This document shows positions 1-64,000 of a DNA stretch of 64,000 nucleotides, piece by piece (the first letter of the stretch is position 1; the number at the start of each line of letters is the position of its first letter). The translations under genes were made by a program, and so were the position numbers. The stretch lies in assembly GCF_018390635.1 (NCBI RefSeq), contig NZ_JAHBGE010000078.1, positions 62,001 through 126,000 on the forward strand, given 5' to 3'. The notes beneath the pieces were generated by a model. That model was not told the origin of the DNA, did not search any database, and saw only the letters and a list, made by a program, of their open reading frames with translations. The DNA comes from Ancylobacter lacus. GTDB taxonomy: Bacteria > Pseudomonadota > Alphaproteobacteria > Rhizobiales > Xanthobacteraceae.

Positions 1-890
1 CCGCGCCGCTCGGTGCCCCCTTCCGCGCGGCGCTGGTGCAGATGCGCAGCGGCCGCGACGTGGCGGCGAACGTCGCCGCGGCCTCCGCTTTCATCCGCGA
101 GGCCGCCGCGGCGGGGGCGAGCTATGTGCAGACGCCGGAAATGACCGGCACCATGGAGGAGAGCCGGGAGAAGCTGTTCGCCGTGCTGCACGACGAGGAG
201 AGCGACCCCGCGCTCGCCGCCTTCCGGGCGCTGGCGGCGGAGCTGCGCATCCATCTCCACATCGGCTCGCTGGCGATCCGGGCGAGCGAGCACCGCGCCG
301 CCAACCGCGCCTTCCTGCTGGGGCCGGACGGGGCGATCCGCGCCCGCTACGACAAGATCCACATGTTCGACGTCACGCTGCCCAATGGCGACGTCTACCG
401 CGAATCCGAGGCCTACCGCCCCGGCGACCTCGCGGTGCTGGCCGACCTGCCGCAGATCAGGCTCGGCTTCTCGATCTGCTACGATCTGCGCTTTCCCGCG
501 CTGTTCCGCGCGCTGGCCGAGAGCGGGGCGGGGATGATCGCGGTGCCGGCGGCCTTCACCCGCACCACCGGCGAGGCGCACTGGCACGTCCTGCTGCGGG
601 CGCGCGCGATCGAGACCGGCAGCTTCGTGCTGGCCGCCGCGCAGGGCGGCGTCCATGAGAATGGCCGCCACACCTTCGGCCATAGCCTCATCATCGACCC
701 GTGGGGCGAAATCCTCGCCGAGGCCGGCACCGAGCCGGGCGTGATCCACGCCGAGATCGACCCCGCCAAGGTTCTGGCGGTGCGCGGGCGCATTCCCTCG
801 CTGCAGAACGGCCGCCGCTTCGAGCTGATCGCCCCGTCCGAGGTGGAGTATCTCCACCTCGTGCCGCCGGCGGCGGGGGATGCGGCATGA
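1..890 (+). CDS. Carbon-nitrogen hydrolase (nitrilase/omega-amidase type), 5' end outside the window
   Basis: Nitrilase-superfamily amidase, probably acting on a small amide such as deaminated glutathione or an omega-amide. The reading frame is open to the left edge (in-frame residues before the first internal GTG/ATG still look like the family's first beta strand, FRAALVQM), so the true start lies upstream. The catalytic triad is visible: Glu codon 138-140 in TPEMTG, Lys codon 354-356 in YDKIHMFD, Cys codon 477-479 in SICYDLRF. The stop overlaps the ATG of the DUF1178 gene (ATGA), so the two are translationally coupled. Substrate cannot be told from sequence alone. Confidence 0.9.
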   Translation, partial: APLGAPFRAALVQMRSGRDVAANVAAASAFIREAAAAGASYVQTPEMTGTMEESREKLFAVLHDEESDPALAAFRALAAELRIHLHIGSLAIRASEHRAANRAFLLGPDGAIRARYDKIHMFDVTLPNGDVYRESEAYRPGDLAVLADLPQIRLGFSICYDLRFPALFRALAESGAGMIAVPAAFTRTTGEAHWHVLLRARAIETGSFVLAAAQGGVHENGRHTFGHSLIIDPWGEILAEAGTEPGVIHAEIDPAKVLAVRGRIPSLQNGRRFELIAPSEVEYLHLVPPAAGDAA

Positions 891-1351
891 TCCTTTACCG
901 GCTGGTCTGCTCCGCCGAGCACGAATTCGAAAGCTGGTTCCGCGATTCCGCGGCGTATGACGACCAGAAGGCCCGCCGGCTGGTGACCTGCCCGGTCTGC
1001 GCCTCGCCCGAGGTGGAAAAGGCCATCATGGCGCCCCGGCTCGGCCGCGCCCCGGCGGAAGCGGCGCCGGCCGCCGCGCCGCCGCCCGCCGCCGCCGAGG
1101 CGGCGCCGGTGGCGCTGCTGTCGGAGCCGGAGCAGGCGATGCGGGAAGCGCTGCGGGCGCTGCGCCAGCACGTGATCGCCCATTCGGACTATGTCGGCGA
1201 CGATTTCGCCACGCTCGCCCGCCGCATGCATGAGGGCGAGGAGGAGCGGCGCTCCATCCATGGCGAGGCCAGCGCCGAGGAAATCCGCGGCCTGATCGAG
1301 GACGAGATCGAGGTCCACCCGCTGCCGCATCTGCCGGACGAGCGGAACTGA
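887..1351 (+). CDS. DUF1178 family protein
   Basis: Conserved alphaproteobacterial protein of 154 aa with unknown function. The N-terminus (MILYRLVC) carries C8, H12, C35 and C38 (TCPVC), which resembles a small zinc ribbon. A variable Ala/Pro linker follows at about residues 55-75, then a conserved acidic helical region ending in HPLPHLPDE. The ATG at 887 is chosen because it overlaps the stop of the preceding amidase gene by four bases and gives the family's usual N-terminus. It converges on ccmG with a 28-base gap. Pairing with a nitrilase gene is common in Rhizobiales; function is not inferred. Confidence 0.85.
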   Translation: MILYRLVCSAEHEFESWFRDSAAYDDQKARRLVTCPVCASPEVEKAIMAPRLGRAPAEAAPAAAPPPAAAEAAPVALLSEPEQAMREALRALRQHVIAHSDYVGDDFATLARRMHEGEEERRSIHGEASAEEIRGLIEDEIEVHPLPHLPDERN

Positions 1352-1379
1352 CGCCCGAGCCGGGCGCCGGCCGGGCGCC

Positions 1380-2063
1380 TCAGTTCGACGGGGCGGCGGC
1401 CGGCGCCGCGTTTTCCGCCGGGGCCTGCATCGCCTTCTGCACCTCCGGCAGCAGCCGGGTCGCCGCGCCCTCCGCGTCGAGCGGGCCGATATATTTGTAG
1501 GCGATGCGGCCGTCCTTGCCGATGACGAAGGTCTCCGGCACGCCATAGACCCCCCAGTCGATCGCGGTGCGGCCGGAGGTGTCGACCCCGACCGCCGCAT
1601 AGGGATTGCCGAAGCGGCCGAGGAAGCGGCGGGCGTTCTCGGCGTCGTCCTTGTAGTTGAGGCCGACGAGGCGGAAATCCCCCGCCAGCTTCGACAGCTC
1701 GACCAGGACGGGATGCTCGTCGCGGCAGGGCACGCACCAGGAGGCGAACACGTTCAGCACCGTGACCCGGCCCTTCAGCTCCGCCGAGGTGAGGCCCGGC
1801 ACCGGCTGGCCGCCGGCATCGAGCCCGGCGAGCGGCGGCAGGTCGAGCGGGGGCGCCGCGCGCCCGATCAGCGCGGAGGGCAGCCGCGAGGGATCGCCCG
1901 AGAACAGCCGGCCATAGAACAGCGCCGCGAGCGCGGCGAACAGCAGGAGCGGCAGCAGCACCAGCAGCCGCGGCCGCCGCGCGGGCGCCGCACCTTCCTG
2001 CGCCCCACCGGCGGCGCTCTCCTGCGTCCCACCGGCGGGCGTGGTCGGCTCCGGCGCGCTCAC
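1380..2063 (-). CDS. ccmG: Thiol:disulfide interchange protein CcmG/DsbE
   Basis: Membrane-anchored periplasmic thioredoxin-like protein of 227 aa that keeps apocytochrome c cysteines reduced for heme ligation. It has a Pro/Ala-rich N-terminal stretch, one membrane segment at about residues 33-49, and a thioredoxin fold with active site WCVPC (C110, C113) followed by the cis-Pro loop in GVYGVPET. The C-terminus is Ala/Pro-rich. The GTG start at 2063 overlaps the ccmD stop (GTGA), showing tight coupling to ccmC-ccmD. A TTG or ATG start giving a better Shine-Dalgarno is not seen. Confidence 0.9.
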   Translation of the reverse strand: MSAPEPTTPAGGTQESAAGGAQEGAAPARRPRLLVLLPLLLFAALAALFYGRLFSGDPSRLPSALIGRAAPPLDLPPLAGLDAGGQPVPGLTSAELKGRVTVLNVFASWCVPCRDEHPVLVELSKLAGDFRLVGLNYKDDAENARRFLGRFGNPYAAVGVDTSGRTAIDWGVYGVPETFVIGKDGRIAYKYIGPLDAEGAATRLLPEVQKAMQAPAENAAPAAAPSN

Positions 2064-2233
2064 GGCCGTCCGCCCCGGCTGTCGGAGCGGCGCCGCACGC
2101 CGCGGGCCTCCATCTCGTCGAGGCTGCGACGCAGCAGCCGGCCATCGACCGCGATCCACAGCACCAGCCCCAGCAGGACGACGGCGCTGCCGGCATAGGC
2201 GGCAACAATGAAGGAGGCGTGGTCGCCGAGCAT
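2060..2233 (-). CDS. ccmD: Heme exporter protein CcmD
   Basis: Small 57-aa membrane protein of the heme-handling complex for cytochrome c maturation; in the family it helps release holo-CcmE from CcmABC. The protein begins MLGDHASFIVAAYAGSAVV, has a single membrane helix (about residues 8-29) and a basic Arg-rich cytoplasmic tail, exactly the CcmD pattern. It sits between ccmC (9-base gap) and ccmG (4-base overlap). The call rests on topology, size and position as much as on sequence, because CcmD proteins are short and divergent. Confidence 0.85.
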   Translation of the reverse strand: MLGDHASFIVAAYAGSAVVLLGLVLWIAVDGRLLRRSLDEMEARGVRRRSDSRGGRP

Positions 2234-2242
2234 GGGCTCTCC

Positions 2243-2977
2243 TCAGGCGAAGGCGGCTTCGGCCGCGGCCCGCGCCTCGAGCGCCCGCAGGCGCCGGCGC
2301 AGGATCTCGTTGCGCATGGCGGCGAGATGCAGCGTGACCATAAGCAGGGTGAAGCCCACCGCGCTCAGCAGCAGCGGCCACAGCAGGCTGGGGTCGATGG
2401 TCGGCCCGCCCATGCGGAACACCGAGGCCGGCTGGTGCAGCGTGTTCCACCAGTCCACCGAGAACTTCACGATCGGCACGTTGACGAAGCCGACCAGCGT
2501 CAGCACCGCCGCGGCACGGCCGGCCTGGCCGGCATCCTCGATCGCCGAGCGCAGCGCCAGCAGGCCGAGATAGAGCAGCAGCAGCACCAGCATCGAGGTG
2601 AGGCGGGCGTCCCACACCCAGTAGGTGCCCCACATCGGCCGGCCCCACAGCGAGCCGGTCAGCAGGCAGAGAAAGGCGAACACCGCGCCGATCGGCGCCA
2701 TCGCCTTGTGCGCGACATCGGCCAGCGGGTGGCGCCAGACCAGGATGCCGAGCGCCGACACCGCCAGCGCGGTGTAGCCGGCCATGGCCAGCCAGGCGAA
2801 CGGCACGTGAATGTACATGATCTTCACGGTCTCGCCCTGCTGGTAGTCCGCCGGGGCCTGGAAGGCGAGCCAGAGGGCGACCAGCAGCACCGCGGCGGTG
2901 AGCGCGGCGAGCCACGGCAGCACGCGCCCGGCGAGGCCGAGAAAGCGCGTGGGATTGGCGTAGTCCATGATCGCCAT
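2243..2977 (-). CDS. ccmC: Heme ABC transporter permease CcmC
   Basis: Integral membrane protein of 244 aa that loads heme onto CcmE in cytochrome c biogenesis. Six hydrophobic segments are visible; the tryptophan-rich heme-binding loop reads WGTYWVWDARLT, and the two flanking histidines that ligate heme in the family lie in YIHVPFAW and NTLHQP. The start at 2977 (MAIMDYAN) is preceded by AGGAGG 11 bases upstream; a second Met three codons in is possible. ccmA and ccmB, which usually precede ccmC, are not upstream: the next gene is an unrelated acetyltransferase on the other strand. Confidence 0.93.
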   Translation of the reverse strand: MAIMDYANPTRFLGLAGRVLPWLAALTAAVLLVALWLAFQAPADYQQGETVKIMYIHVPFAWLAMAGYTALAVSALGILVWRHPLADVAHKAMAPIGAVFAFLCLLTGSLWGRPMWGTYWVWDARLTSMLVLLLLYLGLLALRSAIEDAGQAGRAAAVLTLVGFVNVPIVKFSVDWWNTLHQPASVFRMGGPTIDPSLLWPLLLSAVGFTLLMVTLHLAAMRNEILRRRLRALEARAAAEAAFA

Positions 2978-3386
2978 GGCGGCCCGGTCCTCCTGCGGCG
3001 CTCGCGCGGCGCCGTCCGGCGGTTCTAGTCGTCGCGGCCGGCCGCCGCAACACGGCAGGGTGCGGCACAACGCTGATGTGAAACCGCCGCGGCCGCGGCG
3101 AAGGGTGGCGGCGTGCGGCGCGGCGCAGGGGGCGCGGCGGGCAGCGCGCGGCCTGCCGCTCGGTCACGGCACGGTTCCGTGATCGCCGGATCCGGGCCGG
3201 ACCGACGAAAGCCCGATGAATGCCCGGTGAATGCCACGTTCAGCGCCGATTCCTCGGCTGTCACTAGAGTGCGATCCCATCGGGGCGTGCTCTCGCGTGC
3301 CTTCAGGAAGCGCGTCGCCGTCCGGGATGCGCATTGCCGCGACCAGGGCGCTCCGGGACCGGAGGCCCGTCCGAGGGAGGGACAGC
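2978..3386. other. Divergent intergenic region ccmC / GNAT gene
   Basis: A 409-base gap between the divergent ccmC and acetyltransferase genes. It must carry both promoters, but I see no convincing -35/-10 pair. Open frames here are GC-driven and lack family resemblance. The segment around 3230-3290 is slightly less GC-rich and is the likeliest promoter zone for the rightward gene. Confidence 0.4.
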
Positions 3387-3971
3387 ATGATCGACGCCGC
3401 GCCCATCTACCCCGCCGTGCTCGCTTCGGCCGGTTTGCGCATCCGCCGCGCCACCGCCGGCGACCTCCCGGAAATCCGCCGCCTGCAGGCGGACGCCCTG
3501 CGCAGCGCCGCCATCCGCCTGCACGGGGCGGAGCTGGAGGAGACGCTGCCGCGGCTCGACGTGCTGGAACCGGAGCCGAGCGAGGCGGGCGGCTTCTTCA
3601 TCGCCGAGATCGAGGGCGAGCCGGTCGCCTGCGGCGGCTGGTCGTGGCGGGCGCCGGCGGGCGGTGGCGAGGGCATCGAGCTTCCGGCGAAGGACGGCCG
3701 GGCGGTGTGCCGGGTCCACGGCTTCTGCGTGCACCCGCTGTTCATCCGTCACGGCATCGGCGCCACGCTGATGGCCCGAATCGACCGCGACATGCGGGCG
3801 AGCGGGGTGGTCCGGGCGCAGGCGGCCATCGCCTTCGGCGCGGTGGGCTTCTTCGCCGGGCGGGGCTGGCAGTCGCGCGGCGCGGTGTTCGGCATGCTCG
3901 ACGGCGGCATGGTTTTTCTGGGCGTGCAGATGGAGAAGCGGCTTCCGGCCGCGAGCTACCAGGCGGCGTGA
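3387..3971 (+). CDS. GNAT family N-acetyltransferase
   Basis: Acetyl-CoA-dependent acyltransferase of 194 aa with unknown acceptor. The N-terminal strand LRIRRATAGDLPEI is the typical GNAT opening, a central FFIAEIEGEPVACGG strand follows, and motif A (CVHPLFIRHGIGATLM, residues 114-129) supplies the pyrophosphate-binding loop. The C-terminus GFFAGRGW then GVQMEKRL fits the closing strands. The ATG at 3387 has GGGAGG eight bases upstream and is preferred over further-upstream in-frame starts, which would add a low-complexity Arg/Ser stretch. Monocistronic; it converges on the diguanylate cyclase gene. Confidence 0.85.
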   Translation: MIDAAPIYPAVLASAGLRIRRATAGDLPEIRRLQADALRSAAIRLHGAELEETLPRLDVLEPEPSEAGGFFIAEIEGEPVACGGWSWRAPAGGGEGIELPAKDGRAVCRVHGFCVHPLFIRHGIGATLMARIDRDMRASGVVRAQAAIAFGAVGFFAGRGWQSRGAVFGMLDGGMVFLGVQMEKRLPAASYQAA

Positions 3972-4037
3972 AGGCTGGCCTCGGGGGCGCGTCGCGGCGG
4001 GCGCCACGCCTCCCCGGGCGGCGGCCTCCGGGCGTTT

Positions 4038-5519
4038 CTAGCCGATCGAGCCGGCGGCGATGTAGTCGCAGGCCTCCCAGCGGTTGCGGCCGGACTGCTT
4101 GGCGCGATAGAGCGCCTCGTCCGCCACCATCAGCAGCGGCCCCAGCTCGGGCGGCGCCTGCCAGGCGGTGGCGACGCCGATGCTGACCGTCACTTCGAGG
4201 CGCCGGTCGTGGCCGATCTCGACCGGTGTCGTCGCGAACACCCGGCAAATGCGCTCGGCCACCGCGGCGGCCTCCGCCGCCGTGCAGGCGGACAGCAGGA
4301 CGGCGAACTCCTCGCCGCCCATGCGGGCGAGGGTGTCGCGCTCGCGCACATTCTGCTCCAGCAGCCGGGCGAAGGCGACCAGCACCCGGTCGCCGGCGAC
4401 ATGGCCGTGGGTGTCGTTGATCGATTTGAAGCGGTCGATGTCCAGCATGAGCATCGCCACCGGGGCGCGCTCGATCACCAGCCGGTCGAGCGCCTGGGTG
4501 GCGCGCTCGCCGAAGGCGGTGCGGTTCGGCAGGCTGGTGAGCGGGTCGTGATTGGCGAGAAACCGCAGCCGCTCCATCAGCGCCACGTTGGACTGCATCG
4601 AGCTCGCCACCATCAGCGGCGCGAAGGCGATGAGGGTGACGCCGAGCCGGATCGACAGCAGCGCCTGCGCGCTGTGCACGTCCACCGTGATGTCGAGCCC
4701 GCCATTGGCGATGGCGATGAGGCTCGATGCGGCGAAGCCGAGCGTCAGCAGGCAGCTCGTGAACATGGAATAGCGGATGGCGCACCAGAGCAGCGCCGGC
4801 ACCGGGAAGGCGACCGCCCCCGGGCCTCCCACGATCATCGCCCCCGCCCCGGACGCCGCCAGCGCGAAGGCGGGCAGCAGATCCCAGCCCGCCACCGGCC
4901 CCGCCGCCCGGCGGGCGCCGCCTTTCACCACCGCGCGCAGGCCGCGCGGCAGGGTGAGCATCACCGGCAGGATGACCATGTAGTTGAGCAGTTCCGTCAG
5001 GAACCAGAACACCCACGCCTCGCCGAACCCGCCGCCATAGAGCGCGATCGAGATCACCGCCCCGGTCAGCGCGGCGGCGGCCGAGGCGGCGGCGGCGACG
5101 AGGCCGAGATTGAGCACGGAGCCCGGCCGGGCAAGGCGCCGGTCCTCCTCGCCCACCATGCCGAAGGCGATGTAGCCCACCGCGACGCCGGACAGATTGG
5201 CGGCGCTGAGCAGCATCGTCAGGTGGAAGCTGCCGCCGCTCGCGAGGTCGGCGAGCACGAAGCCCAGCGCCGCGAACACCCAGGAGAGCGGGTTGGCCAG
5301 CATGGGAAACCGCACCATCGCCCCCAGCATCAGCGCATTGGCGGGCCAGAACGCGGCGAGATGGCCGGCGGTGCGGGTGACGATGCCGAACATCGCCCAC
5401 ACGAAGACGGCGAGCCCCAGCAGCGCGGCATAATAGAGGGTGTCGAGTTCGATCCATGACGCCGCGATGCGCCTGGCGGGCGCGGGCTCCCGCTCGGTGG
5501 TCAAGTGCCGATGTGGCAT
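4038..5519 (-). CDS. Diguanylate cyclase with N-terminal MASE1 membrane sensor
   Basis: c-di-GMP synthase of 493 aa in the inner membrane. Residues about 28-310 form a MASE1-type bundle of around eight hydrophobic segments (AAFWPANALMLGAMVRF is characteristic). The GGDEF domain begins at RLRFLANHDPLTSLPNR (about 318) and has the active signature GGEEF (401-405). An inhibitory I-site RERD (392-395) lies five residues before it, so product feedback is expected. ATG 5519 is chosen; an in-frame ATG at 5660 would add 47 residues encoded by an AT-rich segment that looks like promoter DNA, but it cannot be excluded. Confidence 0.9.
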   Translation of the reverse strand: MPHRHLTTEREPAPARRIAASWIELDTLYYAALLGLAVFVWAMFGIVTRTAGHLAAFWPANALMLGAMVRFPMLANPLSWVFAALGFVLADLASGGSFHLTMLLSAANLSGVAVGYIAFGMVGEEDRRLARPGSVLNLGLVAAAASAAAALTGAVISIALYGGGFGEAWVFWFLTELLNYMVILPVMLTLPRGLRAVVKGGARRAAGPVAGWDLLPAFALAASGAGAMIVGGPGAVAFPVPALLWCAIRYSMFTSCLLTLGFAASSLIAIANGGLDITVDVHSAQALLSIRLGVTLIAFAPLMVASSMQSNVALMERLRFLANHDPLTSLPNRTAFGERATQALDRLVIERAPVAMLMLDIDRFKSINDTHGHVAGDRVLVAFARLLEQNVRERDTLARMGGEEFAVLLSACTAAEAAAVAERICRVFATTPVEIGHDRRLEVTVSIGVATAWQAPPELGPLLMVADEALYRAKQSGRNRWEACDYIAAGSIG

Positions 5520-5582
5520 CGCGCGTCTCAAGTGTTCTGCGAGGCTGGAATATCCAGGGTGCGTGGCCAGTCGGCCGGTACA

Positions 5583-5614
5583 CGAGAAAACCGCAACAGT
5601 AGAAAATTGCAACA
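5583..5614 (-). promoter_or_regulatory. Tandem 16-bp repeat upstream of the diguanylate cyclase gene
   Basis: On the minus strand two adjacent 16-base units read TGTTGCAATTTTCTAC (5614-5599 is the first) and TGTTGCGGTTTTCTCG; TGTTGC and TTTTCT are identical in both, 12 of 16 positions overall. The pair lies 64-95 bases upstream of the chosen start in an AT-rich island (about 5577-5670) within otherwise 70% GC DNA. This is the layout of an activator or operator with two half-sites on nearly the same helix face. The binding protein is unknown. Confidence 0.4.
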
Positions 5615-5696
5615 AAATAGAAGTAATGTGCATGCATATTATGCGTAATGGCCTTTTCATTGGGCATCATGCCCACAGGTCATGGCGCAACGGCAT

Positions 5697-5722
5697 ACCA
5701 CCCGGCGGTTGCGCCGGGTGGT
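5697..5722 (-). terminator. Hairpin downstream of the pyruvate kinase-like gene
   Basis: Perfect 11-bp inverted repeat (ACCACCCGGCG and CGCCGGGTGGT, 4-base loop) about 80 bases beyond the stop of the gene ending at 5802 on the minus strand. No T tract follows, so it may end transcription with Rho or protect the mRNA 3' end. Confidence 0.5.
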
Positions 5723-5801
5723 CTGGGAGACCGGTCGGGTTGTCTGGCTGGACGGCGTGCATAGGCGCCGTGCGCGGCGCGCTGGCAGGGCGGGCCGGAC
5801 C

Positions 5802-7310
5802 CTACCAGGACTGCAGCGCGCGCAGCGTCGGCGTCTTCTTGTCCAGATGCGCGCTCATGCGGCCGAGCAGGCGGTCCAGCAGGTCGATCGCCTCTTCCAC
5901 CGCCGGGCCCTTGTTGAGCATCACGCATTCGGCCCGGGCCGCCATGGCGGCGTCGGTCATCTCGCCGCGCGAGGGGGTGCCGTCGCGCACGAGGTCTTCC
6001 AGCACCTGCGTCGCCCAGATCGCCGGAACGGCGGCGGCCTCGCAGATCCAGAGCAGTTCCTCCTGCATCTCCGCCATCCGCTCGAAGCCGATCTCGGCGG
6101 CGAGATCGCCGCGCGCGATCATCACGCTGAAGGGGCCGCGCCGGGCGGCGCGGGCGATGAGGTCCGGCAGGTTGGCCAGCGCTTCCGGCCGCTCCACCTT
6201 CGCCATCAGCCCCAGCGGGCGGCCGGTGCCGAGCCGCGCGATGGCGGCGTCGAGCAGGTCGATGTCCTCCGGCCGGCTGACGAAGGAGTAGCCGAGCAGG
6301 TCGGCGCATTCGAGCACGGTGGCGAGATCGTCCGTATCCTTCGCCGTCAGCGGGGAGAGGCCGAGCGCGGTGTCGGGCAGGTTGATGCCCTTCTCCGGCT
6401 TCAGCCTGGTGCCGTCGGCGCGGGCGTGGCGGATGCGGATGATGGCCTCGTCGCCGGAAACGCTCTCGACCACGCCCTCCACCTTGCCGTCGTCGTAGCG
6501 CACCCGGTCGCCCACCGTCAGCCGGGTGACGATCTCCGGCAGCGAGACGGCGGCGGAGAAGGCGGCGTCCTCGTCGATGCGCGGCGCGCCATGGGCGACG
6601 AGGCGCAGCGCGTCCCCGGTCCGCAGCCGTCCGTCCGGCTTGCCTTTCTTCATCGGCAGCACCGCGCCGGTGCGGATCTTGGGGCCGGCAATGTCCATCA
6701 GCACGGTGATGCGGCGGCCGAGCGCCTCGCCGGCGGCGCGGACATGCCCGGCCATGGCGCGCCACGCGGCGGCGTCGTCATGGGCGCAGTTGATGCGCGC
6801 GACATCCATGCCGTGGCGGGCGAGGGAGAGCACATAGGCGGGGTCGCCGGCCGCCTCGCTCGGCAGCGTCACCATGATGCGGGTGTAGCGGCCCGCCGGC
6901 TCGGCGCCGAAGATCGTCTCGCTGGCGGCATCGAGCCGGTTTTCCCCGGCAAAGAAGGTGGCGGCGTCCGGCGGGACGGTGGGGGAGGGGCGGCCTTCCA
7001 GCGCGCTCGCGGCGGCGATCACCGAGTCCAGCGTGGGCAGCACCCGGCCCTCCAGCCGGCCGAGGGAGGAGAGGCCGCGCCGCATGAGCTGCCGCTGCAG
7101 CGCGCGCAGGTCGTGGTGGCGCAGCGCGAGGTAATGGGCGAGATTGGCGAGGGCGTCGTCCTCCCGACCCGCCAGCGCGGCGAAGCGCGCCGCCAGCGGC
7201 GCCGCCTCGTCCAGCACCGCCCGGCGCAGCGCCTCCAGCGCCTCGCGCAGCGCGGTGTCGCCCACCGTGTCCTCGAATGCCGCCGGCACGCTGTCCTGAA
7301 CGTTCATCAT
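5802..7310 (-). CDS. Pyruvate kinase-like protein with N-terminal extension and no C-terminal domain
   Basis: 502 aa. Residues about 1-135 are a helical extension unlike classical pyruvate kinase. From about 143 (RYTRIMVTLP) the protein follows the kinase barrel and B domain: NCAHDD replaces the usual NFSHG, then MDIAGPKIRTG (206-216), LMAKVERPEAL, VMIARGDLAAEIGFERM, ATQVLEDLVRDGTPSRGEMTDAA and VMLNKGP. It stops about 30 residues after the last barrel motif, so the allosteric C-terminal domain is missing. Pyruvate kinase activity is plausible because the K-x-E and ARGDL motifs remain, but regulation must differ, and a related phosphotransfer role is possible. Monocistronic, divergent from ffh. 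Confidence 0.8.
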   Translation of the reverse strand: MMNVQDSVPAAFEDTVGDTALREALEALRRAVLDEAAPLAARFAALAGREDDALANLAHYLALRHHDLRALQRQLMRRGLSSLGRLEGRVLPTLDSVIAAASALEGRPSPTVPPDAATFFAGENRLDAASETIFGAEPAGRYTRIMVTLPSEAAGDPAYVLSLARHGMDVARINCAHDDAAAWRAMAGHVRAAGEALGRRITVLMDIAGPKIRTGAVLPMKKGKPDGRLRTGDALRLVAHGAPRIDEDAAFSAAVSLPEIVTRLTVGDRVRYDDGKVEGVVESVSGDEAIIRIRHARADGTRLKPEKGINLPDTALGLSPLTAKDTDDLATVLECADLLGYSFVSRPEDIDLLDAAIARLGTGRPLGLMAKVERPEALANLPDLIARAARRGPFSVMIARGDLAAEIGFERMAEMQEELLWICEAAAVPAIWATQVLEDLVRDGTPSRGEMTDAAMAARAECVMLNKGPAVEEAIDLLDRLLGRMSAHLDKKTPTLRALQSW

Positions 7311-7608
7311 CGCCTCCGCAGATGTCGGCGCGAAGCTAGGGGCGCGCTGTTACGGCGCCGTGACCTGGGTCAAGCCGGCGCGGGCGGGGCCGGCCGGGCG
7401 CTCCTCGCGGCGGCGCCAAAGCCGGCCGGGGCCCGCCAATCTTGACTTCGCGGGGCGCCGCGCGTATCTCCCGCCCATCCTCGCACTCTCCGCGAGCCGT
7501 CCCGCCGCCCGGTCCCTGAGGCCGGAGGTCCACGCCCGACAGCGCTGAGCGCCCTCGGGCGCGTTCGGCATTGCGCAGATCGCAGGAACCGATGGAGCGA
7601 GCGAACGC

Positions 7609-9156
7609 ATGTTCGATTCACTGAGCGACCGCCTTGGCGGGATACTCGACCGGCTGAAGCGGCGCGGCGCCCTGACCGAGGGCGACGTGAACGAGGCCAT
7701 GCGCGAGGTGCGCCGGGCCCTGATCGAGGCCGACGTCGCGCTGGACGTGGTGCGCTCCTTCACCGACCGGGTCCGCGGCCGGGCGATCGGTGCCGAGGTG
7801 GTGAAGTCGATCACCCCCGGCCAGATGGTGGTCAAGATCGTCCATGACGAGCTGGTCGCCATGCTCGGCTCCGACGCCAAGCCGATCGACCTCGACGCCG
7901 CCCCGCCGGTCGCGGTGCTGATGGTCGGCCTGCAGGGCTCGGGCAAGACCACCTCCACCGCCAAGATCGCCAAGCGCCTCACCGAGCGGAGCAACCGCAA
8001 GGTGCTGATGGCCTCGCTCGACACCCGCCGCCCCGCGGCGATGGAGCAGCTCGCCACGCTCGGCAAGCAGGTCGAGGTCCAGACCCTGCCGATCATCGCC
8101 GGCCAGAGCGCGGTGCAGATCGCCCGCCGGGCCATGGACGCCGCCCGGCTCGGCGGCTTCGACGTCGTGATGCTCGACACCGCCGGCCGCGTCACCCTCG
8201 ACGAGGCGCTGATGGCCGAGGTCGCCGAGGTCAAGCAGGTCACCCGCCCGCACGAGGTCATCCTCGTCGCCGACAGCCTCACCGGCCAGGACGCGGTGAT
8301 CACCGCCAAGGCCTTCGACGAGCGGGTCGGGCTCACCGGCATCGTGCTGACCCGCGCCGATGGCGATGGCCGCGGCGGCGCCGCGCTCTCCATGCGCGCC
8401 GTCACCGGCAAGCCGATCAAGCTGCTCGGCACCGGCGAGAAGATGGACGCGCTGGAGGATTTCGATCCCCGCCGCGTCGCCGGCCGCATCCTCGGCATGG
8501 GCGACGTCGTCTCGCTGGTCGAGAAGGCGGTCGAGAACATCGACGCCGAAAAGGCGATGGCCGCTGCCGAGCGGATGCGCAAGGGCACCTTCGATCTCGA
8601 GGACCTGCGCATGCAGCTCGAGCAGATGGAGAAGCTCGGCGGCCTCGGCGGGCTGATGGGCATGCTGCCCGGCGTCGGCAAGATGAAGAACCAGATGGCC
8701 GCCGCCGGCCTCGACGACAAGCTGGTCAAGCGGCAGAAGGCCATCATCGATTCGATGACCCGCAAGGAGCGGCGCAACCCGAAGCTGCTCGACGCCTCCC
8801 GCCGCAAGCGCATCGCCGCCGGCTCCGGCACCAAGGTCGAGGACATCAACCGGCTGATGAAGCTGCACCGCCAGATGGCGGACATGATGAAGATGATGGG
8901 CGGCGCCGCCGGCAAGCGCGGGCCGATGGCCGGCCTCGCCTCCATGTTCGGCCTCGGTGGCGGGGGCGGCATGCCCAGCCCCGAGCAGCTCAAGCAGATG
9001 GCCGAAAAGATGCCGGGCGGGCTGCCCGGCGGCATGCCCGGTGGCGGGCTGCCCTCCAAATTCCCCGGAAACCTGCCCGGCCTTCCCGGCCTCGGCAAGC
9101 CGGGCGGGCTGCCCGGCCTGCCGGGCTTCGGCAAGGGCCCGGAGAAGAAGAAGTGA
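7609..9156 (+). CDS. ffh: Signal recognition particle protein Ffh
   Basis: GTPase that binds signal sequences and 4.5S RNA and hands ribosome-nascent chains to FtsY. 515 aa: N domain 1-about 95, G domain with GLQGSGKTT (107-115), DTRRPAAMEQL, DTAGR and TRADGDGRGG, then the methionine-rich M domain from about 295. The tail from about residue 440 is unusually rich in Gly, Pro and Met with repeated GLPGxPG-type units, beyond the length of many Ffh proteins. It opens the ffh-rpsP-rimM-trmD-rplS cluster. No 4.5S RNA gene was recognised nearby. Confidence 0.97.
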   Translation: MFDSLSDRLGGILDRLKRRGALTEGDVNEAMREVRRALIEADVALDVVRSFTDRVRGRAIGAEVVKSITPGQMVVKIVHDELVAMLGSDAKPIDLDAAPPVAVLMVGLQGSGKTTSTAKIAKRLTERSNRKVLMASLDTRRPAAMEQLATLGKQVEVQTLPIIAGQSAVQIARRAMDAARLGGFDVVMLDTAGRVTLDEALMAEVAEVKQVTRPHEVILVADSLTGQDAVITAKAFDERVGLTGIVLTRADGDGRGGAALSMRAVTGKPIKLLGTGEKMDALEDFDPRRVAGRILGMGDVVSLVEKAVENIDAEKAMAAAERMRKGTFDLEDLRMQLEQMEKLGGLGGLMGMLPGVGKMKNQMAAAGLDDKLVKRQKAIIDSMTRKERRNPKLLDASRRKRIAAGSGTKVEDINRLMKLHRQMADMMKMMGGAAGKRGPMAGLASMFGLGGGGGMPSPEQLKQMAEKMPGGLPGGMPGGGLPSKFPGNLPGLPGLGKPGGLPGLPGFGKGPEKKK

Positions 9157-9167
9157 CGACCGCCGGT

Positions 9168-9207
9168 CGTCATCCCGGACGGCGCCGCGGTGCCGCCCGG
9201 GATGACG
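9168..9207. repeat. Hairpin / palindromic element after ffh
   Basis: Inverted repeat with arms CGTCATCCCGG (9168-9178) and CCGGGATGACG (9197-9207) around an 18-base GC-rich loop that can pair further. No T tract follows. It lies between ffh and rpsP, so it could be an attenuator, an mRNA-processing site or a copy of a dispersed palindromic repeat of the GTCATCCCGG type; only genome-wide counting can decide. Confidence 0.5.
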
Positions 9208-9254
9208 GCGGGTGCCGACAAGCCGACTGACAGACTGTACTGAAAGGAAAGACC

Positions 9255-9620
9255 ATGTCCCTGAAGATCCGCCTCGCCCGCGGCGGCGCCAAGAAGCGCC
9301 CCTACTACCGCATCGTCGTCGCCGACTCGCGCTCCCCGCGCGATGGCCGCTTCATCGAGAAGATCGGCACCTTCGACCCGCTGAAGCCGAAGGACGCCGC
9401 CGATCGCTTCACCCTCGACGCCGAGAAGGCCAAGGCCTGGCTTGAAAAGGGCGCCCAGCCGACCGACCGCGTCGCCCGCTTCCTCGACAGCCTCGACCTG
9501 GTGAAGCGTCCCGCGCGCAACAACCCCGAGAAGGCCGTGCCCGGCAAGAAGGCGCAGGAGCGCGCCGCCGCCGCCGCGAAGGCCGCCGAGGCCGCTGCCG
9601 CCGCCGCGTCCGCCGAGTGA
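9255..9620 (+). CDS. rpsP: 30S ribosomal protein S16
   Basis: Ribosomal protein of the small subunit, needed for 30S assembly. 121 aa: the conserved core begins [20 protein letters not shown] and runs to about residue 82 ([19 protein letters not shown]); the rest is a Lys/Ala-rich tail, normal for alphaproteobacteria. AAAGGAAAG lies just upstream of the ATG. Second gene of the translation cluster. Confidence 0.98.
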
Positions 9621-9626
9621 GGTCCT

Positions 9627-9648
9627 GGCCGGGCGTTCGCGCCCGGCC
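9627..9648 (+). terminator. TTCG-loop hairpin after rpsP
   Basis: Perfect 9-bp stem (GGCCGGGCG / CGCCCGGCC) closed by a TTCG tetraloop, seven bases after the rpsP stop. With no T run it is more likely an mRNA stabiliser or partial attenuator inside the operon than a full terminator. Confidence 0.45.
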
Positions 9649-9746
9649 TGCCCGTCGCGATGCCGGGGCGAGGGCGCCCGTGCCGGCGCCCCGCCGCTCT
9701 TCCCGCTTCCGAGCCGCTCGCGAGGCGTGCCGAGAGGTCGAACGCC

Positions 9747-10325
9747 ATGCCCGCCGACCGCATCCTGCTCGCCCGCATCGGCGCTCCTCACGGCGTGAGG
9801 GGCGAGGTGCGGCTGTTCGTGTTCGCGCAGGACCCCGCGAGCCTGCTGGACTACCCCTTCCTCACCGACGAGACCGGCGCCCGCCGGCTGCGCCTGCTCG
9901 CGCTGCGGCCGGCCAAGGACCATTTCGTCGCGCGGCTCGAGGGCATCGCCACCCGCGAAGCCGCCGAGGCGCTCACCAATCTCGGCCTGCATGTCAGCCG
10001 CGATGCGCTGCCCCCGACCGAGGACGAGGACGATTTCTACCACGCCGACCTCATCGGACTGGCGGCGGTGACGCCGGAGGGCGCCGCGTTCGGCACCGTG
10101 CTGGCGGTGCATGATTTCGGCGCCGGCGACATTGTCGAGATCGCGCCGGAGGGCGGCGGCAAGACCGTGCTGGTGCCCTTCACCCGCGCGGCGGTGCCGG
10201 TGGTGGACCTTGCGTCCGGCCGCGTCGTCGTGGACGCCACCGGCTGGGTGGGCGAGGACGAGCCGCCGGCGGAGGCCGATCCCGACAGGGAGCCGGACCG
10301 CGAGGCCGGCGCCGGCAAGGACTGA
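9747..10325 (+). CDS. rimM: 16S rRNA processing protein RimM
   Basis: Ribosome maturation factor of 192 aa that binds S19 and assists late 30S assembly. The N-terminal RimM domain starts [20 protein letters not shown]; the PRC-barrel domain begins at about residue 95 ([17 protein letters not shown]) and contains GAGDIVEI and [21 protein letters not shown]. The ATG at 9747 is preceded by a GAGAGG-like site. A longer frame upstream is non-family sequence. trmD follows after five bases, so the two are coupled. Confidence 0.96.
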
Positions 10326-10330
10326 GCCGC

Positions 10331-11050
10331 ATGTGGCGTGCCGGCATCGTCACCCTGTTTCCCGAGATGTTTCCCGGCCCGCTCGGCCTCTCGCTGGCGG
10401 GGCGGGCGCTCGGCGCCGGCACCTGGGCGCTGGAGACGGTGGACCCGCGCGACCACGCCACCGACCGCCACCGTTCCGTGGACGACACCCCCGCCGGGGG
10501 CGGGCCGGGCATGGTGATGCGCGTCGATGTGCTGGCGCGGGCCATCGATGCCGCCGCCCCGGCGGGCGATGGCCGCCCGCGGCTCGTCATGACACCGCGC
10601 GGCCGCCCGCTGACCCAGGCCCGCGTGCGGGAGCTTGCGGCGGGCGAGGGGGTCGTGGTGGTGTGCGGCCGCTTCGAGGGCATCGACGAGCGGCTGATGG
10701 CGGCGCGCGGGCTGGAGGAGGTCAGCGTCGCCGATGTGGTGCTCTCCGGCGGGGAGATCGGCGCGCTGCTGCTGCTCGACGCCTGCGTGCGTCTGCTGCC
10801 CGGGGTGATGGGCCATCCCGATTCGGGCACGGAGGAGAGTTTTTCCGCCGGGCTGCTGGAATACCCGCAATACACCCGGCCGGCGCTGTTCGAAGGGGTG
10901 GGCATCCCGGAGGTGCTCACCTCCGGCGATCACGCCCGGGTGGCGCGCTGGCGCCGCGCGCAGGCCGAGGCCGCCACCCGCGAGCGGCGGCCGGACCTGT
11001 GGGCCGCCCATTGCGCCCCGCATGACGGTTCCGCGACCGAAAAGGCATGA
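10331..11050 (+). CDS. trmD: tRNA (guanine(37)-N1)-methyltransferase TrmD
   Basis: SAM-dependent SPOUT methyltransferase that makes m1G37 in tRNAs and prevents +1 frameshifting. 239 aa, usual length. It starts [19 protein letters not shown] and shows the trefoil-knot signatures [42 protein letters not shown] and the DSGTEESF loop with EYPQYTRP. Fourth gene of the cluster. Confidence 0.97.
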
Positions 11051-11152
11051 CAAGCCACCCGGCATCGCGTATAGGGCGCGCCATCACTGTTCCAACTGAC
11101 AACAGCAAGATGCGTATGCCGGCTTGCCGTGACATGCGCCTGAGGTGATCCT

Positions 11153-11563
11153 ATGGTCGATATCATTCAGCAGCTCGACAACGAGCAGATCGAGAAGCTC
11201 TCGGCGGTCAAGACGCTGCCCGACTTCCAGCCCGGCGACACGGTGATCGTGAACGTCAAGGTGAAGGAAGGCGAGCGCACCCGCGTGCAGGCCTATGAAG
11301 GCGTGGTGATCGCCCGCTCCGGCGGCGGCATCAACGAGAACTTCACCGTTCGCAAGATTTCGTATGGCGAGGGCGTCGAGCGCGTGTTCCCGCTCTACTC
11401 CCCGAACATCGACAGCCTGAAGGTGGTGCGTCGCGGCAAGGTCCGCCGCGCGAAGCTCTATTACCTGCGCGACCGTCGCGGCAAGTCGGCCCGCATCGCC
11501 GAGCGTCAGGAGAAGCCGGGCGAGCGCGCCGCGAAGAAGGCGGCCAGCACCGCGGCCGAATGA
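11153..11563 (+). CDS. rplS: 50S ribosomal protein L19
   Basis: Large-subunit protein at the 30S-50S interface. 136 aa: conserved core from [14 protein letters not shown] through [30 protein letters not shown] to [23 protein letters not shown], then a short Lys/Ala tail. GAGGTGAT lies upstream of the ATG. The 102-base gap after trmD is longer than elsewhere in the cluster and could hold a second promoter, but none is obvious. Confidence 0.98.
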
Positions 11564-11605
11564 GGCGGCGCCGGACCGCGTCCGGCTCCCTCCATGTGTG
11601 ATTCG

Positions 11606-11640
11606 ACGGCCGGGACACGCTCCCGGCCGTTTTGTTTTGT
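11606..11640 (+). terminator. Rho-independent terminator of the ffh-rplS cluster
   Basis: Perfect 10-bp stem (ACGGCCGGGA / TCCCGGCCGT, loop CACGC) followed by TTTGTTTTGT, 42 bases after the rplS stop. A textbook intrinsic terminator. Confidence 0.9.
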
Positions 11641-11724
11641 CCAATTGTTTCGGATGGCTGCCGTGCGCGATCGCCGTGCGCCCGACGCGGCCAGCGGCGG
11701 GACGGGACCTATGCCGCGCCGGAC

Positions 11725-11964
11725 TCAGCAATCCTTGATGTGGCGGACGCGGGTGCGGGTCTGCTGTTCCACGATCAGCGTGCCGTCGCCGAGGAAAGCC
11801 GCCTGCATCACGGTGGCGAAGTCGGGCTGGCGCAGCGGGCAGGTGATCATCTTCGGCTCGTCCGCACGTGCGGAGGCGACGGTGAGGTCGGTGCGGTTGC
11901 GGCCCTCATAGAGGAAAAGGGCCCCAAGCGTCGCGATCACAAGGCCGATATCGCTGACACGCAT
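11725..11964 (-). CDS. Small hypothetical protein with N-terminal hydrophobic segment
   Basis: Not recognised beyond being a conserved-looking small protein of 79 aa. Residues about 5-20 (DIGLVIATLGALFLYEG) form a membrane anchor or uncleaved signal; the rest is a mildly polar domain with two cysteines (TCPLRQPDF and the C-terminal DC) that could form a disulfide outside the cytoplasm. GGAG lies seven bases before the ATG at 11964. It is alone on its strand between rplS and leuC, with a palindrome 23-40 bases upstream of its start. Codon use matches its neighbours. Confidence 0.6.
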   Translation of the reverse strand: MRVSDIGLVIATLGALFLYEGRNRTDLTVASARADEPKMITCPLRQPDFATVMQAAFLGDGTLIVEQQTRTRVRHIKDC

Positions 11965-12492
11965 GGCAACTCCGCTCGCCTTTCCTCTACGTCGTATGAC
12001 GTAGCGAAAACTCTAGCGCAGCGTAGCTGTTCCGGCCATCTCTTCTTGACCCTAAGTCAGGTGCGACAAAAGGGGAGAGCTGTCGTCCTGGAATACTTTA
12101 TTCAAGTCGGCGGCGCTTGAATCGCGCGCGCCGGCCCCCGATCTAACGGCGAAGACACCGGCGCGGCGATGGCCGGGCCGATTGTGTTGGCGCCGGCTCC
12201 TTGGTAGAAACGTTCCATGATGACGGTCAGGTTCTTCGGTGGCGGCAGGAATCGGGAGAGCGCGTGCGCGCGTCCCGAGCGACGTCGTCGCCTGCCGACC
12301 ACGATCGGTTTTGCCGCCGTGCCGGACCATGTGCGCCTGCCGGCCCGGTTCTTCGGTCGCTTCACGGCCTGCGCGGTGGCGGGCCTTCGCTGAGCGCATC
12401 CCGGAGGCTCGCCTCCCGGCTGCGCCTGCCCGCGGTGCCCTGTGGCCCGCCCGCGCCCGTTTTCCTGTTTTCCCTGCGATGAGACGCCCGAG
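11965..12492. other. 528-base region upstream of leuC
   Basis: Divergent region between the small hypothetical gene and leuC. It includes the palindrome at 11987-12004 and an AT-richer stretch at about 12005-12120, which is the likeliest promoter area. From 12120 on it is GC-rich with no recognised gene. I looked for a leucine-rich leader peptide or T-box before leuC and did not find one. Confidence 0.4.
11987..12004. promoter_or_regulatory. 18-bp palindrome, candidate operator
   Basis: CTACGTC-GTAT-GACGTAG is a perfect 7-bp inverted repeat with a 4-base centre, 23-40 bases upstream of the leftward gene starting at 11964. Size and position fit a dimeric repressor or activator site. The regulator is unknown. 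Confidence 0.4.
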
Positions 12493-13914
12493 ATGAGCCC
12501 GTCCGCTCCGCGTACCCTGTATGACAAGATCTTCGACGACCACGTCGTCGACCGCCAGCCCGATGGCACCTGCCTGCTCTACATCGACCGCCACCTCGTC
12601 CACGAGGTGACCAGCCCGCAGGCCTTCGAGGGGCTGCGCATCGCCGGCCGCAAGGTGCACGCGCCGCAGAAGACGCTGGCGGTGGTGGACCACAACGTCC
12701 CCACCTCCGACCGCCGCTTCGGCATCGACGATCCCGAGAGCCGCACCCAGGTCGAGACGCTGGCCGAGAACGCCCGTGACTTCGGCATCGAGTATTTCAA
12801 CGAACTCGACCGCCGCCAGGGCATCGTCCACGTCATCGGGCCGGAGCAGGGCTTCACCCTGCCGGGCACCACCATCGTCTGCGGCGACAGCCACACCTCC
12901 ACCCATGGCGCGTTCGGCGCGCTGGCCCACGGCATCGGCACCTCGGAGGTGGAGCATGTGCTCGCCACCCAGACGCTGATCCAGCGCAAGGCCAAGAACA
13001 TGCGCGTCATCGTCGACGGCACGCTGCCCGAAGGCGTGACCGCCAAGGACGTGACGCTGGCGATCATCGGCGCCACCGGCACCGCCGGCGGCACCGGCTA
13101 CGTCATCGAATATGCCGGCGAGGTGTTCCGCGCGCTGTCGATGGAAGGCCGCATGACGGTCTGCAACATGTCGATCGAGGGCGGTGCCCGCGCCGGCATG
13201 GTGGCTCCCGACGAGAAGACCTTCGCCTATGTGAAGGACCGCCCCCGCGCGCCCAAGGGCGCGGCATGGGACGCCGCCCTGCGCTACTGGGAGACGCTGC
13301 ACACCGACGACGACGCCTTCTTCGACCACATCGTGCGGCTCGACGGCGGCGCCCTGCCGCCCATCGTGAGCTGGGGCACCAGCCCGGAGGACGTCATCTC
13401 GGTCGAGGGCGCGGTGCCGGACCCCGATCTCATCGAGGACGAGGGCAAGCGCGAGGCCAAGCGCCGCGCCCTGGCCTATATGGGCCTCAAGGCCGGCACC
13501 AAGATCACCGACATCGCCATCGACAAGGTGTTCATCGGCTCCTGCACCAATGCCCGCATCGAGGATCTGCGCGCCGCCGCCGCCATCGTGCGCGGGCAGA
13601 AGGTGCGCGAGGGCGTCTCCGGCATGGTCGTGCCGGGCTCGGGGCTGGTGAAGGCGCAGGCCGAGGCCGAGGGATTGGACGCCGTGTTCCGCGCCGCCGG
13701 GTTCGACTGGCGCGAGCCGGGCTGCTCCATGTGCCTCGCGATGAACGCCGACAAGCTCGGCCCGGAGGAGCGCTGCGCCTCCACCTCGAACCGCAATTTC
13801 GAGGGACGCCAGGGCTATAAGGGCCGCACCCATCTCGTGTCGCCGGCCATGGCGGCGGCGGCGGCCATCGCCGGCCGTTTCGTCGACGTGCGGAACTGGC
13901 CGAAGGTGGCCTGA
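12493..13914 (+). CDS. leuC: 3-isopropylmalate dehydratase large subunit
   Basis: Aconitase-family subunit that isomerises 2-isopropylmalate to 3-isopropylmalate in leucine synthesis, with LeuD. 473 aa. The start [19 protein letters not shown] is chosen because the family begins just there; an in-frame upstream ATG would add 17 non-homologous residues. The [4Fe-4S] ligands are in [18 protein letters not shown] and GCSMCLAMN, and the C-terminus [28 protein letters not shown] is canonical. leuD follows about 1.6 kb downstream with three small genes between. Confidence 0.97.
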
Positions 13915-13920
13915 CGGGCC

Positions 13921-13943
13921 GAGCCCGGCCGACGGCCGGGCTC
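13921..13943. terminator. Bidirectional hairpin between leuC and the Gly/Trp repeat gene
   Basis: Perfect 10-bp stem GAGCCCGGCC / GGCCGGGCTC with a 3-base loop, seven bases after leuC and 17 bases after the convergent gene. Only two T residues follow on the plus side, so efficiency is uncertain. Confidence 0.6.
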
Positions 13944-13959
13944 GTTCGCGTCGCCGGTC

Positions 13960-14523
13960 CTACCAGCAGCGCCAGCGCTGCACATAGACCTGCTGGCCAT
14001 AGCGCCAGCGCGGCACCGCGACGTAGCCGCAATTGCCGCCCTGGGCATAAGGCGCGGCGGTCATGGCGCCGAGGGCAAGGCCGGTGACGAAGCCCGCTCC
14101 GGCGCCGGCGCCGTTCCAGCCGTTGCCGTAATAGCCGCCGCCGTAATAGCGGGGGCCGTAATAGCCGGGTCCGCGCCCGTAATAGCGCGGGCCGCCACCG
14201 TAATAGCCGCCGCGACCCCAGCGCGGACCGCCGTTCCAGCCGGGACCGCCGCGGTTCCAGCCCGGGCCGCGCCCGTTCCAGCCGGGGCCACGGTTCCAGC
14301 CGGGCCCGCCGCCGTTCCAGCCCGGCCCGCCGCCGTTCCAGCCCGGCCCACCGCCGTTCCAGCCGGGTCCGCCATTGTCGCGCACGTCCATGGCGAGGGG
14401 TGGGGCCTCGTCGGCGGCGGCGCCGATCGCCTGCGGCTGCAGCGGGGCGGCTTCCGCCGGCGCGAGACTGAAGAGGGCCAGCGCCATGGCGACAGAGGCG
14501 CCGATCTTGAGGGTGGAAGTCAT
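13960..14523 (-). CDS. Secreted Gly/Trp/Tyr-rich repeat protein
   Basis: Unrecognised envelope or secreted protein of 187 aa. MTSTLKIGASVAMALALFSLAPAEAA is a clear Sec signal with AEA-type cleavage. After an acidic linker come about eight GPGWN(G/R)G units, then a Gly/Tyr segment (GGYYGGGPRYYGRGPGYYG), a hydrophobic Gly/Ala patch and a C-terminal domain with two cysteines ending QRWRCW. AGGAG lies nine bases upstream of ATG 14523; an ATG three codons earlier is less well placed. Gly/Trp/Tyr low complexity suggests an extended surface protein. The C-terminal part resembles small BA14K-like rhizobial proteins only loosely. Confidence 0.75.
   Translation of the reverse strand: MTSTLKIGASVAMALALFSLAPAEAAPLQPQAIGAAADEAPPLAMDVRDNGGPGWNGGGPGWNGGGPGWNGGGPGWNRGPGWNGRGPGWNRGGPGWNGGPRWGRGGYYGGGPRYYGRGPGYYGPRYYGGGYYGNGWNGAGAGAGFVTGLALGAMTAAPYAQGGNCGYVAVPRWRYGQQVYVQRWRCW
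14225..14372 (-). repeat. Coding tandem repeat, GPGWNGG units
   Basis: Near-identical 24-base units encoding GPGWNGG(G), interrupted by shorter GPGWNR variants, lie inside the secreted protein gene. Such arrays change copy number by slippage, so length may vary between strains. Confidence 0.8.
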
Positions 14524-14904
14524 GCCGAGCACTCCTCGAACGGTGTGGTCCTCCGGGGCCGGCCGCGCAGTGCGGGCGGTGGGAGGAGATGCGGTCGCCG
14601 CGGTCGTGGCGCTGCATCGTCTTCTGATCCCGGCAACGCCGGGGAGGGACGGTGCGTTCCGGCCTGCCCGCCATGTCCCGCGCCAGTCTGTCGGGCGGGG
14701 GCTGGCGGCGGGACGGAGCGTGAGGACGGCGTCACGATCGGGCCTGACGCAAGAGAAGGCCTCTGGGCATGAACGAGGCTTGAGGGGGCGGTTCAGGCGG
14801 CGTTCAACATGCGGGCGCCGGTGCGGCGGTGCCGTTCCGCCGCCGCAATGCCCCGGGATGGCGGCGGTTGCCGCCGGGATGGCGTGCCGGCCGGGGGGGA
14901 CGCC
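14524..14904. other. Intergenic region, 381 bases
   Basis: Divergent gap between the Gly/Trp repeat gene and the small membrane protein gene. GC-rich, with short open frames that lack family resemblance or good ribosome sites. No clear promoter or hairpin was seen. Confidence 0.4.
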
Positions 14905-15039
14905 ATGAGCCCGGATTCACAGGGTTCCCCGCCGCCGGACGACTGGGCCGAGCGCTGGGGGCGCCGCATCGGGCGCGGCCTTGCCGTGCTGGCCTGCCTT
15001 GTTCTCGCCTATCATTTTATCGCCACCTACCTCAGATGA
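14905..15039 (+). CDS. Small single-span membrane protein
   Basis: 44-aa protein: a polar N-terminal half (MSPDSQGSPPPDDWAERWGRR) and one membrane helix (GLAVLACLVLAYHFIATYL). A purine-rich GGGGGGA sits before the ATG and the stop lies only seven bases before the metallopeptidase start, which suggests an operon. No family recognised. Size and plausible topology support it, but proof of expression is lacking. Confidence 0.5.
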   Translation: MSPDSQGSPPPDDWAERWGRRIGRGLAVLACLVLAYHFIATYLR

Positions 15040-15046
15040 GGCGCCG

Positions 15047-15463
15047 ATGACCGACGAGATTGCCGCCCTGCGCCGCCTGAAGGCGCCGACCCTCGCCGAA
15101 ATCGAGGTGATGGCCGAGGCGGCCTTCGCCCGGCTTCCCCGCCGTTTCCGCGACATGTGCGGGAACATGGTGATCCGGGTGGAGGACTTCCCCACCGAGG
15201 ACGTGCTGGAGGAGCTGGAGGCGGAGAGCGAGTTCGACCTGCTCGGCCTGTTCCAGGGCGTCGGGCTGGCGCAGGCGGGCGAGAGCGCGTCCTTCGCCAT
15301 GCCGAACATGATCCACCTCTACCGCCGGCCCATCCTCGACTACTGGGCCGAGCACGAGGAGACCCTTGGCCGGATCGTGAGCCATGTGCTCATCCACGAG
15401 ATCGGCCACCATTTCGGCCTCTCCGACGACGACATGGAGCGGGTCGAGCGCGAGGCGGGCTGA
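15047..15463 (+). CDS. Zincin-like metallopeptidase family protein
   Basis: 138 aa, resembling the small cytosolic Zincin_1 (PF06262) metallopeptidase family. The zinc site HEIGHHFGLSDDDM at the C-terminus provides HExxH plus downstream acidic residues. The rest (RLPRRFRDMCGNMVIRVEDFPTED) matches the family's alpha/beta core. ATG 15047 is used because it follows the small membrane gene by seven bases and gives the usual N-terminus. Substrate is unknown; the position before leuD has no clear metabolic meaning. Confidence 0.85.
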   Translation: MTDEIAALRRLKAPTLAEIEVMAEAAFARLPRRFRDMCGNMVIRVEDFPTEDVLEELEAESEFDLLGLFQGVGLAQAGESASFAMPNMIHLYRRPILDYWAEHEETLGRIVSHVLIHEIGHHFGLSDDDMERVEREAG

Positions 15464-15550
15464 GCCCCGCCCTTTTGCATCGACCCGCCGGACCGACTAG
15501 AAACGCCACAAAGGGCGGCCCCCGCGCCGCCCGAGCCGGGAACCCAGACG

Positions 15551-16156
15551 ATGGACAAGTTCACCACCCTCACGAGCGTCGCGGCGCCGCTGCCGCTGGT
15601 CAATGTCGACACCGACATGATCATCCCCAAGCAGTACCTGAAGACGATCAAGCGCACCGGCCTCGGCAAGGGCCTGTTCTCCGAGCTGCGCTATCTCGAC
15701 GACGGCTCCGACAATCCCGACTTCGTGCTGAACAAGCCGAGCTACAAGGGCGCCTCGATCCTGATCGCCGGTGACAATTTCGGCTGCGGCTCCTCCCGCG
15801 AGCACGCCCCGTGGGCGCTGCTCGATTTCGGCATCCGCTGCGTGATCTCCACGTCCTTCGCCGACATCTTCTACAATAACTGCTTCAAGAACGGCATCCT
15901 GCCGATCAAGGTGACACCGGAGCAGCTCAAGGCGCTGTTCGACGACGCCTCCCGCGGCGCCAATGCCCGGATCACGGTCGATCTTGAGAGCCAGACCATC
16001 ACCGGGCCGGACGGCGGCACCATCGGCTTCGAGATCGATGCGCACCGCAAGCACTGCCTGCTGAACGGGCTCGACGACATCGGCCTCACCAAGGTGAAGG
16101 AAGACAGGATCGCCGCCTTCGAGAGCCGGCTCGAGGCCGAGCGGCCGTGGGCGTGA
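15551..16156 (+). CDS. leuD: 3-isopropylmalate dehydratase small subunit
   Basis: Swivelling domain of isopropylmalate isomerase, partner of LeuC. 201 aa, full length: [31 protein letters not shown] at the start, the substrate loop [14 protein letters not shown] and [18 protein letters not shown] are all intact. The gene is separated from leuC by unrelated small genes but keeps the same orientation. Confidence 0.97.
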
Positions 16157-16211
16157 GCCGGCTGGGCGCGAGCCGGGCCGGCGTCGGCGGGCCTAAAGGG
16201 CAGGCGCGGTC

Positions 16212-16598
16212 ATGAGCGAGCGCCGCCTCATCTCCTCCGGCTCGCCCTTCGAGGCGGTGGCGGGCTATTCCCGCGCCGTTGTGGAGGGCGACTTCATCTT
16301 CGTCTCCGGCACCACCGGCTACGACTATGCCGACATGTCGCTGCCGGAGGATCTGGCCGAGCAGACCCATGGCTGCTTCCGCAACATCGCGGCCGCCCTC
16401 GCCGAAGCCGGTGCCAGCCTCGATGACGTGGTGCGGGTGCGCTACATCGTGACCCGCGCCGACTATGCCGACACCGTGTTCCCGATCTTCGGCCAGTACT
16501 TCAGGACCGCGCGCCCGGCCGCGACACTGATCGTCGCCGGCCTGCTGCAACCGCAGATGAAGATCGAGATCGAGGTGACGGCCCGCCGCCGCGGTTGA
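16212..16598 (+). CDS. RidA/YjgF-family protein
   Basis: Member of the RidA superfamily (enamine/imine deaminases that detoxify 2-aminoacrylate and related intermediates). 128 aa with the trimer core: SGSPFEAVAGYSRAVVEGDFIFVSGTTGYD, then DVVRVRYIVTRADYADTVFPIFGQYF and ARPAATLIVAGLLQPQMKIEIEVTA. The usual catalytic Arg position is held by ARPAAT in place of the RidA-type motif, so it may belong to a subfamily with other chemistry. It follows leuD by 55 bases. Confidence 0.9.
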   Translation: MSERRLISSGSPFEAVAGYSRAVVEGDFIFVSGTTGYDYADMSLPEDLAEQTHGCFRNIAAALAEAGASLDDVVRVRYIVTRADYADTVFPIFGQYFRTARPAATLIVAGLLQPQMKIEIEVTARRRG

Positions 16599-16639
16599 CC
16601 TTTTTCTGACTTTACACCCGGGCGCTTCGGGAGTGGAAT

Positions 16640-16662
16640 CGTTCGAAACAAAACAACGAACG
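16640..16662. promoter_or_regulatory. CGTTCG / CGAACG dyad before the RHH gene
   Basis: Arms CGTTCG (16640-16645) and CGAACG (16657-16662) surround an 11-base A-rich centre, 17-39 bases before the ATG of a ribbon-helix-helix gene. RHH proteins often bind their own promoter, so this is a candidate autoregulatory site. Confidence 0.4.
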
Positions 16663-16678
16663 TTCCGGGAGACGTCCC

Positions 16679-17023
16679 ATGTGCCACATCTTCGCGGGCC
16701 AAGCGCCCGAGACCTATGACAGCCAGACCCGCTCGGTGCGGATCGGCGGCCATTCGACCTCGATCCGGCTGGAAGCCGCGTTCTGGACCATTCTCGAGGA
16801 AGTCGCCGCCCATCAGGGCATGAGCCTCGGCAAGTTCGTCACCACGCTGCACGACGAGGTGCTGAACCTGCATGGCGAGGTCAGGAACTTCGCCTCGCTG
16901 CTGCGCTGCTCCTGCCTGATCTATCTCGGCGAGGTCCGCGGCAGCCAGAAGATGCCGACCCCGCGCGAGGCCGCCCGGCGCATCTGCGACACCCGCATGG
17001 TTCATCTGACGGCGGCGGAATAG
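16679..17023 (+). CDS. Ribbon-helix-helix domain protein (RHH_4 type)
   Basis: Putative DNA-binding protein of 114 aa. After an N-terminal segment with Cys2, residues 19-65 form the RHH fold: strand SVRIGGHSTSIRLEAAFWTIL followed by helices EVAAHQGMSLGKFVTTLHDEV, the pattern of the alphaproteobacterial RHH_4 family (PF13467). The tail has cysteines LLRCSCLIYL. The targets are unknown. The dyad just upstream suggests autoregulation; the gene appears monocistronic. Confidence 0.85.
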   Translation: MCHIFAGQAPETYDSQTRSVRIGGHSTSIRLEAAFWTILEEVAAHQGMSLGKFVTTLHDEVLNLHGEVRNFASLLRCSCLIYLGEVRGSQKMPTPREAARRICDTRMVHLTAAE

Positions 17024-17126
17024 CGCGTCGGCCGGTTGCCGCCATGTGCTAGCCGTCTACCACCACGCCGCCGCGCATCGGCCTAGCATCCCTTGGCGAT
17101 CCTGTTTCGCTCAAGGGAGATGCCGG

Positions 17127-17522
17127 TTGGCCAAGGCCATACACATGATGATCCGCGTGCTCGACGAGGCGCGGTCGGTTGCGTTCTACGAGAAGGCGTT
17201 CGGCCTCGCCATTGCCGACCGCTTCGCGTTCGACGGTTTCACGCTCGTCTACCTCCGCAATGCGGACGCCGATTTCGAGATCGAGCTGACGATCAATCAC
17301 GGCCGCTCGGAGCCCTACCAGCTCGGCGATGGCTACGGCCATGTCGCCTTCGCGGTGGATGACCTCGAGGCCGAGCATGCCCGTTTCACGGCGCTCGAAC
17401 TTTCCCCCAATCCGGTGAAGGAGTTCTTCCGCGACGGCGCGCTGCTCGCGAAGTTTTTCTTCGTCACGGATCCCGATGGCTACAAGATCGAGGTTCTTCA
17501 AAAGCACGGGCGTTATAGATAG
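17127..17522 (+). CDS. Glyoxalase-like VOC protein (lactoylglutathione lyase family)
   Basis: 131-aa vicinal-oxygen-chelate protein. All four glyoxalase I metal ligands can be placed: His in KAIHMMIRV, Glu in DFEIELTINHG, His in YGHVAFAVDD and Glu in DPDGYKIEVLQ. The DPDGYKIE motif and length fit GloA, which isomerises the hemithioacetal of methylglyoxal and glutathione. The start is taken as TTG 17127 because AGGGAGA lies eight bases before it; ATG 17145 would remove the first metal-ligand His, making it unlikely. Rightward with the GMC operon but separated by an AT-rich gap. Confidence 0.85.
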   Translation: MAKAIHMMIRVLDEARSVAFYEKAFGLAIADRFAFDGFTLVYLRNADADFEIELTINHGRSEPYQLGDGYGHVAFAVDDLEAEHARFTALELSPNPVKEFFRDGALLAKFFFVTDPDGYKIEVLQKHGRYR

Positions 17523-17542
17523 TCTCATATAAGGCGCCGTAA

Positions 17543-17555
17543 CCGGTTAAACCGG
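17543..17555. promoter_or_regulatory. CCGGTT-A-AACCGG dyad before the GMC dehydrogenase operon
   Basis: A perfect 6-bp inverted repeat with a single central base, overlapping the 8-bp palindrome AACCGGTT at 17541-17548. It lies in a 69-base AT-rich gap, 37-49 bases upstream of the first gene, where a promoter is expected. Confidence 0.4.
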
Positions 17556-17591
17556 CGGCGAATACATAATAATACTAAAAGGAGGAAGCCC

Positions 17592-18125
17592 ATGACCACC
17601 CTGATCGACAAGCGCGGGCCGTCGCGGCGCGCGCTTCTCGCCGGCATCGGCGCCGCGGGCGCCCTGCTGGTTGCCGGCCCCGCCGTCATGAACCCGCGCG
17701 AAGCGTGGGGGCTCGAGGTCACGAACCTGAAGCCGGAGACGATGCGCACGCTCATCATCATGGCGCGCGACATCTATCCCCACGACCGCATCCCCGACCG
17801 CAACTATGCCGTGGCGATGAAGCCCTACGAGACCGGCGCCAGCGACCCCGCGCTGAAGGCGCTGGTCGAGAACGGCGTCGCCACGCTCGACACCCTCGCC
17901 CAGGCCAAGCACGGCGTGCCCTATGCCGATGTCGGCTGGGAGGAGCAGCGTGTCGCCATCCTCCAGCAGATCGAGGGCGGGCCCTTCTTCGAGAAGGTGC
18001 GTGGCGGTCTCGTGGTCGGCCTCTACAACCAGGAGGAGGTGTGGCCGATCTTCGGCTACGAGGGCTCCTCGGCCGACAAGGGCGGTTACATCGACCGCGG
18101 CTTCAGCGACATTTCCTGGCTGTGA
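17592..18125 (+). CDS. Gluconate 2-dehydrogenase subunit 3-like, Tat-exported
   Basis: Small subunit of a membrane-bound sugar or alcohol dehydrogenase. 177 aa. The N-terminus has a twin-arginine signal (SRRALLAGIGAAGALLVAGPAV), so the complex is exported folded, carrying the catalytic partner with it. The mature part (LKPETMRTLIIMARDIYPHDRIPD ... FFEKVRGGLVVGLYN) fits the subunit 3 family. AGGAGG lies before the ATG. The GMC catalytic gene follows after 12 bases. No cytochrome c subunit gene follows. Confidence 0.88.
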   Translation: MTTLIDKRGPSRRALLAGIGAAGALLVAGPAVMNPREAWGLEVTNLKPETMRTLIIMARDIYPHDRIPDRNYAVAMKPYETGASDPALKALVENGVATLDTLAQAKHGVPYADVGWEEQRVAILQQIEGGPFFEKVRGGLVVGLYNQEEVWPIFGYEGSSADKGGYIDRGFSDISWL

Positions 18126-18137
18126 GGGGAGGCGGAC

Positions 18138-19709
18138 ATGGCAGCTCCTTTCGATCTCAACGACGATTCGCTGGTGGTGATCGTCGGCTCGGGTGCCGGC
18201 GGCGGCACGCTCGGCACCGAACTCGCGCTGAAGGGCATCAAGGTCGTCATCCTTGAGGCCGGCAGGCGCCACAACATGGAAGACTTCGTCAACAACGAGT
18301 GGGAGAGCTTCGCCCAGCTCGCCTGGACCGACATGCGCACCACCTCGGGTTCGTGGCGCGTGCACAAGAATTTCCCGAACCTCCCGGCGTGGATCGTGAA
18401 GTCGGTCGGCGGTTCCTCGGTGCACTGGGCCGGCGCCTCGCTGCGATTCCAGGAGCACGAGTTCCGCACCCGCACCGTCTATGGCGACATCGAGGGTGCC
18501 AACCTCATGGACTGGCCGATCACCCTCGCCGAGCTGGAGCCGTGGTACGCCAAGGCCGAGGACCGCATGGGCGTCACCCGCACCAACGGCATTCCGGGCC
18601 TTCCCGGCAACAACAACTTCAAGGTGTTCGAGGCCGGCGCGAAGAAGATCGGCTACAAGGAGGTCTCCACCGGGCACATGGCGATCAACAGCCAGCCCCG
18701 CCACGATCGCGGCTCCTGCCAGCAGATCGGCTTCTGCTTCCAGGGCTGCAAGTCCGGCGCGAAATGGTCGACCCTCATCGCCGAGATTCCGGTCGGCGAG
18801 GCGACCGGCAATCTCGAGGTGCGGCCGGAATGCATGGTGCTGAAGATCGAGCACGACGCGACCGGCAAGGTCACCGGCGTGGTCTATGTCGACGGCGAGG
18901 GCAAGACCCAGCGCCAGAAGGCGCGGATCGTCGCGGTGGCGGGCAATTCCATCGAAAGCCCGCGCCTGCTGCTCAACTCCGCCAGCAACATGTTCCCGGA
19001 CGGCCTCGCCAACTCCTCCGGCCAGGTCGGGCGCAACTACATGCGGCACATGACCGGCTCGGTCTACGGCATCTTCGAGAAGCCGGTGCACATGTATCGC
19101 GGCACCACCATGGCCGGCGTGGTGCGGGACGAGGCGAAGTTCGACAGCTCCCGCGGCTTCGTCGGCGGCTACGAGATGGAGACGCTGTCGCTCGGCGTGC
19201 CCTTCATGGCCGCCTTCCTCAATCCCGGCGGCTGGGGCCGCTCCTTCACCTCCGCCATGGACGGCTATGTCAACATGGCCGGCATGTGGCTGGTGGGCGA
19301 GGACATGCCGCAGGAGACCAACCGCGTCACCCTCAACACCGAGGTGAAGGACAAGAACGGGATGCCGGTGGCGAACGTGCATTTCGACGATCACCCCAAC
19401 GACGTCGCGATGCGCAACCACGCCTATCGGCAGGGCATGGCGATGTACGATCTCGTCGGCGCCACCCGCACCATGCCGACCCCGCCCTATCCCTCCACCC
19501 ACAATCTCGGCACCAACCGGATGAGCGAGAAGGCGCGGGACGGCGTGGTGAACAAGCACGGCCAGACCCACGACATCCCGAACCTGTTCGTGTCCGACGG
19601 CAGCCAGTTCACCACCGGCGGTGCGGAGAACCCGACGCTGACCATCGTGGCGCTGGCGCTGCGGCAGGCCGACTTCATCGCGGGCGAAATGTCGAAGAAG
19701 ACGATCTGA
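18138..19709 (+). CDS. GMC-family dehydrogenase, FeS-containing type
   Basis: 523-aa FAD enzyme that oxidises a sugar or alcohol in the periplasm. The Rossmann motif VVIVGSGAGGGTLGTELA lies near the N-terminus. Three cysteines (C194, C200, C204 in GSCQQIGFCFQGC) match the 3Fe-4S segment of bacterial FAD glucose and fructose dehydrogenases. The active-site pair is H455 (HNLGTNRM) and N498 (GGAENPTLT). It has no signal of its own and should ride out with the Tat subunit encoded upstream. Substrate cannot be predicted. The usual cytochrome partner is not adjacent. Confidence 0.9.
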   Translation: MAAPFDLNDDSLVVIVGSGAGGGTLGTELALKGIKVVILEAGRRHNMEDFVNNEWESFAQLAWTDMRTTSGSWRVHKNFPNLPAWIVKSVGGSSVHWAGASLRFQEHEFRTRTVYGDIEGANLMDWPITLAELEPWYAKAEDRMGVTRTNGIPGLPGNNNFKVFEAGAKKIGYKEVSTGHMAINSQPRHDRGSCQQIGFCFQGCKSGAKWSTLIAEIPVGEATGNLEVRPECMVLKIEHDATGKVTGVVYVDGEGKTQRQKARIVAVAGNSIESPRLLLNSASNMFPDGLANSSGQVGRNYMRHMTGSVYGIFEKPVHMYRGTTMAGVVRDEAKFDSSRGFVGGYEMETLSLGVPFMAAFLNPGGWGRSFTSAMDGYVNMAGMWLVGEDMPQETNRVTLNTEVKDKNGMPVANVHFDDHPNDVAMRNHAYRQGMAMYDLVGATRTMPTPPYPSTHNLGTNRMSEKARDGVVNKHGQTHDIPNLFVSDGSQFTTGGAENPTLTIVALALRQADFIAGEMSKKTI

Positions 19710-19752
19710 CCCCGCGTGGGCCTCTCCCGGGCTTCCCGACCCGTTCCTTCAT

Positions 19753-19783
19753 GCCGCCGGCCGCGAGGCCGGCGGCTTTCTTT
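19753..19783 (+). terminator. Rho-independent terminator of the GMC operon
   Basis: Perfect 10-bp stem GCCGCCGGCC / GGCCGGCGGC with loop GCGA, followed by TTTCTTT, 44 bases after the dehydrogenase stop. Confidence 0.85.
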
Positions 19784-19886
19784 GGTGGCATCTGCTTGCC
19801 ATGCGCGCCGCCAGCGACTAGCACTCCCGCGCCTGAATTTTCTGCCCAACACAGCCTGATCACAGGCACACAGCGAGGGAACGGAC

Positions 19887-20996
19887 ATGGCCACCCACAA
19901 GCTCCTGCTTCTGCCCGGCGACGGCATCGGCACCGAGGTGATGGCGGAGGTAAAGCGCATCCTCGCGTGGCTCGAAAAGGCGGGGGTGGCCTCCTTCGCC
20001 GTGGAAGAAGACCTGGTCGGCGGCGCCGCCTATGATTCCTGCGGGCTGGCGATCTCCGAGGAGGCGATGAAGCGGGCCTTTGCTGCCGATGCCATCCTGC
20101 TGGGCGCGGTGGGCGGTCCCAAATGGGCGAATGTGCCGTATGAATCGCGCCCGGAAGCGGGTCTTCTGCGGCTGCGCAAGGATCTCGAGCTGTTCGCGAA
20201 TCTGCGCCCCGCGCTGTGCTACCCCGCGCTGGCGGGCGCCTCCAGCCTCAAGCCGGAGCTGGTCGAGGGTCTCGACATGCTGATCGTGCGCGAGCTGACC
20301 GGCGGCGTGTATTTCGGCGAGCCCAAGCTCATCCAGGACCTCGCCGACGGGCAGAAGCGCGGCATCGACACCCAGGTTTATGAATCCTACGAGATCGAGC
20401 GCATCGCCCGCGTCGCCTTCGAACTCGCCCGCACCCGCCGCAACAAGGTGGTGTCGGCCGAGAAGCACAATGTGATGAAGACCGGCGTGCTGTGGAAGCA
20501 GGTCGTGAGCGAGGTGCACGGCGCCGAGTACGAGGATGTCGTGCTGGAGCATCAGCTCGCCGATTCCTGCGCGATGCAGCTCGTCCGGGCGCCCAAGCAG
20601 TTCGACGTCATCGTGACCGACAACCTGTTCGGCGACATCCTCTCCGACGTGGCGGCGATGCTCACCGGTTCGCTCGGCATGCTGCCCTCCGCCTCGCTGG
20701 GCGCGGTGGAGGAGATTTCCGGTCGCCGCCGGGCGCTTTACGAGCCCGTGCATGGCGCTGCGCCCGACATCGCCGGCAAGGGCGTCGCCAACCCGATCGC
20801 GATGATCGGCTCGCTTGCCATGGCGCTGCGCTATTCCTTCGGCCTTGCCGAGGCCGCGGATCGCATCGAGGCGGCGATCGCCGGCACGCTGGCGGCAGGC
20901 TTCCGCACCGGCGACATCGCCAGCCCCGGCACCACGGTGGTCGGCACCTCCGGCATGGGCGACGCGGTCATCGCGCAGCTTGAGAAGGCGGCCTGA
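19887..20996 (+). CDS. leuB: 3-isopropylmalate dehydrogenase
   Basis: NAD-dependent oxidative decarboxylation of 3-isopropylmalate, the last pathway-specific step to the leucine keto acid. 369 aa. Family signatures: [93 protein letters not shown] and [22 protein letters not shown]. It stands alone after the terminator of the GMC operon, so leucine genes here are transcribed from at least two promoters. Confidence 0.97.
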
Positions 20997-21005
20997 GCGG
21001 CCGTG

Positions 21006-21023
21006 ACGGGGCGGCCGCCCCGT
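21006..21023 (+). terminator. First hairpin after leuB
   Basis: Perfect 18-bp palindrome ACGGGGCGGCCGCCCCGT starting 10 bases after the leuB stop. Without a loop or T run it is weak as a terminator but may fold with the second hairpin. Confidence 0.35.
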
Positions 21024-21034
21024 CCGTGATCGGT

Positions 21035-21068
21035 AGAAAGGCCGAACCCGCGAGGGGTCGGCCTTTCT
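21035..21068 (+). terminator. Second hairpin after leuB, probable terminator
   Basis: Perfect 11-bp stem AGAAAGGCCGA / TCGGCCTTTCT with a 12-base loop. The 3' arm itself carries CTTTCT, giving a short U-rich end. It lies 39 bases past the leuB stop. Confidence 0.7.
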
Positions 21069-21178
21069 GATTCGCTGAAGGCCGGACGCGGTCCGCGATG
21101 TCCTCGCCAGCCGGACAGCAAAACGCCGCGCCGACGAGTGTCGGGCGCGGCGTTTCGGAACGCGAAGGGTGCGGGCGG

Positions 21179-21469
21179 TCAGCGGCTCGGCAGGTAATAT
21201 TTGTCGGGCAGCGGGTAGCGGATGCCGGTGATGGTGCTGTCGTCGCCATATTGCGGGTAGCGCGACACGGTGGCGTCGACATAATTGAGGTCGCGGGAGG
21301 TGCCGGGCTTCACCATGGTGCCGGGGTCGAGATAGGACCGCTCCGGCTGCTTGCGGATGATGATGCGGGTGGACGAATCCTGCGCGGAAGCGGGGAGCGC
21401 CGCGCCAGCGACGATTGCCGCAGAGACCAGAGCCCCCAGGGCGGCCGGGGCAAGCGTGACAAAGCGCAT
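21179..21469 (-). CDS. Small secreted hypothetical protein
   Basis: 96 aa. MRFVTLAPAALGALVSAAIVAGAALPASAQDSS is a Sec signal with cleavage after ASA. The mature part of about 65 residues is polar and Tyr-rich (RIIIRKQPERSYLDPGTMVKPG, YLPSR end) with no recognised domain. GGAGG lies six bases before ATG 21469, so this start is preferred to an upstream GTG. It faces leuB's terminator and stands alone. Confidence 0.75.
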   Translation of the reverse strand: MRFVTLAPAALGALVSAAIVAGAALPASAQDSSTRIIIRKQPERSYLDPGTMVKPGTSRDLNYVDATVSRYPQYGDDSTITGIRYPLPDKYYLPSR

Positions 21470-21562
21470 TTCAACCTCCACACGGCGTATCGCCGCAAAA
21501 CCGACGCTTAAGCCACCAAGAAGATGGTGGCAAGTTGGTTCCGCGTCGAGAGCGGGGCAGCG

Positions 21563-22474
21563 TTAATTCTGCCGTTCCGCGATGAACCGCGCCGCTTTGG
21601 CAAGACGTGTGGCACGGCTGCCGAAGGGCGCCAGCGCGGCTTCGGCCTCTTCCACCAGCCGCGACAAGGCGTGCCGGGCTCCTTCGAGGCCGAGCAGGCC
21701 GACGAAGGTGGCCTTGCCGGCGGCGGCGTCCTTGCCGACCGCCTTGCCGACCGTCCCCGCTTCACCCTCCACATCGAGGAGATCGTCGGCGATCTGGAAG
21801 GCGGTACCGATTGCGGCGCTGTAGGCGGCGAGGGCGGCGTGTTCAGCCGCCGAGGCGCGCCCGAGCCGGGCGCCGGCCTCGCAGCCAAAGCGCAGCAGCG
21901 CGCCGGTCTTGAGGCCCTGCATCCGCCGGATATCCTCGATGCCAAGGCCGGGCTGCCGACCGCCGTCGAAACGCCCCTCGGCCGCAAGGTCCAGCATCTG
22001 GCCGCCGACCATGCCGTCGGCCCCGGCGGCACGGGCGAGGCCGAGCACCAGGGCCGCCCGCACCGCGGGGTCGGGATCAGTCTCCTCGCCGCCGAGAATC
22101 TCGAAGGCGAGGGTCAGCAGCGCGTCGCCGGCGAGGATCGCGGTCGCTTCGTCATAGGCGCGGTGCACGGTGGGCTGGCCACGGCGCAGGTCGTCATTGT
22201 CCATCGCCGGCAGGTCGTCATGGGCGAGGGAATAGCAGTGCACGCATTCCAGCGCCGCCGCCGCCGGCAGGGCCGCCGCACGCGCGACGCCGAACAGGGC
22301 GGCGCTTTCGACCACGAGGAAGGGCCGCAGCCGCTTTCCCCCGCCGAGCGTGGCGTGGCGCATCGCCCGCGCAAGGCGCGCGGAGGCGGTGGCGCTTGCC
22401 GCGATGGTGCGGTCAATATAGGCAGCAACGGCGTCTGCTGTTTCCGCAAGGGCGGCGGGCAGGTCATCATGCAT
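21563..22474 (-). CDS. ispA: Polyprenyl diphosphate synthase (farnesyl/geranylgeranyl type)
   Basis: Chain-elongating prenyltransferase that condenses isopentenyl diphosphate with allylic diphosphates. 303 aa, near E. coli IspA. The first Asp-rich motif is in CVHCYSLAHDDLPAMDNDD with RRGQPT, the second in QIADDLLDVEG; GGGKRLRP and GLKTGALL are also present. The residues just before the first motif suggest a short (C15) product, but C20 cannot be excluded. ATG 22474 is the family start; longer frames extend into the divergent mtgA promoter. dxs, often adjacent, is not in the window. Confidence 0.88.
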   Translation of the reverse strand: MHDDLPAALAETADAVAAYIDRTIAASATASARLARAMRHATLGGGKRLRPFLVVESAALFGVARAAALPAAAALECVHCYSLAHDDLPAMDNDDLRRGQPTVHRAYDEATAILAGDALLTLAFEILGGEETDPDPAVRAALVLGLARAAGADGMVGGQMLDLAAEGRFDGGRQPGLGIEDIRRMQGLKTGALLRFGCEAGARLGRASAAEHAALAAYSAAIGTAFQIADDLLDVEGEAGTVGKAVGKDAAAGKATFVGLLGLEGARHALSRLVEEAEAALAPFGSRATRLAKAARFIAERQN

Positions 22475-22615
22475 GACAGGGGTCCGGGAAGAGGCCGCTT
22501 CCGTGCCCGAGAGACGGTGGCGGGTCAAGTCCGCTGGGGAACAGGGCAGCGTGCCCTGCCGAACCGGGTGGGGCATGGGCTGTTATGGGTGCGACAGGTT
22601 TTCGGGGGAGGCTGC

Positions 22616-23290
22616 GTGCGTTTCGTCGTCAGGCTGGTCGTTCTGCTGGTGCTGGCGGTGGCGGCGCTGGGGCTGCTCTATACCGTGGTCAACCCGGTCT
22701 CGACGCTGATGCTGGCGCGCTACGCCACCGCAAGGCCGGTCGAGCGCGCGTGGGTGGGGCTGGACGCGGTGGCGCCGGCGCTGGTGCGCAGCGTGCTGGC
22801 CTCGGAAGACGCACGGTTCTGCCAGCATTTCGGCGTCGATCTGGTGGAGCTCAACAACGCCATCGACGATTCCGAGGATGGCGAGCCCTCGCGCGGCGCG
22901 TCCACCATCACCATGCAGCTCGCCAAGAATCTGTTCCTGTGGAATGGCCGCAGCGTGGTCCGCAAGGCACTGGAGATGCCGCTTGCCGTCTATCTCAACC
23001 TCATCCTTTCCAAGCGGCGGCAGATCGAGATCTATCTCAACGTCGCGGAGTGGGGGCCGGACGGCCAGTTCGGCATCGAGGCGGGGGCGCAGCGTGCGTT
23101 TCGCAAGAGCGCGGCGCAGCTTTCGCCCCGGGAAGCCGCGCTGATGGCGGTGATGCTGCCCAATCCCCGCACCCGCGACGCCGGCAAGCCGGGGCCGGGG
23201 CTCCAGCGGCTCGCCGCGCGGCTGCAGAATCGGATGCTTCGGGAGGGGCCGGAACTGACCGCCTGTCTTGGTCCGCTCGGAGGGTCGTGA
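22616..23290 (+). CDS. mtgA: Monofunctional biosynthetic peptidoglycan transglycosylase
   Basis: Polymerises lipid II into glycan strands at the outer face of the inner membrane. 224 aa. One N-terminal anchor ([24 protein letters not shown]) precedes the GT51 domain. Key motifs: [15 protein letters not shown] with the catalytic Glu, [45 protein letters not shown]-like segment and [16 protein letters not shown] 22616 has GGGGGAGG five bases upstream, which decides the start. Divergent from the prenyl synthase gene. Confidence 0.95.
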
Positions 23291-23448
23291 GGTGGCGACG
23301 GCGTGTGGATTCAACGCCCGCCGCCCCCTTTCGCTTCGCGGCCCGAGCCTGTATAAGCGCGCCTTCCAAGACACGAGCTATCCGGCACCGGCTCGCCCGC
23401 ATGGGCGCCCGTTTGGGTGCGGAGGCAGCCGGCACAGGAGTTGATACA

Positions 23449-23634
23449 ATGGCCGTTCCGAAGAAGAAGACCAGCCCGTCGCGTCGCGGCATGCGCCGCT
23501 CGGCGGATGCCCTCAAGCAGCCGACCTATCTCGAGGACAAGGATTCGGGCGAGCTGCGCCGCCCCCACCACCTCGACCTGAAGACCGGCATGTATAAGGG
23601 CCGCCAGGTCCTCAAGGTGAAGGCCGAGGCCTGA
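23449..23634 (+). CDS. rpmF: 50S ribosomal protein L32
   Basis: Small large-subunit protein of 61 aa: [20 protein letters not shown], then the [26 protein letters not shown] end typical of alphaproteobacteria, which lack the zinc-binding cysteines. CAGGAG lies before the ATG. In many relatives it precedes plsX, but here a c-di-GMP gene follows instead. Confidence 0.98.
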
Positions 23635-23643
23635 TCCGCGATC

Positions 23644-23674
23644 GCCCGGCTTGCCCCCGTCGGGTGAGCCGGGC
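23644..23674 (+). terminator. Hairpin just after rpmF
   Basis: Eight-base arms GCCCGGCT / AGCCGGGC around a 15-base GC-rich loop, 10 bases after the rpmF stop. No T run, so only a possible terminator. Confidence 0.4.
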
Positions 23675-23825
23675 CGCCCGCGGCCCCGGCCGGGGCTGGA
23701 TTGACGTGCGGTATGCAGGCGCCTGCCGGCCCGCTCCGTCCCCCGCCTGAACGAGGGCTCCCGGTCCTGCGGCCGAGCCCGTTCTCCGCCGCGGATGTCC
23801 CTGCCGACTTTTGATATGCCCGGTC

Positions 23826-23866
23826 CGGCAATGCCCTCATGGCCTGCTGCCACGAGGGCATTGCCG
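23826..23866. repeat. Long imperfect hairpin
   Basis: Arms 23826-23843 and 23849-23866 pair at 17 of 18 positions (one A-C mismatch) around a 5-base loop CTGCT; the outer part is CGGCAATGCCCTC / GAGGGCATTGCCG. No T tract follows at once. It could be a Rho-assisted terminator, a small structured RNA or a dispersed palindromic element. Confidence 0.55.
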
Positions 23867-23981
23867 ATTCGCGTCCGTGACCTCGCTTTTTGCCCGTGCG
23901 CGAGATCAGGTCACGGCCGGAGTCGCCGTGTCAGGCCCCGCCCCAGGCGGCGAGAGGGCGGTGGCGGCGCTGTTGTTTGTC

Positions 23982-24010
23982 TTGATTTATATCTATTTTC
24001 GAACTATTTC
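23982..24010 (+). promoter_or_regulatory. Candidate sigma-70 promoter of the EAL gene
   Basis: TTGATT (23982-23987), 17-base spacer, TATTTC (24005-24010), within the only AT-rich stretch of the region and about 65 bases before the start codon. The -10 match is poor. Confidence 0.35.
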
Positions 24011-24075
24011 TGCCTCATCAGGGTGCCGTTAGGTCCGTTCGCGGCTATCGTTCGGAGCGCCCGGAACAGGTGAGG

Positions 24076-25800
24076 ATGCCATCCGTGCACTCAGATGCCG
24101 CAAGCACGCCCTCGGCTGAGTCGTCCTTGCGCCATGAGACGGTGACGGCCATTCTCCACGGGCTGGGCCATACGGCCTATAGCTGGTCGCTGAACGACGA
24201 TCGTCTGCAGTGGTGCTCCAATGCGCCCCAGGTTCTCGGTCTCGACAACGTCGAATCGGTCCGCTTCGGTCGCGACTTCGAGCGCATGGTGGCGCTGGAC
24301 GCCGGGCATCCCCGCCGTCTGGCGGTGCATGGGGGCCGGCTCGCCGCGCCGGGCGCGAGCGTTGCCTTCGAGACGGTCTATCGCCTTCACCCGACCCGGC
24401 TTGGCGCCGGCTTCTGGGTCGAGGACAAGGGCGTGTGGCTGGCCGGGCCGACCGGGGAGCCGGTGGAAGTGCGGGGCATCGTGCGGCGGCTGGCGGAATC
24501 GTCCGTCGGCTCCGCCCCGGCGGCGGAGGCCTCGCCCGTGGTGCGGCTGGGGCGGGGGGAGGCCGGCTTTCCCTCCAACCGGCAGTATCTCACGCGGGTG
24601 CTGGAACACGGCTTCGCCGACCTCCGGCGGGGCGGCGGCGAGTTCGGCTTCCTGCTCTTCAACATCGACAATGTCAGCAAGCTAAACGACGCCTATGGCT
24701 ATGCCGTGGCCGACGAGATCATCGAGCTCGCCGGTCATCGTCTGCGGGAGGCGGCCGGCACCCACGCGGTGGGGCGGTTCTCCAGCAACAAGTTCGGCAT
24801 TGCGCTGATGGGCGGCTCTTCCGACACCCTGGCGGGCTGCGCCCAGCGCTGCCTGCGGGCCATCGCCGAGCGTCCGCTCCAGAGCACCCGCGGCGCCGTC
24901 GCGATAACCGCGACGGCGGGAGGGGTCTCGGTTCCCCGCCATGCCAGCGACGTGGCGGAGGCGTTCGCCCATGCGTTCGACGCGCTGGAACATGCCAAGT
25001 TCATCGGCCGCGGCAGCTTCTTCGCCTACACCCCCAGCCCGGAGCGCGATGCCCACCGCCGCGCCAATCTGCGGCTGACCGACGACATCGTGCTGGCGCT
25101 GTCGAATCGCGACGTCTGCCTCGCCTACCAGCCGATCGCCCATACGGCGTCCAGGCGGATCGACCTTTACGAGTGCCTCGTGCGCATCCGCGGCGCCGAT
25201 CGCCACCTGCTGAGCGGCGCCGACATCGTGCCCGTGGCGGAGAGGTGCGGCATCATGCACCTGCTCGATCATCGCGTGCTCGAACTCGCGCTGGACACGC
25301 TCGAGGCCAACACGGCGGTACGGCTCTCCGTCAACATCTCGCCGAACACGATCCACGATGCCGGGTGGCTGTCGCTGCTGGAGGCGCGCCGGCGGGTCGG
25401 CGAGCGCCTCACCATCGAAATCACCGAGACCGCGGCGATCCACGATCTCGGCCGCACCCAGCGCTTCGTGAACCGCTTGCACGACTTCGGCTGCAAGGTC
25501 GCGATGGACGATTTCGGCGCGGGCTACACCTCGTTCCGCAATCTTCGCCTGCTCGGCATCGACATGCTGAAGATCGACGGCAGCTTCATCGCCCCGCTGC
25601 TCACCTCGCCGGACGATCAGGCCTTCGTGCGCACATTGCTGTCACTCGCCGCGCATCTCGGCATCACCACCGTGGCCGAATGGGTGCCGGACGAGAAGAC
25701 CGCGGCGCAGCTGCAGGAATGGGGCTGCGATTATCTGCAGGGCGCCGTGATCGGTCTGGCCAGCCCCAGCTCGCCTGTCAACCGCATGGCGGCGTGCTGA
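24076..25800 (+). CDS. c-di-GMP phosphodiesterase, PAS-like / degenerate GGDEF / EAL
   Basis: 574 aa, no membrane segment. Residues about 20-140 look like a PAS sensor (TAYSWSLNDDRLQWCSNAPQVLG). The GGDEF domain (about 175-325) is degenerate: the signature position reads SSNKF (236-240), so it cannot make c-di-GMP. The EAL domain (about 335-570) keeps catalytic residues: E366 in ECL, NISP, EITET, D478-D479 in MDDFGAGYTSF, LKIDGSF, VAEWV and DYLQG. Hydrolysis of c-di-GMP is therefore likely. ATG 24076 is used; GTG 24070 two codons earlier is equally possible. Confidence 0.9.
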   Translation: MPSVHSDAASTPSAESSLRHETVTAILHGLGHTAYSWSLNDDRLQWCSNAPQVLGLDNVESVRFGRDFERMVALDAGHPRRLAVHGGRLAAPGASVAFETVYRLHPTRLGAGFWVEDKGVWLAGPTGEPVEVRGIVRRLAESSVGSAPAAEASPVVRLGRGEAGFPSNRQYLTRVLEHGFADLRRGGGEFGFLLFNIDNVSKLNDAYGYAVADEIIELAGHRLREAAGTHAVGRFSSNKFGIALMGGSSDTLAGCAQRCLRAIAERPLQSTRGAVAITATAGGVSVPRHASDVAEAFAHAFDALEHAKFIGRGSFFAYTPSPERDAHRRANLRLTDDIVLALSNRDVCLAYQPIAHTASRRIDLYECLVRIRGADRHLLSGADIVPVAERCGIMHLLDHRVLELALDTLEANTAVRLSVNISPNTIHDAGWLSLLEARRRVGERLTIEITETAAIHDLGRTQRFVNRLHDFGCKVAMDDFGAGYTSFRNLRLLGIDMLKIDGSFIAPLLTSPDDQAFVRTLLSLAAHLGITTVAEWVPDEKTAAQLQEWGCDYLQGAVIGLASPSSPVNRMAAC

Positions 25801-25917
25801 GGAGGGCGGCTCCTCCGGCCCCCTATCGCTGCGTGCGCCGTATGGCAGGTCCCCGTGGCCGAAGCGGCGCCGCTCGGCCGCGGCGCCACCTCTTCACGTC
25901 CGACGTCGTCCCCGCCT

Positions 25918-26511
25918 TCAGCTTTTCGCGTCGTCCTTGTCGCCGATGCGGTCGAGCCGCTTCTGCATCTCGGCGACCTGCCGCTTCAGTTCGTCGAGGT
26001 CGCCGGAACGCTCGGCCGCCGGAGCCGCCGCCGGAGCCGCAGCCTCTTCCCGTCCATTGGCGCCGGGCAAGAACATCTTGAAGGTGCGGTCGAAGATCTC
26101 CATGTTCCGCCGCACCTGTTCTTCCATCGGCGCGAAGCTGGTGAAGCCGGGCATGCCGAAGGTCTTGAACTGGTCGCGGAACTTCTCCTGCTCGCGGGTG
26201 AAGTTCTCTATGGAGATGTCGAGATAGCGCGGAACCAGCATCTGCATGCTGTCGCCATAGAAACGGATGATCTGGCGCAGGAAATTGATCGGCAGCAGGT
26301 TCTGCCCCTTGCCTTCCTGCTCGAAGATGATCTGCGTCAGGACGGAGTGGGTGATGTCCTCGCTCGTCTTGGCGTCATAGACGACGAAGTCCTCCCCGTT
26401 CTTCACCATCAGAGCGAGGTCCTCAAGCGTGACATAGGTGCTCGTGCCGGTGTTGTAGAGTCGCCGGTTCGCGTATTTCTTGATTGTGACCGGTTCGGTG
26501 GATTTTGCCAT
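25918..26511 (-). CDS. phaR: Polyhydroxyalkanoate synthesis repressor PhaR
   Basis: Regulator of PHB metabolism that binds DNA and PHB granules and represses phasin genes. 197 aa. The DNA-binding N domain is unmistakable ([25 protein letters not shown] to [12 protein letters not shown]), followed by the PHB accumulation domain ([31 protein letters not shown]). The C-terminus has an Ala-rich linker and a short coiled coil ([18 protein letters not shown]) for oligomerisation. Divergent from phaA, a conserved arrangement. Confidence 0.97.
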
Positions 26512-26722
26512 CTATCCTATCGCCTTGGTCGTTTCCCGCGAGAACACTAGGACGTTTCCCGACGCCTCGCCAGAGAGATGTGATCCGCGCGGGGCGGTGC
26601 CCGACCCAACGGGTTCCTACCGCATTGACATCGATCATGCGGGGAAACCACGATGCAGCTACAACCGATCCATAATGGCCGCGTTCGCGGCGACCGGCCG
26701 AAACAGGCGGAGGACGAACCCC

Positions 26723-27901
26723 ATGGCAGACAGCATCGTGATCGTCGGCGCGGCCCGCACGCCCGTCGGCGCCTTCAATGGCACGCTTTCGAGCGTGCCG
26801 GCCCATGAACTCGGAAAGATCGCCATCGCCGCCGCGCTGGAGCGCGCCGGTGTGGCCCCCGGCGATGTGTCGGAAACCATCATGGGGCAGATCCTCACCG
26901 CCGGTGCCGGGCAGAACCCGGCCCGCCAGGCCTCGGTCGCCGCCGGCATTCCGGTGGAAAGCCCGGCCTGGGGCGTCAATCAGCTCTGCGGCTCCGGGCT
27001 GCGGGCGGTGGCGCTGGGCTATCAGGCGATCATGAACGGCGACAGCGAGATCGTCGTCGCCGGCGGCCAGGAATCCATGAGCCAGGCGCCCCACGTCGCG
27101 CATCTGCGCAACGGCACCAAGATGGGCAATCTCGAGCTCGTCGACACCATGATCAAGGACGGGCTGTGGGACGCCTTCAACGGCTACCACATGGGCAACA
27201 CCGCCGAGAACGTCGCCCGCCAGTGGCAGATCACCCGTGACGAGCAGGACAGCTTCGCCGTCGCCTCGCAGAACAAGGCGGAGGCCGCGCAGAAGGCCGG
27301 TCGCTTCAAGGACGAGATCGCCCCGGTGACCATCAGCTCCCGCAAGGGCGACGTGGTGGTGGCCGACGACGAGTATCCCCGCCATGGCACCACCATCGAG
27401 GCGGTCGGCAAGCTGCGTCCCGCCTTCGCCAAGGACGGCAGCGTGACCGCGGGCAACGCCTCCGGCATCAATGACGGCGCCGCCGCGGTGGTGCTGATGA
27501 GCGCGAGCAAGGCCGCCGCGACCGGCCGCACCCCGCTCGCCCGCATCGTCTCCTGGGCGCAGGCCGGCGTCGATCCCGCGGTGATGGGCTCGGGCCCGAT
27601 CCCGGCGTCGCGCCGGGCGCTGGAGAAGGCGGGCTGGACCGTCGCCGACCTCGATCTGGTGGAAGCCAACGAGGCCTTTGCGGCGCAGGCCTGTGCCGTG
27701 AACAAGGACCTCGGCTGGGACACCTCCAAGGTGAACGTGAATGGCGGCGCCATCGCCATCGGGCACCCGATCGGCGCCTCCGGCGCGCGCATCCTCACCA
27801 CGCTGCTGTATGAGATGCAGAAGCGCGACGCCAAGAAGGCCCTTGCGACGCTGTGTATCGGCGGCGGCATGGGCATCGCCATGTGCCTCGAGCGCGACTG
27901 A
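26723..27901 (+). CDS. phaA: Acetyl-CoA acetyltransferase (beta-ketothiolase)
   Basis: Condenses two acetyl-CoA to acetoacetyl-CoA, the first step of PHB synthesis. 392 aa, the same length as classical PhaA. The nucleophile C89 lies in [10 protein letters not shown], the His in [10 protein letters not shown] and the second Cys in [14 protein letters not shown] lies nine bases before the ATG. The 211-base gap to phaR contains a TTGACA at 26625-26630 but no good -10. phaB follows; the synthase gene phaC is not in the window. Confidence 0.96.
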
Positions 27902-27912
27902 GGCGGCCTGCC

Positions 27913-27945
27913 GCCACTGCCCGGGCGCGGTTCCCGGGCGGTGGC
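27913..27945 (+). terminator. Hairpin between phaA and phaB
   Basis: 13-bp stem (GCCACTGCCCGGG / CCCGGGCGGTGGC, one G-T pair) with a 7-base loop, 12 bases after phaA. No T run, so it may stabilise the phaA mRNA or set a phaA:phaB ratio rather than stop transcription. Confidence 0.5.
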
Positions 27946-27992
27946 CACGCGCGGGGGTGCGGCCCGATATTCCGGTCAACGCGCCGGTAAAT

Positions 27993-28027
27993 ACGTGCTT
28001 TTCCAGGACGTGCCTTTAAAAGACGTG
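27993..28027 (+). promoter_or_regulatory. Three ACGTG boxes with exact 15-bp period before phaB
   Basis: ACGTG occurs at 27993-27997, 28008-28012 and 28023-28027; the first two extend to ACGTGCTTTT and ACGTGCCTTT. They lie 39-73 bases before the phaB ATG in the AT-richest part of the gap. Regular spacing suggests a repeated protein site or a second pha promoter. Confidence 0.4.
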
Positions 28028-28065
28028 AGCCGGCCAAGGCCGGGAGAAACGCCAAGGGGGGAGTT

Positions 28066-28791
28066 ATGGGTCGAGTTGCGTTGGTCACGGGCGGCACCCG
28101 TGGCATCGGGGCCGCCGTGTGCAAGGCGCTTGCGGCGGGCGGCTATACCGTCGCCGCCAACTATGCGGGCAATGACGAGGCGGCGGCGGCCTTCACCGCG
28201 GAGACGGGCGTCCCGGCCTTCAAATGGGATGTTTCGGATTTTTCCGCCTGCAAGGCGGGAATCGCCGAGGTCGAGGCCAAGCTGGGCCCGGTGGAGGTGC
28301 TGGTGAACAATGCCGGCATCACCCGCGACGGCATGCTGCACAAGATGAGCCCGGAGCAGTGGCACGCGGTCATCAACACCAATCTCAATTCGGTGTTCAA
28401 CATGTGCCGCAATGTGATCGAGGGCATGCGCGAGCGCAGCTTCGGCCGCATCGTCTCGATCTCGTCGATCAACGGCCAGAAGGGCCAGATGGGCCAGACC
28501 AACTATTCCGCCGCCAAGGCCGGCGAGATCGGCTTCAGCAAGGCGCTGGCGCAGGAGAACGCCCGCAAGGGCATCACCGTCAACGTGATCTGTCCCGGCT
28601 ATATCGGCACCGAGATGGTGCGGGCCGTGCCGCAGGACGTGCTGGACAAGCATGTGCTGCCGCAGATTCCGCTCGGCCGCCTCGGCGAGCCCGAAGAGAT
28701 CGCCCGCTGCGTGCTGTTTCTCGTCGCGGATGAGGCCGGGTTCATCACCGGCTCCACGATCACCGCCAATGGTGGCCAGTATCTGATCTGA
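28066..28791 (+). CDS. phaB: Acetoacetyl-CoA reductase
   Basis: NADPH-dependent short-chain dehydrogenase making (R)-3-hydroxybutyryl-CoA for PHB. 241 aa. Cofactor motif VTGGTRGIGAAVCKAL, NNAGITRDGMLHKM, catalytic Ser-Tyr-Lys in SISSINGQKGQMGQTNYSAAK and the TVNVICPGYIGTEMV segment are all typical of PhaB. A GGGGGGAG ribosome site precedes the ATG. Located 164 bases after phaA, with a possible promoter between. Confidence 0.96.
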   Translation: MGRVALVTGGTRGIGAAVCKALAAGGYTVAANYAGNDEAAAAFTAETGVPAFKWDVSDFSACKAGIAEVEAKLGPVEVLVNNAGITRDGMLHKMSPEQWHAVINTNLNSVFNMCRNVIEGMRERSFGRIVSISSINGQKGQMGQTNYSAAKAGEIGFSKALAQENARKGITVNVICPGYIGTEMVRAVPQDVLDKHVLPQIPLGRLGEPEEIARCVLFLVADEAGFITGSTITANGGQYLI

Positions 28792-28952
28792 GGCGTGGCC
28801 GGCGCGGTTTTCTGCCCGCGCCGTCCGTCGCCCGCTTCCGCGGCGGCGACGATCGGGGTACCAGATGGAGCGGCCCGCCGCCGCCTCTGGCCCACCGGCC
28901 GTTGTCGGGCCAGCCGGCGTTCCATCGCTCGCAAAGGCTTCAGCCGCGTTTC

Positions 28953-29843
28953 ATGTCCCGTTCCGCTTCCCGTTCCCTGTCCCGATCCGCCGCGACCGTC
29001 ATCGGCTTCACCGCGATCCTGCTGTGGTCGACGCTGGCGCTGGCTACCTCGGCGACTGGCGCTGTGCCGCCCTTTCTGCTCACCGCCCTGACATTCGCGA
29101 TCGGCGGCGCCGTTGGCGTGGTCGCCGCGGTGGCGCGCGGTGCCGGCGTTGCCGTGCTGCGCCAGCCCTGGCCAGTGTGGCTGCATGGCGTGGGCGGCCT
29201 GTTCGGCTATCATTTTTTCTATTTCTCCGCGCTGAAGCTGGCGCCGCCGGCGGAGGCGGGGCTGATCGCCTATCTCTGGCCGCTGCTCATCGTGCTGCTG
29301 TCGGCGCTGCTGCCGGGCGAGCGGCTGAAGCCGGTCCACATCCTCGGCGCGCTGATGGGGCTGGCCGGCACCGTGGTGCTGCTGGGCAGCAAGGCCGGCG
29401 GCTTTGGCTTTGCCGCGCAGTATCTGCCGGGCTATGGCGCCGCGCTGGCCTGCGCCTTCCTGTGGTCGGGCTATTCCGTGCTGTCCCGGTGGTTCCGCGA
29501 GGTGCCGACCGAGGCGGTGGCCGGCTTCTGCCTCGCCACGGCGGCGCTGTCGGTGCCATGCCATCTGCTGTTCGAGCCGGCGATCTGGCCGGCCGGGGGC
29601 GGGGAGTGGCTGGCGGTGGCGGCGCTGGGGCTCGGCCCGGTGGGCATCGCCTTCTACACCTGGGACATCGGCATGAAGCAGGGCGACATCCGCCTGCTGG
29701 GCATCGCGTCCTATGCCGCGCCGGTGCTCTCCACCCTGCTGCTGGTGGCGGCGGGCTTCGCGACGGCAAGCTGGTCGCTCGTCATCGCCTGCGGCCTCAT
29801 CGTGGGCGGCGCGCTGGTTGCGACTTTGCTGGGGCGGCGCTGA
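28953..29843 (+). CDS. EamA/DMT-superfamily transporter
   Basis: Inner-membrane carrier of 296 aa with ten hydrophobic segments in two EamA repeats. ATVIGFTAILLWSTLALATSATGAVPPFLLTALTFAIGG opens repeat one and resembles the aromatic amino acid exporter YddG group; GIAFYTWDIGMKQGDIRLLGIASYAAPVLSTLLL lies in repeat two. Exact substrate is unknown. ATG 28953 is chosen because upstream in-frame residues are polar and unlike the family. It converges closely (3 bases) on the cupin gene. Confidence 0.85.
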   Translation: MSRSASRSLSRSAATVIGFTAILLWSTLALATSATGAVPPFLLTALTFAIGGAVGVVAAVARGAGVAVLRQPWPVWLHGVGGLFGYHFFYFSALKLAPPAEAGLIAYLWPLLIVLLSALLPGERLKPVHILGALMGLAGTVVLLGSKAGGFGFAAQYLPGYGAALACAFLWSGYSVLSRWFREVPTEAVAGFCLATAALSVPCHLLFEPAIWPAGGGEWLAVAALGLGPVGIAFYTWDIGMKQGDIRLLGIASYAAPVLSTLLLVAAGFATASWSLVIACGLIVGGALVATLLGRR

Positions 29844-29846
29844 GTC

Positions 29847-30302
29847 TCAGCGCCCGGGCGACCAGCCCGGCGCCGCCAGCTCGAACCCGGCGAATTCGAA
29901 GCCGGGGGCGACGGTGCAGCCGACCAGCGTCCATGCGCCGAGGCTTTCCGCGGCCTGCCAGTGCCCCCGCGGCACCACGCGCTGGGGCAGGGCGCCCGTA
30001 GCGAGGTCGGGACCCAGCACGTTCGTCTCCACCGGCCCGGCGGCCTCCGCGGCAAGGCTCAGCGCCAGCGGAGCACCGGCATACCAGTGCCAGACCTCCA
30101 CGGTGTCCACCCGGTGCCAGTGCGACCGCTCCCCCGCCGCCAGCAGGAAGTAGATGGCGGTCGACGCCGCGCGGCCGTCCGCCGTTCGGTGGGTGTCGCG
30201 GAAGGTCTCGCGGAAATGCCCGCCCTCCGGGTGTGGCGCGAGGCCGAGCCGGGCGATGATCTCGGCGGCGGTGGGTGCCGCCGGCTTGGGCGTGGCGGAC
30301 AT
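29847..30302 (-). CDS. Cupin domain protein (DUF985 family)
   Basis: 151-aa cupin resembling the DUF985 family. AAEIIARLGLAPHPEGGHFRETFRD is the family opening; the cupin core contains AIYFLLAAGERSHWHRVDTVEVWHWYAG, with His residues suitable for metal binding, and the closing strands VGCTVAPGFEFAGFELA. Enzymatic activity, if any, is unknown. Its start lies two bases after the gloB stop, so the two are cotranscribed. Confidence 0.88.
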   Translation of the reverse strand: MSATPKPAAPTAAEIIARLGLAPHPEGGHFRETFRDTHRTADGRAASTAIYFLLAAGERSHWHRVDTVEVWHWYAGAPLALSLAAEAAGPVETNVLGPDLATGALPQRVVPRGHWQAAESLGAWTLVGCTVAPGFEFAGFELAAPGWSPGR

Positions 30303-30304
30303 GG

Positions 30305-31078
30305 TCAGCCCCGGAAGCTGTTCTTCAATTCGCGAAGCTGGGTGAACACCGCCCCCGGCGCCGCGCCGGCAAGCCCGATGCGGGCGGCAAGCTCGGGGTC
30401 GTCGGCGTGAAGGAACGGATTGGTCGCCTTCTCCGCGCCGATGGTGGTCGGCACCGTCGGGGTGCCGGCGGCGCGCAGCGCTTCCACCTCGGCGAGACGC
30501 GCGGCCAGCGCGGCGTTGCCGGGCTCGACGCTCGCGGCAAACCGGGCGTTGGACAGGGTGTATTCGTGGCCGCAATAGACCACGATATCGTCGGGCAGCG
30601 CCCGCAGCCGCAGAAGTGACTCCCACAGCACCGGCGCCGGGCATTCGAAGGGGCGGCCGCAGCCCATGGCGAACAGGGTGTCGCCGGAGAACAGCAGGCG
30701 TTCCTCCTCGAACAGGAAGACGACATGGCCCTTGGTATGGCCCGGCGTCTCCATCACCCGGCCCACCAGCGAGCCCACGGCGACCGGGTCGCCATCCACC
30801 ACCGCGAAATCGAGACCTGGAATGGTGTCGCGCTCCGCCTTGGGGCCGATGACGGTGGCGCCGAACCGGTCCTTCAGCGCCAGCACGCCGGCGATATGGT
30901 CGGTGTGGTGGTGGGTGACGAGGATGTGCGTCGGGGTCCACCCTGCGGCATCGAGCGCCGCCAGCACCGGGCCTTCCTCCGGCACGTCCACCACCGCGAC
31001 GGCGTCGGTGGTGGGGTCGCGCAGCAGGACGGCGTAATTGTCGGAAAGGCAGGGAATCAGGCGGATTTCGGCGGCCAT
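30305..31078 (-). CDS. gloB: Hydroxyacylglutathione hydrolase (glyoxalase II)
   Basis: Hydrolyses S-lactoylglutathione to lactate and glutathione, completing methylglyoxal detoxification. 257 aa. The binuclear metal site is complete: THHHTDHIAG, METPGHTKGH, LFSGDTLFAMGCGR and YCGHEYT, with the C-terminal glutathione-binding region ending LRELKNSFRG. ATG 31078 gives the family start MAAEIRLIPCLSDNY. The glyoxalase-like gene at 17127 could supply the first step. Confidence 0.96.
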   Translation of the reverse strand: MAAEIRLIPCLSDNYAVLLRDPTTDAVAVVDVPEEGPVLAALDAAGWTPTHILVTHHHTDHIAGVLALKDRFGATVIGPKAERDTIPGLDFAVVDGDPVAVGSLVGRVMETPGHTKGHVVFLFEEERLLFSGDTLFAMGCGRPFECPAPVLWESLLRLRALPDDIVVYCGHEYTLSNARFAASVEPGNAALAARLAEVEALRAAGTPTVPTTIGAEKATNPFLHADDPELAARIGLAGAAPGAVFTQLRELKNSFRG

Positions 31079-31234
31079 GGCAACTCGTGCTCCGGTGAAC
31101 GAGCCGCGGGACGCTTCCGCATCCCGTCGGCTGGCACGCAATCGGCGGTGCCCCTCCGCCGTAGGATATGCGGCGGCCGCTCCCCAGCCAGCGGCCGCGC
31201 CGTCGTCAGCCCGCGCCCCGTGGGGCGGCGGTGT

Positions 31235-31753
31235 TCAGCGGCATTCCTGGGTCGCGCGATCGACAGCGGCCGAGATGCCGTTCAGCGAGTAGGTGTCGGT
31301 CGTCACATTGCCGCGCCGCGACGTGGTCTTCACCACCGCCGACTGGCCCTTGCGCATGGCATCGACCACCCGCGCCTCTTCCGCGACATTGCGCACCCAG
31401 GCGCCGGTGTCCCGGGTGTAGAGGGTGAAGTTGTTGGTGCCGATCGCCAGCGATGCGTCCGAGCCTTCCTTCAGCGGAAAGCCCGCGATCACGCTGATCT
31501 CGTTCTTGACGTTCTCGGCGGTGCGGGTGCTGATGAAGAAATAGGCAGGGTCGCGGCTGAGCCCCTCGGGCTCACGCTTCTTGGGTTGAGAGAGCGCGTA
31601 GCAGATCTTGCCGGAGCCGGCGGTGTCCACATACACGCCCCAGTCGCCGATCTGCGTGACCAGCTTGGGTGCGGCCTGTGCCGTTGCGAAGGCGGCGCTG
31701 CACATGGTGAGCGCAGCGCCGACGAATGCGGCGCGCACGAGCGGTCGTGCCAT
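31235..31753 (-). CDS. Invasion-associated locus B (IalB) family protein
   Basis: 172-aa periplasmic protein. The signal peptide MARPLVRAAFVGAALTMCSAAFATAQA is followed by the IalB fold: LVTQIGDWGVYVDTAGSGKICYAL, YFFISTRTAENVKNEISVIAGFPLKEGS and the C-terminal STTRRGN-like basic loop ending QECR, with two cysteines likely bridged. The name comes from Bartonella; in free-living alphaproteobacteria the role is unknown. Monocistronic. Confidence 0.88.
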   Translation of the reverse strand: MARPLVRAAFVGAALTMCSAAFATAQAAPKLVTQIGDWGVYVDTAGSGKICYALSQPKKREPEGLSRDPAYFFISTRTAENVKNEISVIAGFPLKEGSDASLAIGTNNFTLYTRDTGAWVRNVAEEARVVDAMRKGQSAVVKTTSRRGNVTTDTYSLNGISAAVDRATQECR

Positions 31754-31955
31754 TCTGGATCTCCCCCGATTTTCTGCTTCGGTAGCAGGACGATGCAGTC
31801 GATTCCCAGTCATGGTTGCTAGGGATATCCGGCGGTGCTGCCGCTGTGAACCCATGGAGCGTTTCTCGGTTTCAGTTGCCGGTAATTTCGCACCCCAATC
31901 CACCTCTATTTTCCCAGCGAGCCGAAATAATGGCCGCGGTGCGGCAGGCTGTGGA

Positions 31956-32336
31956 TCATGGCCGGCGCAGGCGCGCGAGGGCGGCCTCTGCCGCGGTGCG
32001 GTGCTCCGGGCGGATATGGCCGGCGAGCAGCTTGAGGGCGGTGGCGAGCACCGCGGCGTCATCCGTGAACCCGAGCATGGGGAGCAGGTCGGGCACCGCA
32101 TCGGTGGGCATGATGAAATAGGCAAGGGCGCCGAACAGCACGGCGCGCACCTTCACGGGCGTGCGGCTGTCGAGGGCGCAGTAATAGGCGGCGGTGATGT
32201 CGGTGGCGAAGGGAATCCGGCTCGCGACTCCGGCCATCTTTCGCCAGAAACCCGCGCGCACCCGGCTTTCCTCGTCCCCATGAACGTCGTCCAGCCCGAT
32301 CGGGTCATCCGAACCCGGAAAAGCCCCTGCCGCCAT
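31956..32336 (-). CDS. YkvA/DUF1232 family protein
   Basis: 126-aa protein with a DUF1232 domain: DSRTPVKVRAVLFGALAYFIMPTDAVPDLLPMLGFTDDAAVLATAL, containing the characteristic Y-x-x-x-P-x-D-x-x-P-D motif and a weak hydrophobic helix that suggests membrane association. The N-terminal 35 residues are variable. Function unknown. A leftward gene upstream of the IalB gene, 202 bases apart, probably independent. Confidence 0.85.
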   Translation of the reverse strand: MAAGAFPGSDDPIGLDDVHGDEESRVRAGFWRKMAGVASRIPFATDITAAYYCALDSRTPVKVRAVLFGALAYFIMPTDAVPDLLPMLGFTDDAAVLATALKLLAGHIRPEHRTAAEAALARLRRP

Positions 32337-32410
32337 GTGCTAACCTCCGCTGGGCCAGACATGGTCGCGGACGGTGCGGGCCGCAAGCCCGCACGTTCGC
32401 GCGTCGGCCT

Positions 32411-32944
32411 TCACATCAGCGGATAGCTCGCTTCCACCGTGTAGGGGCCGCCCCCGACCGAATCGCGGGAGGAAAAGAGCACGAAACGCGGCACCTCGAA
32501 GGTCGGGCTGCGGAAATAGCCGCGCACGGCGAGATAGTCGGCGACCTGGCGGGGCGGGGTGTTGCGCAGCCGGGCGAGGGTGACATGGGGCCGGAAATTG
32601 CGTCCCTCCGGCGGCAGCCCGACCCGCTTCATCAGCCGCTCCTGTTCCGCCTGCAGCTCCGTCAGCGCGGGATTGGCCTTCACGGCTGCGAAAATGGCGC
32701 GCGGCTTGTGGTTGCCGAACTGGTCGACCCCGTCCAGCGTCAGCTCGAAGCCGAACCGCTCCACCTCGTCGAGCGCGGCGGCGACATCGCGGGCGACGAC
32801 ATGATCGACATCGCCGATGAAGCGCAGGGTGACGTGATAGAATTCCGGATCGATCCAGCGGGCCCCCGGTATGCCGCCGCGCAGCATGGACAGGGTGCCC
32901 GCGATGTCCCGCGGGATTTCGAGGGCGGTGAAAAGCCGCGGCAT
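32411..32944 (-). CDS. thpR: RNA 2',3'-cyclic phosphodiesterase
   Basis: 2H-phosphoesterase (LigT family) of 177 aa acting on cyclic phosphate RNA ends. The two catalytic His-x-Thr motifs are HVTLRF (in EFYHVTLRFIGDVD) and HVTLAR (in NFRPHVTLARLR). The N-terminus MPRLFTALEIPRDIAGTL is typical. ATG 32944 is supported by this; longer frames upstream run into the opposing MOSC promoter. Precedes the DUF1232 gene on the same strand, 74 bases apart. Confidence 0.93.
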   Translation of the reverse strand: MPRLFTALEIPRDIAGTLSMLRGGIPGARWIDPEFYHVTLRFIGDVDHVVARDVAAALDEVERFGFELTLDGVDQFGNHKPRAIFAAVKANPALTELQAEQERLMKRVGLPPEGRNFRPHVTLARLRNTPPRQVADYLAVRGYFRSPTFEVPRFVLFSSRDSVGGGPYTVEASYPLM

Positions 32945-33124
32945 GGCCTGCCTCCATCGGTTCCCGCATGTCCGTCGCGGAGGTCGGTCCCGTCGGTTTC
33001 GCGGACACGCGGCGGGATACCGGAATTCATACGGATTCGCCCGGCGAGGGAAAGCCCCCGGCCGAAGCGTCGGAAGGCGCCGGCGAGGCTGACGTCGCGC
33101 ATGCGAGGCGATAGACTGCCGGCC

Positions 33125-34147
33125 ATGAGCGAATCGCCCGATGAGAATCCGGCCGGCGGGCCGATTGTGACGACGACGGGGCAAACCCCTCGTACCGAGC
33201 CGGCCCATGCCGATGATGGACCGTCCGTGCCGGCGGTGGAGCGATCCGCGGAGGCTGCGGGCGAGACGGTGACCGGTGCCGGCCCGTCCCTGGAGGAGGG
33301 GGAAGCCGTTCCGCCCATGGATGACGATGTCGACGCCCTTGCCGGGCCGGAGGAGGGTGACCTCTCCGTCTTCGCCCTTCCCTTTGCCCGCATCGCCAGT
33401 CTCTACCGCTACCCGATCAAGGGGCTCTCGCCGGAGCGGCTCGACATGGCCGATCTGGAAGCCGGCGGCTATTTCCCCGGCGATCGCCTCTTCGCGATCG
33501 AGAATGGCCCCTCGGGCTTCGATCCGAAGGCGCCGGCGTTCCAGCCCAAGATCAAGTTCCTGATGCTGATGCGCAACGAGCGGCTGGCGGCGCTGCGTAC
33601 GCGCTACATCGACCCGACCTCGACGCTGGTCATCGAGCTGGACGGGGTCGAGGAGGTCCGCGCCGAGCTGCGCACGGAGGCCGGGCGCGCGGAGGTGGAG
33701 GCGTTCTTCAAGCGTTTCGCCCGCTACCAGCTCCGGGGCGAGCCGCGCGTGCTGGAAGCACCGCCCGCCTTCCGCTTCGTCGACACCACCGAAGGCTATG
33801 TCTCGCTGATCAATCTCGCGACCTGCCGGGCGCTGGCCGAGGAGATCGGCGCGCCGGTCGACCCGCTCCGCTTCCGCGGCAATCTCTATCTCGACGGGCT
33901 GGAGCCCTGGGAGGAGTTCGATCTGGTGGGTCACACCATCGCGGTGGGCGACTTCGTGAAGCTGCGTGTCACCGAGCGGATCAACCGCTGCGCCGCGACC
34001 AATGTCGACCCGGTGACGGCCAAGCGCGACATGGATATTCCCGGCACGCTGCTGCGCAGCTTCGGCCATGTGGATTGCGGCGTGTTCGCCGAGATTGTCG
34101 AAGGTGGGCTCATCAGCGCCGGCGACCCCATTCGCTTCGCCGGCTGA
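33125..34147 (+). CDS. MOSC domain protein with unstructured N-terminal extension
   Basis: 340 aa. Residues 1-about 85 are an acidic, Pro/Thr-rich disordered extension. A MOSC_N beta-barrel follows (RIASLYRYPIKGLSPERLDMADLEAGGYFPGDRLFAIENGPSG), then the MOSC domain with the conserved Cys in RINRCAATNVDP and a DMDIPGTLLRSFGHVDCGVFAEI end. Relatives deliver or use molybdenum-bound sulfur or reduce hydroxylated compounds, but the substrate here is not known. ATG 33125 is the first good start after the thpR promoter; a later start within the extension is possible. Confidence 0.87.
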   Translation: MSESPDENPAGGPIVTTTGQTPRTEPAHADDGPSVPAVERSAEAAGETVTGAGPSLEEGEAVPPMDDDVDALAGPEEGDLSVFALPFARIASLYRYPIKGLSPERLDMADLEAGGYFPGDRLFAIENGPSGFDPKAPAFQPKIKFLMLMRNERLAALRTRYIDPTSTLVIELDGVEEVRAELRTEAGRAEVEAFFKRFARYQLRGEPRVLEAPPAFRFVDTTEGYVSLINLATCRALAEEIGAPVDPLRFRGNLYLDGLEPWEEFDLVGHTIAVGDFVKLRVTERINRCAATNVDPVTAKRDMDIPGTLLRSFGHVDCGVFAEIVEGGLISAGDPIRFAG

Positions 34148-34171
34148 AGCGACTTCCCGCATCGGACCTAA

Positions 34172-34201
34172 AAAAGGGGCGTCCGTCTGGACGCCCCTTT
34201 T
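34172..34201. terminator. Bidirectional Rho-independent terminator
   Basis: Perfect 13-bp stem AAAAGGGGCGTCC / GGACGCCCCTTTT with loop GTCT, between the convergent MOSC and DUF4167 genes. A-rich and T-rich arm ends give U tracts in both directions. Confidence 0.93.
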
Positions 34202-34239
34202 CTGTTTGAACACGCGACTTCAGCGCTGTCGCGCCGGCC

Positions 34240-35373
34240 TCACTCCCCGGCTTCGGCCGGGGTGGGGGCGGGCTCGCCGGCGGCTTCCTCGGTATCGGCG
34301 CGACGGTAGCGGCGCCGGCGCGGGGCGCGGGGCTTCGGTTCCGCCGCAGCTTCCGCCGCAGGGGCGTCGGCAGGTGTCTCGGCGGCTTCGGCCGCGGCCG
34401 GAGCCGGCTGGGCCGGCGCTTCGGCGACAGGTGCGGGCTCTGGCGCGGGAGCGGCCGGCGTCACCTCCACAGGCGCGGGAGCGACGGGCGGCGCGGCCTG
34501 CACCGGGGGCTGCGGCGCAGGGGCGGGAGCCGGGGCTGCGGGCTGGGCCGCGGTGGTACCGCCCTGGGTGATGAAGGCGGGCAGGCCGATCTCGCCTTCC
34601 GAGGCGAAGGCCGGCTGCGGGCCGAGCGAGGGCTGCGGCTGCTGGGCGGGATCGCGATACGGCTCGGCCGCCTCGTTCTGCTCCCGCTGGGCGCGGTTGC
34701 GCTGCCAGCGGCTTTCGCGGGGCTCCCGGCCCTCCCGGGGCTCACGATTCTCGCGCGGTTCACGGCTCTCGCGCGGCTCGCGATTCTCCCGGAATTCGCG
34801 CGGCTGCTCGCTGGCGTCGCGCGGGCCGCGGTCGCGGTTGTTGTCGCGGTCACGGTCGCGGCGGTTCTGGCCGTTGCCGTCCCGGCCGTTCGCCTCGCGG
34901 TAGTTGTCGCGCTGGCCCTGCTGGTCGCGGTCGCGCGGATCGCGGTCGCGATTGTCGCGGGGCTGCTGCTGGAAGTCGCGGTCGCGGTGGCCGTTGGCCT
35001 CGCGGGCGGGCTGGAAGGCCTGCTGCCCCTCGCCCGGACCGAAGCCCTGGCCGGTGTCCTCCATGTCGAAATCGTCGTCGTCGTCGTCCGGGCGCTGGAA
35101 GGGCTGCCCCTGAACGCCGAACTGGGCCTGCGCCGCGGCGATGATCCGGTAGTAGTGCTCGGCGTGCTGCAGGTAGTTCTCCGCCGCCACCGGGTCTCCC
35201 GAGGCCGTCGCATCACGCGCAAGCTGCTGATATTTCTCGGCGATGTGATGTGCCGTGCCGCGCACCTTCACATCCGGGCCGTTCGACTCGTAAACACGCG
35301 TCAGCGGATTCTGACTGCGCCGGTTATTGTTGTTCCGGCCACGCATACGCTTCTGCTGGTTATTATTTCGCAT
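34240..35373 (-). CDS. DUF4167 protein with long charged low-complexity region
   Basis: 377 aa. A very basic Asn/Arg N-terminus (MRNNNQQKRMRGRNNNNRR) leads into the DUF4167 domain (about 20-85: NPLTRVYESNGPDVKVRGTAHHIAEKYQQLARDA ... YLQHAEHYYRII). Then come a DDDDDD acidic patch, about 120 residues of RD/RE repeats (REPRESREPREN units), a Pro/Ala segment and a basic RRRRYRR C-terminus. The makeup suggests RNA binding or phase separation; no activity is established to my knowledge. It follows prmC-prfA on the same strand after a 602-base gap, with its own candidate promoter. Confidence 0.85.
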   Translation of the reverse strand: MRNNNQQKRMRGRNNNNRRSQNPLTRVYESNGPDVKVRGTAHHIAEKYQQLARDATASGDPVAAENYLQHAEHYYRIIAAAQAQFGVQGQPFQRPDDDDDDFDMEDTGQGFGPGEGQQAFQPAREANGHRDRDFQQQPRDNRDRDPRDRDQQGQRDNYREANGRDGNGQNRRDRDRDNNRDRGPRDASEQPREFRENREPRESREPRENREPREGREPRESRWQRNRAQREQNEAAEPYRDPAQQPQPSLGPQPAFASEGEIGLPAFITQGGTTAAQPAAPAPAPAPQPPVQAAPPVAPAPVEVTPAAPAPEPAPVAEAPAQPAPAAAEAAETPADAPAAEAAAEPKPRAPRRRRYRRADTEEAAGEPAPTPAEAGE

Positions 35374-35975
35374 CGAGCTGATCTCTGAGGCCGGTGCGCC
35401 GCAGGTGGAAAAATCCGCCTTTCAGGCACGGGCGTGTCAATCGCCTTGTTGTTCCGATCTTCCGGCTTCCGCGTGGCCTCGCAGCCCACAGCCCGGTTGT
35501 CGGGGCACTCGCTATCCGCGGCGGCAGGGACAGCTCACCGCCGGAGCCCGTAAGGGCCCGGCCGGATCGCCGGCGCTGCCGACCATCGGACCTCTCGCCA
35601 TGGGAGCGCATCCTGCGATGCATCGCGGCCGGCGTTTCAGGCGGCTGACGCTGCCGAAACACGTCCGAACGACCATACGGCCCGGGCGCAAACCCGCGAC
35701 CTACCCCATGCTTCGTCGCGCAACCGCACTGCCGTTCGCGACAAACCGGTGAAGCATCCGACCGTTCCACACCCCGCCGCGCCCATATTGCGGGCGACGC
35801 TGCCAGTACCAGCTATGAACACCTGACGAGGCATACTCGTTCAAGGCGCTCCGGAGGCTCGTATTTTGGCAGATGAGGGGTAAGGTCGATTCCTGTCGAG
35901 GACACTAATCGGTTCGTCGGGGCGTTCCAAGCCTTTTTTTGCTGCAGGACGGTAGAGCCTTGCGCGGCGTGACTA
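35374..35975. other. 602-base region between prmC and the DUF4167 gene
   Basis: No protein recognised. The prmC-proximal part (about 35815-35945) has lower GC than its surroundings, a small ACGAG-GCATA-CTCGT hairpin, a CTCCGGAG palindrome and a run of seven T at 35934-35940 on the plus strand. It could be a long 5' leader of the DUF4167 gene, a separate small RNA on either strand, or just spacer. It does not match 4.5S RNA, tmRNA, 6S or RNase P RNA as I know them. Confidence 0.4.
35412..35440 (-). promoter_or_regulatory. Candidate promoter of the DUF4167 gene
   Basis: On the minus strand TTGACA (35440-35435), a 17-base spacer and CGGATT, about 39 bases before the start codon. The -35 box is perfect, the -10 weak. 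Confidence 0.35.
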
Positions 35976-36842
35976 TTACGGCGCTTCGGCGACGATCGCG
36001 CGGGCGATGCCGGCGAGGTCGCGGCGGGCGGGGGTCGGGGTCAGGTTCCGGGCGCGGAGCAGGCCGGCGACCGCGGCTTCCTGGCCGGCGCCGAGTTCCA
36101 GCACCACCCGGCCGCCGGGGGCGAGCAGGCCCGGCAGGGCGGCGGCGATGGCGCGGTAGGCTTCCAGCCCGTCGGCCCCGCCGTCGAGGGCGAGGTGGGG
36201 GTCGTGCTCGCGCACCTCGCGCTCCAGCGTCGCGATGTCGGAGGTAACGATATAGGGCGGATTGGAGACGACGAGGTCGAAGCGGGCGCCGATGGCCTGC
36301 GCCCATTCCCCCACAAGAATCCCGAACCGGCCGGAAAAGCCCAGTCTTTCCAGATTGATAGAAGCCTGCCGGGCGGCGCCCTCGGCGCGGTCGACCCCCA
36401 CGCCATAGGCGGCCGGGCGCTCCGCCAGCAGCGCGGCGAGGATGGCGCCGCTGCCGGTGCCGAGGTCGAGGATGCGCAGCGGGCTGTCGCGTTCCGGGAA
36501 GGCGGCAAGGGCCGCTTCCACCAGAATCTCGGTTTCCGGCCGGGGCACCAGCGTGTCGGGGGACAGGGCGAGGTCGAGGCTCCAGAACTCCCGGCGGCCG
36601 GTCAGGCGGGCCAGCGGCTCGCCTCCGGCGCGGCGGCTGGTCAGTGCGGTGAGGTGGACGATGTGTCCATCCTCGACCGCCACCTCGTCCCGCGCGATGA
36701 GGTCGGCGTCGGTCAGGCCGAGCGCCGCCTTCACCAGCAGCCGGGCCTCGCGGGCCGGCTCGTCGAGGCCCGCCGCGCGCAGCCGGGCGGTGGTGGCTGC
36801 GAGCAGGTCGCGCCGGGTGGTGGCGGAGGGGTGCGACGTCAT
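35976..36842 (-). CDS. prmC: Release factor glutamine methyltransferase PrmC
   Basis: Methylates the Gln of the GGQ motif in peptide chain release factors using SAM. 288 aa. N-terminal helical domain (LLAATTARLRAAGLDEPAREARLLV), SAM motif ILDLGTGSGAILAALLAERP, and the catalytic NPPY in VVSNPPYIVTSDI. It lies 64 bases downstream of its substrate gene prfA on the same strand, the usual pairing. Confidence 0.96.
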   Translation of the reverse strand: MTSHPSATTRRDLLAATTARLRAAGLDEPAREARLLVKAALGLTDADLIARDEVAVEDGHIVHLTALTSRRAGGEPLARLTGRREFWSLDLALSPDTLVPRPETEILVEAALAAFPERDSPLRILDLGTGSGAILAALLAERPAAYGVGVDRAEGAARQASINLERLGFSGRFGILVGEWAQAIGARFDLVVSNPPYIVTSDIATLEREVREHDPHLALDGGADGLEAYRAIAAALPGLLAPGGRVVLELGAGQEAAVAGLLRARNLTPTPARRDLAGIARAIVAEAP

Positions 36843-36906
36843 GTCGCCCTCGGTCCGGCGGGGGACTTTCCGGCGGGGACGGGGCGGCCCGCCCCGCGAT
36901 TCCCGC

Positions 36907-37998
<1,092 letters not shown>

Positions 37999-38002
37999 GG
38001 CT

Positions 38003-40267
38003 TTACAGGGGCAGGCCGCTGGCCTCGGCGAAGGCGGCGAGGCGCTGGCGGATCGAGGCCGATCCCCCCGCCTCGATCAGGGGCGCCACCACCGCGGCGA
38101 CGGCGGCCAGGTTCAGCTCGCGCAGCATCGCCTTCACCGGGCCGAACGAGGCGGGCGAGACCGAGAGCTTGCGGTAGCCGATGGCGGCCAGCGCCAGCGC
38201 CTCCAGCGGGCGGGAGGCCAGCTCGCCGCACAGCGTGACGCTCTTGCCGTGGCGGGCGGCGGCGTCGGCGATGGCCTTCAGCGCCCGCAGCGCCGGCGGG
38301 GAGAGCGGGTCGAAGCGGTCCGCCACCCGGGAATTGCCGCGGTCGGCGGCGAACAGGAACTGGACGAGGTCGTTGGAGCCGACCGAGGCGAAGTCGATGC
38401 GGCTGAACAGCTCGTCGAGCTGGAACAGCAGCGAGGGCACCTCCAGCATCACCCCGACCAGCACCCGGTCCGGCAGGCCGTGGCCGTGGCGGCGCAGATG
38501 GGTGAGCTCGCGCTCGACGATGTGGCGGGCCTTGTCGAACTCCTCCACCACCGAGACCATCGGGAAGATGAGCCGCAGCTCGCGCCCGGTCGCCGCCTTC
38601 AGCAGCGCCCGGATCTGGCTGCGCAAGAGCCCCGGCCGGTCCAGCCCCAGCCGGATGGCGCGCCAGCCCAGCGCCGGGTTCTCCTCCTCCACCGCCCGCA
38701 TATAGGGCAGCACCTTGTCGCCGCCGATGTCGAGGGTGCGGAACACCACCGGCCGCTCCCCCGCCGAATCGAGCACGGAGCGGTAGAGCCGCAACTGCTC
38801 GTTGGTGCGGGGGAAGGCCGAGGCGATCATGAACTGGAGTTCGGTGCGGAACAGCCCGATGCCGGTGGCGCCGGTCTCCTCGATGTGCGGCAGGTCCACC
38901 AGCAGGCCGGCATTGAGGTGCAGCTCGATGGTGACGCCGTCGCGGGTGACGGTGGGCAGGTCGCGCAGCGCGGCATACTGCTCCAGCCGCTTGGCCCGGA
39001 AGCGCACCTTCTCGGCATAGGCGGCCTCGACATCGGCGGGCGGGCGCACATGCACCTCGCCACCGACGCCGTCGACGATGATGGCGTCGCCGGGATCGAC
39101 CTGCCCGACGATGTTCTCGACGTGGCCGACCGCGGCGATGTTCAGCGCCCGGGCGACGATGGTGAGGTGGCTGGTCGCCGCGCCCTCTTCCAGCACCAGG
39201 CCGCGGATGCGGCTGCGGTCATAGTCCAGCAGCGCCGCCGGGCTCATGTTGCGGGCGACGATGACGGCGTTCTCGGGAAGCTGGATCGGCTCCGGCCCGC
39301 CGGAGCGGCCGGTGAGCTGGCGCAGCAGCCGGTTGGCGAGGTCGTCGAGATCGTGCATCCGCTCGCGCAGATAGGGGTCGGTCATGCGCAGCATGCGGGC
39401 GCGGGTGTCCGACTGCACCCGCTCCACCGCGCCCTCGGCGGTGAGCCCGGTCATGACCGCCTCGCGCATGCGCGCGATCCAGCCGCGGTCATGGGCGAAC
39501 ATGCGGTAGGCTTCGAGAATCTCGCGGTGCTCGCCGACCCGGGCGACGCCCTCGTCCTCCAGCAGCATGTCGATGGAGGTGCGCAGCGTCTCCACCGCGT
39601 GGTCGAGCCGGGCCAGCTCGCTCTGCACGTCCTCGGCGATGACCTTGGTCACCTCGATGCGCGGCTCGTGCAGCACGACATGGCCGAGGCCGATGCCATC
39701 CGACAGGGCGAGGCCGTTGATGTGCAGCGGTCGGCGCGAGGCCGGCTCGGCGCCCGGCACCGCCAGCGCGGTGAGCTCGCCCGAGGCGATGATTTCCGCG
39801 AGCACCATGGCGGTGGTCTGGAGCGCCTCGACCTCCTCCTCGGTGTAGGTGCGGTGGGCGCGGTTCTGCACCACCAGCACCCCGAGCGTGTTGCCCGCCC
39901 GCAGGATCGGCACGCCGAGGAAGGAGTGGTAGATTTCCTCGCCCGTCTCCGGCCGGTAGGAGAAGGCGGGGTGGGCCTGGGCGTTGGAGAGGCTGATCGC
40001 CTCCGCCTCGCGGGCCACGGTGCCGACCAGGCCCTCGTCGATCCGCATCACGGTGAGATGCACCGCGGAGCGGTTCAGGCCCTCGGTGGCGTAGAGCTCC
40101 AGCGTGCCGTCGACCCGCAGCACATAGATCGAGCACACCTCGGCCACCATGTTGGCCGCGATAAGCACCACGATCTTGTCGAGGCGGTCCTGCGCGCTGA
40201 CCGGCTCCGCCATCACTTCGCGAAGCCGTCTCAGGAGCACGCGCGGGCCGCCGAGCGCGCCTCGCAT
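38003..40267 (-). CDS. ptsP: Phosphoenolpyruvate-protein phosphotransferase PtsP (EI-Ntr)
   Basis: First enzyme of the nitrogen PTS: takes phosphate from PEP and passes it to NPr. 754 aa. An N-terminal GAF domain (about 18-165), where glutamine or alpha-ketoglutarate is sensed in relatives, precedes the EI domains. The phosphorylated residue is H367 in [11 protein letters not shown]. The PEP-binding barrel contains [40 protein letters not shown] and the reactive LCGELAS Cys region. Operon with prfA and prmC. Confidence 0.97.
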
Positions 40268-40350
40268 CGGCCGTCCTCGGTTTCCGGGCGCCGCTTGACC
40301 CGGCTGTCACTCAACCGGCGCGGGAATCGCCCGCGCCGTCTCCTCCGCCG

Positions 40351-41601
40351 TCAGGCGTCGAGCCCGTATACCGAATGCAGAGTCCGAACTGCAAGCTCGG
40401 TATAGGCGGCGTCGATCAGGATCGAGATCTTGATCTCGGAGGTGCTGATGGCGCGGATGTTGATGCCGCGCTCGGACAGCGCCTTGAAGGCCTTCGCCGC
40501 CACGCCGGCGTGCGAGCGCATGCCGATGCCGATGATCGAGACCTTCACCACGTCGGTGGCGCCCTCGATGGTTTCAAAGCCGATCTCCGACTTCACCACC
40601 GCCAGCGCCGCCTTGGCCCGCTCGAAATCGGTGTTCGGCACGGTGAAGGTGATGTCGGTGTGGCCTTCCGCCGAGATGTTCTGGACGATCATGTCGACAT
40701 TGATGTGGGCGTCGGCGAGGGGCACGAAGACGCCGGCGGCGATGCCCGGCTTGTCCGGCACCCGGCGGATGCTGACCTGCGCCTCGTCCCTTGCGAAGGC
40801 GATGCCGGTGACGACTTCACTCTCCACGATTTCCTCCTCGTCGCAAATCAGCGTGCCGGGCGGGTCGCCCGCGGTCTTGAGTTCGGGGGCGTCCGGGTCG
40901 GTGAAGCTGGAGCGCACGAAGGTGCGCACCTTGTGCACCATGGCCAGCTCGACCGAGCGGACCTGCAGCACCTTGGCCCCGAGCGAGGCCATCTCCAGCA
41001 TTTCCTCGAACGCGATCTTGTCCAGCCGCTTCGCCTTGGGGACGATGCGGGGGTCGGTGGTGTAGACGCCGTCGACGTCGGTGTAGATGTCGCAGCGGTC
41101 GGCCTTGATCGCCGCCGCCACCGCGACGGCCGAGGTGTCGGAGCCGCCGCGCCCCAGCGTGGTGATGCGGCCGGTGGGCAGGTGGATGCCCTGGAAGCCG
41201 GCGATCACAGCCACCTCGCCGCTCTCGAAGCGGGCGAGGATCTCGGCGCCGTTGACGTCGAGGATGCGGGCCGAGCCGTGGGCGTCGTCGGTCGAGACCG
41301 GAAGCTGCCAGCCCTGCCAGGAACGGGCGGGAATGCCCATCTCCTGCAGCGCGATCGCCAGCAGGCCGGAGGTCACCTGCTCGCCGGAGGCGACGATGGC
41401 GTCGTATTCGCGGGCGTCGTGCAGCACCGCGGTCTCGCGCACCCAGCCCACCAGCTCGTTGGTCTTGCCGGACATGGCGGACACCACGACCGCCACCTGG
41501 TGGCCGGCCTCGACCTCGCGTTTGACGTGGCGCGCGACGTTGCGGATGCGCTCCACGTTCGCGACGGACGTGCCGCCGAACTTCATCACCAGACGTGCCA
41601 T
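40351..41601 (-). CDS. lysC: Aspartate kinase
   Basis: Phosphorylates aspartate, entry to Lys, Thr and Met synthesis. 416 aa, monofunctional. The kinase domain starts MARLVMKFGGTSVANVERI, with GEQVTSGLL, TLGRGGSDTSAVAVAAAI and YTDVDGVYTTDPRI. Two C-terminal ACT domains (from about residue 265: SIRRVPDKPGIAAGVF, and KVSIIGIGMRSHAGVAAKAF) imply feedback inhibition by Lys and Thr. The leader between 41602 and 41740 contains a GC-rich hairpin around CCCGGG but no recognised lysine riboswitch. Divergent from ubiG. Confidence 0.97.
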   Translation of the reverse strand: MARLVMKFGGTSVANVERIRNVARHVKREVEAGHQVAVVVSAMSGKTNELVGWVRETAVLHDAREYDAIVASGEQVTSGLLAIALQEMGIPARSWQGWQLPVSTDDAHGSARILDVNGAEILARFESGEVAVIAGFQGIHLPTGRITTLGRGGSDTSAVAVAAAIKADRCDIYTDVDGVYTTDPRIVPKAKRLDKIAFEEMLEMASLGAKVLQVRSVELAMVHKVRTFVRSSFTDPDAPELKTAGDPPGTLICDEEEIVESEVVTGIAFARDEAQVSIRRVPDKPGIAAGVFVPLADAHINVDMIVQNISAEGHTDITFTVPNTDFERAKAALAVVKSEIGFETIEGATDVVKVSIIGIGMRSHAGVAAKAFKALSERGINIRAISTSEIKISILIDAAYTELAVRTLHSVYGLDA

Positions 41602-41740
41602 GGGAAGGGTACCGTACCGAATTGTTCTTTTGTCGGGCCCGGGATGGGTCCCCCGGGCCGAAAGGCGGGTATACATACTGACCTCGCGCCCCGCCCGCAA
41701 CGGCGGCGCGCCACCTTGGACCCGCTCCACGAGACGCATC

Positions 41741-42505
41741 ATGCCGCAGCCCGCCGAGACGCTTTCCGCCCCGACCACGGTCGACCCGCGCGAGGTGGCG
41801 CGCTTCGCCGCGCTGGCCGCGGAATGGTGGAACCCGCGCGGCAAGATGAAGGTGCTGCACGTCTTCAATCCGGTGCGGCTGGCCTGGCTGCGCGAGGCGA
41901 TGGTGGAGCGGTTCGGCCGCGATCCGCGCGCGCTGCGCCCGCTGGAGGGCCTCACCATCCTCGACATCGGCTGCGGCGGCGGCCTGCTGAGCGAGCCGCT
42001 GGCGCGGATGGGCGCCACCGTGCTCGGCATCGACCCGGCCGAGCGCAATGTGCGAATCGCCGCGCTCCACGCCGAGGATGCCGGCCTCGACCTCGCCTAC
42101 CGCGCCACCACCGCCGAGGACCTCGCCGACAGCGGCGCCCGCTTCGACGTGGTGCTGGCGATGGAGGTGGTGGAGCATGTCGCCGATGTCGGGCTGTTCC
42201 TCAGCCGCGCCGCCGCGATGGTGAAGCCCGGCGGGCTGATGGCGGCGGCGACGCTGAACCGCACCAAGCGCTCCTTCGCCCTCGCCGTGGTGGGGGCGGA
42301 ATATGTGCTGGGCTGGCTGCCGCGCGGCACCCATGACTGGCGCAAATTCGTCACCCCGGAGGAGCTGGGCGCGGCGCTGGAAGCCGGCGGGCTGGAGGTG
42401 ATCGACCGCCAGGGCGTGGTGTTCAACCCGTTCCTCAACGAATGGCGCCGCTCGCCGGACCTTGCCGTCAACTACATGATGCTGGCCGCCCGCCCGCCGG
42501 CCTGA
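41741..42505 (+). CDS. ubiG: Ubiquinone biosynthesis O-methyltransferase UbiG
   Basis: SAM-dependent O-methyltransferase for both O-methylations in ubiquinone synthesis. 254 aa. EVARFAALAAEWWNPRGKMKVLHVFNPVRLAWL is the diagnostic UbiG N-terminus; the SAM motif is ILDIGCGGGLLSEPLARMGATVLGID, followed by VVLAMEVVEHVADV and the GTHDWRKFVTPEEL segment. ATG 41741 is the family start. Divergent from lysC, a conserved pair. Confidence 0.96.
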   Translation: MPQPAETLSAPTTVDPREVARFAALAAEWWNPRGKMKVLHVFNPVRLAWLREAMVERFGRDPRALRPLEGLTILDIGCGGGLLSEPLARMGATVLGIDPAERNVRIAALHAEDAGLDLAYRATTAEDLADSGARFDVVLAMEVVEHVADVGLFLSRAAAMVKPGGLMAAATLNRTKRSFALAVVGAEYVLGWLPRGTHDWRKFVTPEELGAALEAGGLEVIDRQGVVFNPFLNEWRRSPDLAVNYMMLAARPPA

Positions 42506-42651
42506 GCCGGAGCGGCGGGCGCCTCACCGGCAGGAGCCGGCGGGGCCGCTGCGTCAGCGGCGAAGAAAGCGGCAAGGCGCCGGCCGATCCCGGAACTGCG
42601 GTGACGTGTTCCGGCTTGTACGGTGCGATTTCACCAGCCGGGACCTCCTTC

Positions 42652-43929
42652 ATGCGCGCCTCCGCGACCCGCTCCGCCGCCGTGCTGACCCCGCTCGCCG
42701 CGCTGGCGGCGGTGAACCTGTTCCTCTCCGATGTCCGCGACGGGCTTGGCCCGTTCCTCGGCGTGTTCCTGCAGCAGAGGCAGTGGCAGCCCTCGGAGAT
42801 CGGCCTCGTCATGACCATTGGCGGGCTCGCCGGCATGCTGGCGACCATGCCGATGGGCGCGCTGGTGGATGCCAGCCGGGCCAAGCGGGGCATCATCGTC
42901 GCCGGTTCGGCGGTGGTCATCGCCGCCTCCTTCGCCATCCTGCTGATGCCGGACTTTCCGGTGGTGGCGGTGGCGCAGGCGGTGAACGGCATCGCCGCCG
43001 CGGTGCTGCTGCCGGCCATCGCCGGCCTCACCCTCGGCCTCGTCGGCCCCGCCGGCTTCGACCGCCAGCTCGGGGTGAACGAGGCGTTCAACCACGGCGG
43101 CAACATCCTCGCCGCGGTGCTGGCCGGCGGGCTCGGCTGGTGGTTCGGTCTGCCGGCGGTGTTCGCGCTGATGGCCGGGATGGCGCTGTTCGCGGCGCTG
43201 TCGGTGCTGATGATTCCGCCCGCCGCCATCGACCACGAGGCCGCGCGCGGCGCCGCCCCCGCCGGGGCCGGCTCCCCCGCCGGGCGCGAGGGCATCGGCA
43301 CGCTTTTGCGCGAGCCGGCGCTGATCACCGCCGCCGTCACCTTCGCGCTGTTCCACCTCGGCAACGGGGCGATGCTGCCGCTGTTCGGCCAGGCGATGGT
43401 GGCGCGCGCGGGCGCCGATCCCAGCGTGTTCACCGCGCTCACCGTGGTGGTGGCGCAGGCCACCATGATCCCGATGGCGCTGCTGGCGGCCCGGCTCGCG
43501 GAGAAGCGGGGCTACCGTCTGGTGCTGCTGCTGGCGCTGGTCGCCCTGCCGCTGCGCGGGGTGATCGCCGCCGCGGCGGTGTATCATGACGCTTATTGGG
43601 GGGTGATCCCGGTGCAGATGCTGGACGGGGTGGGCGCCGGCCTGCTCGGGGTGGCGACGCCCGGCGTCGTCGCCCGCATCCTCGCCGGCTCCGGCCGCTT
43701 CAATCTCGGCCTCGGCTTCGTGATGACCGCGCAGGGGGTGGGCGCCTCGCTCTCCACCACGCTGGGCGGCATGGCGGCGCAGGAGATCAGCTATCCCGCC
43801 GCCTTCCTCGTGCTGGGCGGCGTGGCGGCGCTGGCGGCCGGCGCCTATGTGATCGGCGGCTGTCCGGGCGGCGCACGCAAGGGTGGCACGCCGGCGCCGG
43901 GGCTGCCCGCCGGCGGCGCGCCGGCCTGA
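42652..43929 (+). CDS. MFS transporter
   Basis: Twelve-span major facilitator of 425 aa. LAALAAVNLFLSDVRDGLGPFLGVFLQQRQW and the loop GALVDASRAKRG between helices 2 and 3 (the MFS signature) lie in the N-terminal half; a charged central loop (about 200-225) precedes the second six helices. The substrate is unknown. ATG 42652 is chosen because hydrophobic sequence starts there. An orphan gene between ubiG and clpB. Confidence 0.85.
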   Translation: MRASATRSAAVLTPLAALAAVNLFLSDVRDGLGPFLGVFLQQRQWQPSEIGLVMTIGGLAGMLATMPMGALVDASRAKRGIIVAGSAVVIAASFAILLMPDFPVVAVAQAVNGIAAAVLLPAIAGLTLGLVGPAGFDRQLGVNEAFNHGGNILAAVLAGGLGWWFGLPAVFALMAGMALFAALSVLMIPPAAIDHEAARGAAPAGAGSPAGREGIGTLLREPALITAAVTFALFHLGNGAMLPLFGQAMVARAGADPSVFTALTVVVAQATMIPMALLAARLAEKRGYRLVLLLALVALPLRGVIAAAAVYHDAYWGVIPVQMLDGVGAGLLGVATPGVVARILAGSGRFNLGLGFVMTAQGVGASLSTTLGGMAAQEISYPAAFLVLGGVAALAAGAYVIGGCPGGARKGGTPAPGLPAGGAPA

Positions 43930-44121
43930 CCGGCGGGCCACCGCGCACAAAGTGCGGTTGATCGGGGTCAAGGCTCTTCCGTTGCCTCAAAGCCACACTA
44001 CATGAGGAAGCGGCGGGCTGCCTGAGGGGGCCTGCCGCGGCGGCCGGGATACGGGCGCCGTTCGTCCCGCATGACCGCTCGCGCCTCGGGGAGGGCGGGC
44101 GGGGGGCCAGGAGGCAGGCAC

Positions 44122-46743
<2,622 letters not shown>

Positions 46744-46769
46744 GCGCCGCCTCCCGTTCCCGAGACGAC

Positions 46770-46800
46770 AACGGCGCGGCCCCAGGGCCGCGCCGTTTCT
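46770..46800 (+). terminator. Terminator of clpB
   Basis: Perfect 12-bp stem AACGGCGCGGCC / GGCCGCGCCGTT with loop CCAG, followed by TCTGTTTCTG, 26 bases after the clpB stop. Confidence 0.8.
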
Positions 46801-46852
46801 GTTTCTGTCTCTGGCAGGCGGTGGCGGCCGGGCTCGGCCGGCCGCGCCGGCC

Positions 46853-47743
46853 TCACGCCTGCGCCAGCAGCGCGTGCAGCTCCGGCAGGAAGGTCTCCGC
46901 GATGTCCGGCCGGGCCAGCGCATAGGCGACATTCGCCATGAGGAAGCCGAGCTTCGAGCCGCAATCGTAGATCGAGCCGTCGAAGGTGACGCTGTAGAAG
47001 TCCTGCTTCTTCGCCAGCTTCAGCATGGAGTCGGTGAGCTGGATCTCGTTGCCGGCGCCGCGCTCCTGGCTGGCCAGCAGCTCGAAGATCTCCGGCTGCA
47101 GGATGTAGCGGCCGGAAATGGCGAGGTTGGAGGGCGCCACCTCCTTCTTCGGCTTTTCGACCATGCGGGCGATGCGGTGCACGCCGTCGGCGATCTGCTC
47201 GCCCTGGCCGACGATGCCGTACTGGTCGGTCTGTTCGCGCGGGACCTCGTAGACCGCGATGTGGTTGCCGCCGCCGGTCTTCTGGTAGGCCTCGACCATG
47301 CGGGCGAGGCAGCCCTTGCCGTTGCGCGGCTTGTGCAGCATGTCGGGCAGCAGCAGGGCGAAGGGCTCGTTGCCGATGATGTCGCGGGCGCACCATACCG
47401 CGTGGCCGAGGCCGAGCGGGAGCTGCTGGCGGGTGAAGCTGGTCTTGCCCGGGCCGAGGGTCTCTTCCCGCAGCACGTCGAGAAGCTGGTGCTTGCCGCG
47501 CTCGGCAAGCGTCGCCTCCAGCTCGTACTGGCGGTCGAAATGGTCCTCGATGACGCCCTTGTTGCGGCCGGTGACGAAGACGATGTGCTCGATGCCGGCG
47601 GCGCGCGCCTCGTCGACCACGTGCTGGACCACGGGGCGGTCGACCACGGTCAGCATTTCCTTCGGCACGGCCTTGGTGGCCGGCAGGAAGCGGGTGCCGA
47701 GGCCGGCGACGGGGAGGATCGCTTTACGGATAGGGCTTGCCAT
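46853..47743 (-). CDS. galU: UTP-glucose-1-phosphate uridylyltransferase
   Basis: Makes UDP-glucose for exopolysaccharide, LPS and trehalose synthesis. 296 aa. Nucleotide loop [19 protein letters not shown], then [29 protein letters not shown] and [20 protein letters not shown], all typical of bacterial GalU. The ATG 47743 gives the family start [12 protein letters not shown]; a GTG five codons upstream is less likely. It converges on clpB and diverges from a lytic transglycosylase. Confidence 0.95.
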
Positions 47744-48081
47744 GGGGAGAGACGCCACGTTGCGAAGGAGGAAGTGGTGGGACGGCGGGAGAACAGCCGG
47801 GCGAACCGGCAGACGGGCTCCTGGGCCGGAATGATGACAGGATCGTGAAGCGTACCCTACGTGATCCCGGAGGGCGGGTCACGCGTCGGGCCCGGCCTGC
47901 CATGCGGTCTCCAGCGTTGATATCGTTTGCCTGTCATCAGACTAGCCGGCCGCGGCGGCGTTGAACAATCGTCTTTTGCGGCACTGCACACAGTCGGGCC
48001 TCGTCCTAACGTCGAAGCGTTAAGGCCGTTTCAACGATGACGGGGCGTAAATGGACCCAGCCACTCGCACGGGATGGGTTC
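47744..48081. other. Divergent intergenic region galU / lytic transglycosylase
   Basis: 338 bases. The middle (47910-48030) is AT-richer and should contain the promoters. A short TAACG-CGTTA dyad lies at 48007-48022. An in-frame ATG at 48037 could start the transglycosylase 15 codons earlier. No other gene seen. Confidence 0.4.
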
Positions 48082-49464
48082 ATGCGTAATCGAGCGAACG
48101 GCAGGGCGGGGGTGCTCCCCGTCTTCGCGCTGCTTCTGGCGTCGGGATTCGGCCTAGCCGGCTGTTCGGCCGGGCCGGACTTCACCGGCGCGCTTGCCGC
48201 GCCCGAGCGCCCCGCCAGGCCGGCCGCCCGCCAGGCCGTGGCCGCCCGGCCCGCCGCCGCGCCGGTGCGCTCGTCCCACCCCGCCATGACGCCGGCCGCG
48301 CTCGCCGCCGACGAGGCCAATTTCCCGCGCTGTCTCGCCGAGCTCGGCCAGCGGGCGCAGGCGCGCGGGGTTTCCGCCGCCGGGGTGCGCCGCTACACCG
48401 CCGGCCTCAAGCCCGACATGAGCATCATGTCGAAGCTGGAGACCCAGCCGGAATTCTCCCGGTCCACCGGCGATTATGTCGAGATGCTGGTGTCGGAGAC
48501 CCGCATCCAGCGCGGCCGCGAGGCGATGGCGCAGAACGCGGCGGTGTTCGACGCGGTGGAGCGGACCTATGGCGTCGACAAATACGCCGTTGCCGCGATC
48601 TGGGGCATCGAGACCAATTACGGCAATGCCCGCGGCTCCTACTCCGTGATCGAGGCCACCGCGACGCTGGCCTGCGTCGGCCGGCGCAAGGCCTATTTCG
48701 CCGACGAGTTCATCGCCGCGCTGCAGATCGTCGACCGCGGCGACATTCCCGAGAGCCATCTGCGCGGCTCCTGGGCCGGGGCGTTCGGGCTCACCCAGTT
48801 CATGCCCACCGCCTTCCAGCGCGACGCGGTGGATTTCGACGGCGACGGCCACCGCAACGTGGTGGATTCGGTGGCCGACGCCATGGGCTCCACCGCCGCC
48901 AAGCTGAAGCGCGGCGGCTGGGTGGCCGGGCGGAGCTGGGGCTATGAGGTGGAGCTGCCGCGCGGCTTCAACTATCTGCTCGCCGACAAGAACGTGGTGA
49001 AGCCGATGGCCGAATGGTCGGCGCTCGGCGTCCGCCGGGTGGCGGGCCGGCCCTTCGCCAATGGGGCGGAGACCGCCTATCTCCTGCTGCCCGCCGGCGC
49101 GGAAGGCCCCGCCTTCCTGATGACCGGCAATTTCAAGGCGCTGCTGAGCTACAACCCCGCCGACGCCTATGCGCTCGCCATCGGCCATCTGGCCGACCGC
49201 ATCCGCGGCGGCGAGCCCTTCGTGCACCCCTGGCCGGCCGACCAGCGCCCGCTGGCGCGGGCCGAGCGCATCGAGCTGCAGCAGCGGCTCGCCGCCATGG
49301 GCTATGATGTCGGCACGCCGGACGGGGTGATGGGGCTCAAGACCCGCGTCGCGGTGCGCGATTTCCAGGCCCGCGCCGGCATGGTGCCGGACGGCCTGCC
49401 CGATGTCGCGGTGCTGGACCGCATGCGCGCCGCCTCCGCCGGGGTGCAGCAGGCCCGGCTGTGA
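48082..49464 (+). CDS. Lytic murein transglycosylase, MltB-type lipoprotein
   Basis: Cleaves peptidoglycan glycan strands. 460 aa. A lipoprotein signal ends in the lipobox LAGC with C28; an Ala/Pro linker follows. The SLT_2 domain (about 75-370) has the catalytic E177 in AAIWGIETNYGN, plus GSWAGAFGLTQFMPTAF and SVADAMGSTAAKLKRGGW. A C-terminal peptidoglycan-binding domain (IELQQRLAAMGYDVGTPDGVMGLKTRVAVRDFQ) completes it. The start at 48082 places the lipobox at normal distance; start 48037 would give an overlong signal. Confidence 0.93.
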   Translation: MRNRANGRAGVLPVFALLLASGFGLAGCSAGPDFTGALAAPERPARPAARQAVAARPAAAPVRSSHPAMTPAALAADEANFPRCLAELGQRAQARGVSAAGVRRYTAGLKPDMSIMSKLETQPEFSRSTGDYVEMLVSETRIQRGREAMAQNAAVFDAVERTYGVDKYAVAAIWGIETNYGNARGSYSVIEATATLACVGRRKAYFADEFIAALQIVDRGDIPESHLRGSWAGAFGLTQFMPTAFQRDAVDFDGDGHRNVVDSVADAMGSTAAKLKRGGWVAGRSWGYEVELPRGFNYLLADKNVVKPMAEWSALGVRRVAGRPFANGAETAYLLLPAGAEGPAFLMTGNFKALLSYNPADAYALAIGHLADRIRGGEPFVHPWPADQRPLARAERIELQQRLAAMGYDVGTPDGVMGLKTRVAVRDFQARAGMVPDGLPDVAVLDRMRAASAGVQQARL

Positions 49465-49556
49465 GCACCCCACCGGCCCGGTGGTGTCGGGCGGGGTCTT
49501 GAATCGGCCGCGTTCCTGAGGCACCGCTGACGCATCGACATCCCGCGGGGCGACCC

Positions 49557-51512
49557 ATGCCGGAACAGCCGAGCCCCCGAGGCCAGAACCGCCCGGCGCG
49601 CCCTGCGCCGGCGCGCGCGCGTGCGCCCTCCGGCGCCGGGCGGCTTGGGGCCGGTGCCGGGGCTCTCCTGCGCGGGGTTCTCCTGCGCGGGCTGGCCGGC
49701 CTCGCTGCCCTGTGCTGGGCGCTGCTCGGGGCGCCGCTGGTCTCGCCCGCGCTGGCGCAGCAGGACTGGTTCCGCCCGCCGGCCGATGTCGGCTCCTCCA
49801 GCGCGCCCGCCCGCCAGCCGACGCGCCCGCCGGCCCAGAGCCAGGGCCAGCCGCGCCAGGCCGCCCGCCCGGCGCCGCAGCGCTCCGCCCCGCCGCCGCA
49901 GCAGGAACAGCGCTGGCGCCCGCTCTTTCCCTTCTTCGGCCTGTTCGAGCCCGCCCCGCCCGATGGCGACGCCGCCCGCCGGGCCCCGCGCGAGCTGCCG
50001 CCGGCCACGGACGAGCCGGCCCGCCCGCGTGTCGCCAAGCCCGCGCCGGAAGGCCCGGCCGAGCCGCGCGGCGCGGTGTATGGCTCGCTGGAGGCGGCCC
50101 GCAAGGACGCGGAGAAGCAGATCACCGCCTCGGTGCTGGTGCTCGGCGACCAGTATGCCGGCACGCTGGCGCAGGGCCTCGCCGACATGTTCGCGCCCGA
50201 CCGCTCCACCATCGCGGTCATCGGCAATGAGCAGGACGGCTCCGGGCTGCTGCCGGGCGGCTTCGACTGGCTGGCCGCCGCGCCCGACCTCGCACGCGCC
50301 GAGCAGCCCACCGCCATCGTGGTGATGATCGGGCAGAACGACCTGCGGCCGCTGGACGGGGCGGGCGACGATTCCCGGGTGCTCGACGAGCGCTGGCGCG
50401 AGGTCTATGGCCGCCGCCTCGACGATTTCCTGATGCGGCTCAAGGCCACCGGCCGGCCGGTCGCGGTGGTGGGCCTCGCCCCCCAGCGCGACAGCCGCGC
50501 GAGCGAGCTCAACAGCCGCTTCAACGCCCTGCTGGAGGAGCGCACGGCCCGAGCCGGCCTCACCTATATCGATGTGTGGGACGGCTTCGTCGACGAGAAC
50601 GGCAAGTACCTCGTCTCCGGCCCGGCGGTGGACGGCCAGCGCCGGCGGCTGCGCACCGCCGACGGCGTCGGCTTCACCCGTTCCGGCGGGCGCAAGCTCG
50701 GCTTCTTCGTGGACCGGGCGATCGGCAAGCTGCTGGGCGGGGAGGGCGCTCCCGCCGCCGGCCTGCCGCTGCCGGCCGCGTCCCCGGCGGGTCCGCCGGC
50801 CATCATCCAGCTCACCGGGGCGGGCACGGGTGCGAAGGAACTGGCGGGCGGTCCCGGCGCGGCGCCGGCACCCGCGCCGGAGGGCAGCGCCGCGCTCGCC
50901 ATGCGCACGCTGAAGCAGGGCGACCCGCTGCCGCTGGTGGCCGGGCGGGCCGATGATTTCCGCTGGCCGGCGGCGAACGCGGCGGCGCCGCCTTCTCCCG
51001 GCGTGGCGGCCCCGGCTGAGGGTGCCGCGCCCGCCGGCGCTTCCGGCCCGGCCACCGGCGGCACGGGCTCGACGGCCGCGACCGGCGGGGCCGCCATAAC
51101 CGGCGGAGCGGCGAGTCCGCCGTCACCGGCAGTGCCGCCATCCCCGGCGGCCGTCTCGCCGTCCTCGCCCTCGTCGCCGCCGCCGGGAGCATCCCCGGCC
51201 GCGGCGCCGTCCGCCGCACCGGCCGGCCCGAAGGCCGCGCTCGACCCGGCCGGGCGGTTGTCGGCCGCGCCCGCCTCGGTCGCCGGACCTCCGGCGGGTG
51301 CGACGTCGCCCGCGTCGGCCGCAGCATCCCCCGGCGTGGCGGCGCCCGCCGCGCCGGGCCCGACCGCGCTCGTCAGCCCGCCGGCGGCGGATGATCTCAT
51401 CGCCCCGGTGCCGGTGCCGCCGGCCTTCCAGCGCGCGCCGGAGCGGCGCACCGCCTCGGGCGGCACGATCCCGCTGACCGCGCCCTCCGCCGGCACCGGC
51501 ACCGCGCCCTGA
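49557..51512 (+). CDS. SGNH-hydrolase-like DUF459 protein with Pro/Ala-rich tail
   Basis: 651 aa, exported or membrane-anchored. A basic N-terminus leads into a hydrophobic segment ending SPALAQ (about 36-67). After a Pro/Gln linker, the SGNH-like domain spans about 170-395: SVLVLGDQYAGTLAQGL (block I has Gly-Asp-Gln instead of GDS, so the nucleophile Ser is missing), VVMIGQNDLRPL, PVAVVGLAPQRD and VDGQRRRLRTADGVGFTRSGGRKLGFF. The last 250 residues are Ala/Pro/Gly low complexity. Catalysis is doubtful without the Ser. It follows the lytic transglycosylase by 92 bases and may act on the cell envelope. Confidence 0.8.
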   Translation: MPEQPSPRGQNRPARPAPARARAPSGAGRLGAGAGALLRGVLLRGLAGLAALCWALLGAPLVSPALAQQDWFRPPADVGSSSAPARQPTRPPAQSQGQPRQAARPAPQRSAPPPQQEQRWRPLFPFFGLFEPAPPDGDAARRAPRELPPATDEPARPRVAKPAPEGPAEPRGAVYGSLEAARKDAEKQITASVLVLGDQYAGTLAQGLADMFAPDRSTIAVIGNEQDGSGLLPGGFDWLAAAPDLARAEQPTAIVVMIGQNDLRPLDGAGDDSRVLDERWREVYGRRLDDFLMRLKATGRPVAVVGLAPQRDSRASELNSRFNALLEERTARAGLTYIDVWDGFVDENGKYLVSGPAVDGQRRRLRTADGVGFTRSGGRKLGFFVDRAIGKLLGGEGAPAAGLPLPAASPAGPPAIIQLTGAGTGAKELAGGPGAAPAPAPEGSAALAMRTLKQGDPLPLVAGRADDFRWPAANAAAPPSPGVAAPAEGAAPAGASGPATGGTGSTAATGGAAITGGAASPPSPAVPPSPAAVSPSSPSSPPPGASPAAAPSAAPAGPKAALDPAGRLSAAPASVAGPPAGATSPASAAASPGVAAPAAPGPTALVSPPAADDLIAPVPVPPAFQRAPERRTASGGTIPLTAPSAGTGTAP

Positions 51513-51554
51513 ACGGGCCGGCGCGGGCCGGCATGCCGCGTGACCGGCGCGACG

Positions 51555-52013
51555 TCAGGCGCTCGGCGGCAGGGTACCCAGCGGCCGGGTGCCCAGCCCT
51601 TCGGAAAAACGGATGAGGTAACCGTCGGGGTCCTGCACCAGGAACTGACGGACGCCGACCTCGTCCGCGCTGCGGCGGTACCATTTGTCTTCCGGCGCCA
51701 TGTGGAGCGGCCAGCCGGCGGCCGCCAGCGCGGCGAGGATCGGCGCGGTGGCGCTGACCGCGATCTGGAAGTTGATGCCCCGGCCGAACGGCGTTTCCAG
51801 CGGGCCGGTGACCCACTGCCGGCCCTCGCCGCGCTGCTCCAGCATCAGCTCGGCGCCCTCGCGGCTGAGATAGGCGAAGGCGTCCTCCGGCCGGGCATAG
51901 GCGATGGCGAAGCCGCACAGCCCGCACCAGAAGGCGAGGCTGGCGGCGAGATCGCTGACCAGCAGCTCCGGGACGAGGGCGGCGCGGTCGAAGGCGGCGG
52001 TGTCGTCGGTCAT
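51555..52013 (-). CDS. VOC family protein, bleomycin-resistance-like
   Basis: 152-aa glyoxalase-fold protein: VPELLVSDLAASLAFWCGLCGFAIAYARPEDAFAYLSREGAELML and VRQFLVQDPDGYLIRFSEGLG. This pattern is common in proteins annotated as bleomycin-resistance or dioxygenase-like. The metal-ligand histidines of glyoxalase I are missing, so ligand binding is more likely than glyoxalase activity. ATG 52013 fits the family start. Leftward, downstream of gltD by 107 bases; it may be cotranscribed with it. Confidence 0.85.
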   Translation of the reverse strand: MTDDTAAFDRAALVPELLVSDLAASLAFWCGLCGFAIAYARPEDAFAYLSREGAELMLEQRGEGRQWVTGPLETPFGRGINFQIAVSATAPILAALAAAGWPLHMAPEDKWYRRSADEVGVRQFLVQDPDGYLIRFSEGLGTRPLGTLPPSA

Positions 52014-52120
52014 GGACGGTCGCATGCAGGTGGCGGCCGGCCGATGTCGCGCCGGCAGCATCATCGCTGTCGGGCGGCGGGGAGCACGTGCATCCCCGCG
52101 CCGCGTGATCCGGCCGGGCC

Positions 52121-53545
52121 TCAGCGCGGCAGGACGGTGGAGCCCATCAGGAAGGTGTCCACCGAGGCGGCGGCCTGGCGGCCCTCGCGGATCGCCCACA
52201 CCACCAGCGACTGGCCGCGCCGCATGTCGCCGGCGGCGAACAGCTTCGGCACCGAGGTCTGGTAGTCGTGGTCACTGGCCGCGACATTGCCGCGCCCGTC
52301 GAGCCCGGCGCCGGCCTGCTGCAGCAGGCCCTCATGCAGCGGGTGGACGAAGCCGAGCGCGATGAAGACGAGATCGGCCTTGATCTGGAACTCGGTGCCG
52401 GGAATGGGCTGGCGCTTGGCGTCGACGCGGGCGCAGTTCACCCCGATCACGCGGCCCTTCTTGCCGGCGATGCCGAGCGTGGCGGCGGCGAATTCGCGCT
52501 CGGCGCCCTCGGCCTGGCTGGAGGAGGTGCGGAACTTGGTCGGCCAGTACGGCCACACCGCCAGCTTGTCCTCCTTCGCCGGCGGCACCGGGCGGATGTC
52601 GAGCTGGTGAACCGAGAGCGCGCCCTGCCGGAAGGCGGTGCCGACGCAGTCCGAGGCGGTGTCGCCGCCGCCGATGACGACGACATGGCGGCCGGCGGCG
52701 AGGATCGGCGTCTCGTGGCTGACGTCCTCATGGCCGATGCGGCGGTTCTGCTGCACCAGATAGGGCATGGCGTAGTGCACGCCGTCCAGTTCCTGGCCGG
52801 GCAGCCGGGGGTCGCGCGGCTTTTCCGAGCCGCCACACAGCAGCACCGCGTCGAAGCCGTCCAGCAGCTCCTGGAACGGCTTGGTGACGCCGACATTCAC
52901 GCCGTAGTGGAAGGTGACGCCTTCGCCCTCCATCTGCGCCACGCGGCGGTCGATGTAGTGCTTCTCCATCTTGAAGTCGGGAATGCCGTAGCGCAGCAGG
53001 CCGCCGGCCTTGGGCTCGCGCTCGAACACATGGACCTCGTGGCCGGCGCGGCCGAGCTGCTGGGCGGCGGCGAGGCCGGCGGGGCCGGAGCCGATGACCG
53101 CGACCTTGCGGCCGGTCTTCTGCGCCGCGGGCTCCGGCTTGATCCAGCCCATCTTCCACGCCTTGTCGGCGATGGCCTGCTCGACGGTCTTGATGGTGAC
53201 CGGCACATCCTCGAGGTTCAGCGTGCAGGCTTCCTCGCAGGGGGCGGGACAGACGCGGCCGGTGAACTCGGGAAAATTGTTGGTGGAGTGCAGGTTGCGC
53301 GCCGCCTCCTCCCAGTTGCCGGCATAGACGAGGTCGTTCCAGTCCGGGATCTGGTTGTGGACCGGGCAGCCATTGGGGCCGTGGCAGAACGGAATGCCGC
53401 AGTCCATGCAGCGCGAGGCCTGGTTGGCGACCTCGCTGTCGGGCAGCGGAAGCGTGAACTCACGGAAATGGCGAATCCGATCGGAAGCCGGCTGATACTT
53501 GGCCTCACGCCGATCGATTTCGAGAAAACCGGTAACCTTACCCAT
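52121..53545 (-). CDS. gltD: Glutamate synthase small subunit
   Basis: NADPH-dependent electron-input subunit of GOGAT, partner of GltB. 474 aa. N-terminal FeS ligands C47, C50, C54 and C60 ([15 protein letters not shown]) and the CPAPCEEAC cluster, then an FAD site ([24 protein letters not shown]) and an NADPH site ([22 protein letters not shown]). ATG 53545 gives the family start [12 protein letters not shown]. It lies 206 bases after gltB on the same strand. Confidence 0.97.
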
Positions 53546-53751
53546 CGCGCCCTCTTCCGCAGAACACCGCCACCCTGGAGGCATTCCACCTCGGTGCCTG
53601 ATACATCAATCATGCCAGTTGGGAAACGTGGCGCGGCACCCCGCCGCGCCACACACGCTCCGCCGCCGGCAGGCCGGCGGCCGTCGACGCGGCTGTCCTC
53701 GTCACGTCGCGGGACGGGGCCGCCGCATCCCGGCGCGGCGGCCCTGGCCGG

Positions 53752-58497
<4,746 letters not shown>

Positions 58498-59112
58498 GCC
58501 CGTATCTCCCAGAAGCCTCCCCCGCGATGGGCCGGGCCCGGCGGCTGAAGGCGGTTTTCAGATCGGCTACGGCGCCGTTCCCGACCTGCCGCCGCCGTGC
58601 TCCCCATATAGGACAGTAAGACTGCCCTATCAATCGCGAAGATGCCAGAATTCACGGTTCCGCACAAGCGTCGCACCCCCGGTGGGGCCGGTTCTTCTTC
58701 ACGCTTGTTGCGGGAGCGGCATGCGCCGCGAAACGAACGGTAAGGCGTGCTGCACCGAAGCGCAACGCCGTTGCGGGGCCGGCACCGGGGGCAGCCGGCC
58801 GGATCGGGGCGAAAACGCGGCGGCGGGAGCCGGGCGGGCGGCGAAGGGCGGGTATTCCCTTGCGCGAGGGACGTCGTCTCAAGGTCGAGCGGCGCGCTTG
58901 CCCGTGCCGGCGCCAGCCGCGCCCCGGGGCCATGCTCCGGCGTTTGCGGGCGCGCCGTTGCGGTGCCCGCGCCCGTCGCTGGCGGATGTTGCGGGCGCCG
59001 TGGGCCGGGGACGCGGTTGACGTAGCGGCGCGGCGTGCCGGCGCGTCTCAGAGGTGCCGCATTCACCGGGTCTAACGTGCGCACGGGCGTCCGGCCATCG
59101 CGAGAGAACCCC
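58498..59112. other. Divergent intergenic region gltB / PepSY-like gene
   Basis: 615 bases. The gltB side has the promoter and dyad at 58605-58633, giving a leader of about 100 bases. The rest (58640-59100) is very GC-rich with no recognised gene; the rightward promoter was not found. Confidence 0.45.
58605..58633 (-). promoter_or_regulatory. gltBD promoter with overlapping 23-bp operator dyad
   Basis: On the minus strand TTGATA (58633-58628), a 17-base spacer and TATATG (58610-58605) form a good sigma-70 promoter about 110 bases before the gltB ATG. The dyad ATAGGGCAGT-CTT-ACTGTCCTAT (58630-58608; arms match at 9 of 10 positions) fills the spacer and touches both boxes. A dimeric regulator bound there would directly control the polymerase. 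The half-site recalls Rrf2-family operators, but the protein is unknown. Confidence 0.6.
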
Positions 59113-60144
59113 ATGCCGCTTCCGCTTGCCTCCGCTGTCCTCCGAAAGCCGCTGCGCGTGGGCGGTGCGGCCGTGCGCGCCCTCGGCGGCGTTGCAGGCC
59201 TGGCCGCCGCCGTCGGCGGCGCGGCGAACGTCGCCTCTTTCAGCGGCGGGCTTGCCGTGCTCGCGCCCCTGCTGCTGTCGGCGCCCGCGCAGGCGCAGTA
59301 CTATCAGCCCTATTATCAGGCCCCGCCGCCCTATTACGAACGCCGCTACGGCCCGCCGCCGGCCCTGCCGATTCAGGATGTGCGGGCGATGCTGCGCTCG
59401 CTCGGCTATCTCGGCGTGTCCGGGGTGCGGCAGGTGGGGGACGACTACATCGCCGACGCCACCGACGTCGACGGCACCCGTGTGCGCCTGCGCATCGACG
59501 CGCTGAGCGGCGAGGTGATCTCGGTGCGACCCTTGCCCGGCCAGCGCTACGCCGCGCCGGTGCCGCCCGGCATGGTGCCGGGCATGCCGCCCGCCGCCGC
59601 GCCGCCGCCGCAGCGGCCTAAAGCCGCGGCCATCCCGACGCCCCGGCCGGCCCCGCCGGAGCGCGATGCCGCCGCGCCCGCCTCCACCGAGAGCGGCACG
59701 GGCGACGCGGCGTCCGCGAGCGCGGCTTCGTCCGCGAGCGCGGCCGAGGCGCCCGCCACCGCCAACCCCGCTACGGCCGCCACCGCCACGCCCCCGGCGC
59801 CGGCTGAGGATGCCCGGGTCGCCGCCAATCCGCCGGCCGCCGCGCCGGTGGATGGCGCCGCGCCGGTGCGGGTGATTCCCGGTGTCGCGGTTCCCGGCGC
59901 GGCCGCGCCGACGCCGGCCGCCGACGCCGCCAAACCGGATGCGGCCAAACCGGATGCTGCCAAGACGGATGCGGCCAAAGCTCCGGCCGCCGACGCCGGC
60001 AAGAGCGACCCGCCCGCCAGCGCGGCCGCAGCGCCGAAGCCAGCCCGGCCCGGCCGTATCAGCGCCGGTACCGGCACGCCCGATGGCGGTGTTTCCGCCG
60101 GCACCGCCTCGGTGCTGGCGAACGATCCCGCCTTGCCGAACTGA
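59113..60144 (+). CDS. Secreted PepSY-like protein with Ala/Pro/Lys-rich tail
   Basis: 343 aa. The long N-terminal hydrophobic region (about 1-62) ends in LLSAPAQAQ, a likely signal cleavage site. A Tyr/Pro segment (YYQPYYQAPPPYYERRYG) precedes a PepSY-like fold at about 78-140: PIQDVRAMLRSLGYLGVSGVRQVGDDYIADATDVDGTRVRLRIDALSGEVISV. The rest is disordered, with DAAKPDAAKPDAAKTDAAK repeats. Small PepSY proteins may inhibit peptidases or bind the wall; nothing more specific can be said. ATG 59113 follows GAGAGAACCCC. Confidence 0.8.
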   Translation: MPLPLASAVLRKPLRVGGAAVRALGGVAGLAAAVGGAANVASFSGGLAVLAPLLLSAPAQAQYYQPYYQAPPPYYERRYGPPPALPIQDVRAMLRSLGYLGVSGVRQVGDDYIADATDVDGTRVRLRIDALSGEVISVRPLPGQRYAAPVPPGMVPGMPPAAAPPPQRPKAAAIPTPRPAPPERDAAAPASTESGTGDAASASAASSASAAEAPATANPATAATATPPAPAEDARVAANPPAAAPVDGAAPVRVIPGVAVPGAAAPTPAADAAKPDAAKPDAAKTDAAKAPAADAGKSDPPASAAAAPKPARPGRISAGTGTPDGGVSAGTASVLANDPALPN

Positions 60145-60271
60145 GGCATCGGCTCCGGCTGCGCGCGGGCGCGGAGGTGCGCCGACAGCCCTTCCGCGCC
60201 GACGCCCCATCGACGCCGGCGCCGCAGGACATGGCGGCTCTGCGAACGGGGGTTACCGGAAGGCGCGCATG

Positions 60272-60303
60272 AAAAAGGGCGCTCCGGCATGGCCGGGGCG
60301 CCC
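60272..60303 (-). terminator. Rho-independent terminator of the small heat-shock gene
   Basis: Read on the minus strand: a 12-bp stem (GGGCGCCCCGGC / GCCGGAGCGCCC, one G-T pair) with a 3-base loop, followed by TTTTT. It begins 54 bases after the stop of the gene ending at 60357. Confidence 0.88.
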
Positions 60304-60356
60304 CGTGGGCGGATCGCGCGGCGCCGCTTGCGCCGTGGATCACATCATCGGGCGGG

Positions 60357-60821
60357 TCAGGCCGCCGCGCGGTCGGTGATGGCCGCCGCCGGCGCATCCG
60401 CGCCGGTGCTGATCGGGATCTGGCGCGGCTTCTTCGCCTCCGGCACCTGCCGGACCAGCTCCACATGCAGCAGCCCGTTTTCGAGGCTGGCGCCGCGGAT
60501 CTCGACATGGTCGGCAAGCTGGAAGCGGCGCTCGAAGGCGCGCGCGGCGATGCCCTGATACAGCACGTCGGCGGACTTTTCCGCCACCTGTTTCTCGCCG
60601 CGGATGGTGAGGGTGTTCTCCTTCACCTCGATGCCGAGTTCCCGCTCGGAGAAGCCGGCCACCGCCACGGTGATGCGGTAGGCGTTCTCGCCGGTCCGCT
60701 CGATGTTGTAGGGGGGATAGGTGGTGCCGTTATCGACGCCGCCGACCTGGTCGAGCAGCGAGAACAGCCGGTCGAAGCCGACGGTGGAACGATAGAGCGG
60801 CGAAAGATCGAACGTACGCAT
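60357..60821 (-). CDS. Small heat-shock protein, Hsp20/IbpA type
   Basis: ATP-independent holdase of 154 aa. N-terminal arm MRTFDLSPLYRSTVGFDRLFSLLDQ is the class A rhizobial sHSP/IbpA type; the alpha-crystallin domain spans about 35-125 (YPPYNIERTGENAYRITVAVAGFSERELGIEVKENTLTIRGEK ... FERRFQLADHVEIRGASLENGLLHVELVR) and the I-x-I anchor is IPIS near the end. ATG 60821 has GGAGG eight bases upstream; the ATG at 60827 is too close to that site. A thermometer-like hairpin covers the ribosome site, and an RpoH-like promoter lies upstream. Confidence 0.95.
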   Translation of the reverse strand: MRTFDLSPLYRSTVGFDRLFSLLDQVGGVDNGTTYPPYNIERTGENAYRITVAVAGFSERELGIEVKENTLTIRGEKQVAEKSADVLYQGIAARAFERRFQLADHVEIRGASLENGLLHVELVRQVPEAKKPRQIPISTGADAPAAAITDRAAA

Positions 60822-60823
60822 AA

Positions 60824-60849
60824 GCATATCCTCCTTTGAAGCGACATGC
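60824..60849 (-). ncRNA. ROSE-like RNA thermometer hairpin
   Basis: In the mRNA leader, GCAUGUC + bulged G + CUUC pairs with GGAG + GAUAUGC around an AAA loop: 11 bp with two G-U pairs, covering the whole GGAGG ribosome site. The single bulged G opposite the Shine-Dalgarno and the UCGCU box match the diagnostic 3' hairpin of ROSE elements, known before small heat-shock genes in Rhizobiales. Two further GC-rich hairpins can form upstream in the roughly 85-base leader (about 60850-60910). At low temperature the site should be masked, then melt on heating. Confidence 0.75.
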
Positions 60850-60911
60850 GCGCGGCCCGCTCTCCTGAGCCGGGCCGGGCCTTGCACCGCCGTCTGGCCG
60901 GTGCGTTCCTG

Positions 60912-60939
60912 ACATGGTGAGGGATTTTTCGCCTGCAAG
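60912..60939 (-). promoter_or_regulatory. Candidate RpoH (sigma-32) promoter of the Hsp20 gene
   Basis: On the minus strand CTTGCA (60939-60934), a 16-base spacer and CCATGT (60917-60912) resemble the alphaproteobacterial heat-shock consensus CTTGAA...CCATAT. Transcription from here would give a leader of about 85 bases, the right size for a ROSE element. Confidence 0.5.
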
Positions 60940-61448
60940 AGGGGGCCGCGCCGCTGTGTCGTGGGGCATGTGCGGGCGCGGCCAGAGGGCGCGCGCCGGC
61001 ACGCCCGCGCCCACGCCCGGCCCCCCGTGCACGCCCCCGTTTCCGCCGTCTCTGCCCCGGCCGGAGCGCGGCCCGCGCCCCGCCACGCCCGCGCCATACC
61101 CATGAACATGGGATGAAGGGGGCTTTCCGCTTCCATTCAGCGCGGTTTACCTATGTGCCATGTCCACGCCGGCCATGCCGCGCATCTTCACGCCGGCGGC
61201 TGCGCCGGAATGCCCCGCCGGCCGCGCCGGCCGATGTGCCGAGGCCGGCTCCGGGCCGTCGACGTGCCTCGCCCCTTCCTCCCTCATGAACGGCGCATGA
61301 ACGCCGGCTTCGGATGATGTTCATTCGCACCGCCCCCTTATTTCCCTGGGTCCTCCCGCCCGGCGCGCGCCGCTGCCGGGCGGTGGCGGGGCGGCGCGGC
61401 CTTCCGGGCGCCGGGCGGGCAGGCTGGGGAGGTTTCCCGACGGTGGCG

Positions 61449-61844
61449 ATGCGGATCTACGCCCCGGTGCTGCTCTTCATGCTGGCGATCGGCATGAACG
61501 GCCCGGCGGCGAGCGCCCAGGGCATCGGGATCACCATTGGCGGGCCGTGGGGCGGCATGGCGGCGCCGGCACCGCAGCCGGGCCAGCCCGGCGCCGGGCC
61601 CTATGCCCCCTACGAGGCACCGCCGGCCGGCCGGGCGACCCGGCAGGGGCTCGACGCCGATGGCGCGGTGACCATGCTGCGCGGGCGCGGCTTCACCAAT
61701 ATCGAGGTCATCCGCCAGCGCGGCGCCATGATCATTCTGGAAGCCAACGGGCCGCGCGGGGAGCGGGTGCAGCTCGTGGTCGACGGCGCCTCCGGGGCGA
61801 TCAGTGGCATGAAGGTGATCGGCTTCGGCGACAAGAGATACTGA
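61449..61844 (+). CDS. Small secreted PepSY-like protein
   Basis: 131 aa. Signal peptide MRIYAPVLLFMLAIGMNGPAASAQ, a Gly/Pro linker, then a PepSY-like domain at about 68-128: LDADGAVTMLRGRGFTNIEVIRQRGAMIILEANGPRGERVQLVVDGASGAISGMKVIG. The fold and layout resemble the larger secreted protein at 59113. A GTG two codons earlier (61443), 10 bases after GGGGAGG, is an alternative start. Function unknown. Confidence 0.78.
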   Translation: MRIYAPVLLFMLAIGMNGPAASAQGIGITIGGPWGGMAAPAPQPGQPGAGPYAPYEAPPAGRATRQGLDADGAVTMLRGRGFTNIEVIRQRGAMIILEANGPRGERVQLVVDGASGAISGMKVIGFGDKRY

Positions 61845-61960
61845 CCGCGCCCCGTGGCCGCCTTGTGAGGGCGTGGCGGGGCGTGTATCGCTCTGGGCCG
61901 CCCGCCATCCCGCCCACACCCCCTCACCGCACGCCGCCGCACCTTCCCGAACCCGCCATC

Positions 61961-62902
61961 ATGCTGTTTGCCACTCCGTCCAATCCCGTTCCCGAAGGCG
62001 CCATCTGCGGCCGCCTCACCGCCGCCGACGGTGTCGCGCTGCGCTTTGCCCGGTGGGAGGTGGCGGAGCCGACGCGTGGCACGGTGTGCGTGCTGCCGGG
62101 GCGGGGGGAGAAGATCGAGAAGTACTTCGAGACCGTGGAGAACCTGCGCAGCCGCGGCTTCTGCGTCGCCGCGCTGGACTGGCGCGGGCAGGGCGCTTCC
62201 GGCCGGCTGCTGCGCGACCCGGTGAAGGGCCATGTCGGCAGTTTCGACGACTACCAGCTCGATCTCGAGGTCTTCATGCGCGAGGTGGTGGTGCCGCACT
62301 GCCCGGCGCCGCATTTCGCGCTCGCCCATTCCATGGGCGCGGCGATCCTGCTGGACAATGCCCGGCTCGGCGGGGCGTGGTTCGAGCGGCAGTTCCTCAT
62401 CGCGCCGATGCTGCAGATCGCGCTGATCCGCCAGCCGCGCATCGCCCGGGCGACCGCGCGCTGCCTCTCCGCCCTGTGGCTGGACCGCTTCGGCGTGCCG
62501 GCACGGCGCGGCGCCTATGCCGCCGATCCCCCCTTCGACGGCAACCGGCTCTCCTCCGACCCGGTGCGCTATGCCCGAAATGTCGGCATCTCCCGGGCCC
62601 ACCCGGAGCTCGATGTCGGGGTGCCGACGGTCGGCTGGATCCGTGCCGCCTTCGACCTGATGGACCGGCTGGCCGACCCGGCCGCCGCGCGGGCGATCCG
62701 CCAGCCGCTGCTCATCGTCGGGGCCGGGGCGGACCGGGTGGTCTCCACCCGGGCGATCGAGCATTTCGGCGCCCGGCTGATCGCCGGCGCCCACATCGTG
62801 ATTCCCGGCGCGCGGCACGAACTGCTGCAGGAGCGCGACCTCTACCGCGAGCAGCTTCTCGCCGCCTTCGACGCCTTCATTCCCGGCAGCCGCGCCGCCT
62901 GA
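61961..62902 (+). CDS. Alpha/beta hydrolase, lysophospholipase-like
   Basis: 313 aa, PldB/monoacylglycerol lipase type. Oxyanion region CVLPGRGEKIEKYFETVENLRSRGFCVAALDWRGQGASGR; nucleophile Ser in ALAHSMGAAILL; Asp in VGAGADRVVSTRAIE; His in IPGARHELLQERD. Likely a serine ester hydrolase on lipid substrates in the cytoplasm or at the inner membrane; no signal peptide. ATG 61961 is the family start. A 6-bp hairpin at 62904-62921 follows the stop, in the gap before the convergent hisN. Confidence 0.88.
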   Translation: MLFATPSNPVPEGAICGRLTAADGVALRFARWEVAEPTRGTVCVLPGRGEKIEKYFETVENLRSRGFCVAALDWRGQGASGRLLRDPVKGHVGSFDDYQLDLEVFMREVVVPHCPAPHFALAHSMGAAILLDNARLGGAWFERQFLIAPMLQIALIRQPRIARATARCLSALWLDRFGVPARRGAYAADPPFDGNRLSSDPVRYARNVGISRAHPELDVGVPTVGWIRAAFDLMDRLADPAAARAIRQPLLIVGAGADRVVSTRAIEHFGARLIAGAHIVIPGARHELLQERDLYREQLLAAFDAFIPGSRAA

Positions 62903-62938
62903 GGCCGCGCGGCTGCGGCCACACTTACGGCCGCGGCA

Positions 62939-63727
62939 TCAGCCGCGCGCCAGCGTCTCCAGCGCCTGCTCGTGCACGCGGCGGTCGCCGGCCACCACCA
63001 CCCGGCCGCCGCCGGTGGCGGGGTTGCCCTCCCAGTCCGTCACGATGCCGCCGGCGCCCTCGATCACTGGAATCAGCGGCACGATGTCGTGGTCCTGCAG
63101 GTTGGTCTCGATGATGAGGTCGACATGGCCGGCGGCGACCATGCAGTAGCCGTAGCAGTCGCCGCCATAGCGCGAGAGCCGCACGGTCTTCTCCACCGTG
63201 ACAAAGCGGGCGCGGTCGGCCTCGCCCATCAGCAGCGGGCTGGTGGTGAAGAGCAGGGCATCGGCGAGGCTCTCGCAGGGCCGCACCATCAGGCGGCGCT
63301 CCCCGGCGGGGCCGCGGTAGCGGGCGATCTCGCCATTGCCGTAGAATCGCTCGCGGATGAAGGGCTGGTGCATCATGCCCCAGCAGGGCGCGCCGTGGCG
63401 GGTGAGCCCGATCAGCGTGCCCCAGGCCGGCATGCCGGCGATGAACGACTTGGTGCCGTCGATCGGGTCCAGCACCCAGACGAATTCGGCGTCGAGGTGC
63501 TCGTCCTCATATTCCTCGCCGCGGATGCCGTGGCCGGGAAAGCTGCGGCGGATCAGCGAGCGCATCGCCTGCTCCGCCGCGCGGTCGGCGGCGGTGACGG
63601 GATCGAACGCGGCGGCGCCGCGGGTCTTGTCCTCCACGCCGAGCGCGGTGCGGAAGAAGGGCAGGATCGCCCGGCCGGAGACGTCGGCCAGTTCGTGGAC
63701 GAAGGCTTCGAAATCGACGGCGGACAT
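62939..63727 (-). CDS. hisN: Histidinol-phosphatase, inositol monophosphatase family
   Basis: 262-aa Mg-dependent phosphatase of the HisN type found in alphaproteobacteria and actinobacteria, removing phosphate from histidinol phosphate. Metal-site motifs: GEEYEDE (first acidic cluster), WVLDPIDGTKSFIAGMPAWGTLIGL and the C-terminal Asp in NLQDHDIVPLIPVIEGAGGIVTDWEG. SRYGGDCYGYCMVAAGHVDLIIE is the segment that sets HisN apart from plain inositol phosphatases. ATG 63727 is preceded by AGAGGGG. The next 273 bases to the window end show nothing I can support. Confidence 0.92.
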   Translation of the reverse strand: MSAVDFEAFVHELADVSGRAILPFFRTALGVEDKTRGAAAFDPVTAADRAAEQAMRSLIRRSFPGHGIRGEEYEDEHLDAEFVWVLDPIDGTKSFIAGMPAWGTLIGLTRHGAPCWGMMHQPFIRERFYGNGEIARYRGPAGERRLMVRPCESLADALLFTTSPLLMGEADRARFVTVEKTVRLSRYGGDCYGYCMVAAGHVDLIIETNLQDHDIVPLIPVIEGAGGIVTDWEGNPATGGGRVVVAGDRRVHEQALETLARG

Positions 63728-64000
63728 GGCGGACCCCTCTGCGCGGCGGCGCGTCGCCTCCCTTATCGGGCGCTGACGGTTCCGGCAATGCGGGAGCGGG
63801 GGTGGCCGGCGGGCCGGCGCCGGGGCACCCTGCGGCTTCAGGCCCGGGCAAGCGCCGCCGGGCAGGGTGCGCCCCGTCGCACCAGCCTCGCGGGGACGCG
63901 GCGTGCGGCGGCCGGCGCGGCCGATCCGGCGGGAAGCCGTGCCGCGAGGTGCTTCGGAGCTATGCATTTCTGCATGGCCGCCATTTGCCCGCTGACGCAT

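Follow-up and report, generated by a model that had tools for sequence, protein, structure and literature searches.

The window, a 64,000-nucleotide stretch of the Ancylobacter lacus genome, encodes on its minus strand an Hsp20/IbpA-like small heat-shock protein (sHsp), one of three Hsp20 genes in this genome (Table 1). The protein matched Pfam PF00011 with E 8.9e-21 (the query carried one extra codon) and the NCBIfam IbpA model with E 8.2e-53 and 178.2 bits, under the equivalog cut-off of 212. The ATG at 60821, 8 nt past a GGAGG Shine-Dalgarno sequence, is most likely the start codon; an alternative in-frame ATG at 60827 sits just 2 nt past GGAGG. The sigma32 (RpoH)-type promoter upstream fits the consensus NNCTTGAA-N13-18-CNCCATAT given in the available part of PMC3669281, and a sigma-70 promoter scan found nothing. 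Transcription probably starts near 60905, and the leader of about 85 nt behind the promoter comprises three hairpins, with hairpin III last.

Table 1 Features of the window leader and of related loci.
Feature	Position	Strand	Basis
Hsp20/IbpA-like sHsp, 154 aa (MRTFDLSPLYRS...)	60357..60821	(-)	Pfam, NCBIfam
Putative thermosensing hairpin III, UCGCU and bulged G opposite the Shine-Dalgarno sequence	60824..60849	(-)	Folds, alignment, pair parse
Shine-Dalgarno GGAGG	60830..60834	(-)	Sequence; distance to start codon 60821
Hairpin II region	60850..60881	(-)	Folds; 3 pairs with both-sided changes in the genus
Hairpin I, GCACCGGCC-AGAC-GGCGGTGC	60884..60904	(-)	Folds; 2 pairs with both-sided changes in the genus
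Whole ROSE element, Rfam RF00435 match (model 1-94)	60815..60904	(-)	37.6 bits, E 3.7e-4
Sigma32 (RpoH)-type promoter, CTTGCAG, 13 nt, CACCATGT	60912..60939	(-)	Sequence
Second sHsp gene with sigma32-type promoter and short ROSE-like leader	L132:1274-1374 (G000:C27), outside the window; start 1372
Additional sHsp copies in the genus with ROSE above the cut-off	G005:C61, G011:C27, G019:C4, G021:C1:927900, G025:C203
ROSE directly before a sigma32-like gene	L022:1501-1594 (G130:C170); start codon 1588		87.8 bits
ROSE directly before a small protein of 116-137 aa	L044, L045, L046, L047, L048		59.8-61.3 bits

A three-hairpin leader over the ribosome site

Hairpin III, GCATGTCGCTTCAAAGGAGGATATGC (minus strand 60849-60824), is built from 7 bp, a bulged G, 4 bp and an AAA loop, and GGAGG is completely paired inside this 11-bp stem in the minimum-energy fold. 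The first-pass annotation had described the stem with its single bulged G, AAA loop and wholly covered GGAGG, and its letters and coordinates are correct; the UCGCU that it had placed on the opposite strand was found there in both the sequence and the fold. The minimum-energy fold of the entire leader contains exactly hairpin III plus two hairpins upstream, and none of 200 dinucleotide shuffles was as stable (z -3.16). We took the definition of a ROSE-type thermometer from the accessible text of PMC3669281 and PMC11342760, and an excerpt of PMC4166951 describes ROSE elements as sHsp 5' leaders with two to four hairpins. The window leader precedes an Hsp20 start and has three hairpins, its 3' hairpin sets UCGCU, an instance of the U(U/C)GCU motif of such thermometers, against GGAGG, and the column of its bulged G is likewise unpaired in the consensus of 30 genus sequences. 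The ROSE-like anatomy ahead of the Hsp20 gene is therefore supported, and the leader length and upstream heat-shock-type promoter, also offered as consistent with ROSE, hold up.

Nearest-neighbour folding gave GGAGG a mean unpaired fraction of 0.012 at 25 °C and 0.048 at 42 °C. With the bulged G deleted in silico, opening GGAGG cost 10.2 instead of 5.4 kcal/mol at 42 °C, and freeing it 11.2 instead of 6.1 kcal/mol at 37 °C. This effect agrees with P. stuartii oppF (PMC11342760) and Pseudomonas ibpA (PMC3669281), in which, according to the available parts of both papers, stabilising deletions weaken or abolish heat induction. When the upstream leader alone was shuffled, 41 of 200 sequences masked the ribosome site at least as well as the native one; masking of the ribosome site is nothing special in DNA this GC-rich. 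Multi-temperature folding was rejected as proof of a thermometer, since the predicted opening is gradual and shuffled leaders often mask the site too. As it predicts gradual opening only, such folding does not establish melting in the right range. What lies beyond chance is the motif, its position, its conservation and its covariation.

RF00435 (ROSE) spanned the full leader when 501 bases were scanned with all 4227 Rfam families. In a search of the whole genome (4.6 Mb), for which 150 of 415 first-look candidates were scored, the leader was the sole RF00435 match reported at E<=1 (E 8.1e-4). The covariance score anticipated by the first-pass annotation therefore exists, at a value under the curated cut-off of 45 bits, which is why a whole-window Rfam scan at cut-off shows an ffh RNA only (RF01793, 7518-7569 on the plus strand, 50.9 bits, above its cut-off). 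RF02523 (ROSE_3; cut-off 43 bits), which we take to represent the Pseudomonas ibpA elements, had no match listed at the leader at E<=10. A Twister-sister match across the same leader (E 2.3) was considered chance. Our own covariance model R1, built from the genus and with the window sequence in its training set, gave the leader 83.8 bits.

No genus orthologue of the window gene reached the cut-off of RF00435; of the 30 scanned, 20 gave weak matches and 10 none. Above the cut-off, RF00435 matched in 5 of the 30 genus genomes (7 matches, 51.7-64.7 bits), every time at an additional sHsp copy (Table 1); the window genome has no extra sHsp copy with ROSE above the Rfam cut-off. In a named set of 80 loci from relatives, 0 of the 20 scanned reached the cut-off, and ROSE was seen at the leader in 4 of those 20 at E<=1. 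The suggestion that this copy extends the known range of the family did not survive: 38 of 149 Xanthobacteraceae genomes have ROSE above the cut-off, and according to PMC4166951 the first ROSE element comes from Bradyrhizobium.

Conservation and covariation of the leader

Every one of the 30 genus genomes, own genome included, has the Hsp20 orthologue with its leader; three of these leaders are identical to A. gelatini, A. koreensis and A. dichloromethanicus records. UYGCU occurred in all 30 (mononucleotide-shuffled mean 2.0) and was in place in all named relatives but L055 (77 of 78; shuffled mean 6.0). The named loci are the best 80 of 558 confirmed relatives, mostly Hyphomicrobiales, from which two were dropped for too short upstream DNA. 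An earlier motif count over too narrow a range (63/78) was superseded by the wider one. For the promoter, four patterns were tried. The final one, CTTG-N16-22-CYATNT, was found upstream in all 30 genus orthologues, with 0.07 expected from mononucleotide shuffles, but in just 24 of the 78 named relatives, with 0.20 expected. The promoter is thus firm within the genus and not established for most of the wider set. A loose pattern, run without a control, gave 30/30 and 49/78; two patterns that missed the window itself (27/30 and 24/78; 27/30 and 40/78) were discarded.

Run on the 30 leaders, RNAalifold returned the same three hairpins as its consensus, and 6 of the 28 pairs show both-sided changes. 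Five of these lie in hairpins I and II (Table 1) and one in hairpin III, at the loop-end pair, which is unpaired in 6 of the 30 leaders; 9 of the 11 hairpin III pairs are invariant across the genus. The genus alignment contained 40 both-sided-change cells, against 11.3 in shuffles and 0-5 with slid partners, and 99.1% of its cells were paired, a share that dropped to 34-52% with partners slid. The count of "further pair types" in the genus was no higher than in shuffles, 347 of 500 of which reached the observed value. A wider alignment fitted to the model, A3, held 229 both-sided-change cells against 50.3, counted over all 64 rows, including five non-sHsp-leader rows (three in the window, two in L103) and L104, whose match stops about 35 nt short of the gene.

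Pairs were also parsed independently of any covariance model, in 106 of 108 leaders, with L055 and L124 left out; this parse put two genus rows off register and scored them as unpaired at three columns, where the genus alignment pairs all 30. Since a leader enters the parse only with the motif and GAG, the columns of the motif and GAG cannot vary in it. Across 76 named relatives, motif position 2 was C-G in 49, U-G in 14, U-A in 11 and unpaired in 2, and the pair directly below it was G-C in 37, G-U in 31, A-U in 4, C-G in 1 and unpaired in 3. Farther down the hairpin III stem, pairing outside the genus is much reduced: pairs 2-5 below the motif were paired in 54, 45, 44 and 33 of the 76, counts that hold for the register parsed.

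R1 found 58 of the 80 named loci at E<=1; three of these are from Ancylobacter, and in one, L104, the match stops short of the gene. At E<=0.01 it matched 51 of 249 order-sample and 12 of 240 class-sample genomes, own genome included in each, and five loci fetched from these wide-sample matches all lay at an Hsp20. In L112, a metagenome assembly, the anti-Shine-Dalgarno strand CATGTCGCTTCTTGCG is tandemly duplicated 5' of the sHsp start (about 558-591), and genome G012 has a second weak R1 match (C1:424926-425005, E 0.007) away from both of its listed Hsp20 places.

These data bear on the explanation that sigma32 transcription is the sole control and the hairpin a by-product of GC-rich DNA and a conserved ribosome-binding site. 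A sigma32-type promoter does exist upstream, and shuffled leaders mask the site often, as noted above; yet UYGCU and the hairpins are kept with compensatory changes, which had been named as a test of the reading and are present in the genus and in the wider set, and we regard transcription as the only control as very improbable. Still less credible is a leader that serves as a protein- or small-RNA-binding site, with the heat response running through a DNA- or RNA-binding factor: conservation alone cannot separate a binder from a thermometer, and the first ROSE element was initially taken for a binding site according to an excerpt of PMC4166951, but hairpins I and II conserve pairing rather than sequence at several places, and PMC3669281 reports that the conserved sequence of hairpin III melts unaided in the ibpA leaders of Pseudomonas.

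A second, short leader and ROSE elements at other genes

The second Hsp20 of the window genome (L132) is 45% identical to the window Hsp20 over 126 residues. Ahead of it lie a CTTG...CCCATAT promoter and a short leader (L132:1303-1374) containing CAAAGUCGCUUGAACGAGGGCUUUG. All 30 genus genomes have this short leader with the promoter and the motif CAAAGUCGCUU...AGG(A/G)CUUUG. In the genus consensus fold there are two hairpins, of which the second carries a bulged G and pairs the Shine-Dalgarno sequence; both-sided changes occur at 3 of 19 pairs, every one in the first hairpin. With 45.0 bits, the window genome's own copy scored lowest of the genus members seen (others 76 or more), and the two-hairpin fold is not its minimum-energy structure (z -0.28).

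A covariance model of the short leader, R2, matched at E<=0.01 in 140 of 149 family-sample genomes (7 of the 149 from the genus used to build it), representing 46 of 47 genera, and in 64 of 249 order-sample genomes, 9 of them Xanthobacteraceae. All 58 loci fetched from R2 matches lay at the start of a second-type sHsp. An alignment of 52 loci fitted to the model, one being the window genome's copy and the only genus member, held 69 both-sided-change cells, where shuffles gave 23.4 and slid partners 2-14; in the ribosome-site helix, 3 of 11 pairs had both-sided changes and the outermost was often unpaired (12 of 26). Rfam at cut-off called none of the 20 scanned among those 52 loci, and the second and third (L133) Hsp20 genes of the window genome had no Rfam ROSE match at E<=5. 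Weak ROSE_3 matches to the short leader appeared in 2 of 12 genus loci (E 1 and 3) and in one of 20 other loci (E 0.96). An hspH ROSE element is mentioned in the available part of PMC3989490; the short leader may be that element or another published one, and novelty is not claimed.

Among 30 family loci fetched with RF00435, 24 lay at an Hsp20 and 6 elsewhere (Table 1). The gene behind the ROSE element of L022 encodes a sigma32-like factor (NF005143, above cut-off), and the protein's first residues, judged by eye, resemble an sHsp start; this is a single case in a single genome, on a 3135-base contig. In the same genus, 27 of the 28 next-best ROSE loci precede an Hsp20, and the remaining one, L276, leaves its contig after an sHsp-like start. 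The other five elements stand before a small protein that had no Pfam match over cut-off in L044, L045 and L047. Relatives such as L288-L290 encode the same small protein close to an sHsp gene that has the ROSE motif, and in L312 and L313 the protein directly follows a ROSE motif. ROSE was described in 2014 as "always associated" with sHsp genes (PMC4166951, available part), and ROSE-like elements ahead of ABC transporter genes were reported in 2024 (PMC11342760, available part); we do not claim that non-sHsp targets are absent from print. As a tentative reading, to which we give somewhat less than even confidence, ROSE control in the Xanthobacteraceae may be broader than catalogued, with a short two-hairpin leader (CAAAGUC-G-CUU...AGGACUUUG) uncalled by any Rfam model gating another IbpA-like sHsp in nearly all sampled genomes, and with ROSE moved onto non-sHsp genes (the sigma32 gene and the small protein), probably via loss of an intervening sHsp gene.

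Relation to known thermometers and proposed mechanism

The ROSE element of rhizobial sHsp genes was first described before Bradyrhizobium japonicum hspA. With rhizobial ROSE (RF00435) the window element shares the sHsp leader, the three hairpins of the Rfam consensus, the MRT-type start and a last hairpin that sets UYGCU and a bulged G against the Shine-Dalgarno sequence. It differs in its score of 37.6 bits, under the 45-bit cut-off, in lacking four positions and in three non-standard pairs in the outer extension of the last hairpin. In the RF00435 model this extension reaches the start codon; it is incomplete in the window element, so the start codon is probably free. The short Pseudomonas ibpA thermometers (PMC3669281) have the same sensing hairpin and gene family, whereas the window element is longer, has three hairpins and matches RF00435, not ROSE_3; it is the second, short leader of the window genome that they resemble. 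The ROSE-like thermometers of ABC transporter genes, in the accessible text of PMC11342760, share U(U/C)GCU and the bulged G and differ in the genes controlled. A limited literature search found no published ROSE element for Xanthobacter, no thermometer paper on Ancylobacter and no paper on ROSE_3 as an RNA thermometer.

Taken together, sequence and structure make it very probable that the window leader is an RNA thermometer of the ROSE type that governs translation of the IbpA-like sHsp; the initial observation is confirmed and its interpretation supported. Heat would raise transcription from the sigma32-type promoter. Independently, hairpin III would pair the anti-Shine-Dalgarno strand CAUGUCGCUUC with GGAGGAUAUG in the mRNA leader, and because GGAGGAUAUG is held in this way, ribosomes would be blocked at growth temperature. 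The stem of hairpin III, loosened by its bulged G and U-G pairs, would open progressively on warming and free the ribosome site 8 nt 5' of the AUG. Hairpins I and II may act as stable scaffolds that aid hairpin III folding. We infer both the melting temperature of hairpin III and the translational heat induction in the cell.

The window element is ordinary yet well supported, a type of switch already known from relatives, and adds one more probable ROSE thermometer to a lineage where ROSE is common. Because the Rfam cut-off misses its whole orthologue group in the genus, annotation under-reports thermosensing. More interesting leads come from the second leader and the retargeted ROSE elements: the short leader, together with ROSE at a sigma factor and at a small protein, offers a natural series for following thermometer diversification and change of target.
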